This document shows, one piece after another, positions 1 through 48,822 of a stretch of 48,822 nt of DNA (position 1 is its first letter; every line of letters starts with the position of its first letter). This DNA is from an uncultured Thiodictyon sp. (GTDB taxonomy: Bacteria; Pseudomonadota; Gammaproteobacteria; Chromatiales; Chromatiaceae). A program made the position numbers and the translations under genes. Location: contig NZ_CAJAXH010000058.1 of NCBI RefSeq assembly GCF_903946935.1, positions 1 to 48,822 of the forward strand. The letters run 5' to 3'. The notes beneath the pieces were generated by a model, which saw only the letters and a program-made list of their open reading frames with translations, was not told the origin of the DNA and did not search any database.

Positions 1-88
1 CAAACTCGTTCATGGTAGCGACCGGTGTCCAAAGATCCGACGCCCATGATCGCAGGAAGACCTCGGTTTTTCAACTGAGTGGCCGCCG

Positions 89-1138
89 CTATACATAGAT
101 CGCCGGAGCTAACATGAGTAACTTCTTAGTGAACCGTTCCCCAGCGAACGCCACGTCAATTGCCTCACCCCCGAATCGCTCATCGTGTAGATCGCAATGT
201 ATATTGTTATCCTGTAGCAGGGCTTGCGCGGCGTCCAGACAACCGCGTGGCAGTGCGATGTGGTTCGGATAGCTCTCAGCGCAACCAATCACGCGCGGCT
301 TATCCCACACGGCGAAGCGCATCGCCTGCGCTTTGTAAAGCTCGGGATTCTGAAAGGCAGCAAGACGAATCAATCGGTTGGCCAGCGGTTGCGGCAGCTG
401 CGTTTTTTCAAAGTCCAGAAACGCCCACTGGTCAGGATGGGGGCGGAAATCTTCATCGACGAACACACTCCAGCCGTTCTCTCGCGGTTGTTTCTGCAGG
501 GGCAACGCGATCAGGTTGCCTAAGCCACCCTTGGGCATCGTGTCCTGGTTGGGGAACAATCGGTCGTCAGAGGTCAGCGTGAGTTGCCGGGTACGGGCGC
601 AGGTGTGACTGATGATGGCGGTGCCCAGTCGCGGTGCATCCCGGGCGGAGACGGTACCGGCAAAGAACACCCATGCGTGTGCATCCTTGCCGGAGCGTGA
701 GATTTCCAGCGCGACCGGCACACCCAATTCGTGACCAGACTGGACAAAGAATAGAGCATCTTGTCGCCATTCGGCCTCATCGAAATCGACGGCGAGGAAA
801 TGACAGGTGCCATTGGTCAGCAGCGGATAGACGCCCACCGTGTACTTGCCTGCCAGATGGTCGTAGATGACGGCGTCGGACAGCGGAATCAGTAGACGGT
901 TGCCGCAATCGGAGCACTTGATGCGTCGTTTGTCGCAGATGCCGGCGCGCCACTCATTCGCACAGGCGGGGACGTAACCGGCCTTTCCGGTTGACGGGCT
1001 TTCCCAGCGGACTGGATAGACATCGGTGCGCCCCCGGAACAGGCGTCGAAAGAGCGCTATTTTGTCGTCGGCGCTGAATCTCGAAGGCGTGCGCCACTCG
1101 TCCTCCCGGGTCAGTGCGTTGCCACGTTCGGTGATCAT
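89..1138 (-). CDS. Truncated TOTE-type archaeo-eukaryotic primase domain protein
   Basis: The translation matches the primase (AEP) domain found at the N-terminus of TOTE conflict-system primase-helicases. Counting from the ATG at 1138, visible features are the opening DKIALFRRLFRGR segment, a four-cysteine cluster (C59, C68, C75, C78), the catalytic acidic motif VDFD (D118/D120), a conserved His in SGKDAHAWVFF (H154) and NQDTMPKGGLGNLIALPLQ. Family members normally continue into a superfamily II helicase, but here the frame stops right after the primase domain, so the helicase is missing. The frame is open upstream to 1348, but those residues are low-complexity and unlike the family, so I prefer the internal ATG. 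It is either a free-standing primase or a decayed remnant at the edge of the defence island. Confidence 0.65.
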   Translation of the reverse strand: MITERGNALTREDEWRTPSRFSADDKIALFRRLFRGRTDVYPVRWESPSTGKAGYVPACANEWRAGICDKRRIKCSDCGNRLLIPLSDAVIYDHLAGKYTVGVYPLLTNGTCHFLAVDFDEAEWRQDALFFVQSGHELGVPVALEISRSGKDAHAWVFFAGTVSARDAPRLGTAIISHTCARTRQLTLTSDDRLFPNQDTMPKGGLGNLIALPLQKQPRENGWSVFVDEDFRPHPDQWAFLDFEKTQLPQPLANRLIRLAAFQNPELYKAQAMRFAVWDKPRVIGCAESYPNHIALPRGCLDAAQALLQDNNIHCDLHDERFGGEAIDVAFAGERFTKKLLMLAPAIYV

Positions 1139-1537
1139 GCGCGAGCGATTTTTGATAAAATGGATCACGGTGATGGTCACTGTTTGCCAGAGCATGGAAT
1201 CGACGATAGCGGTAGACACGTCGCTGTCGGCTCCGGTCGATTGAGCAGGACGCTGGACCACCGGGATCGACTCGAAGCCATAGCGCAGCGATGGAAAAAC
1301 CGGTCGATATCTGAAGGCTGCAGAACCGTTCGCGATCGTCGACCTCAATCGCGAATCCTTTCTTCAGGCCCCGGGCACGGGTACCGTTCGAGGCAAACAC
1401 GGTTTTCGGGCGAGGTGTTGGGTCAGATTTTAGTTCAAAATCCCTGGTACAGGCGGTTTCCGAAGGTGTTGAGCGGCCAGCCCTCGGTGCCTAGACTGCA
1501 CCCATCCGTGACAGGGAGCAGCGGAGTGGCTGATTCA

Positions 1538-1571
1538 GTTGTAGCCCTACTGTTTCCCCGTGTGCTACAAC
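1538..1571. promoter_or_regulatory. Inverted repeat in the gap upstream of BREX
   Basis: GTTGTAGC (1538-1545) and GCTACAAC (1564-1571) form a perfect 8-base inverted repeat separated by 18 bases. It lies in the 600-base stretch between the primase remnant and brxA (1139-1742), which otherwise shows no convincing gene. It could be an operator or a hairpin. No clear -35/-10 pair was found for the BREX operon, and no BrxR-like WYL regulator is encoded in the window. Confidence 0.3.
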
Positions 1572-1742
1572 GGGCCCCGACCATCGTAACCACAACAACC
1601 GAGCCCATGAAATCACTCGCCCGGGCATCCAAGACCCGCGATAGCGTCTGCGACACTGCGCGGCGCGACGTAGTCCTCGACCTCTCTAACTCAAGGTGGT
1701 GAAAGATTTTTAGGACCACAAGCTTGAAAGCATGAAGCCGCT

Positions 1743-2543
1743 GTGACAGACCGACGACAAGTGCTCCTGACGCGACTCGGCTTTCGTTTCGGCATCAACG
1801 GACCGCATGCCGCACGCACGATGATGTTGGACGACCTGCGCCATCTACTGGCGCGCACACCAGCGTCGTCGTCGCGGCAGGACTATGGCTGCGCGATCGT
1901 CACCGACAATCTTCTGGGCAAATCCACGAGGAAGGCGCGCGAGTTGTCCCTGAGGCATCTCACCACACTCTACGGCCTCGACGCTGCCAACCCCCTGTTT
2001 CGGGCGCTTCGGCGTCTTTGGCCTTTGGATGCAGCGGCCCAGCCTCTGCTTGCCTTGACGGTCGCCCTGGCCCGAGACCCGCTACTGCGGACTTCCGAGG
2101 GTTTCGTTCTGTCCAGACCCGTCGGATCATTGGTGTCCCCGCAGGACGTGGAAACATTCGTGGCCGAAGCCTTCCCCGACCGCTTCAGCAGCGCCTCGTT
2201 GAAGTCATTTTCCCGCAACTTGGCAGGCACATGGACTGCCGCGGGCTTCCTGAATGGACACCGGCGCAAGACCAGGTCGCTACCCGACGTGCGCCCTGAG
2301 GTGGTCACACTGAGTCTTTTCCTTGGTCATCTGGAGGGCCGCTCAGGTCAGCGGCTGTTCTCCTCGCAATGGATGGCATTGCTCGGTGGCACACCCGCTG
2401 AGCTGGCAGCGCTGACCAACGCAGCAGCACACCGCGGGCTGCTTGTATTCATGAACGCCGGGGGAGTCCAGGAAGTCAGGTTCCCCGACTATCTGACCCC
2501 CGAGGAAGAACACATCAGACAGGAGGCCGCGCATGTCGTCTAG
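1743..2543 (+). CDS. brxA: BREX BrxA-like protein
   Basis: This is the first gene of the BREX operon, occupying the BrxA position directly upstream of brxB. BrxA proteins are small helical, NusB-like DNA-binding proteins (DUF1819). The 266-residue product has the helical, Leu/Arg-rich character expected, with segments such as LFRALRRLWPLDAAAQPLL and WTAAGFLNG, but it is somewhat longer than the usual roughly 200 residues. The start is a GTG at 1743 without a good ribosome-binding site; an ATG at 1733 in another frame runs into a stop at once. The end overlaps brxB by 11 bases, which suggests coupling. Assignment rests on gene order and general resemblance more than on a diagnostic motif. Confidence 0.6.
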   Translation: MTDRRQVLLTRLGFRFGINGPHAARTMMLDDLRHLLARTPASSSRQDYGCAIVTDNLLGKSTRKARELSLRHLTTLYGLDAANPLFRALRRLWPLDAAAQPLLALTVALARDPLLRTSEGFVLSRPVGSLVSPQDVETFVAEAFPDRFSSASLKSFSRNLAGTWTAAGFLNGHRRKTRSLPDVRPEVVTLSLFLGHLEGRSGQRLFSSQWMALLGGTPAELAALTNAAAHRGLLVFMNAGGVQEVRFPDYLTPEEEHIRQEAAHVV

Positions 2544-3096
2544 GGTTCAGAAACTCACCGCAGCCTACCGCGCGCACCTCACTGTGCCATGGCAGATGGG
2601 GCTGGCCGCGATCCAGCGCGTCGTCTTCGCGGTCTACGACAAGACCGACGAGCTGCGCCTGCGGGCCAACGTGGATGAGTTTGCGCTTGCCACGCAGCAA
2701 GCCGGCAAACAGTGGCTCCTCATCGACCTGACGAACGCCTTTCCCGAATGGATGATGGGGCAGAAATACCGCGATGCCTATTTCGAGAGCCCAGAGGACT
2801 TGGCCGGGTATCCGAGCGGCGAGCTGACCGGATTCGTTGCCGACCTTGTCGCCAGGCTCAAGACCAGAATCGAGGCACAGAGCGGCCCCGACACCGTGGT
2901 CGCACTGCTAGGTGTCGGCACACTGTTCGGTCTCGCGCGTGTTTCGAGCGTCGTCGAGGGCATCAAGGAGTCGGTCACCGGGCGGCTGTTGGTCTTCTTC
3001 CCGGGTGAACACCACCCTGAACACCACAGCTACCGCCTGCTCGACGCGCGGGACGGCTGGAACTACCTCGCCGTGCCATTGTTCGCCAAGGACTGA
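2533..3096 (+). CDS. brxB: BREX protein BrxB (DUF1788)
   Basis: A 187-residue protein matching the DUF1788/BrxB family, a core cytoplasmic component of type 1 BREX whose biochemical role is unresolved. Family-like features are the conserved LLIDLTNAFPEWM stretch near residue 60, the central VVALLGVGTLFGLARVS segment (about residues 120-136) and the C-terminal GRLLVFFPGEHH motif followed by YRLLDARDGWNYLAVPL. The length is normal. It starts inside the end of brxA and is followed 35 bases later by brxC, so the three genes form one transcription unit. Confidence 0.88.
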   Translation: MSSRVQKLTAAYRAHLTVPWQMGLAAIQRVVFAVYDKTDELRLRANVDEFALATQQAGKQWLLIDLTNAFPEWMMGQKYRDAYFESPEDLAGYPSGELTGFVADLVARLKTRIEAQSGPDTVVALLGVGTLFGLARVSSVVEGIKESVTGRLLVFFPGEHHPEHHSYRLLDARDGWNYLAVPLFAKD

Positions 3097-3131
3097 TCGG
3101 ACGTCACATACCACGAGAAACCGGGACGTAC

Positions 3132-6100
3132 ATGCTAAATCGCGACATCTACAGCACGCCACCAAAGGAAAATCGTCTAGCCAATAACGGTGTGGCAGAG
3201 GTATCGGAGGACTACTCCGAGGCTGCTGCCGCCGTCCTGCGTTACGAGCTCGAAACCTTTGTCTGCGACGGGCAGTACGAGAAAGGTCTGGAGACCATCC
3301 TCGACAAGTTCCTGCTCAACCTGGACTCGAAGACCGAGCAGCCCGGTGTCTGGATCAGCGGTTTCTATGGCAGTGGCAAGTCTCACCTGGCGAAGATGCT
3401 GCGTACCCTTTGGACGGACTACAGCTTCGCCGACGGCGCGGCGGCGCGCAGCATCGCCAAGCTCCCGACTGGGGTGTTCGAGCACCTCAAAGAGGTCTCG
3501 ACGCAAGGCCGGCGCCATGGCGGTCTGCACGCGGCGGCCGGCAAGCTGGGGGCGGGCGCCGGCGACCGGGTGCGTCTGGCGTTGCTCGGAATCGTTTTTA
3601 AGTCCAAGGGGTTGCCGGAGCAATACAACCAGGCCCAGCTCGTGCTGTGGCTCAAGCGCGAAGGACTGCTGGAGGCGGTCGAGGCCGAGCTCAAACAGGT
3701 AGGATGCACGCTCGGTCAGGAACTGATGGACATGTACGTGTCGGGCGACCTGGCCAAGGCGCTGCTCAAGGCCCGTCCTGATCTGGCCCACACCGAGCAG
3801 GAGGCTCGCAGTCTGGTGAAGGCGCAGTTCCCGCAGGTCACCGACATCAGCAGCGAGCAGATGGTCACCGCGATCGAGTCGGCACTGGCGAGTGACGGCA
3901 AGTTCCCGCTCACCCTGGTCGTGCTCGATGAGGTGCAGCAATACATCGGCTCCGATGCCGAGCGTGCCTTCCAGGTGCAGGAGCTGACCGAAACCCTGTG
4001 CAAGCACTTCAAGGGCAAGCTGTTGTTTGTCGGCACGGGGCAATCCGCCCTGTCGGGCATGCCCAACCTACAGCGGCTGATGGGGCGCTTCCCGGTACCG
4101 ATCATGCTCGGTGACTGGGATGTGGAGAACGTCACGCGCCAGATCATCCTCGCCAAGAAGCCGACCGCGCAGCCGCAGATCGAACAGGTCTGGCGCGCCA
4201 ACCTGGGCGAGATCTCCCGCCATCTGCACGGCACCAAGCTTGAGCACGTCACGGCGGACGAAAATTGGATGACCTGTGACTACCCGCTGCTGCCGGTGCG
4301 TCGGCGCTTCTGGGAGCGCGTGTTGCGCACCATCGACACCACCGGCACGGTGTCGCAACTGCGCAGCCAGCTGCGCGTGGTGCATGAGGCCGTACTGGCC
4401 ACCGCCGACGCCCCGCTGGGTCACGTCGTCGCGGGCGACTTCCTGTACGACCAGATCGCCGCCAACCTGGTCTCGACCGCCCAGTTGCCGAAAGAGGTGT
4501 TCGACAACGTCCAGCGCTTTGCCGCGGGCGATGCCGATGCGTCGCTGAAAGCAAGACTGCTCAAGCTTGTGTACCTGATCAATAAGCTGCCCGCCGATGC
4601 CGCCGTGGACATCGGCCTCAAGGCCACCGAAGAGGTTCTGGCCGACCTGCTGGTGACGGATCTCACCGCCGGCTCCAACGAGCTGCGCAAGCAACTGCCC
4701 TCGCTGCTCAACGAGTTGCAGAACAAGGACCGCCTGATCATGGCCTTGGCTGGCGGTAGTGGCACCGAGTACCGCCTGCAGACCCGCGAGTCCAGCGCCT
4801 GGTATGACGAATTCCGTGCCCAGGAGGCCGAACTCAAGGCCGCTCCGCAGCGCGTGGAGCAGAAGCGTTCTGACCTGCTGAAAGGGCGCTTCGGCGAGGT
4901 GCTGAAGAAGGTCCGGGTCGTCCAGGGTAAGGACAACGTCGAGCGCAGGCTGCACCCGACCTACGACGAGACCCTGCCCAAGGACAACGACCGTGCCCTG
5001 TACCTGTGGATTCAGGATGGCTGGCAGTCCGACGAGAAATCAGTCATCGCCGAGGCGAAGTCCAAGAGCACCGACAACCCGACGCTGTTTGTCTTCCTGC
5101 CGGCACAGAACAAGACGGAGCTCGCCAACGCCATCGTCGCGTTGGAGGCGGCGCGGACCACCTTGCAGAAGAAGGGCACCCCCACCACCGGAGAGGGTGA
5201 GGATGCGCGGCGCTCGATGGAGAGCCGCAGCCGCACGGCCGAGAAGGACCTGGTCGACCTGCTGGACAGACTCTTTACCGATGTGCGCGTGTTCCAGGCG
5301 GGCGGCCAGGAGGCCACGGACGGAAACGACCTGGCGGAGCGCATTAGCCGTGCGGGGAAGGCCTCCGCCATTCGGCTGTTCGGCCAGTTCGATGCGGCGG
5401 ACCACGACCAGTGGAGTAAGGTGCTCGATGAGGCCCGCAAGGGCAACCGCGAAGCGCTCAAGGCCGTGAGCCATACCCAGGAGGCCGACAAGCACCCCGT
5501 CTGCCAGCGGTTGCTCGCCTATATTGGCCCCGGTAAGAAAGGCGCCGAGGTCCGCGACCACTTCGATGGCGCGCCCTACGGGTGGCCGCGCGACGCCATT
5601 GACGGTGCCCTGTATGCGCTGCTGGCCGCCGGCCACCTCAAGGCCACAGACGCGACCGGCAAGCCGGCCGACGCCAAGGGGCTGGATCGCGCCAAACTCA
5701 CCCAGGCCAGCTTCCAGCGCGAGTCGATCAACATCTCGCCGCCACAGTTGATCAAGATTCGGCAGTTGTTCAGCGCCGTCGGCGTACCCTGCCAGCCCAA
5801 GGAGGAGCAAGCCAAGGTGCCCGTGCTGCTGGTCAGACTGCGCGAGCAGGCCGGCAAGTCCGGGGGAGTGGCGCCAGCGCCGGGGACGCCCAAACTCGAC
5901 ACCGTCGAGGCCGTGGAGGGGCAGTCCGGTAACGCCCTGCTGCTGGAGCTTTACAACCGCTGCGACGAGTTCGCAGGTCTGTCGAAGCAGTGGGTTAAGA
6001 CCGCCGACGACATCGCCAAGCGCCTGCCGACCTGGCACAAGCTGGGTGACCTGCTGCGCCACGCCAAGACGCTGGGGCCTTACGCCGGGCTAAAGGCCGA

Positions 6101-6593
6101 GGCCGACGCCATCGAGGCGCAGCGCAGTCTGCTGGCTGAGCCAGACCCGGTGCGTCCGTTGCTCGACCGGGTGGTCGACCTGCTGCGCCAGGCACTCAAT
6201 GCCAAGCTGGACGCCTACCGGTCAGCCTTCCAGGAACTCCAGGCACAACTGGCCGCGGATGCCGACTGGAACCGGTTCAGCGACGCGCAGCGCTCCGACC
6301 TGATCACCAAGCATCACCTCACACCGCTGGCCGCGGTCGCGCTGGGCACGCCGGAGCAGCTTCAGGACGCGCTGGACGACTGCGATCTCGACCACTGGGT
6401 CGCCAAGACCCAGGCCTTGCCGAGCCGCTTCGATGCCGTCCGCCATGCAGCGGTGCAGTTGCTCAAGCCGAACGTGGTGCATGTGACCATCCCGCGGCGC
6501 ACCTTGAACGACGAGGCCGAGTTGCAGGACTGGCTGGCAGAGGTGGAAGCCTTGCTGAGCGAGAAGCTCAAAACTGGCCCCGTGGCTTTGTAA
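3132..6593 (+). CDS. brxC: BREX P-loop ATPase BrxC
   Basis: A 1153-residue ATPase of the BrxC/PglY family, the large P-loop subunit of BREX. The N-terminus has the typical opening (MLNRDIYSTPPKENRLANNG). A Walker A motif GFYGSGKSH lies at about residues 77-85 and a Walker B-like VVLDEVQQYIGSD at about 263-275. The long C-terminal half is helical and charged, as in the family, and the length is normal. It follows brxB by 35 bases. Downstream, instead of pglX directly, a toxin-antitoxin pair intervenes before the operon resumes. The frame is intact. Confidence 0.92.
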   Translation: MLNRDIYSTPPKENRLANNGVAEVSEDYSEAAAAVLRYELETFVCDGQYEKGLETILDKFLLNLDSKTEQPGVWISGFYGSGKSHLAKMLRTLWTDYSFADGAAARSIAKLPTGVFEHLKEVSTQGRRHGGLHAAAGKLGAGAGDRVRLALLGIVFKSKGLPEQYNQAQLVLWLKREGLLEAVEAELKQVGCTLGQELMDMYVSGDLAKALLKARPDLAHTEQEARSLVKAQFPQVTDISSEQMVTAIESALASDGKFPLTLVVLDEVQQYIGSDAERAFQVQELTETLCKHFKGKLLFVGTGQSALSGMPNLQRLMGRFPVPIMLGDWDVENVTRQIILAKKPTAQPQIEQVWRANLGEISRHLHGTKLEHVTADENWMTCDYPLLPVRRRFWERVLRTIDTTGTVSQLRSQLRVVHEAVLATADAPLGHVVAGDFLYDQIAANLVSTAQLPKEVFDNVQRFAAGDADASLKARLLKLVYLINKLPADAAVDIGLKATEEVLADLLVTDLTAGSNELRKQLPSLLNELQNKDRLIMALAGGSGTEYRLQTRESSAWYDEFRAQEAELKAAPQRVEQKRSDLLKGRFGEVLKKVRVVQGKDNVERRLHPTYDETLPKDNDRALYLWIQDGWQSDEKSVIAEAKSKSTDNPTLFVFLPAQNKTELANAIVALEAARTTLQKKGTPTTGEGEDARRSMESRSRTAEKDLVDLLDRLFTDVRVFQAGGQEATDGNDLAERISRAGKASAIRLFGQFDAADHDQWSKVLDEARKGNREALKAVSHTQEADKHPVCQRLLAYIGPGKKGAEVRDHFDGAPYGWPRDAIDGALYALLAAGHLKATDATGKPADAKGLDRAKLTQASFQRESINISPPQLIKIRQLFSAVGVPCQPKEEQAKVPVLLVRLREQAGKSGGVAPAPGTPKLDTVEAVEGQSGNALLLELYNRCDEFAGLSKQWVKTADDIAKRLPTWHKLGDLLRHAKTLGPYAGLKAEADAIEAQRSLLAEPDPVRPLLDRVVDLLRQALNAKLDAYRSAFQELQAQLAADADWNRFSDAQRSDLITKHHLTPLAAVALGTPEQLQDALDDCDLDHWVAKTQALPSRFDAVRHAAVQLLKPNVVHVTIPRRTLNDEAELQDWLAEVEALLSEKLKTGPVAL

Positions 6594-6601
6594 TCCTTCC
6601 T

Positions 6602-6620
6602 GGTATATCCTGTATATACT
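6602..6620. promoter_or_regulatory. AT-rich palindromic operator/promoter of vapBC
   Basis: The short gap between brxC and vapB holds GGTATATCC directly followed by TGTATATAC, two AT-rich half-palindromes that stand out in GC-rich surroundings. A TATACT hexamer at 6615-6620 could be a -10 box. AbrB/MazE-fold antitoxins usually autoregulate by binding palindromes like these, so this is inferred to be the autoregulatory site. A GGAG ribosome-binding site follows at 6635-6638, before the ATG at 6645. Confidence 0.45.
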
Positions 6621-6644
6621 TCGTCGGTTCGTTCGGAGACTTTC

Positions 6645-6911
6645 ATGGTGACCCGGATCTTCAAGAGCGGCAACTCGCTTGCCGTACGCATTCCCAAAGA
6701 GCTGGCCTTTGCCGAGTCCGTGCAGGAGGTCGAGATCGAACGCATTGGCAACACCTTGGTGGTGCGGCCTGTCGTGCAGGAAACGATCGGCGATCTTACG
6801 GCAATTCTGGCGGCGTTTCCGCGGGACTTCATGGCCGAGGGCCGCGAATTCCATGAGCAGAAGGAGCGTGACTGGTCGGCCTTTTCCGGCAAGCAGCCCG
6901 ACGCCGAGTAG
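6645..6911 (+). CDS. vapB: VapB-type antitoxin (AbrB/MazE fold)
   Basis: An 88-residue antitoxin. Residues 1-50 form a SpoVT/AbrB swapped-hairpin DNA-binding domain, with the signature FKSGNSLAVRIPKELAF and the following VEIERIGNTLVVRP. The C-terminal tail (about 51-88, acidic/aromatic, with WSAFSGKQPDAE) is the kind of disordered segment that wraps a PIN toxin. It is followed 8 bases later by a PIN-domain gene, the standard VapBC order. It has its own AT-rich palindromic upstream region, so it may be transcribed independently of brxABC as well as by read-through. Confidence 0.88.
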   Translation: MVTRIFKSGNSLAVRIPKELAFAESVQEVEIERIGNTLVVRPVVQETIGDLTAILAAFPRDFMAEGREFHEQKERDWSAFSGKQPDAE

Positions 6912-6919
6912 ACCCACAC

Positions 6920-7327
6920 ATGCGCTACCTGCTTGACACCAACATCTGCATCCACCTGATTGATCGGCATCCGCCGCAGGTCCTGGCGCGCCTGTCGCCC
7001 TTGCCTCTGGGTGATGCTGTGATGTCGGTCATCAGCTATGCCGAGCTTTGGCATGGCGTCGAGCGCTATGCCGACGAGGATCGGGACAGCGCTGCCCGCG
7101 CCTTGAGGCGGCTGGTTGCGCGTGTCCCTGTTCTCGATTACCCCGCCTTGGCGGCAGAGCACTACGGTGTATTGGCTGCCGCCGTCAAGGATCGTCGGCG
7201 TGATGTGATGGACCGTCTGATTGCCGCCCATGCCCTCAGCCTCGGCCTGACACTGGTTACCAACAATGAAGCGGATTTCGTCGGCTATCCGGGCCTGACC
7301 GTGGAAAATTGGGTGAGCGAGCCATGA
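6920..7327 (+). CDS. vapC: VapC-type PIN-domain toxin
   Basis: A 135-residue PIN ribonuclease, expected to cleave RNA (often initiator tRNA) when released from VapB. It opens with MRYLLDTNICIHLI, containing the first catalytic Asp. SYAELWHGVER provides the conserved Glu, and the C-terminal acidic cluster is in RRDVMDRLIAAHAL and LVTNNEADF. All four acidic positions seem present, so the toxin should be active. Its stop overlaps the start of pglX in an ATGA junction, tying expression of the toxin-antitoxin pair to the BREX methyltransferase. This coupling is unusual for a simple passenger. Confidence 0.9.
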   Translation: MRYLLDTNICIHLIDRHPPQVLARLSPLPLGDAVMSVISYAELWHGVERYADEDRDSAARALRRLVARVPVLDYPALAAEHYGVLAAAVKDRRRDVMDRLIAAHALSLGLTLVTNNEADFVGYPGLTVENWVSEP

Positions 7328-10300
7328 GCAGTCCCCTCCCCAAACCACTGCGCACCCAACTGGAAAGCACCGTCAAGTCCGCCCGCGACCTGGCCGAACA
7401 GGCCGCCCGCGCCGCCTTGGCGCAGCTCGCCGTCGGCGAGGCCAAGGCGCCCGACTACCTGACCGCCGACCTCAAGGCGCTGCGCCGCCGCCTGCGTGCC
7501 CATGGCCGCGCGCTCGGCGACGTCAAGCAGCAGGACGACACCCAGGAGGTCCGGCGCCTGGTCTGGGAGGCGGCCTACGAGCACTGGCACCGGATGTTGT
7601 TCGCCCGCTTCCTCGCCGAGAACGGCCTGCTGCTCTGGGAGCCCGGCGCACCGGTGTCGCTGGACGACTGCCGGGACATGGTGGACCACCACCCCGAGCT
7701 GGCCCTGGGTGCCAAAAGCCAATGGGAACTGGCCGGCCGGCTCGCCGCGCGCATGTTGCCCCAGGTGTTCAAGCCGCACAGCCCGGCGTTCGAGTTGACC
7801 TTCGCGCCGGAGCATCAGCGCGCGTTGGAGCGGCTGCTGGCCGACCTGACTGCTGAGGTCTTCCAGGCCAGCGACAGCCTGGGCTGGGTCTATCAGTTCT
7901 GGCAGGCCAAGCGCAAAGACGAAGTCAACGCCTCCGAGGTGAAGATCGGCGCGGACGAGTTGCCCGCCGTCACCCAGCTCTTCACTGAGTCCTACATGGT
8001 GGACTTCCTGCTCCACAACTCGCTGGGGGCCTGGTGGGCTGCCCGTCGCCTGAGCCCGGATGACCTGTGCGACGCCGAGACCGAGGACGCGTTGCGCCGC
8101 AAGGTAGCGATCCCCGGCGTACCCCTGGAATACCTCCGCTTCGTCCGCGCCCCCGCTTGCGATTGCGATTACGTAGTCAGGGCTTCCAGCCCTGACGATT
8201 CCCACGCGGCGGGAACCGACTCGTCAGGCCAGGATGGCCTGACTACGATAAGGATGGACGAACAGACCCTCGCCATCGGCCACGGCGAGCACCTGCCCCA
8301 CTGGACCTGCAACGGCGCCGTCTACCATATCGTCTGCCGCCTCGCCGACGCTATTCCCCAATCCAAGCTTGACCAGTGGGCCGCGCCCCTGTCCCGCGAA
8401 GAACCCGGCCAGCAGACCGACCAGGCTCAGCAAGAAGCCCGTTACCGCAGGTTCAAAGAGATCGACACCTGGCTCGATTCCGGCTACGGCGCCTCCCATC
8501 TGCGCCAACCCGCAATCGCCGAGATCGTCGCCAACGCGCTTAAGTATTTCGATGGCGACCGCTATCGGCTGCACGCCTGGTGCGTCATGCCAAACCACGT
8601 CCACGTTATAGTCGAACCCTTGGGCGACAACCCCCTGTCGAAGATCATCCACAGTTGGAAGTCTTTTACCGCGAATGCGATCAACCGCCGCCTCGGGCTC
8701 AGCGGTGCCCTCTGGCAGGCCGATGCCTACAACCACATCATCCGCACGCATAAGGAATACGAATACCAGGTTCGCTACGTCTGGCACAATCCGGACAAGG
8801 CCAATATCCCCAACTGGCCATGGCGCTGGACCGCCGATTGCGTAGTCAGGGCTTCCAGCCCTGACGATCCCCCAGCAGCGGGAACCCAATCGTCAGGCCA
8901 GGATGGCCTGACTACGCAGGGCGCCTGCGCCTATGTAGTCAGGGCTTCCAGCCCTGACGACCCCCAAGCGGCGAGAACGGAATTGTCAGGCCAGGATGGC
9001 CTGACGACGCAGAACACCGCGAGCGCCTGCGCCTACGCCGGCGTAGTCAGGGCTTCCAGCCCTGACAATCCGCAAGCAGCGGGAACCGAATCGTCAGGCC
9101 AGGATGGCCTGACTACGCAGCAGCCCCGGTGCTGGACCCCCGCCGCCGGCGCCTTCGAAGGCTGGCCCGACACCCTGAAGGCATTCAAGCTGTTGGACCC
9201 CTGCTGCGGCTCGGGTCATTTCCTGGTCGCCGCCTTCCTGCTGCTGGTGCCCATGCGCATGGCGGCCGAGGGCTTGAACGCGCGCGACGCGGTGGACGCG
9301 GTGCTGGCCGACAACCTGCACGGCCTGGAACTCGACGCCCGCTGTGTCGAGATCGCGGTCTTTGCCTTGGCGTTGGCGGCCTGGCGCTTCCCGGACGAGC
9401 ACGGCGACCCGCTGGGCGTGCGGGCCGACATGCCGGCGCCCAACATCGCCTGCTGCGGACTGAAGGTGGCGGCCAGCGCCAAGGACTGGGAGGCGCTGGT
9501 CCCCGATTCGCAACCCAACGCCGCACTGCTGCGCCAGGAGCTGCGCCTGCTGCACGCCGGCTTTGCGCAGGCTCCGCTGCTGGGTAGCCTGCTGGACCCG
9601 GCTCGCAGCCTGAAGGACGACCTGTTCAAGTCCAGTTTCGACGATCTGAAGGGCCTGCTGGAGCTTGCCTTGGCGGCCGAGACGCCGACCACGCGGTGGG
9701 GGACGGGGCAGGAGTTGAACGACGACGCCTGGGACTTGGCTTTGACTGCGCGCGGTCTGCTGGATGCGGCTCGGCTGCTGGATGCGCGGTATCACTTGGT
9801 CATTACCAACGTGCCTTACCTGGCACGGGGCAAGCAGCACGAAGCACTGAAGGCCTACTGCGATACCCACTACCCAGAGTCCAAGACAGACTTGGCCACT
9901 GTGTTCCTGGAGCGTGGCATTGAGCTATGTGTTGCCAATGGAAGCCTAGCAGTTGTCAGTCCCCAAAACTGGTGGTTCCTCGGCGGCTACCAAAAATTCA
10001 GAGTAACTTTGTTAGAACTGGTGAGCATTGAGTTGCTTGTGGCGCTCGGCGAAGAAGCTTGGCAGCACTTCGGGGATAGGGGGCCGCTTGCCACACTGAC
10101 ATTGATTTCAAAGCGTAAGCCATCTTCCGCGCAAATGGCATCAGGAATTGATACCCTGCTAAGAAAGTCAATTGAAGAAAAGGCCGAATTGCTCAGAAGC
10201 CAAGGTCCACCCCAGCGCTTACTTCAAGCTGGTCTGCGCGCCAATCCAGATAGCCGCATCGCATTCGTAGAGATTACGGCGGAACTGCTCAGCAAACACG

Positions 10301-11718
10301 CCGACTCCTTCAAAGGAATGTCTACCGGGGACCTGAATAGATTTATTCATGAATTCTGGGAGGTCCCTGGTAAGGATGCCGATTGGGTGAACTTCCAAGG
10401 AACGCCAGAAGAATCCTGCCTCCACGGGGGGCGCTCGCAAATCTTGCGCTGGGAAGGTGGCACCGGAGACATGGTGCAGCAACCATCGTGCTATGTGAAG
10501 GGTGGCAGGGCTTGGGGTCGAAAGGGAGTCTTTCTGTCTCAGATGCGTAGTCTTGCTGCAACCTTGTATGAAGGCCAGCACTTTGACGAGAACGGAGCTG
10601 CGATCGTTCCGGACTCTCCAGAGAACATTGCCGCCATCTTCACGTTTCTGAGCAGCCCTGAGTATCGGGTGGCAGTAAAAGCGATTGATGCCGCAGTCAA
10701 GGTTACGAATAAGACACTCATAAAGGTCCCCTTTGACCTTGACCGCTGGAAGTCTGCCGCGCAGAAGATATATCCCCACGGCCTACCCAAACCCTATTCC
10801 GACGACCCCACCCAGTGGCTCTTCCACGGCCACCCCCAGCCCGCCACCGACCCGCTGCAAGTCGCCGCCGCCCGCCTTCTGGGCTACCGCTGGCCGGCCG
10901 AGACCGACGCCGAAATGGAACTCTCCGACGAGGCCCGCGCCTGGATCACCCGCTGCGAAGCCCTGGCCGGTCATGTGGATGACGACGGCATCGTCTGCCT
11001 GTCCTGCGTGCGCGGTGAGCCGCCCGCCCACGACCGCCTGCTGGCCCTGCTCATCGCCGCCTGGGAGACCGTCGAGCCCGGCAGTTGGAGGCCCAGCATC
11101 CTGGCCAAGCTGCTGGCGGACAGCGATTGCGCCGGCAAGGACCTGGAGGTCTGGCTGCGCGACAAGTTCTTCGCGCAACACGCCAGGCGCTTCCAGCACC
11201 GTCCCTTCATTTGGCATGTCTGGGACGGACTCAAGGACGGCTTCGGCGCCCTGGTGAACTACCACCGTCTCAATGCCCGGAACCTGGAGCGCCTTATCCA
11301 CACCTACCTGGGCGACTGGATTCGCCAGCAGGAGGCCGGCGTGCGCGACGCCGTGGACGGTGCCCAAACCCGCCTGGCCGCTGCCCAAGACCTGAAGCGC
11401 CGCCTCGAACTCATCCTGGAAGGCGAGTTTGATGGCAAGGTTGGCTACGACATCTTCGTGCGCTGGAAGCCGCTCAGTGAGCAGCCCAGCGGCTGGAACC
11501 CGGATCTCAACGACGGTGTGCGCATGAACATCCGCCCCTTCATGACCGCCGGGGTCCTGCGCCACAACAAGAAGCCCAAACTCAATATCGGTTGGGACAA
11601 GGACCGCGGCAAGGATGTCGCGAGCGCCCCCTGGTACGCAGTATTCAAGGGCGAGCGCATCAATGACCATCATCTGACGCTGGCCGAGAAAGCCGCCACC
11701 CGCGGAGCATCATCATGA
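7324..11718 (+). CDS. pglX: BREX adenine methyltransferase PglX with in-frame RAYT insertion
   Basis: PglX/BrxX, the site-specific adenine methyltransferase that marks host DNA in BREX. The ATG at 7324 overlaps the vapC stop. Residues 1-283 are the normal N-terminal region, ending near LEYLRFVR. Residues 284-598 are foreign: REP-derived peptide plus a complete RAYT domain. PglX sequence resumes at WTPAAGAFEGWP, with SAM-binding motif LDPCCGSGHF (D625) and catalytic motif NVPY (N829), then the long target-recognition C-terminus. Without the insert the protein would be about 1149 residues, the usual size. No stop or frameshift interrupts the 1464 codons. The insertion falls in a linker just before motif I, so activity may survive. 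The 4-base overlap with the next gene implies translation still runs through. Function is inferred; a dead methyltransferase is possible. Confidence 0.88.
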   Translation: MSSPLPKPLRTQLESTVKSARDLAEQAARAALAQLAVGEAKAPDYLTADLKALRRRLRAHGRALGDVKQQDDTQEVRRLVWEAAYEHWHRMLFARFLAENGLLLWEPGAPVSLDDCRDMVDHHPELALGAKSQWELAGRLAARMLPQVFKPHSPAFELTFAPEHQRALERLLADLTAEVFQASDSLGWVYQFWQAKRKDEVNASEVKIGADELPAVTQLFTESYMVDFLLHNSLGAWWAARRLSPDDLCDAETEDALRRKVAIPGVPLEYLRFVRAPACDCDYVVRASSPDDSHAAGTDSSGQDGLTTIRMDEQTLAIGHGEHLPHWTCNGAVYHIVCRLADAIPQSKLDQWAAPLSREEPGQQTDQAQQEARYRRFKEIDTWLDSGYGASHLRQPAIAEIVANALKYFDGDRYRLHAWCVMPNHVHVIVEPLGDNPLSKIIHSWKSFTANAINRRLGLSGALWQADAYNHIIRTHKEYEYQVRYVWHNPDKANIPNWPWRWTADCVVRASSPDDPPAAGTQSSGQDGLTTQGACAYVVRASSPDDPQAARTELSGQDGLTTQNTASACAYAGVVRASSPDNPQAAGTESSGQDGLTTQQPRCWTPAAGAFEGWPDTLKAFKLLDPCCGSGHFLVAAFLLLVPMRMAAEGLNARDAVDAVLADNLHGLELDARCVEIAVFALALAAWRFPDEHGDPLGVRADMPAPNIACCGLKVAASAKDWEALVPDSQPNAALLRQELRLLHAGFAQAPLLGSLLDPARSLKDDLFKSSFDDLKGLLELALAAETPTTRWGTGQELNDDAWDLALTARGLLDAARLLDARYHLVITNVPYLARGKQHEALKAYCDTHYPESKTDLATVFLERGIELCVANGSLAVVSPQNWWFLGGYQKFRVTLLELVSIELLVALGEEAWQHFGDRGPLATLTLISKRKPSSAQMASGIDTLLRKSIEEKAELLRSQGPPQRLLQAGLRANPDSRIAFVEITAELLSKHADSFKGMSTGDLNRFIHEFWEVPGKDADWVNFQGTPEESCLHGGRSQILRWEGGTGDMVQQPSCYVKGGRAWGRKGVFLSQMRSLAATLYEGQHFDENGAAIVPDSPENIAAIFTFLSSPEYRVAVKAIDAAVKVTNKTLIKVPFDLDRWKSAAQKIYPHGLPKPYSDDPTQWLFHGHPQPATDPLQVAAARLLGYRWPAETDAEMELSDEARAWITRCEALAGHVDDDGIVCLSCVRGEPPAHDRLLALLIAAWETVEPGSWRPSILAKLLADSDCAGKDLEVWLRDKFFAQHARRFQHRPFIWHVWDGLKDGFGALVNYHRLNARNLERLIHTYLGDWIRQQEAGVRDAVDGAQTRLAAAQDLKRRLELILEGEFDGKVGYDIFVRWKPLSEQPSGWNPDLNDGVRMNIRPFMTAGVLRHNKKPKLNIGWDKDRGKDVASAPWYAVFKGERINDHHLTLAEKAATRGASS
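8173..8246 (+). repeat. REP pair (BIME), copy 1, left of RAYT
   Basis: Two opposed GTAG-headed REPs. GTAG is followed by the hairpin TCAGGGCT-tcc-AGCCCTGA, a 24-base spacer, then the hairpin TCAGGCCA-gga-TGGCCTGA and CTAC. The outer ends GTAGTCAGG/CCTGACTAC also pair. GTAG heads are typical of RAYT-linked REPs. In the pglX frame it encodes VVRASSPDD...SGQDGLTT. Confidence 0.9.
8842..9116 (+). repeat. Tandem REP pairs (BIME), copies 2-4, right of RAYT
   Basis: Three more copies of the same 74-base REP pair, at 8842-8915, 8935-9008 and 9043-9116. Starts are 93 and 108 bases apart, and copy 2 starts 669 bases after copy 1; all are multiples of three. Spacers share the phrase GCGCCTGCGCCTA, so the array probably grew by tandem duplication. 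Copy 3 has a diverged right end (GACGAC instead of GACTAC). Confidence 0.9.
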
Positions 11719-12971
11719 AAGTCCTGTCCCTGCACCTGATCAATTTCCGTGGTATCGCGGAGCTCAGGGTCGACTTCACTGAGCAAACCACCGCCTTCGT
11801 GGGCATCAATGGGGTGGGCAAGTCCGCCGTACTGGACGCCTTGGCCATCGCCTTGTCCCAACTCATCTGGCGGATCAATGGCAGTCCTCAAAAGGCGCGG
11901 CAGATCGCCCTGGACGATATTCGGCACGGCGCCGATTTCGCGCGGATCTCGATGACGGTTCATTTGCCTGGGGGAGAGGTGCAGTGGGCGATCGCGAAGA
12001 ATCGCAAGGGGGGGCAATATGCCGATCCGCTTCGCAAGAGTGATCTGGATGCCTTGAATGAGGCAGCAAGAAAAGTGGTGGACCTTTGGGATCATGTCGA
12101 ATCCGACAACCTACCGCTGGCGGTGTATTACGACGTGAACCGTACCGTGCTTGAAATCCCTATGCGCGTCAGGGAACAGCTACGGATTAACCCCTATGAA
12201 GTCTACCAGGATGCATTGGATCACGGTGGTGCAGACTTCAAGCGATTCTTCATCTGGTTCCGGAATTTCGAGGACGCTGAAAACGAACGGCGTACGGAAG
12301 ACCCCGAGCATCGTGAGCCCGGACTACAGGCAGCCCGCACTGCAATTACTGCATTCACCGGGTTTGAAAACCTGCGAGTTCGCCGAAAACCGCTTTTGCG
12401 CATGACCGTCACCAAGGGAGGCGACGAGTTCAACGTGCTGCAACTCTCGGATGGTGAGCGCAACATGCTGGCGCTGGTGGGTGACTTGGCCCGGCGCCTG
12501 AGCGTACTCAACCCGAGTCTGGCGAATCCTAATAAGGGCGGGGGCGTGGTGCTCATTGACGAAATCGATCTGCACTTGCACCCACGCTGGCAACGCGAGG
12601 TAGTCGGAAAGCTGGAGCGTACGTTCCCGCACTGCCAATTCATCATCTCCACGCATTCCCCGCAGGTCGTGGGCGAACTCAAGGCCACTTCGGTCATGCT
12701 GCTGAAGGACGGCGCTTTGTTGGGTCATGCCGAGCGGGCCTTGGGTTTGAGCAGTGGCGAAGTACTGGAGGAACTGATGGAGGGGCGCGCCCGCAACGCG
12801 TCCGTTGAAACCGCACTCGACGATCTGCGAGGCCTCATCGACGAGGACCGCCTTGACGAGGCCCACGTAAAACTGGAGCGACTGAGGTCCCAGGTCGGTG
12901 ATATCCCGGAGGTGCTGGAGGCCCAGAGTGCCATTCAGAGCCTGGAGTTGGCAGAGGGCAATGAGGCATGA
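11715..12971 (+). CDS. ptuA: Septu-like ATPase PtuA
   Basis: A 418-residue ABC/SMC-type ATPase of the RecF/OLD group, paired with an HNH nuclease gene as in Septu defence. The N-terminus KVLSLHLINFRGIAEL is typical. Walker A GINGVGKSA is at about 30-38, the signature LSDGERNM at about 243-250, Walker B VVLIDEIDLHLHP at about 277-289, and the switch histidine is in ISTHSPQVV. There is no TOPRIM domain, so the effector must be the neighbour. It overlaps pglX and ptuB by ATGA junctions. The same ATPase/HNH pair also serves as effector of some retrons, but no reverse transcriptase is present. Septu senses phage and cuts nucleic acid; its trigger here is unknown. Confidence 0.8.
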   Translation: MKVLSLHLINFRGIAELRVDFTEQTTAFVGINGVGKSAVLDALAIALSQLIWRINGSPQKARQIALDDIRHGADFARISMTVHLPGGEVQWAIAKNRKGGQYADPLRKSDLDALNEAARKVVDLWDHVESDNLPLAVYYDVNRTVLEIPMRVREQLRINPYEVYQDALDHGGADFKRFFIWFRNFEDAENERRTEDPEHREPGLQAARTAITAFTGFENLRVRRKPLLRMTVTKGGDEFNVLQLSDGERNMLALVGDLARRLSVLNPSLANPNKGGGVVLIDEIDLHLHPRWQREVVGKLERTFPHCQFIISTHSPQVVGELKATSVMLLKDGALLGHAERALGLSSGEVLEELMEGRARNASVETALDDLRGLIDEDRLDEAHVKLERLRSQVGDIPEVLEAQSAIQSLELAEGNEA

Positions 12972-13687
12972 GGTCGATCGCCAAGGGTCCAGTGCCGGGA
13001 GCGCTTATCCAGTGGAAGGCCGATAACGCGGCAACGCCACAGAACCTCAATTATGAGGGTGGGGGCTTTCCGCGCGAAGCGGTGCGCCAGGCGCTGCTTG
13101 CCGAGCAGTTCCACCTGTGCGCCTACACGATGAGGCGACTGCGCACGGCAGCCGAATGTACGGCAACGGGCGCAGACACCGCGGCGTCGTGCCATGTCGA
13201 GCATCTGTTGCCGCAGGCGCGCGGCATTGCAGCTGAAAGCATCGACTACCAGAACATGCTGGCGTGCTTTCCACCCAGTCAGTCCAAGGCGGCTTGCGAA
13301 TACGGGGCGCATGCGAAGAAGAACTATGACCCCGCAAACCAGCCCTTCGTCTCGCCGCTACGCCCCAACGCCGAGCAGCATTTCACATTCGATGACGGAG
13401 CAGTCGTTGCTACTTCTTCGGCAGGGGAGGCAACGGTCAAGGTGTTGAACCTGAATCACAAGATACTGGTCGATGACCGCCGGGCAACGATACGCGGTTG
13501 GCTGTACCCCAAGCAGGGCAAGCCTGTTTCCGCTGCAATGGCTCGCCGAATCGCACAGGCAGTCACCAGCCCGGATGCGCATGGCTACTTGCCCGCCTAC
13601 TGCGCGGCGGTGGCCGCGGCAGCGATGGCGCACGCCGAACGGGCTGAGCGCAGGGCCGCGCGGCTCAAGGGCAAGGGGGCACCATGA
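12968..13687 (+). CDS. ptuB: Septu-like HNH endonuclease PtuB
   Basis: A 239-residue HNH-type nuclease of the TIGR02646/PtuB group. The core motif is CHVEHLLPQ (about residues 75-83), followed by IDYQNMLACFPP and CEYGAHAKKNYD, then FVSPLRPNAEQHF. Its upstream Cys motif reads CAYT rather than the CxYC of many relatives. It is the expected partner of the preceding ATPase, forming the nuclease half of a Septu complex. The start overlaps the ptuA stop, and its own stop overlaps pglZ, so it is expressed as part of the BREX operon. The final residues (ERAERRAARLKGKGAP) are a basic tail. Confidence 0.78.
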   Translation: MRSIAKGPVPGALIQWKADNAATPQNLNYEGGGFPREAVRQALLAEQFHLCAYTMRRLRTAAECTATGADTAASCHVEHLLPQARGIAAESIDYQNMLACFPPSQSKAACEYGAHAKKNYDPANQPFVSPLRPNAEQHFTFDDGAVVATSSAGEATVKVLNLNHKILVDDRRATIRGWLYPKQGKPVSAAMARRIAQAVTSPDAHGYLPAYCAAVAAAAMAHAERAERRAARLKGKGAP

Positions 13688-16026
13688 GCACGCTCAAGCA
13701 AGCGCTGCTGCACAGCCTCGCAGCCAGCGCCAAGGTCAACAGTTCCGTTCTGGCCAGGCCGGCCGCGATTCTTTGGACAGATGCGGAGTCGGTTTGGCGG
13801 CCGGTGTTCCCGGCGCTGCGCCAGGACCTGCCCGGTCTGCTGCAACTGGGCACGTTCAACCCTGAGCAGGCACAGGGGCCGGCCATCTGGCTCAAGTGCG
13901 CGGTTGGTGGGCAACTGCCGGAGCTGGTGCCCGATGGCCACCTTTGCGTCATCTATCTGCCGGGAATCAGCCGTGCGGACCTGCGCGCCATCGAAAGCTG
14001 CCCGCGCGACCTCCAGCCGCTGGCAGAATTGCAGTATCGCGGTGTGTTCTGGAGTCAGCTCAATGGTAAGGACTGGACGATCAATGCCTTCCTGACCTCC
14101 AGGAACGGCGGCCTGGGTCTGGACGTGGCGCAGGACAAGGCCACGCAGGAGGCGCTCGGCCAGGCCCTGGCCGCTGGCGTCCTGTTGGACCGGTCGGTGC
14201 AAGAGCTGAAGGGGCGCCAGATCAACGCCGAGTGGTTGCACAGCCTGCTGGCACCGAATCCCACGCGGGATCTCCTGGTATGGATGGACGATCCCGATGC
14301 GGCACAGGCGCTGTGGGGAAGCACCCGCTGGGACGTGTTCCTCAAGCGGTGCAAGGCGGACTTCGGCTTCCATCCGGTGAGCGACGGCCCTTTGGCAGCC
14401 GCCGAGCGGCTGGCCCGGGGGGACGGCAAGTGGTCGGCCGTCGCGGAGCTCTACCGCGATTCGTTCGCGAGCTTCTCCAAGGTCTACGCGCTACTTCTGA
14501 AGGTTGCGCCGCCGCCGCAGCAGGATTTGTTCGACGCCGCATCAAAGCTGGCAGGCTATCCCCAGGTGAACGAGCAGAAGGAGGAGGCCCTGCGCTACGC
14601 GCTGGCGGCCTGCGGTGCCATGACCGCTGACCAGGCGCGCGCGGCCATTCTGGCGGCCGAGCAGGGCCACGGGCTGCGCCGCGACTGGTTGTGGACGCGC
14701 ATGGGCCTGTCGCCGCTCGGGGTGGCCCTGGGGCACCTGGCCGAGGTGGCGTCGCGCAGCGCGCAACTGCCGGCCGGTTCGGTGCCCGATCAGTTGGCCC
14801 AGAGCTACCAGGACAGCGGGTGGCAGGTGGATGCCGCGGCGCTCCGGGTGCTGGGGGCCGTCCAGACCAAGACGGATCTCGATGCGGTCTCTGCGGCACT
14901 GCGCGCCGTCTATCTGCCCTGGATCGAGGAGTCTGCCAGGCGGCTGCAGACTGCCCTGATGGCGTCCGGCGGGCTCAGCGCTGCCGGCAAGGCGCCGGAC
15001 TGTACGAACGTCCCGGCGGCTGGGGTCTGCACGGTCTTTGTGGACGGTCTGCGTTACGACGTGGCGGTCGCGCTCAAGGAGCGCCTGGCCGTCACCGGCA
15101 AGGTGGAGTTGGCGGCGTGCTGGACCAGCCTGCCGTCGGTGACGGCGTCCGGTAAGGCCTGGTGCTCTCCGGTTGCGCACCTGGTGTCCGGGGACCCGAC
15201 CGACCAGGGGTTCGAGCCGCGGGTCGCCGCCGACGGCAAGCCACTCTCCGGACACCACTTCCGCAAGCTGCTGGCCGACAGCGGCATCCAACCCCTGGAC
15301 ACGCACGAGACCGGCGACCCGTCGGGCCGGGCCTGGACCGAGGCCGGCGATCTCGATCACTATGGCCATGCCCATGGGGTGCGGCTTGCCCGCGACCTCG
15401 ACGCCCAACTGGCCCAGGTGCTGGAGCGCATCTGCGAGCTCCAGCAGGCGGGGTGGAAGCACCTGCGCATCGTGACCGATCACGGCTGGCTCCTGATGCC
15501 TGGCGGTCTGCCCAAGTCCGAGCTGGCCACGCACGAGACCGAGACGAAATGGGGGCGCTGCGCCGTCCTCAAGGACAACGCACACGGCACGCCGCTCACC
15601 TTTGGCTGGAGCTGGTGCGACGCGGTGCAGGTGGCGTACGCGCCTGGCGTATCCTGTTTCATCGCTGGGATCGACTATGCCCATGGGGGCTTGAGCCTTC
15701 AGGAGTGCCTGGTGCCCGTGCTGTCGCTGGAGGTCGAGCGTGCCGCGGCGGCTGATGTGAAAGTCGACATTCGCGCCGTGACCTGGAAGGGACTGCGCTG
15801 TCTGGTAGAGGTGGAGACCATGGCCGAAGGGCTCACGGTTGACATCCGAACCAAGGCGGCGCTGGCATCCACGTCGCTGGTGGCTAGCCGGAAAGGCTTG
15901 GACGGTGGCAAGGCCAATCTGGCGGTTGCCGACGACGATCAGGAGGGCTCGGCGGCCGTGGTGGTCGTGCTGAGCCCTGGTGGTGAGGTCGTGCAGAAGG
16001 TGGCGACCACGGTCGGCGGGTCGTAG
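13684..16026 (+). CDS. pglZ: BREX alkaline-phosphatase-fold protein PglZ
   Basis: A 780-residue PglZ, the BREX component with an alkaline phosphatase-like metal-binding fold, needed for both methylation and exclusion. The phosphatase part is C-terminal: VFVDGLRYDV (about 451-460) with the first metal-binding Asp, TDHGWLLMPGG (about 597-607) and YAHGGLSLQECLVP (about 663-676). The N-terminal half is the variable helical region. The length suits the shorter variant seen in type 1 systems. The ATG overlaps the ptuB stop. It is followed by a REP pair and then brxL, the only large gap in the cluster after vapB. Confidence 0.9.
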   Translation: MSTLKQALLHSLAASAKVNSSVLARPAAILWTDAESVWRPVFPALRQDLPGLLQLGTFNPEQAQGPAIWLKCAVGGQLPELVPDGHLCVIYLPGISRADLRAIESCPRDLQPLAELQYRGVFWSQLNGKDWTINAFLTSRNGGLGLDVAQDKATQEALGQALAAGVLLDRSVQELKGRQINAEWLHSLLAPNPTRDLLVWMDDPDAAQALWGSTRWDVFLKRCKADFGFHPVSDGPLAAAERLARGDGKWSAVAELYRDSFASFSKVYALLLKVAPPPQQDLFDAASKLAGYPQVNEQKEEALRYALAACGAMTADQARAAILAAEQGHGLRRDWLWTRMGLSPLGVALGHLAEVASRSAQLPAGSVPDQLAQSYQDSGWQVDAAALRVLGAVQTKTDLDAVSAALRAVYLPWIEESARRLQTALMASGGLSAAGKAPDCTNVPAAGVCTVFVDGLRYDVAVALKERLAVTGKVELAACWTSLPSVTASGKAWCSPVAHLVSGDPTDQGFEPRVAADGKPLSGHHFRKLLADSGIQPLDTHETGDPSGRAWTEAGDLDHYGHAHGVRLARDLDAQLAQVLERICELQQAGWKHLRIVTDHGWLLMPGGLPKSELATHETETKWGRCAVLKDNAHGTPLTFGWSWCDAVQVAYAPGVSCFIAGIDYAHGGLSLQECLVPVLSLEVERAAAADVKVDIRAVTWKGLRCLVEVETMAEGLTVDIRTKAALASTSLVASRKGLDGGKANLAVADDDQEGSAAVVVVLSPGGEVVQKVATTVGGS

Positions 16027-16061
16027 ACGCGGCGCCTCGATCGTCATCCCGGCCAGCTTGC

Positions 16062-16112
16062 GTAGTCAGGGCTTCCAGCCCTGAGGATGTCAGGCCAAGA
16101 TGGCCTGACTAC
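16062..16112 (+). repeat. REP pair, short form, between pglZ and brxL
   Basis: Same GTAG-headed REP pair as inside pglX, but with the central spacer almost gone (51 instead of 74 bases) and AAG rather than AGG in the second loop. It fills the 139-base gap between pglZ and brxL and could act as a hairpin that lowers downstream transcription or stabilises the upstream mRNA. Confidence 0.88.
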
Positions 16113-16165
16113 GCGCGCGGTGAGCTCGGCTGGCCGCAACGACGAACGAGAAGGGGACATCCGCA

Positions 16166-18211
16166 ATGCAACTCGACGACCTGGACAGGAAAGCGGCGAC
16201 CGCCTTCGAGGGCTATGTCGTGCGCAAAGACCTGGTCCGCACCTTCAGCCGGCAGTTCCCGGTCCCTACCTATGTCGTGGAGTTCCTGCTCGGTCGCTAT
16301 TGCGCGACCATCGACGAGGCGGAGATTCAAGAGGGGTTGGACATCGTCCAGCGGCAACTCGGCTCCCGCACGGTGAAGGCGGGGGAGGAAGAACTGTTCA
16401 AGGCGCGTGCACGCGAGTCGGGGTCGGTCAAAATCATCGACATCGTCACGGCACGTCTGGACGCGAAGACCGACTCCTATGTCGCGACCTTGCCCAGCCT
16501 GCGGCTGACGGATGTCCGGCTGACGCCGGAAATGGTCACGGACAACGAACGGATGCTGACGGGCGGCTTCTACGCCGAGATTACGCTAAGTTATGACGCC
16601 TCGATCGCGCAGGAAAAGGGCGGGCGGCCCTTTGGCGTCGACGCTCTTCGCGCCATCCAGTTGTCCAAGCGCGAGGTTTTGGACCTGCTGGCTAAGGGAC
16701 GACAGGGCTTTTCCACATCAGAATGGCGCGACCTGTTACTGCGCAGCGTCGGTTTCGAGCCGGGCACCCTGTCCGAGCGGGCCAAAGATGCCCTGCTGCT
16801 GCGCATGGTGCCGTTCGTGGAGCGCAACTACAACATGGTCGAGCTCGGCCCGCGCGGCACCGGCAAGTCGCACCTGTTCCAGCAGGTATCACCCTATGCC
16901 CACCTGATTTCGGGCGGCAAGGCGACAGTGGCCCGCATGTTCGTCAACAACTCCACCGGCCAACGCGGCCTGGTGTGTCAGTACGACGTGGTCTGCTTCG
17001 ACGAGGTGTCGGGCGTCTCCTTCGACCAGAAGGACGGGGTCAACATCATGAAGGGCTACATGGAGAGTGGCGAGTTCTCGCGCGGCAAGGAGAGCATCCG
17101 CGCTGACGGTTCGGTGGTCATGGTGGGTAACTTCGAGGTGGACGTGGAGCACCAGCAACGCATCGGCCACCTGTTCGGTCCGCTGCCGCCCGAGATGCGC
17201 AACGACACCGCCTTCATGGACCGCATCCACTGTTTCTTGCCGGGCTGGGACCTGCCCAAGCTGAACCCGGGCCTCTTTACCGAGCACTTCGGTCTGGTGA
17301 GCGATTTCCTGTCGGAGTGTTTCACCCAACTGCGCAACCGCAGTCGCGTGTCGGTGCTGCAGGGGCGCGTGTTCTGGGGCGGTGCCCTGTCCGGCCGCGA
17401 CATCAATGGCGTCAACAAGACGGTCAGCGGCCTGCTCAAGTTGCTGCAACCGGATGCCGGCACGCCGGTCAGCGATGAGGACCTGGAGTGGGCGGTGCGC
17501 CTCGCCCTGGAGGTGCGCCGCCGCGTCAAAGAACAGCAGAAGCGCATTGGCGCCGCCGAGTTCCGCAACACACACTTCAGCTACACGATGGGCGCCGAGG
17601 GTGTCGAGAAGTTCGTGTCGACGCCGGAGCTGCAAAGCCCGGGTGGGATCGGCGATGAGCCCCTGGAGTGCGGTCAGATCTGGACCCTGAGCCCCGGCGG
17701 GCAGGACGAGCATCCGGGCATCTTCCGGCTGGAGGTGACCGAAGGGCCGGGCAGCGGGGTGCGGGTGTTGAACAACCCGGTGCCGCCGGCGTTCAAGGAG
17801 TCGATCCGGTGTGCCGAGCAGAACCTTTACGCCCGCTCGCAACAGCTGGTCGGCGACCGGGACCCGCGCGCCCATGAGTTCTCGGTGCAACTGCGTGGCT
17901 TCGACGCCGCGAAGACCGGCGCCAAGACCGCCGTGGCGGCCTTGATCGCGCTGTCGAGCGCACTGCTGAAGAAGTCGGTCCGCGGCGGACTGGTGGTCGT
18001 CGGCGAGGTGACGCTCGGCGGCTCCATCGAGCCGATTGACAATGCGGTGACGCTGGCCGAGTTGGCGGTCGAGAAAGGCGCCAAGTCGCTGCTCCTGCCG
18101 GTCGCGTGCCGCCGGCAGCTGTTCGACCTGTCGGACGAGATGGCCACGAAGCTCGACATCGAGTTTTATCAGGACGGGCGGGACGCGCTGCTCAAGGCGT
18201 TGGTGGACTGA
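16166..18211 (+). CDS. brxL: BREX AAA+ protein BrxL
   Basis: BrxL (681 residues), the AAA+ ATPase with a Lon-like C-terminal domain that acts in phage exclusion in type 1 BREX. It opens with the family's QLDDLDRKAATAFEGYVVRKDLV region, has Walker A GPRGTGKSH at about 228-236 and Walker B VVCFDEVSGV at about 276-285, and ends in a Lon-like fold (GGLVVVGEVTLGGSIEPID). In that domain the segment aligning with Lon's DGPSAG reads TGAKTA (about 584-589), so the protease serine seems to be replaced by Lys. This suggests it is not a Ser/Lys protease. An AAGGGG ribosome-binding site precedes the ATG. It is the last gene of the BREX cluster. Confidence 0.92.
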   Translation: MQLDDLDRKAATAFEGYVVRKDLVRTFSRQFPVPTYVVEFLLGRYCATIDEAEIQEGLDIVQRQLGSRTVKAGEEELFKARARESGSVKIIDIVTARLDAKTDSYVATLPSLRLTDVRLTPEMVTDNERMLTGGFYAEITLSYDASIAQEKGGRPFGVDALRAIQLSKREVLDLLAKGRQGFSTSEWRDLLLRSVGFEPGTLSERAKDALLLRMVPFVERNYNMVELGPRGTGKSHLFQQVSPYAHLISGGKATVARMFVNNSTGQRGLVCQYDVVCFDEVSGVSFDQKDGVNIMKGYMESGEFSRGKESIRADGSVVMVGNFEVDVEHQQRIGHLFGPLPPEMRNDTAFMDRIHCFLPGWDLPKLNPGLFTEHFGLVSDFLSECFTQLRNRSRVSVLQGRVFWGGALSGRDINGVNKTVSGLLKLLQPDAGTPVSDEDLEWAVRLALEVRRRVKEQQKRIGAAEFRNTHFSYTMGAEGVEKFVSTPELQSPGGIGDEPLECGQIWTLSPGGQDEHPGIFRLEVTEGPGSGVRVLNNPVPPAFKESIRCAEQNLYARSQQLVGDRDPRAHEFSVQLRGFDAAKTGAKTAVAALIALSSALLKKSVRGGLVVVGEVTLGGSIEPIDNAVTLAELAVEKGAKSLLLPVACRRQLFDLSDEMATKLDIEFYQDGRDALLKALVD

Positions 18212-18329
18212 AGGCCAGTTGGTTGCGAAGAGGGAACTGTCCGTTGCAATGGCGTTAGGTAATAGCCTTGGGCCATTGCTGCCGCTATGCAGTTAGTTCG
18301 TTATCAAATGTTTTCAGAAAAATTGATTC

Positions 18330-18656
18330 TCAACGATTTCTGGCCAATTTCTTTGTTCGTGAGATTTGGTAAGCTCGAACGTCTGGTGAGAGCGGGTTAG
18401 TGTTTGGAAGGCGGAGATGGGTTAGTGAAACCACAACAGCGACTTTTGCTTGATCCATTATCTTTAGAGTGCAACAAATACCACCCTCATCACCCATATA
18501 CATCACGTCGGTAATTTCTATACCAGTATGGGGTGAAATGTTTATCGAACTGGTGCGCAGGGTACGTATAAGCACGTCCGTCGCCATTACGGGAATGGGC
18601 AAATGCGCTTTCAATTTCTGCATTAACGTTGTCACTTGCTTAGGATTATCAATCAT
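18330..18656 (-). CDS. Hypothetical protein, 108 residues
   Basis: Not recognised as a named family. It is a small soluble protein with mixed secondary structure: KQVTTLMQKLKAHLPIPV, then DVMYMGDEGGICCTL and VVVSLTHLRL, ending in a basic tail (RTKKLARNR). It reads like a real compact domain rather than a shadow frame, because hydrophobic strands alternate sensibly and the opposite-strand frame gives nothing coherent. It lies in an AT-richer stretch between brxL and rlpA, on the opposite strand to both, which suggests acquisition with the defence island. The ribosome-binding site is weak. Confidence 0.5.
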   Translation of the reverse strand: MIDNPKQVTTLMQKLKAHLPIPVMATDVLIRTLRTSSINISPHTGIEITDVMYMGDEGGICCTLKIMDQAKVAVVVSLTHLRLPNTNPLSPDVRAYQISRTKKLARNR

Positions 18657-19018
18657 ATTGCTTGATGTAGAGATCTACGTGCATAAAGTGGTTTAGGAAG
18701 AGGTCTGTCTAAGCTCGCTGAATCTGTTCTTAAAACAGATGTCCGTGTTGCGGGCTCTAGACAGAATCTGCCAAGTGCTTAAATAGTAAGGGCTGGCTTC
18801 CATTCTCACACGATCGGTTACCTGAGCTGCTTTTCGTGTGCAGCATCAGAAAGATTAGGCCACGAACACAGCGTTGTCAATCTAGCGGAAAGGTTTTTCC
18901 GGCATTCACCGCGCACAAAGACCGCTGAAAACGCTCCAGGTCGTATTAGAAGGACCAAGGGATACTGGTGGCTCAACGCCCACAGCGGCGTCGATCATAA
19001 TTCTGGCCAGCGGCGTGC

Positions 19019-19069
19019 GTAGTCAGGGCTTCCAGCCCTGACGGTGTCAGGCCAAGATGGCCTGACTAC
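19019..19069 (+). repeat. REP pair, short form, upstream of rlpA
   Basis: A 51-base copy of the GTAG-headed REP pair, nearly identical to the one at 16062, including part of the left flank (GGCCAGC...GCGTAGTC). It sits in the 627-base non-coding stretch 18657-19283. The rest of that stretch is AT-richer up to about 18900 and shows no convincing gene, RNA or clear promoter. Confidence 0.88.
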
Positions 19070-19283
19070 GCACCCGGCGAGCCGTCAGCCCCGTCGATGA
19101 GCGGTTGTGCAAAACGAGTCATAGCGTCCGCTGTCCATGTCGACGGCGCGGTTTTCCGCACATTAGGGGTTTTCATCACTAGGGATTTCCCTTAGTATCC
19201 GCCCATCCGCAAACGACTAGCCGACTTCCCACCCCCGTTACCCGGGCAGGAGGGGGTAGGGCGGTCCAGATAAACGGTTGGCA

Positions 19284-19703
19284 ATGTTGAAAAAAACCCT
19301 GATCATGTCCGCTCTGGCGGCATCCATCCTCGGCGCTGGAGTCGAGGCACACGCAAGTTTCTTTCAGGAACAGTCAGCCGCCTCCCAGGCCGGGAAGGCA
19401 TCCTACTACGCCGATAGTTTCAACGGGCGGCGCACCGCCAGCGGTGCCCGCTATGACCGTAACGTCCTCAGCGCGGCCCATCGCACACTGCCCCTCGGCA
19501 CCCAGGTGCGGGTCACCGATGTGGGCTCCGGCGACAGTGTGGTGGTGAAGATCAACGACCGCGGTCCCTTCGTCCGGGGGCGCGTCATCGACCTGTCGCG
19601 CGCCGCGGCCTGCGAGATCGGACTCACCCGCAAGGGCGTGGCCGAGGTCCGGCTGGAGGTCCTGAACACGTCCCGGTCCCTTACCCTGGCGGACCTGTTT
19701 TGA
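19284..19703 (+). CDS. rlpA: RlpA-like double-psi beta-barrel protein
   Basis: A secreted 139-residue RlpA-family protein. RlpA proteins act on peptidoglycan at the septum (lytic transglycosylase) or as rare lipoproteins. Residues 1-24 (MLKKTLIMSALAASILGAGV...AHA) are a signal peptide without a lipobox cysteine. The remainder is one double-psi barrel: GKASYYADSFNGRRTASG, LPLGTQVRVTDVGSG, and VKINDRGPFVRGRVIDLS, which carries the conserved catalytic-type Asp. There is no SPOR domain, so it is a minimal form. An in-frame TTG at 19278 is an alternative start, but the ATG gives the better signal peptide. No strong ribosome-binding site is seen. Confidence 0.85.
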   Translation: MLKKTLIMSALAASILGAGVEAHASFFQEQSAASQAGKASYYADSFNGRRTASGARYDRNVLSAAHRTLPLGTQVRVTDVGSGDSVVVKINDRGPFVRGRVIDLSRAAACEIGLTRKGVAEVRLEVLNTSRSLTLADLF

Positions 19704-19735
19704 CGACTTGACGGGGTAAGGCGGCCCGGCGGCGG

Positions 19736-20377
19736 TCACGCAATGCCCAGCAGCTTGTGCGTTTGCAGTCCCAGCCGCCAGCGTGGATGCGCCTGGCAGT
19801 AGGCGATGGCCAGCGCGGTGTTGGCCGCCAGCTGCGGGCCGTCCATCGGCTGGAGAAAAAAGTGCCGGAAGGCCAGCCCAGTGAAACGCTCCGGCGGTGC
19901 CTCCGATTGCGGATAGACCAGCTTGAGCTCATCGCCGGCCAGGCGCCGCAAGGGTGCCGCCGCCTTCGGGCTGACGCAGACCCAGTCGATGCCGGGCGGG
20001 GCCGGCTGGGTGCCGTTGGTCTCAACCGCGATCTCGAAGCCGCGCGCGTGTAGTGCCGCGATGAGCGGTGGGTCCAATTGCAGCAGGGGCTCACCGCCGG
20101 TGCAAACCACATAGGGCGTGCCGCCGGGTGCGGCATCCGCCGGCCAGGCGGCCTGGATGCGCTCGGCGAGTGCGACGGCGTCCGGGAAGTGCCCGCCCCC
20201 GGGGCCGTCGGTCCCGCGGAAGTCGGTATCGCAGAAGGTGCAGACCGCCGCTGCCCGGTCCTGCTGCCGGCCAGACCACAGGTTGCAGCCCGCAAACCGA
20301 CAGAACACGGCGGCGCGTCCGGTGCGCGCGCCCTCGCCCTGCAGGGTGTAGAAGACCTCTTTGACGCTGTAGCTCAT
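19736..20377 (-). CDS. queE: 7-carboxy-7-deazaguanine synthase QueE
   Basis: Radical SAM enzyme converting 6-carboxy-tetrahydropterin to 7-carboxy-7-deazaguanine in queuosine/preQ0 synthesis. The 213-residue product opens with SYSVKEVFYTLQGEGARTGR. Iron-sulfur ligands are in CRFAGCNLW and VCTFCDTDFRGT: the usual three-cysteine motif is stretched by an insertion between the first and the remaining cysteines, as in the proteobacterial QueE type. CTGGEPLLQ and VETNGT follow, both expected for substrate and SAM binding. The ATG overlaps the stop of the upstream queD gene by four bases, so queC-queD-queE are coupled. Confidence 0.92.
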   Translation of the reverse strand: MSYSVKEVFYTLQGEGARTGRAAVFCRFAGCNLWSGRQQDRAAAVCTFCDTDFRGTDGPGGGHFPDAVALAERIQAAWPADAAPGGTPYVVCTGGEPLLQLDPPLIAALHARGFEIAVETNGTQPAPPGIDWVCVSPKAAAPLRRLAGDELKLVYPQSEAPPERFTGLAFRHFFLQPMDGPQLAANTALAIAYCQAHPRWRLGLQTHKLLGIA

Positions 20378-21468
20378 GCGGGCAGGGCCGGTCCCAGCTC
20401 GCCCCAGCACAGGCTCGCCCCGCAGCCGGGGGTCTCGTGCAGGTCGATGCGATCGAGTGCGGGCAGCGCAGTGCCGATCGTCTCGCGCATCCAGTGGGTC
20501 AGACTCCCGGGATCGGCGTCGCGCAGGCCCGGCAGGTCGTCGAGCCGATGATGGTCGAGCCGGTCGTAGACGGGCTTGAACAGGGCCTTTACGTCGCCGT
20601 AGTCCAGGGTCCACCCGAGCACCTCATCGAGCGGGGCGGTGAGGTGCAGGCGCAGCAGATAGCTGTGTCCGTGCAGGCGCCGCCGCGGGTCGCCCGCCGG
20701 GGCCGCGGTGAGGCGCAGGGCGCCCTCGAAGCGCTGCTCCTTCCAGATGCGGTAATGGGCGCCGTCATAATGACAGCCCGCGGTCGCGGTCTCGTAGACA
20801 CTGACCCAGGAGAGTGCCGGCAGGGTGGGCTTGAGTCGCTGCCAGATCCAGCGTGCCAGCCGTTCGCTGGTGGGATTGTCGAGCTCCGCGATGTCGTTTA
20901 AGCAACTGTAGTGCAGCTGCGCCTGGAGCGGTGCCCAGACGGCACCCAGGTCGTCAAAGTCCAGGCCCATGTCCAGGCCCGCCAGGTCCTGATTGGCGTG
21001 TAGGATCACCTCGAACCCATGGCCGTGCATGCGCCCGCACTGGTGGCCGGCGGGGACGTGCGGCAGTTGGTGGGCGGCCTCGAAGCGGAAGCGCCGCCAC
21101 AGGTGGCAGTGGTCCGCGCCGTCCAGGTCTGCGCCCTGGTCGCGGGTGCTCTGGACACCCACGGTCGCGATCCCGGGCACGTTGAGGTGTGCGCGGACCC
21201 AGCGGGCGAGATTCTCGTCGGTCGGGACCGGCAGTTGCTCGTTGAGGTCCCGGTAGTCGAGTGCGTCGACACAGGTGCTGAGTGCCGCGGTGAGTGTGCC
21301 GGTCTCCCCGCCCGGGAAGGGCGCCCAATCCGCCGGCAGCGCGGCCCGTACCCGGGCGAGGAAGCTGTGCCCATGCAGGCGTCGGGCACGGTGTCCGGCG
21401 GGGAGGATGGCGACCCGGCGGGCGGCCTCGAAGGGCGAGGCGGCGACGTGGATGAGCTGTGTATTCAT
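20374..21468 (-). CDS. queD: Triple-domain 6-carboxy-tetrahydropterin synthase (QueD-like)
   Basis: QueD makes 6-carboxy-tetrahydropterin from dihydroneopterin triphosphate. The usual enzyme is about 120 residues; this one is 364 and contains three PTPS units (about 3-115, 122-235, 239-360), each with an HGH motif (32-34, 148-150, 266-268). Unit 2 has the full zinc set (H133, H148, H150), catalytic Cys C144 and Glu E226, but its Asp-His pair is replaced (HYS at 186-188). Unit 3 keeps Asp-His (D305-H306) and E345 but lacks the first zinc His and the Cys. Unit 1 has lost nearly everything but HGH. In this family Cys and Asp-His meet across subunit interfaces, so units 2 and 3 could share one site. 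It starts one base after queC and overlaps queE. Confidence 0.9.
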   Translation of the reverse strand: MNTQLIHVAASPFEAARRVAILPAGHRARRLHGHSFLARVRAALPADWAPFPGGETGTLTAALSTCVDALDYRDLNEQLPVPTDENLARWVRAHLNVPGIATVGVQSTRDQGADLDGADHCHLWRRFRFEAAHQLPHVPAGHQCGRMHGHGFEVILHANQDLAGLDMGLDFDDLGAVWAPLQAQLHYSCLNDIAELDNPTSERLARWIWQRLKPTLPALSWVSVYETATAGCHYDGAHYRIWKEQRFEGALRLTAAPAGDPRRRLHGHSYLLRLHLTAPLDEVLGWTLDYGDVKALFKPVYDRLDHHRLDDLPGLRDADPGSLTHWMRETIGTALPALDRIDLHETPGCGASLCWGELGPALPA

Positions 21469-21469
21469 T

Positions 21470-22165
21470 TCAGGCGTTCCCAAAGCGGGCCGACAGGGGG
21501 TCCGCGACGCCGGCCTCGGCGAAGCCCTTGGCCCGCAATTGGCAGGAATCGCACTGGCCGCAGGGGCGGCCGTCCGGCCCCGGGTCATAACAACTGCTGG
21601 TGAGCCCATAGTCCACGCCGAGCGCGAGGCCCCGTTGGATGATCTGCGCCTTGGTGAGTGCAATCAGCGGCGTGTGAATCTTGAGGCGCTGGCGGCCCGC
21701 GACCCCGGCGGCGGTCGCCAGGTTGGCCATCTGCTCGTAGGCGGCGATGTACTCGGGCCGGCAGTCGGGGTAGCCGGAATAGTCGAGCGCGTTGACCCCG
21801 ATGAAGAGGTCGCTGGACCCCAGGACCTCCGCCCAGGCGAGCGCGAGGGAAAGGAACACCGTGTTGCGCGCCGGGACATAGGTGATGGGGATGCCCGCGC
21901 CCATGGCCGCCGGGTCGCGCCCCTTGGGCACGGCGATGTCCGCGGTGAGCGCCGAGCCGCCGAAGCGGCGCAGATCGATGTCGGCGATGACGTGCTCGGC
22001 CACGCCGAGCGCCTGCGCGACCCGCTGGGCGGACTCAAGCTCCACCAGATGGCGCTGGCCGTAGCGGAAGGACAGGGCGTAGGGCGTGAAGCCCTCGGCC
22101 TTGGCGATGGCCAGCACGGTGGTGGAGTCCAGGCCGCCACTCAGTAGGATGACTGCGTTTTTCAT
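21470..22165 (-). CDS. queC: 7-cyano-7-deazaguanine synthase QueC
   Basis: ATP-dependent enzyme that turns 7-carboxy-7-deazaguanine into preQ0. The 231-residue product has the N-type ATP pyrophosphatase loop [10 protein letters not shown] at residues 7-16 and the family motifs [26 protein letters not shown] and [17 protein letters not shown]. The C-terminal zinc cluster is SSCYD...[10 protein letters not shown] (four cysteines). The length is standard. It is the first gene of queC-queD-queE, separated from queD by one base. I see no preQ1 riboswitch in its 280-base upstream region, and that region shows no other recognisable element. Confidence 0.95.
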
Positions 22166-22443
22166 GGGTTGATGTCAGGGAATGAGGTCGGGTCGGGGAA
22201 TTGGCGGCGATGGTCAGAACCCGGCGGGACTGGCCTACAAGCTGCCGGGGTGCATGTTGTGCTGGGGCCCAAGGCTTGAGTCTGGGCGGCGTGAGCGACT
22301 CGCCGTCAATGTTGAGTCTGTCAATGCGATATCGGTAGTACACTGCGCAAGACCCGGCAGGAGTCACGCGGTTTTGCGCTTGGCATCGGCGTTCTATCCC
22401 GCGCAGGCTACCACAGCATCCGATGTCGCCAGCTTCATCTTCT

Positions 22444-22944
22444 ATGACCTATCTGTTCGCACGCCTGCGCCATAAGGCAAGCACCTTTCGGCACCAACCC
22501 GTGTTTATCCGGGCTTGGGTGCTGCCGGTGTGGCTCCTCCTTGCCATCGGCAAGACGTTAATATTCATAGTTTCTTTCCGCCGTTTGGCCCCGCATTTGG
22601 GGCGCCGGTCGGCGATCGCGCCCTGGGTGCCGCTGCTCACTCCCGCCCAGGAGGGCCGTGCCCGACTCATCGGTTGCGTGGTGCGCCTGACGGCCAAGTA
22701 CACTCCCTGGGACTCCAACTGCTTCCCCCAGGCCATCGCCGCCCGTGTCCTGCTGGGGCTCTACGGCCTGCCCTATGTCCTGTACTTCGGCATGAGGCGC
22801 AACCCCCTTGAGCCGGCCGACATCAAGGCCCATGCCTGGGTCGTGGCCGGGCGGGTGCCCGTCACCGGCGGCAGCAGCTTCGGCCACTTCACCGTGGTCG
22901 GTTGCTTCGTCGCCCCACCCCTGGCCGGGGTACTGCGCTCTTGA
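22444..22944 (+). CDS. Orphan lasso-peptide B2-like transglutaminase-fold protein
   Basis: Matches the lasso peptide biosynthesis B2 family (Transglut_core3), cysteine proteases that remove the leader from lasso precursors. There is a hydrophobic N-terminal segment (AWVLPVWLLLAIGKTLIFIV). The catalytic Cys is in WDSNCFPQAIAAR and the His in IKAHAWVVAGRVPV. The length, about 166 residues, is normal for B2. No lasso cyclase, B1 recognition protein or precursor peptide is seen nearby, and the next gene is aroG on the opposite strand. It may therefore be an independent protease of the same fold. An upstream in-frame ATG at 22423 is possible; neither start has a good ribosome-binding site. Confidence 0.72.
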   Translation: MTYLFARLRHKASTFRHQPVFIRAWVLPVWLLLAIGKTLIFIVSFRRLAPHLGRRSAIAPWVPLLTPAQEGRARLIGCVVRLTAKYTPWDSNCFPQAIAARVLLGLYGLPYVLYFGMRRNPLEPADIKAHAWVVAGRVPVTGGSSFGHFTVVGCFVAPPLAGVLRS

Positions 22945-22979
22945 AACCGCTGCGCGGCTGCTGGGGCAATTGCCGCACG

Positions 22980-24047
22980 TCAGACCAGGCGCCGGTCTGC
23001 CGAGGGGGCCTGTAAGGCGGCATGGGCCTCGCGGATCATCCGCTCGGTGGTCGGCCAGTCGATGCAGCCATCGGTGATGGAACAGCCGTAACGCAGTTGC
23101 GCGTGATCGGCCGGGATCGCTTGCTTGCCGGGCTCGATGAAGCTCTCCACCATCATGCCGACGATTGAGCGATTGCCGACCCGGATCTGGTTGACACAGT
23201 CGAGCATCACCAGCGGTTGGAGTTCCGGCCGTTTGAAGCTGTTGGCGTGTGAACAGTCGATGACGAGATTGGCCGGCAACCCGGCCTTGGTCAGTGACTC
23301 CTCGGCCATGGCCACGCTCACGGTGTCGTAGTTGGGGCGGTCGCCGCCGCGCAGCACCAGGTGGCCGTAACGATTGCCGCGGGTCCGCACGACGCTCGAC
23401 TTGCCCAGTGCGTTGATGCCCAGAAAGCTGTGCGGCTGGGCGGCCGAGAGGATGGCGTTGATTGCCGCATCGACCGAACCGTCGGTGCCGTTCTTGAACC
23501 CCACCGGGGTGGAGAGTCCGGAGGACATCTCCCGGTGGGTCTGGGATTCGGCGGTGCGCGCACCGATCGCCGTCCAGGCGATGAGGTCTCCCAGGTATTG
23601 GGGGGCGATCGGGTCGAGCGCCTCGGTCGCGGTGGGGAGCCCCAACTCGGTCACGTCCAAGAGGAACTGTCGCGCCCGCTCCATCCCTTCGGCGATGCAA
23701 AAGGTGTCGTTCAGATAGGGGTCGTTGATATAGCCCTTCCACCCGGTGGTGGTGCGGGGCTTTTCGAAATAGACCCGCATCACCAGCAGCAGGCGGTCGG
23801 CGACCGTGTCGGCCAGCCCCTTGAGCCGGTGTGCGTAGTCGAGACCGGCCGCCGGGTCATGGATCGAGCAGGGGCCGACGATGACAAAGCGGCGGGGGTC
23901 GCGCCGATCCAGGATCGCCTCCAGACTGGTGCGGCCGGACAACACGGTCGCTGCCGCCCGTTCGGAGAGTGGGACGGCGCGATGGACCTCGCGCGGCGAG
24001 GGCATCGGGTCGAAGCCGGCGATGTTGAGATTTTCGGTGCGTTGCAA
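22980..24047 (-). CDS. aroG: 3-deoxy-7-phosphoheptulonate synthase, class I
   Basis: First enzyme of the shikimate pathway, condensing phosphoenolpyruvate with erythrose 4-phosphate. The 355-residue product has the class I (AroFGH) motifs: FVIVGPCSIHD, MRVYFEKPRTTTGWKG, GLPTATEALDP, GARTAESQTHRE, SGLSTPVGFKNGTDG, IDCSHANSFK and the C-terminal SITDGCIDW. The apparent start is a TTG preceded by AGGT; the next in-frame ATG is at residue 15 and would trim the N-terminal region used for feedback regulation. It is monocistronic. Which amino acid inhibits it cannot be told from the sequence. Confidence 0.93.
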   Translation of the reverse strand: MQRTENLNIAGFDPMPSPREVHRAVPLSERAAATVLSGRTSLEAILDRRDPRRFVIVGPCSIHDPAAGLDYAHRLKGLADTVADRLLLVMRVYFEKPRTTTGWKGYINDPYLNDTFCIAEGMERARQFLLDVTELGLPTATEALDPIAPQYLGDLIAWTAIGARTAESQTHREMSSGLSTPVGFKNGTDGSVDAAINAILSAAQPHSFLGINALGKSSVVRTRGNRYGHLVLRGGDRPNYDTVSVAMAEESLTKAGLPANLVIDCSHANSFKRPELQPLVMLDCVNQIRVGNRSIVGMMVESFIEPGKQAIPADHAQLRYGCSITDGCIDWPTTERMIREAHAALQAPSADRRLV

Positions 24048-24094
24048 GAGGTGTTACCTAGAGAATAGGAATGTGGCGAGCCGTTTGGTCCGCA

Positions 24095-24192
24095 CTGGGA
24101 GCGCCGCACCCCAGTGCGGACCGGCCTATCAGCAAAACGCGACGCCGTGGGCGATTGCGAGATCGCGCCGCACTGGGGTGCGGCGCTCCCAG
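24095..24192. repeat. Large inverted repeat (second REP/MITE family)
   Basis: A 25-base perfect inverted repeat, CTGGGAGCGCCGCACCCCAG... at 24095-24119 with its complement at 24168-24192, around a 48-base centre. Each arm also contains a small internal hairpin (CCGCACTGGGGTGCGG type). It fills the gap between aroG and the exonuclease gene and looks like a dispersed non-autonomous repeat; it may also act as a terminator for the exonuclease transcript. Confidence 0.8.
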
Positions 24193-24197
24193 CGGAC

Positions 24198-24815
24198 TCA
24201 GGCGCATTTGGCTGCGAAGCGCGCGACGCATTGCTCCAGCCGGCTCGCTGGCGTCCTCTGTATCTTCGCGAGCAATTGGCAGGACACCGCAGCGAGCCCA
24301 AATCGCCGCATCAGTTCCTGCTCCAGATGCAGTGCCAGATGGGCGGTCATCTCGGCGTCGGCCTGGGCGCGGTGATATTTGCCGGTGACGGGCAGCTTGG
24401 CAAACTCCACCAGGGTGCCGAGCTTGTGGTTGGGTGCCTGCGGCAGGACGCGCCGGGCCACCAGCATCGAGCAGATAAAGCCTTGCTGGCGGGTGCGCCC
24501 GACGCGCGCGAGCTCCGCGTCCCAAAACTTGCTGTCGAACGAGGCGTTATGCGCCACCAGTGGATAGTCGCCGACAAAGTCCGCGACCTCGGCCATGACC
24601 TGTCCGGCCGGTGGCGCCTTGCGGATCATGGCGTTGGTGATGCCCGTGAAGCCGGTAATGAATGCGGGGATGGATATCCCCGCATTCATGAGACTCTGAT
24701 ACTGACCGACGATCTGCCCGTCGCGTACGAGGACGGCGGCGATCTCGGTGGCGCGATCGCCGCAATCCGGCGACAGGCCGGTGGTTTCGAAATCGATGAC
24801 TGCGATGGTTTCCAA
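24198..24815 (-). CDS. 3'-5' exonuclease, DnaQ-like (DEDDh)
   Basis: A 205-residue stand-alone DEDDh exonuclease related to the proofreading subunit epsilon of DNA polymerase III and to RNase T. Motif I VIDFETTG (about 6-13), motif II HNASFDSKFW (about 89-98) and motif III HRAQADAEMTAHL (about 148-160) provide all catalytic residues. Start is a TTG at 24815 with AGAGGA seven bases upstream, better supported than any ATG. The C-terminal 45 residues lack a recognised domain. It is probably a repair or RNA-trimming nuclease; the true DnaQ is usually encoded beside rnhA, which is not seen here. Confidence 0.85.
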   Translation of the reverse strand: METIAVIDFETTGLSPDCGDRATEIAAVLVRDGQIVGQYQSLMNAGISIPAFITGFTGITNAMIRKAPPAGQVMAEVADFVGDYPLVAHNASFDSKFWDAELARVGRTRQQGFICSMLVARRVLPQAPNHKLGTLVEFAKLPVTGKYHRAQADAEMTAHLALHLEQELMRRFGLAAVSCQLLAKIQRTPASRLEQCVARFAAKCA

Positions 24816-24893
24816 TGAATTCCTCTCGGATTGTCGCGAACGGGCCGCGGTTGACCTTGATCCTGGGCCGACCCATCCCGCTTGCGGAGAGGG

Positions 24894-24918
24894 CGTTGGT
24901 CCGCGCAGCGGACCCTAC
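24894..24918 (-). repeat. GTAG-headed REP (third sequence type)
   Basis: On the minus strand, GTAG is followed by GGTCCGC-tgc-GCGGACC, a 7-base hairpin with a GTAG head. It resembles REPs in layout but has a different stem from the pglX family. It lies between gpmI and the exonuclease gene. Confidence 0.6.
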
Positions 24919-24941
24919 GGGTTGCCAGTGGCTAAACGGCG

Positions 24942-26489
24942 CTAAACTGTCGCCGGCCCCAGCAGCAGTGAATGCCCGGTCATCTGTTTCGGAATGGGTA
25001 GGCCCATCAGTTCCAGCACCGTGGGCGCGATGGCATCCAATCCGCCACCGGTGGAGAGTCGCCACGCGGTCTCGTCCGCGACCAGGCAGGGGACCGGGTA
25101 GACGGTGTGCTGGGTGTGGGGCTCGCCGCTCGCCGGGTCGATCATCTCGTCGCAGTTGCCGTGGTCGGCGGTGAGGATGATGGAATAACCGTTCTCGCGC
25201 GCCGCGTCCATCACCCGCCCGGCCTCACGGTCGAGGGTGCGCACGGCCTCGATCACGGCCTCGCGTATGGCGGTGTGTCCGACCATGTCGCCATTGGCGA
25301 AGTTGACTACGATGAAGGGGAAGGCGCCGCCCGCAATGGCGGCGATGGTGGCGTCGGCTACGCCTTGGGCGCTCATCTGCGGCTGCAGGTCATAGGTGGC
25401 GACCTTGGGCGAGGGGATCAGTGCGCGCTGCTCCAATGGGAAGGGTTCGCCGCGCCCGCCGTTGAAGAAGAAGGTGACATGGGCGAACTTTTCGGTCTCG
25501 GCACAGTGGAACTGGGGGATGCCGGCGGCGTCCAGGACCTGGCCGAGGGTGATGCGCGGGATGTCGTGGTCGAAGGCGAAGGGCAGGCCGTAGGTGTCGT
25601 CGTATTCCATGATGCAGGTAACATTTACCCCGGTGATGCCGTGGCGACGGAACGGCTTGAAGTCGGGCTGGAAGAAGGCCTCCACCATCTGGCGCGGGCG
25701 GTCCTTGCGGAAGTTGAAATGGATGACCTGGTCGCAGTCCTGGATCAGTTCGGCGCCCTCAATGATGGTGGGGCGGATGAATTCGTCGTCCTCGCCGGCG
25801 GCGTAGGCGGCATCGATGGCGGTGCGGGCGTCGGGGGCGTGCCGACCCTCGCCGTCCACCAGGCCGCGCCAGGCGATCTCGGTGCGCTCCCAGCGCTGGT
25901 CGCGGTCCATGGCGTAGTAGCGCCCGGTGACGGTGGCGATGCGCCCATTGGCTGCCGCCAGGGCAGCCTCCACCGGGGGCAGGAAACCCTTGGCGGAGCG
26001 CGGCGGGGTGTCGCGCCCGTCGGTGAACACATGGACCATGGGGCGTGCGCCCTCGCGTCGGCACAGCTCGATCAGCGCCACGAGCTGGTGTACATGGCTG
26101 TGGACGCCCCCGTCCGAGACCAGGCCCATCAGGTGGATCGGCCGACCGGCGGCCGCCGCGGCGCGGGCGGCGGCGGTGAGGGCCGGGTTCTCGAAGAAGC
26201 TGCCGTCGGCGATGGCCGCGTCGATCAGGACCAGGTCCTGCTTGACCACGCCGCCTGAGCCCAGGCTCATGTGTCCCACCTCCGAGTTGCCCATCTGCCC
26301 ATCCGGCAAGCCCACCGCCAGGCCCGAGGCCTGGAGCGCACAGTGCGGAAAGTGCGCAAAATAGTGGTCGAGCCGGGGGGTGTCGGCGATGGCAATGGCG
26401 TTGTTGGCCTTGCTCGGATTGAGCCCGAAGCCGTCCAGGATGATCAGGATGACGGGGCGGCGCGGGGCCTGGGTGTGGGTTGTGCTCAT
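24942..26489 (-). CDS. gpmI: 2,3-bisphosphoglycerate-independent phosphoglycerate mutase
   Basis: Glycolytic/gluconeogenic enzyme interconverting 3- and 2-phosphoglycerate, dependent on two metal ions rather than bisphosphoglycerate. The 515-residue length is standard. Metal and catalytic motifs are ILIILDGFGLN at the start, MGNSEVGHMSLGSGG with the phosphorylated Ser, VHVFTDGRDTPP, HFNFRKDRPRQM, NFANGDMVGHT and ILTADHGNCDEM near the C-terminus. It is a single gene; the 450 bases between its start and glgC on the other strand show no further gene. Confidence 0.96.
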   Translation of the reverse strand: MSTTHTQAPRRPVILIILDGFGLNPSKANNAIAIADTPRLDHYFAHFPHCALQASGLAVGLPDGQMGNSEVGHMSLGSGGVVKQDLVLIDAAIADGSFFENPALTAAARAAAAAGRPIHLMGLVSDGGVHSHVHQLVALIELCRREGARPMVHVFTDGRDTPPRSAKGFLPPVEAALAAANGRIATVTGRYYAMDRDQRWERTEIAWRGLVDGEGRHAPDARTAIDAAYAAGEDDEFIRPTIIEGAELIQDCDQVIHFNFRKDRPRQMVEAFFQPDFKPFRRHGITGVNVTCIMEYDDTYGLPFAFDHDIPRITLGQVLDAAGIPQFHCAETEKFAHVTFFFNGGRGEPFPLEQRALIPSPKVATYDLQPQMSAQGVADATIAAIAGGAFPFIVVNFANGDMVGHTAIREAVIEAVRTLDREAGRVMDAARENGYSIILTADHGNCDEMIDPASGEPHTQHTVYPVPCLVADETAWRLSTGGGLDAIAPTVLELMGLPIPKQMTGHSLLLGPATV

Positions 26490-26940
26490 GATCTAGCTCT
26501 TCTTAAGGGTGGCGCCCGTGGTGTCGGCAGCCGCGGGTGTCTGGGGCAGGGCGGCGCGCTGCGTGGGCAAGGGCGCTAGTTTAGTGGCTGAAGGTGGCCG
26601 CGTGCCGCAAAGTTTCTCCCGCCCCCGGCCGACGCGCCGCCATTTGGCACCTGGTTGAGCGGGAGCGCGGGAAACTTGGGCGCTTCTGCCGTACCATGGC
26701 GAGCGCTGGCTGGAGCTGAGGCGGGGGAGGGCGACGCCGCGAGGACTGGGAGCGCCGGTGAGTCGGGCGCACAGCAGACGACGCCGATTCAATCGGCGCT
26801 CAATCAATCATCGGCCGCCTTCTTACGGGGGGCGGTGGTCTACGGTTGCGGCCCTGGGCACGTCCGGTCCGGGGCGATATCGACCGAGCAGCGGGCGGCA
26901 GCGCCGCGCGCGTTCGTATCACGGGTATTGGAGGATAGAC
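26490..26940. other. Divergent intergenic region gpmI-glgC
   Basis: This 451-base gap separates two divergently transcribed carbohydrate genes. Frames open through it are GC-rich and show no protein-like composition, including the 61-codon upstream extension of glgC. I see no convincing promoter pair. A good GGAGG ribosome-binding site for glgC sits at 26930-26934. Confidence 0.5.
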
Positions 26941-28203
26941 ATGAAGAAGACTGATCGCATCATCGCCTTTGTCATGGCCGGCGGCCAAGGGTCGCGGCTG
27001 CAACCACTAACGGCGGCACGTTCCAAACCCTCGGTGCCCTTCGGTTCCCGCTACCGCATCGTTGATTTCGTGCTCAGTAACCTGGTCAATTCGCAGATCC
27101 AGACCATCTATCTGCTGGTTCAATACAAGTCCCAGTCCCTGATCGAACACGTGCGTAAGGCCTGGACCATCTCACCGTTGCTGCAGAATCAATATGTCAC
27201 CGTGGTGCCGCCGCAGATGCGTACCGGCGAGCACTGGTTTGAGGGCACCGCGGATGCGATCCACCAGAATATCAACCTGATCGAGGAGCATCGCCCGGAC
27301 CTGGTGGTGGTCTTCGGCGCCGACCATATCTACCGTATGGACATCCGCCAGATGGTCGACTTTCACCGGGAGCGCAACGCGGATGTCAGCATCGCCGCCC
27401 TGCCGGTGCCATTGAAAGAGGCGCAGGACTTCGGGGTGATCGTCGCCGAGGAGGACGGGCGCATCCACGCCTTCGAGGAGAAGTCGCCCAATCCCACCGC
27501 CATGGTCGCTGACCCCACCCAAGCCTTTGCCTCTATGGGCAACTATGTCTTTAACACCGATGTGTTGCTCAAGGCCCTGCGCGAAACCAAGGAGGCCGGC
27601 GAGAGCGATTTCGGCCACCATCTGCTGCCGCGCCTGCTGCGCACGCATCGACTGTTCGCCTATGACTTCGCCACCAACGAGATACCGCGCATCCAGCCCT
27701 ATGAGGATCAGGTTTATTGGCGGGACCTGGGGACCATCGATGCCTACTTCGCGGCCCATAAGGACGTGCTCGGCCTGGAGCCGGCCTTCGATATGTTCAA
27801 CCCCGAGTGGCCGATCTATTCCAGCAACTATCAGGGTCCGGTGGCGCGCATCCAGGGTGGGGAGGTCAGGAACAGCCTGCTGGGGGCGGCCACCGTGGTC
27901 CATGACGGGGCGCGCATCTCCAACTCGATCATTCGCCGCGAGACGGTGATTGAAGAGGATGTGGTCCTGGAGAACTGCATCGTTATGGACTATGTGCGGG
28001 TCTGTCGCGGGGCGCGTCTGCGCAATGTGATCGTGGACCGGCACAATTATATCGAGCCGGGAGATGCGATCGGCTACGACGCGGAGAAAGACGCCCAGCG
28101 CTTCACCGTCACCCCCGGCGGTGTCACTGTGATCAAAGCCGGTCCTGTAAGCTATTTTGCGCGGGACGTGCAGGACTCGCGGCGCGGTGGGTACGGGGAG
28201 TAA
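26941..28203 (+). CDS. glgC: Glucose-1-phosphate adenylyltransferase
   Basis: ADP-glucose pyrophosphorylase, the committed step of glycogen synthesis. The 420-residue product has the nucleotide-binding loop VMAGGQGSRLQPLT, the conserved KPSVPFGSRYRIVDF, the catalytic region VVFGADHIYRMD, the glucose-1-phosphate site FEEKSPNPTAM and YWRDLGTIDAYFAAH. The C-terminus is a left-handed beta-helix (NSLLGAATVVHDGARISNSI repeats). The ATG at 26941 has GGAGG seven bases upstream; the frame is open further upstream but that part is not GlgC-like. Storage of glycogen fits a phototrophic sulfur bacterium, though it is not specific to one. Confidence 0.96.
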   Translation: MKKTDRIIAFVMAGGQGSRLQPLTAARSKPSVPFGSRYRIVDFVLSNLVNSQIQTIYLLVQYKSQSLIEHVRKAWTISPLLQNQYVTVVPPQMRTGEHWFEGTADAIHQNINLIEEHRPDLVVVFGADHIYRMDIRQMVDFHRERNADVSIAALPVPLKEAQDFGVIVAEEDGRIHAFEEKSPNPTAMVADPTQAFASMGNYVFNTDVLLKALRETKEAGESDFGHHLLPRLLRTHRLFAYDFATNEIPRIQPYEDQVYWRDLGTIDAYFAAHKDVLGLEPAFDMFNPEWPIYSSNYQGPVARIQGGEVRNSLLGAATVVHDGARISNSIIRRETVIEEDVVLENCIVMDYVRVCRGARLRNVIVDRHNYIEPGDAIGYDAEKDAQRFTVTPGGVTVIKAGPVSYFARDVQDSRRGGYGE

Positions 28204-28229
28204 GCGCGCTGGGGGTCGTAGGAGCGGCC

Positions 28230-28263
28230 CCCCGGCCCGGACGGGTTGCCACAAGGGCCGGGG
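28230..28263 (+). terminator. Hairpin after glgC
   Basis: CCCCGGCCC (28230-28238) pairs with GGGCCGGGG (28255-28263) across a 16-base loop in the 87-base gap between the convergent genes glgC and the DUF4276 gene. There is no clean U-run, so it could be a REP-like hairpin rather than an intrinsic terminator. Confidence 0.4.
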
Positions 28264-28290
28264 TCCCGATTGTTAATCAAACCTGTCCGC

Positions 28291-28878
28291 TTACGGTCCG
28301 ACCTGTCGGGACCACTCGCTGCACAGCTTGCGGAAGGACCGGCTGCGTTCCCTGGCCTGTTCGAGGCTCATCATTGCTGAGAAGGCCGGTTGATGAGTGA
28401 CCGGCCGATAGGTTTCGCTCGTCATTCGGGTGCCCATCCATTCCTTAGCGCCGCGGTTGGCGTCAGGGTCGACCACGTCGGCAGGATCGAAGCGGAATCC
28501 GCGCTGCCCATGCAAGGATTGCGCAGCGGCCCGAAACCAGGCTTCGTATTCGCGGTTCGCCAGCACCACTGAGACCGACCTGTGGGGCAATACCTGCCGG
28601 GCGCGCGCCAGGATCTCCGGGCCGCGGGTCGCCGGGCAGTCGTCGTCTGCGTCCAACAGGATCAGGACCCAGCCGGCCTCTCCGCACTTGGCGGCAGCCA
28701 GTTTCAGATGCCGCGAGAATTCGGGCGCCTTATTCAAGAATTGATCCCGTCGAACGCGAATCGGGGTGGCGATCTCCGTATAGAAATCCGGTGTCAGCCA
28801 CGGGCCAAGCCGTCGCAAGAGTTCCGGGAGTGCGCGGACCTCTCCGTCGCCTTCGACAATGGATGCCACGGTCTGCAT
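28291..28878 (-). CDS. DUF4276 (TOPRIM-like) protein
   Basis: A 195-residue protein of the DUF4276 family, which has a TOPRIM-like fold. The acidic motifs expected for such a nuclease-type site are visible: VASIVEGDGEVRALPELL near the start (conserved Glu) and WVLILLDADDDCPATRG in the middle (DxD). VVLANREYEAWFRAA is also family-like. It follows the AAA ATPase gene by 52 bases on the same strand. The frame is open up to 29136, but upstream residues overlap the ATPase gene and lack family character, so I chose the ATG at 28878. It is probably the effector half of a split OLD-like ATPase/TOPRIM pair. Confidence 0.78.
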   Translation of the reverse strand: MQTVASIVEGDGEVRALPELLRRLGPWLTPDFYTEIATPIRVRRDQFLNKAPEFSRHLKLAAAKCGEAGWVLILLDADDDCPATRGPEILARARQVLPHRSVSVVLANREYEAWFRAAAQSLHGQRGFRFDPADVVDPDANRGAKEWMGTRMTSETYRPVTHQPAFSAMMSLEQARERSRSFRKLCSEWSRQVGP

Positions 28879-28930
28879 GACGGCGGTGCTACCCGGTGCG
28901 TTGTTGAAAACGGTTCGACATCGACCAGCA

Positions 28931-30187
28931 TCAAAGGTAAAGGTCCGACATGCCGAAGTCCAAGTCCGGTGGGGGTTGGTCCAAAGGCGAGAGTGCCTCA
29001 AATAATTCGGCGGAGCGGAGCGGTTGGCCTGGGGCCGCCACCCGCTCGGGGCCAAGCTGATTGAGCCGCAGGAGTTCGCCCGCGGTGAACAGGTGTTCTT
29101 CGAGCATCTGCCGTGACGCTGCGTCGACCCGGGCAATCCGGGATTCGCCGCCTTCAGACACGACCGCGAGCAGCGCGGCGGGCATTAGCGCTGAGTCGTC
29201 GAGTAGGTCCGGGCTATGGCTGGTGACCAGCACCTGCGTCTGCTCGGAGGCCTGTTGCAGTGCCTCCCGCAAGGCAGCAAAAGCGGCCGGGTGGAGAGCG
29301 GTTTCGGGCTCCTCGATCCCAACTAGCCTGACTGAGCTATCACTGACGCCCTGAAACATGGCAACGAGTGTACCCAAGACCCGCAGGGTACCGTCCGACA
29401 TACCCTGGGCCGGAAAGCGCCAGGGATATTCCGCGCCCGCTACGTCCTGGCGAAACTCCAGCGTCTCCATCGGACCGAGCGACTTGTGCTCTACGCCTTG
29501 CACCATGGGAGCCACCGCGTGCAGATATTCGCTGACCAGTGAGAGTGCCTCCGGGGCCGCGCGTGCAAGGTGTCGGACCACGCTGGCGATATTCTCCCCG
29601 GAGGGCTTGAGCAGCCGGCCTTCCTGCGGCTTCTGCAACTCCCGCATGAGCTTCGGGTCAAGGTTGTAGAAACCCATGGCCGTCAGTGCATCAAAGACGG
29701 GCCGGAAGGCGGGGAGCCCGGACGCGGCGACGAGACCGAGCCGATCCGATGTGACCGCGGGAAAGGACTCCTCGCTAGTTGCCACCAGCTTGCCGCGCTG
29801 AAGCTTGAACCCGAGGCCTCTGCCCTCCCAGCCGATCGCGCACTGCTCGTCTTGGACCTCATAACCGCCGCCTTTGAGTGCGCCGACCATAAAGGCATAG
29901 AAGCCCGGGCGCTCGTCCGGTAGTCGGAATCCCAGCCGAATTCCGAAATTGGTCGGACGCCCGCTCGATCTGCGCCGCACCTCACTGAGCCCGCCCCGTT
30001 GATTCAGTGCATGATCCAGCGAGCCGTTCAAGGCGTCGGCGACCAGATGCAGCGCATCGAGAAAATTGCTCTTGCCGGACCCGTTCGGCCCGAGCAGATA
30101 GGTCAATGGACCGAGTCGCACGTCGCAGGCCGCGATGCTCTTGTAATTGCGCAGCACGACCCGCGTGAGGAAGACGGGCGATGGCAT
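28931..30187 (-). CDS. AAA family ATPase (OLD/RecF-like) partner of DUF4276
   Basis: A 418-residue SMC/ABC-type ATPase. The N-terminus FLTRVVLRNYKSIAACDV leads to Walker A LLGPNGSGKSNF (about 32-43). The signature region is QGMSDGTLRVLGTL (about 264-277), Walker B VRLVGIEEPETALHP (about 287-301) and the switch histidine is in VLVTSHSPDLLDD. It lacks its own nuclease domain, and the next gene supplies a TOPRIM-like one, an arrangement analogous to defence pairs with split ATPase and TOPRIM. It starts 12 bases after der, so it may be co-transcribed with that essential gene. The defence role is inferred. Confidence 0.82.
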   Translation of the reverse strand: MPSPVFLTRVVLRNYKSIAACDVRLGPLTYLLGPNGSGKSNFLDALHLVADALNGSLDHALNQRGGLSEVRRRSSGRPTNFGIRLGFRLPDERPGFYAFMVGALKGGGYEVQDEQCAIGWEGRGLGFKLQRGKLVATSEESFPAVTSDRLGLVAASGLPAFRPVFDALTAMGFYNLDPKLMRELQKPQEGRLLKPSGENIASVVRHLARAAPEALSLVSEYLHAVAPMVQGVEHKSLGPMETLEFRQDVAGAEYPWRFPAQGMSDGTLRVLGTLVAMFQGVSDSSVRLVGIEEPETALHPAAFAALREALQQASEQTQVLVTSHSPDLLDDSALMPAALLAVVSEGGESRIARVDAASRQMLEEHLFTAGELLRLNQLGPERVAAPGQPLRSAELFEALSPLDQPPPDLDFGMSDLYL

Positions 30188-30199
30188 ATCCGGCCCCCG

Positions 30200-31618
30200 C
30201 TATTTGCGCCTGACATACGCCTTGAGCCGCGCGCGGTGCTTGATCTGGCGCTCGGTCAGGTTGTTTTTCAGGCCCTTGTAGGGGTTGGTGCCGCTCTTGA
30301 ACTCGATGCGCAGCGGCGTGCCGAACAGGGCCAGTTCCTTGCGGAAGCGGTTGATGAGATAGCGCCGGTAGGTGTCGGGCACGTTCTCGGTCTGGTTGCC
30401 GTGGATGATGATGAGCGGCGGGTTGCGCCCGCCCTGGTGGGCATAGCGCAGCTTGATGCGCCGGCCGTGGACCAGGGGCGGCTGGTGCTCCTGTACCGCG
30501 GACTCCAGCAGGCGCGTCATCTCGGGGGTGGAGATGTCGCGCATGGCGTTGGCGTAGGCCTTGTCGACCTCGTCCAACAGCAGCCCCACGCCGCTGCCGT
30601 GCAGGGCGGAGATGCGATGCTGGGCGGCGAAGTCCAGAAAGCCCAGCTTGCGCTCAATCTGTGTGTGTACCTGGGTGCGGGCTTCGGTGTCCAGACCGTC
30701 CCATTTGTTGATGGCGACCACCAGGGCGCGCCCGCTGTCGACGATGTGGCCGGCCAGGTTGGCATCCTGTTCGCCGACACCCTCATGGGCATCCAGCACC
30801 ATAATGATGACGTTGCACGCCTCGATGGCCTGGAGCGTCTTGATGATGCTGAACTTCTCGATCACCTCAGTCACCTTGCCACGGCGCCGTACCCCGGCGG
30901 TATCGATCAGCGTATAGCGGCGTCCGTGGTATTCGACCGGGATGAAGATACTGTCGCGGGTGGTGCCGGGCAGGTCGCAGGTCACCAGGCGTTCCTCGCC
31001 CAAGAGTCGGTTGATCAGGGTGGACTTGCCGGCGTTGGGTCGGCCGACCACGGCGACCTTGATGCCCTCGTCGGCGCCGGTGGGCTCCACGACGGCATCG
31101 GGGTCTGGCGCGATCTGCGCGGCGCGGAATTCCAATTCATCCAGCAGCGCTTCCATGAGGGTCTTCACCCCGCGCCCCTGACTGGCGGAGATGGGGATTG
31201 GATCGCCGAGTCCGAGCGCATGGAACTCGGCGGCGACCAGTTCGCGCTCCGCGTGGTCGGCCTTGTTGACGACCAGACTCAACGGTTTGCCGAGCCGGCG
31301 CAGGCGTTCAGCGATCTCATGGTCGCCGGCGGTGAGTCCGTCCTTGGCATCGACCAGGAAGATGATCTGGTCGGCCTCTGCAATGGCGGCTTGGACCTGA
31401 CGCTGCATCAGGGCCGCGACCCCGTCTACGTCGAAGCTGATGCCGCCGGTGTCCACCACGACATAGGGGCGGGGGCCGACACGGCCTACGCCGTATTGGC
31501 GGTCGCGAGTGAGTCCGGGGAAGTTGGCAACCAGGGCGTCCCGCGTCTGTGTGAGACGGTTGAACAGGGTGGATTTGCCGACATTCGGACGGCCCACCAG
31601 GGTGATGACGGGCAGCAT
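30200..31618 (-). CDS. der: Ribosome biogenesis GTPase Der (EngA)
   Basis: Double-GTPase factor needed for assembly of the 50S ribosomal subunit. The 472-residue protein has two G domains: the first with [21 protein letters not shown] and VNKADH, the second with [28 protein letters not shown] and INKWDGL. A C-terminal KH-like domain ends in the basic tail [17 protein letters not shown]. The length is slightly above average because of a longer inter-domain linker. It follows bamB by 25 bases in the conserved hisS-yfgM-bamB-der order. Confidence 0.97.
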
Positions 31619-31643
31619 GTCGGAGGTGCCTCTCTAAAGTGTG

Positions 31644-33029
31644 TTACGGGCGGGGTTGGGTGGGCGTCGCCGGCGGCGTTGCCGTAGGGCTGTCCGGGGT
31701 CGCCGTCTGAGGGGTCGTCACCGGGACGGTTGGTGCGGCCCTGGGGGTTGGCAGCGGTTGGTCGACCAGGTCCAGGTTCCCGGCCGCCGCGGCTTGCGCG
31801 CTGCCGCCCCGGGCGGCCCCGCCCGGCGCCGTACCGGTGGTCAACGCGGCCAGGGTACCGTCGGTCGCGTAGACATAGAGCCGGCCGCCAGCCAGGATTG
31901 GGCGCGTGGTGATGGCGTGCTTGGCGATCCGGGTGCGGCCGACCAGGCGCCCGTCAGTCTGGGCGATCAGGTGTAGCCAGCCCTCCAGGTCGCCGACCGC
32001 GATGAGGTTGCCGGTGAGGGTTGGGGCGGTGAGTTGACGGTAGCGCAGCCGCTCTTGCTTCCAGCGTGCGGCACCGCTGACCGGGTCCGCCCCCCACACC
32101 AGGTCTTGCGAATCGGTGATAAAGAGGCTGGTTTCGGTGGCGGCGAGCCCGGCGTGTGACGACAGCTTCCGGCGCCATTGAACGGTGCCGCCCTCCAGGT
32201 CGACCGCCGCCAGATCGCCGTTGTAGGTGCCGACCAGGACCACCCGGCCGACCACGACCGGGTCGGCGTCGATGTCGGCGATCCGGGCCAATTCAGAGCG
32301 CCCGCTGGGGGCCGTGATAATGACCTCCCAGAGCGGTGCGCCGTCGGTGGTGTCGAGCTTGACCAGCTTGCCGCCGGCGAGCCCCACAATGACCCCATTG
32401 GGGACGATCACCGGGGTGCTGCTGCCGCGCAGCGTCAGGATCGGTGCCGGGTAAGTGGCCCGCCACAGTTCCGTGCCCTTGGCCTCGTCGAGCCCGAAGA
32501 TGGTGTCATCCAGGGTATGGACGATGACCTTCCCGTCGCCGGTGCTCCGCGGTACCGCGAGGACTTCTCCGCTGACCTGGGCGCGCCACTGTTCCTTGCC
32601 GTCGGCGGTGGATAAGGCGATCACCAGGCCGTTGTTGGTCGCCAGGATCAGGTGATCGCCGGTCAACTCCGGGCCGGCGCTGAGCGGCAGCTTGGTGTTC
32701 TGTTCCCACAGGACGCGCCCGGTGTTCGCATTCGCGGCGACCACCTTGCCGCGAGCGTCGGCGACATAGACACGACCGCCGCCAATGGCCGGGACCAAGG
32801 CGAGGCGCCGGTCTTCGCTGCCCTTGGTGAGGGTGGTCGACCAGAGGGTGGTGGCGGTCACCTCGGGGACGATGTTCGCCAGCGCGGTCGGGGGGGTCGG
32901 GTCTTTTTCTCCACCGAACCAGGGGATATAGCTGCACCCGGCCAGGTTGGCGGCGAGCAGGATCGCCGCTGCGGCTTGCGCGGGGCGGCGGCCCGGCCGG
33001 GGCTTGTGAGGAAGGTGCCGAGTGAACAT
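31644..33029 (-). CDS. bamB: Outer membrane assembly lipoprotein BamB
   Basis: PQQ-like beta-propeller lipoprotein of the BAM complex, which inserts beta-barrel proteins into the outer membrane. From the ATG at 33029 the signal peptide ends in the lipobox LAGC (AANLAGCSYIPWF). The propeller blades repeat a GRVYVADARGKVVAANANTGRVLW-like pattern, for example LVIALSTADGKEQWRAQ and GDLAAVDLEGGTVQWRR. The last 70 residues are a Pro/Thr/Ala-rich tail (about 400-461) not usual for BamB, probably disordered. A TTG six codons upstream overlaps the yfgM stop and is an alternative start. It sits in the hisS-yfgM-bamB-der operon. Confidence 0.93.
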   Translation of the reverse strand: MFTRHLPHKPRPGRRPAQAAAAILLAANLAGCSYIPWFGGEKDPTPPTALANIVPEVTATTLWSTTLTKGSEDRRLALVPAIGGGRVYVADARGKVVAANANTGRVLWEQNTKLPLSAGPELTGDHLILATNNGLVIALSTADGKEQWRAQVSGEVLAVPRSTGDGKVIVHTLDDTIFGLDEAKGTELWRATYPAPILTLRGSSTPVIVPNGVIVGLAGGKLVKLDTTDGAPLWEVIITAPSGRSELARIADIDADPVVVGRVVLVGTYNGDLAAVDLEGGTVQWRRKLSSHAGLAATETSLFITDSQDLVWGADPVSGAARWKQERLRYRQLTAPTLTGNLIAVGDLEGWLHLIAQTDGRLVGRTRIAKHAITTRPILAGGRLYVYATDGTLAALTTGTAPGGAARGGSAQAAAAGNLDLVDQPLPTPRAAPTVPVTTPQTATPDSPTATPPATPTQPRP

Positions 33030-33043
33030 GGTGTGGGTCGGCC

Positions 33044-33673
33044 TCAACCGGCGGCGGGCAAATTATCGAGCTTGAGTCGGATCAATTGGGGTAGCCCGGT
33101 CCCGGCGGCGATGGCCTTCTCATAGGCGGCGCGGGCGGCCGCCGTGTCCCCGCGGGCGGCGGCCAGATCGCCGCGCACGGCGGCGAAGTCGCCAGCGAAG
33201 GCCGAACTCTTATCATAGGCCGCCAGGGTGGCCGCGGCGGCGTCCAGTTGTCCCTCGGCGAGTTGGATGCGCGCGAGCCGCAGGGCCGCCAAGCGCTGCA
33301 GGGCCGGGTCCGGGGCCTTGTCCACGACCTGCTGGAGGGCGGCGATGGCAGCGGCGGCATCGCCAGTCTCGTAGAGGACCTTGGCGGCGACCAATTCACC
33401 CAAGGCCGGGTAGGCGGTGCTGGCGTATCCCTGACTCAAGAGCTGCGCCTGCTGGGCGGTGGATTGCGCCGCGTCGGCGGTGGCACTGTCCAGCAGTTGC
33501 TCAAAGGCGGCGGAGGCCTGGCCGCTGACGCCGTTGCGGTAGTCGGTCCAGGTGCGCCAGCCGAATACGACGCCCAGCCCGAGCGCCACCCCGGCCACCA
33601 CGGACATGCCGTTTTCCTTCCACCACTTCTTGATGGCCTCGACCTTCTCGTCGTCGGTTTCGTATTCGCTCAC
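33044..33673 (-). CDS. yfgM: YfgM-like membrane TPR protein
   Basis: Ancillary SecYEG/periplasmic chaperone protein of the YfgM (TPR_21) family. The 209-residue product has a cytoplasmic start (SEYETDDEKVEAIKKWWKENG), one transmembrane segment (MSVVAGVALGLGVVFGW, about 23-39) and a periplasmic TPR-like region of Ala-rich helices, such as AAIAALQQVVDKAPDPALQRL. It sits between hisS (24 bases upstream) and bamB, its conserved place in gammaproteobacteria. Confidence 0.92.
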   Translation of the reverse strand: MSEYETDDEKVEAIKKWWKENGMSVVAGVALGLGVVFGWRTWTDYRNGVSGQASAAFEQLLDSATADAAQSTAQQAQLLSQGYASTAYPALGELVAAKVLYETGDAAAAIAALQQVVDKAPDPALQRLAALRLARIQLAEGQLDAAAATLAAYDKSSAFAGDFAAVRGDLAAARGDTAAARAAYEKAIAAGTGLPQLIRLKLDNLPAAG

Positions 33674-33697
33674 ACTGTTAATCCTGTCTATTTATTC

Positions 33698-35011
33698 TCA
33701 AGAAGCGTCCTGTCTTGCGGCCAGTAAGTCCGCGGTTTCGGGGAGACTCAGTTCCCGTTGCTCGGCCTCCTCACGTAGCGACTTCACCCCGATCACGCCG
33801 CGTTCCAGTTCGCTGTCGCCGATCACGAGGGCATAGCGTGCCCCGCTCTTGTCGGCGCGCTTGAACTGGCTCTTGAAGCTGCCGCCGCCGCAGTGGGTCA
33901 TGAGCCGCACGCCGGGGGCGGCATCGCGCAGACGCTCGGCCAGCAGCGGCGCCTCGCGCTGGGCCCACTCACCCACCGCGACGAAATAGGCGTCAAGCGG
34001 CGGGGTCGCGCGCCCGCCGGTGAGTTCCATGAGCTCCACCAAGCGCTCGATGCCTAACGCGAAGCCGACGGCCGTCGTGTCGCACCCGCCCAATTGGGCG
34101 ACCAGCCCGTCATAACGGCCGCCGGCACAGACGGTGCCTTGGGCGCCTAGGTCGTCGGTGATCCATTCAAAGACGGTGCGGTTATAATAGTCCAGCCCGC
34201 GCACCAGGCGCGGGTTGACGCAATAGGGGACGGCGGCGGCGTCGAGTCCGGCACGGATGGCCGCGAAGTGCTCCCGGGTCTGCGCCCCCAGATGATCCAT
34301 GAGGGTCGGGGCCGCGGCGACGATCGCCTGGGTCTCCGGGCTTTTGGAGTCGAGTACCCGCAAGGGGTTGGTGGCGAGCCGCCGTTGGCTGTCCGCATCC
34401 AACCGGTCCCGGTACCCATCCAGATAGCATACCAGTTCTTCACGGTAGGCCGCTCGCTCGGCGGCATCGCCCAGGCTGTTGATCTCCAGGCGCAGGCCCG
34501 TGAGCCCCAGGGCGCGCCACAGTCGGGCCGTGAGCAGGATGACCTCCAGGTCGATGTCCGGGCCGGCCAAGCCGAAGACTTCGACCCCGATCTGGTGAAA
34601 CTGCCGGTAGCGTCCGCGCTGGGGGCGCTCGTGGCGGAACATGGGGCCGCGATACCACAGACGCTGGGACTGGTTCAGCAGGCCATTTTCAATGACGGCC
34701 CGCACGCAACTGGCGGTGCCCTCGGGGCGGAGGCTCAATGAATCGCCATTGCGGTCGGCGAAACTATACATCTCCTTCTCGACGATGTCCGTGACCTCGC
34801 CGATGGAGCGCTTGAAGAGCTCAGTGACCTCGACGATCGGGGTGCGGATCTCGGCATAGCCATAGCCCTCGAGCACCTGCCGGGCGGTGTCCTCGAGACG
34901 CTGCCAGGTGCCGACCTGCGCGGGCAGCAGGTCATGCATCCCGCGAATCGCCTGGAGGTTGCGGCCCCCGCCGGGGGCGGTGGCGGTGGCGGGGGAGGGG
35001 GGCACGGTCAT
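33698..35011 (-). CDS. hisS: Histidyl-tRNA synthetase
   Basis: Class II aminoacyl-tRNA synthetase charging tRNA-His. The 437-residue product carries [11 protein letters not shown] near the start, motif 2 [24 protein letters not shown], the histidine-binding [14 protein letters not shown] and [13 protein letters not shown], motif 3 GFALGIERL and the anticodon-binding C-terminal domain. The ATG at 35011 overlaps the rodZ stop in an ATGA junction, which supports the slightly extended N-terminus ([15 protein letters not shown]). Confidence 0.97.
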
Positions 35012-35946
35012 TCGGGGCTGCTCGGGTCGAACTTAAAGCGCTTGCGGTTTCCCGGGATGTGCTTGCCGAGGTTGGTCGGGCGGCCGCCGACAGTGACCTG
35101 GATCGCTCCGGGATTGCCGACGATCAGCGAATAGGGCGGATTACCACTCAACACCCGGGTATCGCCCTTGCTCATCTGGCCATTCAGGATGGCGGTGCCC
35201 GCGGCGTCACGGACGTTGATCCAAGTGGAGGCGGAGAAGGTCAAGGCCACTTCCGTCGGGTTGACCGCCGCGGCAGGGGTGGCGTCCGCAGCGACGCCGG
35301 TGGCTGGTGCGGGGGCTGGCAGCACCTCGGCGAGGGGCGCCGGGGGCGGGCTGAGGCCCGCGGGGTTATCGCCGCCGGTTGGCGTCGGCAATGCCAGCGT
35401 GGGGCTGGCCGAAACGGCCTCCTGGGAAGCCGGTTCAGTGGGTCGGTTCAGCGGTGGGAGGCCGGTCGGCGTGCTCATCGCGAGGCCCGCCGCTTCGCCG
35501 GCGGGCGCTGACACCAGCAGGTCGCTGCGGCTTTGCCACCACAGCACGAGCATGGCGACCACCCCGACCAACAGCGCGATGCTGATCAAACGCACCAGGA
35601 AATGGCCGCTGCCGATTTCCTGTCGGGGCAGCGCACTGATAGGTAGGCCGGTTGGCTCCGCCGCCGGATGGGCGGCCCGATAGGTGGCGATCAGCGGCTC
35701 GGGATCAAGGCCCACCAGGCGCGCGTAATTGCGCAGGTAGCCCGCGACGAATACGGGCCCCGGCAGGTCCTGATAGCGGTCCTGCTCCAGCGCCTCTACT
35801 GCCGATACCCGCAGATGGAGTTGGGCGGCGATGCGCTCGACCTCAATGCCACGGGACTGGCGTTGCACCCGTAGACGGCGGCCGGGGTTCTCGGAGAACT
35901 CGACGACCTTGGGGTCGTCCGGGCTGATGGCTTGAGTTGGATTCAT
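35008..35946 (-). CDS. rodZ: Cytoskeleton protein RodZ
   Basis: Links MreB to the cell wall machinery to keep rod shape. From the ATG at 35946 the 312-residue product has an N-terminal helix-turn-helix domain ([52 protein letters not shown]), one transmembrane segment ([21 protein letters not shown]), a Pro/Ala-rich periplasmic linker and the C-terminal RodZ beta domain ([36 protein letters not shown]). It lies between pilW and hisS, the conserved place, and is coupled to hisS by a 4-base overlap. Confidence 0.94.
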
Positions 35947-35956
35947 TGCAAGGGGC

Positions 35957-36730
35957 TCATTTAAGGTCCCGAAGTTCGGGTGCATCCGGAAATTTTTGGC
36001 GCAAGATCTGCTCATAGGTCACGGCGGCCTTGGTGTTGCCCAGCTTGCGCTCAGTCCGGGCGGCCAGCAGCAGGGCCCGGGGCTCGGCTGCGTTGACCTG
36101 GAAAAAGCTATCCAGGGCGCTCTTGGCTGCCTTGGCGTTGCCGCGCGCGAGTTCGATCTTCGCCATCTCTACGAGGGCCGGTCCGAAGCGGGGATTGGCC
36201 GCCAGGGCGCGGCGGTAGTCGGCTTCCGCCTGACTGCTATTACCGGCATTCGCGGCGCAGATGCCGGCGTTGGTCAGTGCGAACCAAGGCGTGGCATAGA
36301 GCGGGTTCTCGACCGCCTTGGCGAACTGGGCCTGGGCCTCGGTCGCGCGGTGCTGGGAGCAGAAAAAATTGCCGTAGGCATTCAATATATCGGGGTTCTG
36401 GGGGGCGAGTGTCAGCGCTTGTTTGAAGTTTGCCTCGGCCAGTACTGGTTGACCGGTACGCTGGTAAATGAGGGCAAGCATGTAGTAGCCACGGGGGTTT
36501 TGTTTGTCCGTGGCGATGGCCTTGTTGGCCTGTTGCTGCGCGACGTCGAGTTGCCCGAGTTTGTAATATTCCCCGGCCATGGCGGCATAGATATCTGCCG
36601 GACTGCTCTGCTCGCCCAGGGCAACCGAGTTTTGCGCCTCCGTGCGGGGGGCCGGATGGCTACAGGCGGCCAGCGCTAGACAGGCCGCGCCGCAGGCCGC
36701 GGCCCGGCTGTATATGAAGGTTCGATTCAT
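35957..36730 (-). CDS. pilW: Type IV pilus biogenesis/stability lipoprotein PilW (PilF)
   Basis: Outer-membrane lipoprotein that helps multimerise the PilQ secretin. The 257-residue product begins with a signal peptide and lipobox (AACLALAACSHP, Cys at about 23), followed by TPR repeats (YYKLGQLDVAQQQANKAIA, YYMLALIYQRTGQPVLAEANF, NAYGNFFCSQHRATEAQAQF). The ATG at 36730 overlaps the rlmN stop by four bases and gives a better signal peptide than the start four codons upstream. Order rlmN-pilW-rodZ-hisS is conserved in gammaproteobacteria. Confidence 0.93.
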   Translation of the reverse strand: MNRTFIYSRAAACGAACLALAACSHPAPRTEAQNSVALGEQSSPADIYAAMAGEYYKLGQLDVAQQQANKAIATDKQNPRGYYMLALIYQRTGQPVLAEANFKQALTLAPQNPDILNAYGNFFCSQHRATEAQAQFAKAVENPLYATPWFALTNAGICAANAGNSSQAEADYRRALAANPRFGPALVEMAKIELARGNAKAAKSALDSFFQVNAAEPRALLLAARTERKLGNTKAAVTYEQILRQKFPDAPELRDLK

Positions 36731-37839
36731 GGCGCGTGGCACCGGGTCGCGGGGCCCGCAGGGGGCCGGATGCCAGCGATGGCGACACCGCGTTGGGTGC
36801 GGTCGTCCACCCGGCCAACCAATTGCCCGCAGGCGGCGGCGATCTCGTCGCCGCGGGTCTTGCGGGTGAAGACCAGCAGGCCAGAGCGCATCAGACGCTC
36901 ACGGAAGGTCGCCAGGCGCTCCGGCGGTGTGGTGGCAAAGCCGCTGCCGGGAAAGGAATTGAAAGGGATCAGGTTGAGCTTGGATGGGGTCCCCTCCAGC
37001 AACCGGATCAATTGCTTGGCGTGCTGGATACTGTCGTTGATGCCGTCCAGCATGACATATTCCCAGGTGATCTTGCGCCGCTGGTCCGCGGCGAGGTAGG
37101 CGCGACAGGCGGGCAGCAGTTCTTCCAGCGGATATTTGCGATTGATCGGCACCAGTTGGTCGCGCAGCGGGTTGTTGGGCGCGTGCAGCGACACCGCCAG
37201 TGAGACGTCGCAGACCTCACGCAACCGATAGATATTGGGCACGATACCGGAGGTACTCAGGGTGACCCGATATTTGGACAGATTGTAGGCCAGGTCGTCT
37301 TGCATGATGGCCATCGCCGTGACCACCGCCTCGAAATTCGCGAGCGGTTCACCCATGCCCATCATGACCACGTTGCTCGGCGCGGCCCCACGTTGCCGGG
37401 CGGCGTGCCAGACTTGGCCGATGATCTCGCCCACTTGCAGGTTGCGATTGAAGCCTTGGCGGGCCGTGGCGCAGAAGGCGCAGTTCAATGCACACCCCAC
37501 CTGGGAGGAGACGCACAACGTGCTGCGTCCGTCCTCAGGGATGTAGACCGTCTCCACCCGTTGACCGTCCGCGAGTTCCATCACCCATTTGATGGTGCCG
37601 TCGGCGGACGGCTGGGTGTGGATAATGCGTGGTAAACGCAGGGTCACGGTCTCTTGCAGGGCCGTGCGCAGGCCCTTCGGGCAGTCTGTCATGCACGCGT
37701 AGTCGAGGATACCGTGTTTATGGATCCACTTGAACAGATTGCGTCCGTGGAAGGCCTTGAAGCCGAGCGCCGTCACCAGGGCCTCGCACGCGGCGAGGTC
37801 CAGGTCCAGCAGGTTCGGCTTGAGGGCCGGGGTTGCCAT
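36727..37839 (-). CDS. rlmN: 23S rRNA (adenine2503-C2)/tRNA methyltransferase RlmN
   Basis: Radical SAM enzyme methylating C2 of A2503 in 23S rRNA and A37 of some tRNAs. The cluster ligands are CALNCAFC, followed by TARQGFNRNL. VVMMGMGEPLANF, VTLSTSGIVP, VSLHAPN and INRKYPLEELL are family motifs, and the resolving Cys near the C-terminus is in RGDEIAAACGQLVG. The ATG at 37839 (MATPALKPNLLDLD) fits the family's usual N-terminus; a TTG five codons upstream is the only alternative. It is coupled to pilW. The C-terminal 15 residues are a Pro/Ala-rich extension. Confidence 0.96.
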   Translation of the reverse strand: MATPALKPNLLDLDLAACEALVTALGFKAFHGRNLFKWIHKHGILDYACMTDCPKGLRTALQETVTLRLPRIIHTQPSADGTIKWVMELADGQRVETVYIPEDGRSTLCVSSQVGCALNCAFCATARQGFNRNLQVGEIIGQVWHAARQRGAAPSNVVMMGMGEPLANFEAVVTAMAIMQDDLAYNLSKYRVTLSTSGIVPNIYRLREVCDVSLAVSLHAPNNPLRDQLVPINRKYPLEELLPACRAYLAADQRRKITWEYVMLDGINDSIQHAKQLIRLLEGTPSKLNLIPFNSFPGSGFATTPPERLATFRERLMRSGLLVFTRKTRGDEIAAACGQLVGRVDDRTQRGVAIAGIRPPAGPATRCHAP

Positions 37840-37904
37840 GGGGTCATTCAGCAAGTGGTTTATCCAATCATGGGTTAGCGGCCCGGGTGGCGGCGTTGTG
37901 GGGA

Positions 37905-38333
37905 TCAGCGCGTGCGCGCGCAGACGCCCTCGGGGAAGAAGAATGCGATCTCTTGCGCCGCGGTGTCCGGGGCGTCGGAGCCATGGACTGCATTTTCTGT
38001 AAAGGAGTCGGCGAAGTCTGCGCGGATCGTGCCGGGGGCGGCATTGGCCGGGTTGGTGGCGCCCATGATCTCGCGGTTCTTGGCGACCGCATCCTCGCCT
38101 TCCAGGGCCAGGGCCATGACTGGCCCGGAGGTCATGAATCCCACCAGTTCATCGAAGAACGGTTTGCCTTGGTGTACCCCATAGAAGGCGCTGGCCTGCG
38201 CATGGCTCAAATGCAGCATGCGGGCGGCGACGATCCGCAGGCCAGCGGACTCGAAACGGCTCAGGATGGCGCCGATGGCGTCCTTGGCGACTGCATTCGG
38301 CTTGATAATGGAGAGGGTACGTTCGACGGGCAT
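37905..38333 (-). CDS. ndk: Nucleoside diphosphate kinase
   Basis: Balances nucleoside triphosphate pools by phosphate transfer through a phospho-histidine. The 142-residue product has the standard length and order: [18 protein letters not shown] at the start, [44 protein letters not shown], and the active-site His in [21 protein letters not shown]. It lies upstream of rlmN on the same strand, as usual; the 65-base gap shows no strong terminator. Confidence 0.97.
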
Positions 38334-38599
38334 GAGGGCTCCAGAGATTAGAAGTTGTTCGCGGGGCTTCCGCTGGGATATATGGGGTGTGTCCAGGGCG
38401 ACGGGCGGTCGCCCGGCACTGCGTGGAGTTGCGAACCGGCACCAGGCAAGGCCCCCAGTCTACCGGCTATGTGGGGTGAGCGGCAATGCCGGGTGTCTCT
38501 GGCTGGCGCTGGGAGGCCGGCGCTGCCTGGTGGTGGGGTGCCCGGCGGGCGCGTCTAAGTCTGCCAGGTCAACGAAAAACTTAAAAAACAAGGTATGTC

Positions 38600-39553
38600 A
38601 TGACCTGCTTCGATGTTTTCAACGGTGATGCGGATGGCCTCTGCGCGTTGCAGCAACTGCGGCTCGCCGAACCCCTGGACAGCACCCTGGTGACCGGGGT
38701 TAAGCGCGACATCGCTCTGTTGGAACGGGTCCCGGCCAGTGCCGGGGACCAGGTCAGCGTGCTCGATATCGCGCTGGACAAGAACCGCGCGGCCCTCGTC
38801 CGGGTGTTGGCCGCGGGCGCCCAGGTGCGCTATTTCGACCACCATTACCCCGGTGAGATCCCCAGTCACCCCAGATTTGCGTGTCACATCGAAACCAGTC
38901 CGGACAAGGGTACGAGCCTGCTGGTCGATGAGTTCGTCGGCGGGCGCTTTCGTGCTTGGGCGGTGGTCGGCACCTTCGGCGATAATTTCGACGCCGCCGC
39001 CCGGCGCGCCGCCGTCGTGCTCGGCCTTGCCGCCCCCGCGTTGGAGCGCCTGCGGGACCTGGGCATCTGTCTCAATTACAATGGCTACGGTGCCTCGGTG
39101 GCCGATTTGCATTGTGCCCCGGATGAGCTGTATCGGCGCCTGCGGCCCTACGCCGACCCGCTGGTCTTCATGCGCGAGGACTCAACCTTTCAGGTCCTGA
39201 GTGACGGCTACGCGCATGACATGGCGCAGGCGCGGGCTACCGTGCCGGCGCTCGCCGCTGAACGCCACTGCCTGCACCTCCTGCCCGCCGAGCCCTGGGC
39301 GCGGCGCGTCGGCGGCGTGTTTGCCAACGCGTTGGCACAGCAGGCGCCCGGGTGTGCCCATGCCCTGCTGACGCAGCTTCCGGGCGGCGGCTTTGTGGTG
39401 AGCGTGCGGGCGCCGCTGAACCGTCCTGAAGGGGCCGATCACCTGTGCCGCCAATTCGCGAACGGGGGCGGACGCAAGGCTGCGGCGGGAATCAATCACC
39501 TGCCCGACGCCGACTATGACCGCTTCGCGGCGGCGTTCCTCGCCGCGTTTTGA
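38600..39553 (+). CDS. DHH family phosphoesterase
   Basis: A 317-residue protein with the DHH fold shared by RecJ, NrnA and related phosphoesterases. Metal-binding motifs are FNGDADGLCALQQL (about 6-19), LDIALDKN (about 53-60) and YFDHHYPGE (about 76-84), the DHH motif itself. The C-terminal DHHA1-like part ends in GGGRKAAAGINHLP. Substrate is not evident; nano-RNA, pAp or cyclic dinucleotide breakdown is possible. It is transcribed divergently from ndk. The 265 bases between them contain nothing recognisable, and AAGG about nine bases before the ATG is the ribosome-binding site. Confidence 0.85.
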   Translation: MTCFDVFNGDADGLCALQQLRLAEPLDSTLVTGVKRDIALLERVPASAGDQVSVLDIALDKNRAALVRVLAAGAQVRYFDHHYPGEIPSHPRFACHIETSPDKGTSLLVDEFVGGRFRAWAVVGTFGDNFDAAARRAAVVLGLAAPALERLRDLGICLNYNGYGASVADLHCAPDELYRRLRPYADPLVFMREDSTFQVLSDGYAHDMAQARATVPALAAERHCLHLLPAEPWARRVGGVFANALAQQAPGCAHALLTQLPGGGFVVSVRAPLNRPEGADHLCRQFANGGGRKAAAGINHLPDADYDRFAAAFLAAF

Positions 39554-39580
39554 GTGGCGTCCCGCGGCTGCATCGGCATG

Positions 39581-39609
39581 GTGACAAAGCCGCGGGTACC
39601 TACTATAAT
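39581..39609 (+). promoter_or_regulatory. Sigma-70 promoter for tRNA-Cys
   Basis: GTGACA (39581-39586) and a perfect TATAAT (39604-39609) are spaced by 17 bases, ending 10 bases before the tRNA gene. A GC-rich segment (GCCGCGC) follows the -10 box, as expected for a stringently controlled stable-RNA promoter. Confidence 0.8.
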
Positions 39610-39619
39610 GCCGCGCTTC

Positions 39620-39693
39620 GGCTGAGTGGCAGAGTGGTCATGCAGCGGCCTGCAAAGCCGTGCACCCCGGTTCGATTCCGGGCTCAGCCTCCA
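39620..39693 (+). tRNA. tRNA-Cys (GCA)
   Basis: The acceptor stem GGCTGAG pairs with CTCAGCC. The anticodon loop CTGCAAA gives anticodon GCA, and the T arm CCCCGG-TTCGATT-CCGGG is intact. The discriminator is U, as required for cysteine, and CCA is encoded. Confidence 0.95.
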
Positions 39694-39851
39694 AACTCCC
39701 ATCGCCGTGATCGGTCGCATGCTTCCCTTAGCGAGTCTAGCACCGCGCGTTCGGCTTGGTCTGCTCGCCGGAGTCCTTCCCAGAAATAAGCCTAAACAAT
39801 GCCCTTTGGCAGCGCCCCAAGCGCTTCGCTGATGGCGTGCAAAGTATCCCC

Positions 39852-39936
39852 GCCCGGGTGGCGAAATCGGTAGACGCAAGGGACTTAAAATCCCTCGCCG
39901 TGAGGCATGCGGGTTCGAGTCCCGCCCCGGGCACCA
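39852..39936 (+). tRNA. tRNA-Leu (TAA)
   Basis: The acceptor stem GCCCGGG pairs with CCCGGGC. The anticodon loop CTTAAAA gives anticodon TAA. It has a long variable arm (class II tRNA), a T loop TTCGAGT, discriminator A and encoded CCA. It lies 158 bases after tRNA-Cys and is probably co-transcribed with it. Confidence 0.95.
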
Positions 39937-40490
39937 ATCGCCGGTTCCGGCGTCCGCCGGTGGCCTTGTTTGTTCCGCCGGGCGTTTTGGCGCTTCACGG
40001 CGGCTGGCTACCTTTAGCGCTATTGGTTGTCTGCCTCTCTCCTCCAATCGAGCGGTTGGCCGCGTGGTCGGTTCCCGCTCACCCTTAGTCTCCCCCGTCC
40101 TTGGTTGGCGGTCCTGACTGGTCTGCTGTCCGGCGCTATTGAACCTCCAGAAGTGGCATGGTCCTGTCGCTGGTCGGTGGTCGGTCGGCGTTGCTGTCGG
40201 CGGGCCCCTGCCGTTTCCAGTCGCGACCGGTACGGGCGATGAATCCGATGGGTTGGGGTGTCGGGGCTGCGACTGCGGCGACCCGATGGCTCGCGTGCGC
40301 CTTATCCTGGTCGCCGGTCGCTGCCGGAATGACCGCGTCCCCCGCTCCGCCTGCGATTGAATGGTCGGCACTGGCCGCGATGGCCGCGGCTGGCGCGGCG
40401 GATGCGTCGGCGGGTGACGCCAGTGGGCGTGCGTGGCGCCCGGCGCCCCCCGGCCGTTTGACAAGCGGTCACTATTTTTCTCTTGTTCAC
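39937..40490. other. Intergenic region between tRNA-Leu and the H-NS-like gene
   Basis: This stretch of about 550 bases has no convincing gene. Frames that stay open are rich in Arg, Pro and Ser, overlap one another and show no domain-like pattern. Only the promoter at its right end is recognised. Confidence 0.5.
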
Positions 40491-40518
40491 TTGACTTTCA
40501 TTGCGAAACGAATACATT
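40491..40518 (+). promoter_or_regulatory. Promoter of the H-NS-like gene
   Basis: TTGACT (40491-40496) and TACATT (40513-40518) are spaced by 16 bases in a locally AT-rich segment. This leaves a leader of about 75 bases before the GTG start. Confidence 0.55.
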
Positions 40519-40599
40519 AGTAAGCACGCGCTCGTCAGGATTCGCGCGGTGATACGTAGACAGTTTCTAACCAACCATTTTCAGATCGGAGGTACCCAC

Positions 40600-41007
40600 G
40601 TGGAGTACGCGAACCTAAGCCTTGATGAGATCCGGCAGCACCTCGAGACAATCGAGCAGAACAAGTCCGAATTGCAGCGGGCCTTATCGACCCGTCGGCA
40701 GGAGGCCAAGCAGGGGGTGGTTCAGCAAATCAGAGATCTGATCACCCAAAACGGGTATGAGGTCGACGAGATCGTCCCCTTGATCCAGGCCCGGCGTCGT
40801 CGCGGTCCTGCTGCCGCGCCCCGTGCCACCCCCAGCGGGCGTGACTACACCCGTTATGTCGATCCGGAAAACGCGCAGAATATCTATGTGCGCGGCGTCC
40901 TGCCGGGGTGGATGAAGCAGAAGATGCAGGAGCAGGGTTACGATGCCTCCAAGAAGGCGGATCGTGAGGCATTCAAGGCCAATTATCTCCAGGTCCTTGC
41001 TGCCTAG
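40600..41007 (+). CDS. H-NS family nucleoid protein
   Basis: A 135-residue H-NS-like protein, expected to bind AT-rich DNA and silence acquired genes. The N-terminal half (EYANLSLDEIRQHLETIEQN...) is a helical oligomerisation domain, and a basic linker RRRRGPAAAPRATP follows. The C-terminal domain has YVDPENAQNIYVRGVLPGWM where typical H-NS has a W-GRGR-P loop; here the minor-groove contact appears as VRGVLP, with a further 30-residue helical extension. The start is GTG at 40600, with GGAGG ten bases upstream. The frame stays open back to an ATG at 40501, but that overlaps the promoter. Confidence 0.8.
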   Translation: MEYANLSLDEIRQHLETIEQNKSELQRALSTRRQEAKQGVVQQIRDLITQNGYEVDEIVPLIQARRRRGPAAAPRATPSGRDYTRYVDPENAQNIYVRGVLPGWMKQKMQEQGYDASKKADREAFKANYLQVLAA

Positions 41008-41028
41008 TTCCAGCGCCTGATGTGCAAG

Positions 41029-41051
41029 CCGGACCCGTGTGTCGGGTCCGG
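41029..41051 (+). terminator. Hairpin after the H-NS-like gene
   Basis: CCGGACCC (41029-41036) pairs with GGGTCCGG (41044-41051) across a 7-base loop, 22 bases after the stop codon. No U-run follows, so it may be a weak or Rho-assisted end. The rest of 41052-41430 shows no gene; it becomes AT-richer toward the helicase gene, with no promoter clear enough to call. Confidence 0.5.
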
Positions 41052-41430
41052 TGCGCACTGGTCGCGAGGCTGGTCGCTGCCAGGTGTTAGTGCCGTCGCA
41101 CGACGCCGCACCGGCTTCCCGGAGTGCGTTTCTCGTCCCTTTTGTCCGCTCCGACGGCGCGCCCTCGGGTCCGCCTTGATCGTTCAAGTCACTGAAAATA
41201 AATCTGTACGAGCGTCGGGGCTAGCAGTTGCTCAGGCGTTTTCCCCGTGGCATCCACAACTTCAACAAATCCGCTGGCTTTTCGCTTTATATGTGTCTAC
41301 ACTCCGAATCTTGCATCACCCGATCGATGCGCCCGTCTCGCGGCTGAGTCCTTGAATGTCAGGTATGATCCTCGAACGTACTTTCTATTTTTTACTTTGC
41401 CTAGATCGGTCCCAGAACCCCTGGGTAGGC

Positions 41431-41447
41431 CGCCTGTTTAACAGGCG
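41431..41447 (+). promoter_or_regulatory. Leader hairpin next to the RhlE ribosome-binding site
   Basis: CGCCTGT-tta-ACAGGCG forms a perfect 7-base stem that ends two bases before the GGAG ribosome-binding site (41449-41452) of the helicase gene. A smaller stem CCCAG/CTGGG precedes it at 41411-41425. Such a layout could make translation depend on RNA unfolding or temperature. Confidence 0.45.
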
Positions 41448-41457
41448 CGGAGCCTAA

Positions 41458-42753
41458 ATGTCCTTTGATTCGCTCGGCCTAAGGGCCGACTTGCTGCGCG
41501 CTGTTGCGACGCAGCGTTACGGTCGGCCGACGCCGATCCAGGCGCAAGCCATCCCCGAGATACTTGCCGGTCATGACCTGTTGGCTGGTGCCCAGACCGG
41601 TACCGGCAAGACCGCCGCCTTTGTACTCCCCGTGCTGCATCTCTTGGCCGAACAAGGGCACCCGCAGCGCCACCCCCGTGCCTTGATCCTGACGCCAACG
41701 CGTGAACTCGCCGCCCAAGTCGGGGAGCGCGTCCATGCCTATGGTATTCATCTGCCGTTGCGCTCTGCGATCATCTTCGGTGGTGTCGGCATGCAGCCGC
41801 AGGTCGACAAGCTCCAGCGTGGCGTCGATATCCTGATCGCCACTCCGGGGCGTTTGCTCGATCATGCGACCAGGCGCTCAGTGGACCTGTCCCGAATCGA
41901 AATCCTGGTGCTGGATGAGGCGGATCGGATGCTCGACATGGGCTTCATCCACGACATCAAGCGGATTCTGCGTCTGATTCCTGAGCGGCGGCAAAACCTG
42001 CTGTTCTCAGCGACCTATTCAGACGAGATCCGCCGCCTGGCCGACGGCCTGCTGAGGAACCCCAAGACCGTTGAGGTCGCGCGGCGCAATACCCCAATCG
42101 CGGCGGTTGCCCAATCCGCTCACCCGGTCGACCGGGGCCGCAAGCCAGACCTCTTGGCGCATCTGATCCATAGCGGGGGTTGGGAGCAGGTGCTGATCTT
42201 TACGCGCACCAAGCATGGGGCGAATAAGCTGGCCGAGAAACTCACGCGTGACGGGATCACGGCGGCGGCCATCCACGGTAACAAGAGTCAGTCGGCGCGC
42301 ACTCGGGCGCTGGATGAGTTCAAGCGTGGGCTGGTCCGCGCCTTGGTGGCGACCGATATCGCCGCGCGTGGTTTGGATATCGCCAATCTTCCCCAAGTGG
42401 TCAATTTTGAATTGCCGAATGTGGCGGAGGACTATGTCCACCGCATCGGACGCACGGGGCGTGCCGGTGCCGTCGGTTCGGCCTTGTCCTTGGTGAGTCA
42501 TGACGAGCGGGGGTTGCTCAAAGGGATCGAGCGCCTGCTGCGCCGTGAGATTCCAATGACCCCGGTGGTCGGCTTCGAACCGTCCGCGAACCCGCCGTCG
42601 GATCAGCACGATGACGATGATCGCTCACGGGTGCGTACCGATTTCACCCAACGCCAGCGCTCCGGGGGGCGCGGCGACCGGATGGGGGCGGGGCCAGCCG
42701 CGCGGCCGGGTAGCCAGGGTGGGCGCCGGGCCGCTCCCGCCCGCGGTCGTTGA
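41458..42753 (+). CDS. rhlE: DEAD-box RNA helicase, RhlE type
   Basis: ATP-dependent RNA helicase likely acting in ribosome assembly and RNA turnover, often induced in the cold. The 431-residue product has the Q motif ([14 protein letters not shown]), motif [12 protein letters not shown], Ia [60 protein letters not shown] and [12 protein letters not shown]. The C-terminal 60 residues are a basic, Gly/Arg-rich tail ([20 protein letters not shown]). It starts after a GGAG site and is followed by two RRM genes, which suggests a cold-adaptation cluster. Confidence 0.94.
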
Positions 42754-42768
42754 GATCCGGATCGATTG

Positions 42769-42911
42769 TCCGTGAACTGCCCAGACGCGGACCAGTTCAC
42801 GGAACAATTGCGCCCCAACGGTTGGGGACAAAGACTGTCGAATCAGTTGTGCATTGATTGTTCGACCGTTCTCACTCTCGCTTCAATGCACTTTGATGGA
42901 ACTCTTGCACG
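42769..42911 (+). promoter_or_regulatory. Structured leader of the first RRM gene
   Basis: Three stems are predicted by eye: TCCGTGAACTG/CAGTTCACGGA (42769-42779 with 42792-42802), CCCCAA/TTGGGG (42812-42817 with 42821-42826) and GTCGAA/TTCGAC (42836-42841 with 42861-42866). GTGCATTG (42849-42856), in the loop of the third, is also complementary to CAATGCAC (42884-42891) just before the start codon, so two folds compete. The second RRM gene has the same layout. The first stem may instead serve as the helicase terminator. Confidence 0.55.
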
Positions 42912-43184
42912 ATGAATATCTACGTTGGCAACCTGGCCTATGCCGTGACTCAAGATGACCTGCGTGATGCCTTCGCCGCTTATGGTGAGATCTCCAGCGT
43001 CAACCTGATCACGGATAAGTTCACCGGTGACTCTAAGGGTTTTGGCTTCGTCGAGATGCCGAACAACGCGGAGGCCGATGCGGCGATCAAGGCCCTGAAC
43101 GAGACCCCCTTGAAAGGCCGCAACCTGAAGGTCAACCAGGCCAAGCCGCGCGGTGAGCGTCCCTCCCGCGGGCCGCGCTGGTAG
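42912..43184 (+). CDS. RRM-domain RNA-binding protein, copy 1
   Basis: A 90-residue single-RRM protein of the type induced by cold in many bacteria. RNP2 is IYVGNLAY (residues 3-10) and RNP1 is SKGFGFVEM (residues 43-51); the tail is basic (KVNQAKPRGERPSRGPRW). It is nearly identical to the second copy 430 bases downstream, differing mainly in the tail. Such proteins are thought to act as RNA chaperones. An extensive conserved leader precedes it and an intrinsic terminator follows, so it is a single-gene unit. Confidence 0.92.
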   Translation: MNIYVGNLAYAVTQDDLRDAFAAYGEISSVNLITDKFTGDSKGFGFVEMPNNAEADAAIKALNETPLKGRNLKVNQAKPRGERPSRGPRW

Positions 43185-43192
43185 CAACGAGG

Positions 43193-43220
43193 AAGGCCGG
43201 GGCGCTGGCCCCGGCCTTTT
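43193..43220 (+). terminator. Intrinsic terminator of RRM copy 1
   Basis: AAGGCCGGGGC-gctg-GCCCCGGCC followed by TTTT forms an 11-base GC-rich stem, starting 9 bases after the stop codon. The following 43221-43481 contains no recognisable gene. Confidence 0.85.
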
Positions 43221-43483
43221 CTAGCCCGCGACCTGAGCGTCGGCGACGGTGCAGACGATTTTAGATGTCGGTGTGCGGCGTATTTTTTTATTTTTAAGCG
43301 ACTTATCCTCCCTCTTCGGTTCGAGGAGCGGTTTTTTCTGTCGCGGCCCAGTTTTTTCTCCCCAGATACTTGTAACGGCTCGTTGAACCGCCCAGGTATC
43401 GACCCGATCTCGGTGGGGTGGCCGGACTGGGCCTGGACGCCGCGTCGCGCTAGTGTGTTGGCGCCGGCCCTTATGAACGTATT

Positions 43484-43613
43484 TTCCGCGCGCTGCTCGG
43501 GCGCGGAACAATTTCGCCCCAATGGTTGGGGATACAGGCTGTCGAATCAGTTGTGCATTGATCGTTCGACCGTTCTCACTCTCTTTAATGCACTTTGACG
43601 GAACATTTGAAAG
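43484..43613 (+). promoter_or_regulatory. Structured leader of the second RRM gene
   Basis: It repeats the layout of the leader at 42769: stem TTCCGCGC/GCGCGGAA (43484-43491 with 43501-43508), CCCCAA/TTGGGG (43517-43522 with 43526-43531), GTCGAA/TTCGAC (43541-43546 with 43565-43570), and GTGCATT (43553-43559) complementary to AATGCAC (43587-43593). The first stem has a different sequence but the same place and pairing. A TTGGCG-N16-TATTTT pair at 43458-43485 is a weak promoter candidate that would conflict with the first stem being in the RNA. Confidence 0.55.
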
Positions 43614-43901
43614 ATGAATATCTACGTTGGCAACCTGGCTTATTCCGTGACTCAAGACGATCTGCGTGACGCTTTCGCCGCCTATGGCGAAATCTCGAGC
43701 GTCAATCTGATCACCGACAAGTTCACCGGCGACTCCAAGGGCTTCGGCTTCGTCGAGATGTCGAACAACTCGGAGGCCGACACGGCCATCAAGGCCCTGA
43801 ACGAGACTCCGCTCAAGGGTCGTAACCTGAAGGTCAACCAGGCCAAGCCGCGCGGTGAAGGCGGCGGTGGCGGCGGCGGCTCCCGCGGCCCGCGCTGGTA
43901 A
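43614..43901 (+). CDS. RRM-domain RNA-binding protein, copy 2
   Basis: A 95-residue single-RRM protein, a paralogue of the gene at 42912. RNP2 is IYVGNLAYS and RNP1 is SKGFGFVEM. Within the RRM only a handful of residues differ (for example NSEADT for NAEADA). The tail is longer and Gly-rich (GEGGGGGGGSRGPRW). Synonymous differences at many codons indicate the duplication is not very recent, while the protein has been conserved. Confidence 0.92.
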   Translation: MNIYVGNLAYSVTQDDLRDAFAAYGEISSVNLITDKFTGDSKGFGFVEMSNNSEADTAIKALNETPLKGRNLKVNQAKPRGEGGGGGGGSRGPRW

Positions 43902-43914
43902 GTAAGGCCGAAGG

Positions 43915-43932
43915 CCGGGGCGCTCGCCCCGG
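43915..43932 (+). terminator. Hairpin after RRM copy 2
   Basis: CCGGGGC-gctc-GCCCCGG lies 14 bases after the stop codon, in the same position as the terminator of copy 1 and similar in sequence, but lacks the U-run. Confidence 0.55.
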
Positions 43933-44035
43933 TCCACTTGGCTAGGCGCATGCGCCGACGGCGCTCGATACGGTTCGAGTGACGTCGGCGTTTCGCGTTA
44001 CCGTGAAAGTCGCGCCGGGAACGCGCTCCAGTTCT

Positions 44036-44056
44036 CCCTCCCCTATTAGGGGAGGG
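44036..44056. repeat. Short palindrome upstream of the M61 peptidase gene
   Basis: CCCTCCCCTA pairs with TTAGGGGAGGG, an uninterrupted near-perfect palindrome in the gap between the RRM gene and the peptidase gene. It may be a terminator-like or dispersed element; a G-rich run (GGGTGGGGTGGGGG) follows. Confidence 0.45.
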
Positions 44057-44153
44057 TGGGGTGGGGGAACGGCCGGCGACCGCAACTTTCATCTTGCGGG
44101 GTGGCGCGGGCGCCATGGCCGTTATCGGGTTTCCATCTGCCAGTCGCTGCCCC

Positions 44154-46001
44154 ATGTCGAGCCCCGCCACCGCTGCATTCGCGCTCACCTACCGGGTCTG
44201 TCCGCAGCACCCGCAGGGACATCTGTTCGCCGTCGAGTTGGTGATCGATGACCCGTCGGCCGGTCTGCTGCAACTCACCATGCCGGCCTGGTGCCCGGGC
44301 AGCTACATGATTCGGGACTTCGCCCGCAACCTGCTACATCTGGTTGCCGAAGACGGTCAGGGGCGGCCACTTGCGCTCATCAAGCGGGACAAACAGACCT
44401 GGGAGATCGCCACCGGCGATACACCCACCGTCCCACTGATCGTCCGCTACCAGGTCTACGCCTGGGACTTCACCGTGCGCTCGGCCCATCTCGACTGCAC
44501 CCACGCCTATTTCAATGGCCCGAGCCTATTGCTGGCAGTCACTGGGCTCGCCGACCGACCCTGTCGCATCGAACTGCGCCCCCCCGTGGGCGATACCTAT
44601 CGCGACTGGCGTGTGGCGACCAGCCTGCGGCCCCTGACCGCCGAGCCGCTCGGCTTCGGTGCCTACCAGGCGGACGACTATGCCGATCTGATCGACCACC
44701 CGGTGGAGATGGGTCGCTTCGATCTGGTGTCATTCACGGTTCGCAGCGTCCCCCACCGGTTTGCCATCAGCGGCCGGGCGCGGTGCGATCACGCGCGCCT
44801 GAGCCAGGACCTGGTGCGTCTGTGCGAGCAGCACGCGGCACTCTTCGGCGAGTTGCCGCTCGACCGCTATCTCTTTCTCACCGCCGCGGTGGCTGATGGC
44901 TATGGCGGTCTGGAGCACCGTTTCTCGTCCAGTCTGGTGTGTACACGGGACGATCTCCCGCGCCCCGGTGTAGCGGCCGAGACCGCACCCACCGCGGGCT
45001 ATCGGCGCCTCCTCGGTCTGTGCAGTCACGAATATTTCCACCTGTGGCACGTCACCCGCATTCGCCCCCAGGCCCTCATGGCGGGCGATCTGAGCCGGGA
45101 GGTCCACACCCGCCTGCTGTGGGCCTTCGAGGGCATCACCTCCTATTATGATGAATTGGCCCTGGTGCGCGCCGGCTGCATCGACACCCCCGCCTATCTG
45201 CAACTCCTGGCCGAGACCGTCACCCGGGTCATGCGCACCCCCGGCCGGCTGGTCCAGACCCTGGCCGAATCCAGCTTCGATGCCTGGACCAAGTTTTATC
45301 GACAGGACGAAAACGGACCCAATGCAGTCGTCAGCTATTACGCCAAGGGGGCCTTGGTCGCGCTCGCGCTCGATTTGACGCTGCGTCAGGCAACGGCCGG
45401 CCGGGTGTCGCTGGATGACGTGATGCGCGCACTTTGGGAGCGCCACGGCCGCACCGGGGTCGGGGTGCCGGAGCGCGGGGTGGAGGCGATTGCCGCGCAG
45501 GCCTCCGGGCTCGACCTGGATGCATTCTTTGCCCAGGCACTGGACTCGCCTGATGACCTGGATCTGGCGTCGCTGCTCGCCACGGTCGGCATCCAGATGC
45601 GCCTGCGTCCGGCGACCGGGCCGAAAGACCTGGGTGGGGCGGTCGAGCGCTTTGCTCCGGTTGCGGCTGGCCCGACCCTGGCGCTTCGACTGCGCGCCGG
45701 GACTACGGACGCGGTGATCCAGACCGTCCTCAGCGGCGGGGCCGGGGAGTCCGCCGGACTGGCCCCGGGCGATCAGGTCCTGGCCGTCGATGGGTTGCGC
45801 GCCACCGCCGAGAATCTGGAGCGGCTGGTGGCCGCGGCCGGGGAGCCGGTGCGCCTGCACCTGTTCCGCCGCGACGAACTCCTGGAACTGGAGGCCAGCC
45901 CCCACCCGGCCGCGGCCGACACCTGCGAGCTGATGCTGCTCGACCCCGCCCCGCCGGACGCGGCCCAGGGACGCGCGGCGTGGCTCGCGAGCCTGGCCTG
46001 A
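44154..46001 (+). CDS. M61 family peptidase with PDZ domain
   Basis: A glycyl-aminopeptidase-like metalloprotease. From the ATG at 44154 the product is 615 residues: an N-terminal beta domain (LTMPAWCPGSYMIRDFARNL), a catalytic domain with the zinc motif SHEYFHLWHVTRIRP (about residues 292-306) and third ligand region WAFEGITSYYDEL, and a C-terminal PDZ domain (SGGAGESAGLAPGDQVLAVDG, about 526-546). No signal peptide is seen, so it is probably cytoplasmic. The frame is open to 44061 but the upstream part looks non-coding. It ends 4 bases before birA, so they may share a transcript. Confidence 0.9.
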   Translation: MSSPATAAFALTYRVCPQHPQGHLFAVELVIDDPSAGLLQLTMPAWCPGSYMIRDFARNLLHLVAEDGQGRPLALIKRDKQTWEIATGDTPTVPLIVRYQVYAWDFTVRSAHLDCTHAYFNGPSLLLAVTGLADRPCRIELRPPVGDTYRDWRVATSLRPLTAEPLGFGAYQADDYADLIDHPVEMGRFDLVSFTVRSVPHRFAISGRARCDHARLSQDLVRLCEQHAALFGELPLDRYLFLTAAVADGYGGLEHRFSSSLVCTRDDLPRPGVAAETAPTAGYRRLLGLCSHEYFHLWHVTRIRPQALMAGDLSREVHTRLLWAFEGITSYYDELALVRAGCIDTPAYLQLLAETVTRVMRTPGRLVQTLAESSFDAWTKFYRQDENGPNAVVSYYAKGALVALALDLTLRQATAGRVSLDDVMRALWERHGRTGVGVPERGVEAIAAQASGLDLDAFFAQALDSPDDLDLASLLATVGIQMRLRPATGPKDLGGAVERFAPVAAGPTLALRLRAGTTDAVIQTVLSGGAGESAGLAPGDQVLAVDGLRATAENLERLVAAAGEPVRLHLFRRDELLELEASPHPAAADTCELMLLDPAPPDAAQGRAAWLASLA

Positions 46002-46005
46002 ACCC

Positions 46006-47034
46006 ATGATGAAACCCGTCGAACCTACGGGCCTGCAACTGATCAGACTGCTCGCCGACGGCGACTGTCACTCCGGCGCCGCGCTCGCCCGGGGTCTGCG
46101 GATGACCCGCGCCGGCGTCTGGAAGGCCCTGCACAAGGCCGTCGAAGACTATGGCCTCGCGCTGGAGTCCATCCCGGGCCAGGGTTATCGGCTGAACGCC
46201 CCGTTGGAACTGCTGGACCCCGCGCTTATTTTGGGCTATCTATCCGCGGCCGGCGCGTCGCGGCTCGCCCGGCTTCAGGTCAATGACCTCATCGACTCGA
46301 CCAACGAGCGGCTGATGGCCGCGGCGATCGCGCGTGCGCCCGCCGGCACCGTCTGTCTGGCCGAGCGCCAGAGCGCCGGTCGCGGCCGGCGCGGTCGGGT
46401 CTGGGTGTCGCCCTTCGGCGCCAACCTGTATCTTTCGGTCCTGTGGCGCTATCCGGTCGGACCCGCCGGACTGGGCGGGATCAGCCTGGCGGCGGGGGTG
46501 GCGGTGGCCACCGTGCTGCAGCGCTTGGGGCTCACCGACATTGCACTCAAGTGGCCCAATGACCTGCTCTGGCGGCGCCGCAAGCTCGGTGGCTTGCTGC
46601 TGGAGGTGGCCGGCGAGACCCAGGGGCCGAGTCATCTGGTGGTGGGGCTGGGGCTCAACCTGCGCCTGGACCCCGACCAGGCCCAGGGGATCGACCAACC
46701 CTGGGTCGACCTGCGCGAGGCCTTGGGCCAGGCGGCGCCGGGGCGCAATCGACTGGCCGCCGCACTCATCGACGCCCTGCTGGAGACGCTGGAGCGCTTT
46801 GGCCAGGTGGGGCTCGCGCCCTTCCTCGATGAGTGGACGCGGTTCGATCTGCTGCGCGACCAGCAGGTCCAACTGCAACTCGGCGAGCGGCTGATCGTTG
46901 GCGACTATGCCGGGATCGACCCGGACGGCGCCTTGCGGCTCAACACCGCCGATGGTCTGCTGCGCGCCCACTCGGGGGAGGTCAGCCTGCGACTGGCGCC
47001 GCCCCCCGAGGCCCCCCGGTCTGCGGACGAATAG
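46006..47034 (+). CDS. birA: Bifunctional biotin ligase/biotin operon repressor BirA
   Basis: Attaches biotin to the carboxylase carrier protein and may repress biotin genes. The 342-residue product has an N-terminal winged helix (LIRLLADGDCHSGAALARGL, TRAGVWKALHKAV), the biotin-activating loop ERQSAGRGRRGRVWVSP, LALKWPNDLLW-type motif (IALKWPNDLLWRRRKLGGLLLE), VVGLGLNL and a C-terminal SH3-like domain. The DNA-binding domain is present, so a regulatory role is plausible. It is followed 2 bases later by coaX. Confidence 0.95.
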   Translation: MMKPVEPTGLQLIRLLADGDCHSGAALARGLRMTRAGVWKALHKAVEDYGLALESIPGQGYRLNAPLELLDPALILGYLSAAGASRLARLQVNDLIDSTNERLMAAAIARAPAGTVCLAERQSAGRGRRGRVWVSPFGANLYLSVLWRYPVGPAGLGGISLAAGVAVATVLQRLGLTDIALKWPNDLLWRRRKLGGLLLEVAGETQGPSHLVVGLGLNLRLDPDQAQGIDQPWVDLREALGQAAPGRNRLAAALIDALLETLERFGQVGLAPFLDEWTRFDLLRDQQVQLQLGERLIVGDYAGIDPDGALRLNTADGLLRAHSGEVSLRLAPPPEAPRSADE

Positions 47035-47036
47035 CT

Positions 47037-47810
47037 ATGAACCTATTGATCGATATCGGCAACACCAACCTGCACTGGGCCTTGTACTCAGACGATGGGC
47101 TCGGCCCCATGGACGGGGTACGCCATGGCCGCGGCGTCCCGCTCGACCTGCTCGCCGCCTGGGAGGTGCTGGCGCCGCCGCAGCGCGTGCTGATCGGCAA
47201 TGTCGGCGGGGCCGCCTTGGGCGAGGCCGTCGCCCGGGTGGTGCGTGCCTACTGGGGGCGCGAGCCCGAGTTTGCAGTCACCCGCCAGGGTTGTCTGGGG
47301 CTGCGGGTCGCCTATGCCGATCCCGCGCGACTGGGCGTGGACCGCTGGCTGGCGCTGCTCGGCGCCCAGGGGTGCGACTCGGCACTGATCGTGGATGCCG
47401 GCACCGCGGTCACCTTCGATGTCCTGGCCCCCGCCGGTTGCCACCTGGGCGGCCTGATCCTGCCGGGGCTCACCATGATGCGTGACAGCCTGCTGGCCGG
47501 CACCCAGATCCCGCCGGGCGCGCCGGAGCCGACCGTTGAGCCCTGGGCGACGGATAGCGCTGGCGCGGTCGCAACCGGCGGTCTCCACGCCCTGGCGTCC
47601 CTGGCCGAGCGGCTGCACCAGCGACTCTGGGATCGCCTGACCGATGCCAACGGCGGGCCACCGCTGCCGCCCCCGGCCCTGTTGATCGCCGGGGGCGATG
47701 GGCCACTGCTCGCTCCGTGTATCGGTCGCCCAGTGGAATTGGTACCGGACCTGGTCCTGCGCGGACTGGCCCGATTGGCGACGACCCCAGCGACGACGGA
47801 GGGCGACTGA
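47037..47810 (+). CDS. coaX: Type III pantothenate kinase
   Basis: First step of coenzyme A synthesis. The 257-residue product has the ASKHA-fold motifs: LLIDIGNTNLHWAL (phosphate 1, residues 3-16), VAYADPARLGVDRWLALLGA (pantothenate site), LIVDAGTAVTFDVL (phosphate 2) and GGLILPGLTMMRDSL. LLIAGGDGPLL is the adenosine region. It starts 2 bases after birA, a common pairing in proteobacteria, and is followed 2 bases later by a small membrane protein gene. Confidence 0.95.
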   Translation: MNLLIDIGNTNLHWALYSDDGLGPMDGVRHGRGVPLDLLAAWEVLAPPQRVLIGNVGGAALGEAVARVVRAYWGREPEFAVTRQGCLGLRVAYADPARLGVDRWLALLGAQGCDSALIVDAGTAVTFDVLAPAGCHLGGLILPGLTMMRDSLLAGTQIPPGAPEPTVEPWATDSAGAVATGGLHALASLAERLHQRLWDRLTDANGGPPLPPPALLIAGGDGPLLAPCIGRPVELVPDLVLRGLARLATTPATTEGD

Positions 47811-47812
47811 CC

Positions 47813-47986
47813 ATGCGCTGGATGATCGGACTGTTGTTGCTGGCGAATCTCGCTGTCTTCATCTGGGGTTGGTCCCGCGACCAGCCCAGCGAACCGCCCC
47901 TGCCGCCGCTGCCGACGGCCCCCGGTCAGATTCACCTGTTCGGGGAGCCGGATGAGCCGGGCCCGGCGACCGAGGCGACACAGTGA
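47813..47986 (+). CDS. Small single-span membrane protein
   Basis: A 57-residue protein with one N-terminal transmembrane helix (MIGLLLLANLAVFIWGW, about 4-20) and a Pro/Glu-rich tail (PPLPPLPTAPGQIHLFGEP). It starts 2 bases after coaX, so it is translated from the birA-coaX transcript. In some gammaproteobacteria this place is held by a SPOR-domain protein with a similar N-terminal anchor; here the SPOR domain is absent, so it could be a truncated relative. Function unknown. Confidence 0.7.
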   Translation: MRWMIGLLLLANLAVFIWGWSRDQPSEPPLPPLPTAPGQIHLFGEPDEPGPATEATQ

Positions 47987-48005
47987 ACCTAAACCCTGGA
48001 ATTGC

Positions 48006-48135
48006 TCACGCCAAGGCGCCAAGTTCGCCAAGAAATACAATCGGGTCGATCCACTATCCAGATCACCCTCCGGGTGACTGGCGCAATGCCGATAAGGCAC
48101 TGAAAAGCCTTGGCGAGCTTGGCGCCTTGGCGTGA
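48006..48135. repeat. MITE-like inverted repeat (CGCCAAGGCGCCAAG type)
   Basis: A 27-base inverted repeat with a single mismatch: 48006-48032 (TCACGCCAAGGCGCCAAG...) against 48109-48135, around a 76-base centre. Arms contain the nested palindrome TTGGCGCCTTGG. It looks like a dispersed non-coding element and probably ends the birA-coaX transcript. Confidence 0.8.
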
Positions 48136-48216
48136 CAACAGCTCTTTCTGGGGTGAACGGCTAGGAATTTGCCCCGCTGCGAGCGAATTGCCGACTCTCG
48201 GCTGACAGGAGCCCCC

Positions 48217-48636
48217 ATGAAAATCCGTATCGACGAGTTGGAAGATGCCTTTATGTTCGCCAGCGCCGGCAGCGACCTCGACTCGGCGGTCTATCTGGAG
48301 CGCGCGACCGGTGAGTTCCGCTATGTCGGTGAGGGGGTCGATGAGCCGGACGGCACCGCCGAGGGTTTGGCCGGCTCCGATGACTATCTGCGGGTACCGA
48401 ACAAGCACGAACTGGACCTCGGCGAGGCGCTGGTCTTGGACTTCGTGGCGGACCAGTTACCGGACGCGCTGGATGAGGTCAGGGAGTTCTTTCGGCACCG
48501 CGGTGCCTACCCCCGTTTCAAGGACCTGCTGGACGCGCGCGATCGGCTGGATGCCTGGTATGACTATGAGCACCGCAAGACCCTGGCGGCCCTGCGCGAC
48601 TGGGCGGCGGGCGAGGGCATCGAGCTGGCCGATTAG
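48217..48636 (+). CDS. UPF0158 family protein
   Basis: A 139-residue acidic cytoplasmic protein of the UPF0158 family, function unknown. Family-like features are the start KIRIDELEDAFMFAS, the central DDYLRVPNKHELDLG and the end RDRLDAWYDYEHRKTLAALRDWAAGEGIEL. The ATG at 48217 is preceded by AGGAG (48207-48211). The frame is open further upstream without family similarity. Confidence 0.82.
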   Translation: MKIRIDELEDAFMFASAGSDLDSAVYLERATGEFRYVGEGVDEPDGTAEGLAGSDDYLRVPNKHELDLGEALVLDFVADQLPDALDEVREFFRHRGAYPRFKDLLDARDRLDAWYDYEHRKTLAALRDWAAGEGIELAD

Positions 48637-48686
48637 GGGGCGCTCCCAGTCGCGAGCCTCCGCGGCCCGGCACCGATTCTTGCCTA

Positions 48687-48822
48687 GCAGCCTGTCGGAC
48701 TTCGGGGCTCCGTCGCGGGTGACGTTCCTGTACACTGTCCGGATCAACCCCGATGTCCGGAGTACGACTGCCGATGCGCCGCTTCCATCCGATGGACCGC
48801 GAGACTGACTTGCTGCTGCCGC
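48687..48822 (+). mobile_element. Left end of a probable IS1182-family insertion sequence
   Basis: AGCAGCCTGTCGGACTTCGG at about 48687 resembles the terminal inverted repeat of IS1182-type elements. About 87 bases later an ATG at 48774 begins MRRFHPMDRETDLLLP, which resembles the start of IS1182-family transposases (which continue into a PSVxDWLP-type motif). The window ends after 16 codons, so the family call is tentative. Confidence 0.5.
48774..48822 (+). CDS. Transposase, partial (5' end only)
   Basis: Only the first 16 codons are inside the window (MRRFHPMDRETDLLLP). The pattern fits the N-terminus of an IS1182-like DDE transposase, and the upstream sequence looks like an insertion-sequence end. 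The catalytic residues would lie beyond the window edge. Confidence 0.45.
   Translation, partial: MRRFHPMDRETDLLLP

Follow-up and report, generated by a model that had tools for sequence, protein, structure and literature searches.

The window, the whole stretch of 48,822 nucleotides that was analysed, contains a BREX operon with the gene order brxA, brxB, brxC, a MazE-like/PIN pair, pglX, a PtuA/PtuB-like pair, pglZ and brxL; these genes and all features of the window described below lie on the forward strand. A PADLOC profile search identified brxA (1743..2543), brxB (2533..3096), brxC (3132..6593), pglZ (13684..16026) and brxL (16166..18211). Between brxC and pglX are genes for a MazE-like antitoxin (6645..6911) and a PIN-domain toxin (6920..7327). 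pglX itself (7324..11718) is followed by genes for a PtuA-like ATPase (11715..12971) and a PtuB-like protein (12968..13687), and a short-spacer REP doublet (16062..16112) separates pglZ from brxL. By its match to the PglX profile and by the operon around it, the gene is a type I BREX pglX. The ATGA overlaps that the initial annotation had placed on either side of it are both real, one between the PIN-toxin frame (ending at 7327) and the start of pglX at 7324, the other between the end of pglX at 11718 and the PtuA-like gene starting at 11715.

The 1464 codons of pglX contain no stop in the translation of the window, and the single 1464-aa protein combines Eco57I and MmeI_Mtase domains with a Y1_Tnp domain (Pfam). 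The PADLOC PglX profile (1125 positions) is split over two stretches of this protein, the better of which begins at aa 601, at profile position 272. As defined by the empty site in relatives, the insert spans 987 nt (8146..9132; 329 codons) with YLRFV and WTPAAG at its borders, and sits immediately N-terminal of the PglX SAM motif. The latter is seen in the translation as DPCCGSGHF (9196..9222), which we take to be SAM motif I. The initial annotation had described one uninterrupted PglX–RAYT frame that re-enters PglX at WTPAAG before this motif, and translation, Pfam and the PADLOC profile bear it out, the insert ending at 9132. The remaining five frames of the insert contain 4–17 stops each, and the sense frame was open in 1 of 5000 base shuffles. 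A second intact pglX, raised at the outset as a possible objection, was not found in the window's own genome (99.96% complete, 321 contigs): apart from this gene, the six matches comprise five partial ones of 26–50% identity, one of which is the antisense strand of the 7324–11718 locus.

The insert is a complete REPtron, composed of one REP pair, a RAYT and three further REP pairs, all read in frame. REP pair 1 (8172..8247) consists of inverted, GTAG-tagged hairpins and is followed by the RAYT domain (8293..8829; from LPHW to WPWRW), which was recognized by Pfam and by sequence and fold matches. The hairpins of REP pairs 2 (8841..8918), 3 (8935..9008) and 4 (9042..9116) come after it; the second half of pair 3 ends in GACGAC, so that its GTAG tag is altered. 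The initial annotation was right about the RAYT and overlooked the four REP pairs around it. The HUH motif (NHVHV; 8593..8607) and the YVWHNP motif (8776..8793) that it had reported within PglX are both present in the translation; the tyrosine of the latter is presumably the catalytic residue. Both histidines of the HUH motif (H102 and H104) and this tyrosine (Y162) are invariant in 11 of 11 aligned fused RAYTs. The RAYT matches the TnpA-REP-related structure 4er8 in sequence (E 8.9e-7) and in fold: Foldseek returned six PglX chains and then 4er8 (E 9.1e-6), the top non-PglX match.

An HUH single-tyrosine nuclease and GTAG-tagged inverted REP pairs are thus common to the insert and to the REPtrons treated in the portions of PMC2817692 and PMC3733652 used here. 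In those portions, however, REPtrons are separate genes flanked by REPs, whereas here the RAYT has its flanking GTAG-tagged REPs but is embedded in pglX, and RAYT and REPs are read within the host protein. Intragenic REPs and Rickettsia palindromic elements, as covered in the same part of PMC3733652, are likewise palindromes translated in frame, the REPs adding 20–30 aa as dimers and 43–82 aa as clusters. They are short and non-autonomous, in contrast to the present insert, where the frame also includes the transposase. In sections 15 and 16 of PMC3733652, no REPtron is described that lies within a reading frame. Inteins, group I introns and IStrons (PMC4227781, PMC3984707) also reside in genes and spare the gene product. 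Introns and inteins are spliced out, whereas this insert should remain in the protein, since Pfam finds no splicing domain in it and its best Rfam matches are all below the cut-offs; an intron or intein identity was rejected on the same grounds. MmeI-like type IIG enzymes, as presented in part of PMC11341690, also join a nuclease and a methyltransferase in one chain, but here the nuclease is an HUH domain within an insert and is accompanied by its own repeats.

In an AlphaFold model of residues 1–907 (29 sequences; mean pLDDT 74.5, pTM 0.67), the helical bundle is mostly at pLDDT 74–97, with a dip to 44–47 at residues 201–220, the RAYT (331–500) at 62–93, and the methyltransferase part mostly at 75–97, with dips to 50. 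The REP-encoded residues 281–330 and 511–600 are at 21–42. The RAYT is thus predicted to lie between two low-confidence, probably unstructured stretches.

The same position was compared in an alignment of 76 PglX rows, 69 of which are distinct and readable on both sides of the linker. The seven rows dropped were one duplicate and six without an N part, which include the RAYT-bearing L073 and, through trimming, L120 and L132. With inserts classed by eye, the linker is empty in 49 of 69 PglX, often reading YLRTLDDGTPAAG or a similar sequence; in 12 others it holds a short insert, which is sometimes repeat-like. The remaining eight have large inserts: a RAYT in seven and a DUF559 nuclease in one (L134, likewise with repeat-like flanks). 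RAYT-bearing PglX are over-represented in this sample, because the 80 loci, the best 80 of 174, were retrieved with query peptides some of which came from RAYTs. In all, nine genomes were found with a RAYT at this linker: the window's own, G005 (locus L154), G575 (L073), G124 (L202), G030 (L156), G001 (L152; taken as Lamprocystis purpurea DSM 4197), G007 (L153), G577 (L131) and G576 (L094). Four of these nine are bins, uncultured-organism assemblies (by title) or short contigs, which we count against our preferred reading (below); the taxon is unsure for the bins with L094 (Candidatus Kuenenia), L131 (Deltaproteobacteria) and L073 (Alphaproteobacteria; a 3829-base contig). At least one BREX gene adjoins the fused pglX in L154, L152, L153, L202, L156, L094 and L131. 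Five fused PglX scanned with the PADLOC profile scored 1398–1613 bits, their best-matching stretches beginning at profile positions 271–273. The fusion is therefore recurrent, and the empty linker, the other fusions and the model together support the earlier suggestion of a tolerant linker, a probably functional PglX and a RAYT that spares its host gene. The same arrangement at the same spot in several bacteria suggests that pglX hosts such elements in the long term.

Substitution rates between orthologous insertions indicate purifying selection on the RAYT, as on the PglX N part. Between the window and L154, the RAYT has a dN of 0.024 and a dS of 0.140 (dN/dS 0.174, bootstrap 0.067–0.358; binomial p 4.5e-5), and dN/dS of the PglX N part is 0.149. 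Further RAYT comparisons gave 0.170 (window/L073), 0.207 (L154/L073), 0.299 (window/L156), 0.200 (window/L152) and 0.091 (L152/L094, at a near-saturated dS of 2.3), and binomial p was 5.0e-12 in a second pair. The two low p values, the dN/dS of 0.17 and the invariant histidines and tyrosine speak against a neutral passenger, that is, an in-frame insertion of the kind that survives in any tolerant linker and whose RAYT is decaying. The short inserts found in the same linker, a changed NP motif in the RAYT of L131 (which retains HUH and Tyr) and the loss of the core in L156 would fit such decay, which we nonetheless regard as improbable. The changed motif and the lack of a clear REP beside the L131 RAYT also count against our preferred reading.

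PglX itself also appears to be working. For the PglX C part, dN/dS is 0.156 against G001 (L. purpurea); it is 0.344 for window/L154 and 0.251 for window/L073, values that span an exchanged stretch and that we count against the preferred reading. In this stretch, at about aa 825–1125, the window and L154 are 37–60% identical, with flanks mostly at 90–98%; from the alignment to 8c45, it corresponds to the end of the methyltransferase part and probably to the target-recognition region. Such an exchange fits a working, diversifying PglX, and with the complete BREX operon, the low dN/dS and the conserved flanks it forms the set of signs from which we infer function. That pglX is instead a pseudogene or an assembly chimera is hardly credible. 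The window's genome is a draft in 321 contigs, and in G001 a second, window-type pglX is split over two contigs that each end in REPs at the insert site. Moreover, the fused gene of G030, the sole single-contig carrier, has no methyltransferase core, which also counts against our preferred reading. About 590 codons are missing there, in frame, between two REP sites, as fits a REP-to-REP deletion. Against both versions stand the open frame and the purifying selection on either side of the insert; a chimera was rejected because independently assembled genomes share the insertion, including the three-contig G007 with its full-length PglX–RAYT fusion.

The history of the RAYT was traced in a tree of 41 RAYTs (4 of 45, shorter than 125 aa, were dropped). 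The window-type RAYTs (window, L154, L073, L156, L202, L094 and L152) form one clade with support of 100/99 that has no free-standing member in this tree; the L153 RAYT clusters instead with three others, one of them embedded in HsdR. RAYT carriers are scattered on the PglX trees, each of which has eight labelled rows, 12 loci having no usable core. On the methyltransferase-core tree the RAYT label takes seven changes (at least six forced by well-supported branches), as low as in 104 of 500 shuffles; on the N-part tree it takes six (at least five forced), as low as in 18 of 500. Label changes can be losses, so the trees alone do not demonstrate movement. Pairwise RAYT identity among the eight fused PglX correlates with that of the PglX N part (r 0.81; 1 of 2000 permutations as high) and hardly with that of the core (r 0.43; 126 of 2000). 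The one clear exception is L152/L094, with identities of 74% for the RAYT, 56% for the N part and 43% for the core. The correlation weakens the idea that this clade mainly hops between pglX genes and favours co-inheritance with losses. The RAYT would mostly be an old resident inherited with the PglX N part and lost or replaced elsewhere, and was probably transferred between pglX genes at least once. Vertical inheritance is stated for RAYTs in the part of PMC8049555 consulted, which also describes them as domesticated single-copy genes of unknown function.

The same correlations bear on whether the RAYT nicks REPs in pglX and so drives recombination and diversification of the gene. RAYT identity that tracks the N part and hardly the core, the central stretch exchanged between RAYT-bearing alleles, the REPs also present in a second pglX linker of L202 and L152, and the in-frame deletion in G030 could all be read in this way. 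The borders of the exchanged stretch, however, are not at the window's REPs, and we consider this explanation very improbable.

A more serious alternative is that BREX has taken on the HUH nuclease as one of its working domains, a single-strand nuclease acting on phage DNA or at replication forks. Besides the purifying selection and the long co-divergence with the PglX N part, it draws on start codons. The interval from YLRF to LPHW has no in-frame ATG, GTG or TTG in L202, L156 and L094, which makes a separate RAYT with its own start unlikely in these three, within a scan limited to that interval (a start codon located within PglX or within the RAYT, or a rare one, could still serve). Separate initiation is possible in the window, L154 and L073, where the interval contains an ATG, a point against our preferred reading, and in L152, L153 and L131, where it contains a GTG. 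The RAYT of L131 retains HUH and Tyr with no clear REP found beside it; another kind of nuclease, DUF559, occupies the same linker in L134; and related RAYTs are found in HsdR and in a CARF-adenosine deaminase. PglX, unlike MmeI, has no nuclease domain of its own, according to the part of PMC11341690 consulted. The empty linker in 49 of 69 PglX argues against recruitment, as do the REPs, which are kept beside most RAYT copies in variable number, as for an element, and the repeat-like flanks of the DUF559 insert. On balance we think recruitment unlikely. A whole-word search among open-licence papers found none that pairs RAYT with BREX, and none of the titles listed in related searches concerned such a fusion. 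In a PglX that bears a nuclease, an HUH role in BREX is directly testable.

REPs are concentrated in pglX in four genomes, with 5 of 5 matches in G575, 7 of 7 in G576, 5 of 6 in G124 and 5 of 7 in G030 (22 of 25 in total, counted with a degenerate REP pattern at up to two mismatches, to which unrelated REPs are invisible, and with gene limits set by arithmetic). Similarly, all five G001 copies of the REP type flanking L152 are in the L152 pglX. Within the window's genus, by contrast, copies of the window REP are dispersed, which counts against our preferred reading: with no mismatch to the degenerate pattern, there are 156 copies in G006, 113 in G001, 85 in G005, 28 in the window's own genome, 14 in G004 and 10 in G007, and the REP was found in 19 of the 194 genomes of the family. 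Allowing up to two mismatches, the window's own genome contains 30 copies of the REP half GTAGTCAGGGCTTCCAGCCCTGAC, and the reversed control has none. At 26 REP loci outside pglX in this genome, no open frame longer than 228 aa crosses the repeat, and six that were inspected have a 3-nt spacer, versus 26 within pglX. None of six other RAYT places of this genome has the window REP (2.3–8 kb checked). G006, with its 156 copies, has no RAYT of the window type at E 1e-20, which argues against a one-to-one link between REP and RAYT.

We favour, with somewhat better than even confidence, the reading that a still functional PglX harbours an in-frame REPtron. The element, a RAYT of the HUH, single-tyrosine, IS200-like family with GTAG-tagged REP hairpins, sits in a short PglX linker that joins the helical bundle to the methyltransferase core. 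Translation of pglX would run straight through it, with the RAYT folding as a separate domain and the REPs becoming two flexible tethers, so that PglX keeps working. It would mostly be passed on with the PglX N part, be lost or absent in many relatives, and have made at least one probable move from one pglX gene to another. Selection would maintain a RAYT activity, most likely on the REPs, which gain copies in place. The sense strand of GTAGTCAGGGCTTCCAGCCCTGAC has a single open frame, with TAG or TGA in the others. With a single open sense frame in the first REP half, the anti-phage gene would be broken by most shifts or stops, and the host gene would in this way protect the element. The architecture, the open frame, the recurrence at one site, the selection on the RAYT and the concentration of its REPs in pglX in four genomes are direct results; RAYT activity, PglX function, protection and the transfer route are deduced from them. 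In-frame RAYT copies in PglX and in the other host genes described below offer a natural experiment on what retains RAYTs. A more specific version, plausible though we would not put it at even chances, is that this RAYT lineage is an obligate resident of pglX. It would have no gene of its own and persist as a domain of the BREX methyltransferase, with its REPs mostly in the gene outside the window's genus, and be passed along with pglX across phyla and occasionally moved to the same linker of other pglX genes: a gene-resident element tolerated by read-through, not by splicing.

PglX is not the only host, and similar insertions in other defence genes extend the initial annotation. At E 1e-10, a search of the 194 family genomes with the window RAYT gave 47 matches, 11 of them in frames longer than 600 aa; one of the 11, a 677-aa frame of G007, was discounted by eye. 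The other ten comprise six PglX, two HsdR, one CARF-adenosine deaminase and one methylase-like protein (L205), in which N6_N4_Mtase and Y1_Tnp both score below the Pfam cut-offs. The CARF-adenosine deaminase is, we assume, Cad1. In L206 a DUF1156 part and a RAYT share a 456-aa frame that stops shortly past the RAYT, and in L245 a RAYT follows, in frame, what by eye is a Fic-like protein. L166 (677 aa) and L170 (469 aa) were rejected as fusions, their upstream parts being antisense-like in composition (by eye). The hosts of the ten frames and of L206 are all defence or DNA-modification genes, in a small sample, and the in-frame copies in PglX, HsdR, the CARF-adenosine deaminase and DNA methylases link RAYTs to phage defence. 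A class-wide search, biased to fused RAYTs as its query (A1) was built from them, gave matches in 8 of 369 genomes; the other frames are of 158–436 aa, so that fusions are seen mainly in one family. Three loci matched on viral contigs, and plasmids gave one distant match.

The BREX operon of the window also holds two gene pairs: a MazE-like/PIN toxin–antitoxin pair separates brxC from pglX (6645–7327), and a PtuA/PtuB-like (Septu) pair separates pglX from pglZ (11715–13687). The pglX–pglZ interval likewise gives PtuA-like ATPase matches in loci L153, L094 and L157. In the window, REP doublets with a short spacer are located at 16062, between pglZ and brxL, and at 19019.

The L156 locus (G030:C1:1225553–1228231) encodes an 893-amino-acid PglX–RAYT frame, from which the methyltransferase core is absent, in frame, between two REP sites. 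In L163, a RAYT of the L153 type (3204–4148) is adjoined by sequences that look like decayed pglX fragments. A further pglX fragment, L167, carries an L152-type REP at its linker, close to the contig end (G005:C375:31–53). In L134 (4712–9091), the PglX linker that hosts RAYTs elsewhere carries an in-frame DUF559 nuclease; LPSPSG..GAGGEG-like repeats adjoin this nuclease and recur at further places of the same PglX.

In-frame internal RAYTs with repeat-like flanks are also present in HsdR (L164 and L203), a CARF–adenosine deaminase (L204) and methylases (L205, with a weak Pfam score, and L206, in which a stop follows shortly 3′ of the RAYT). The host genes in these five loci are other defence or DNA-modification genes.
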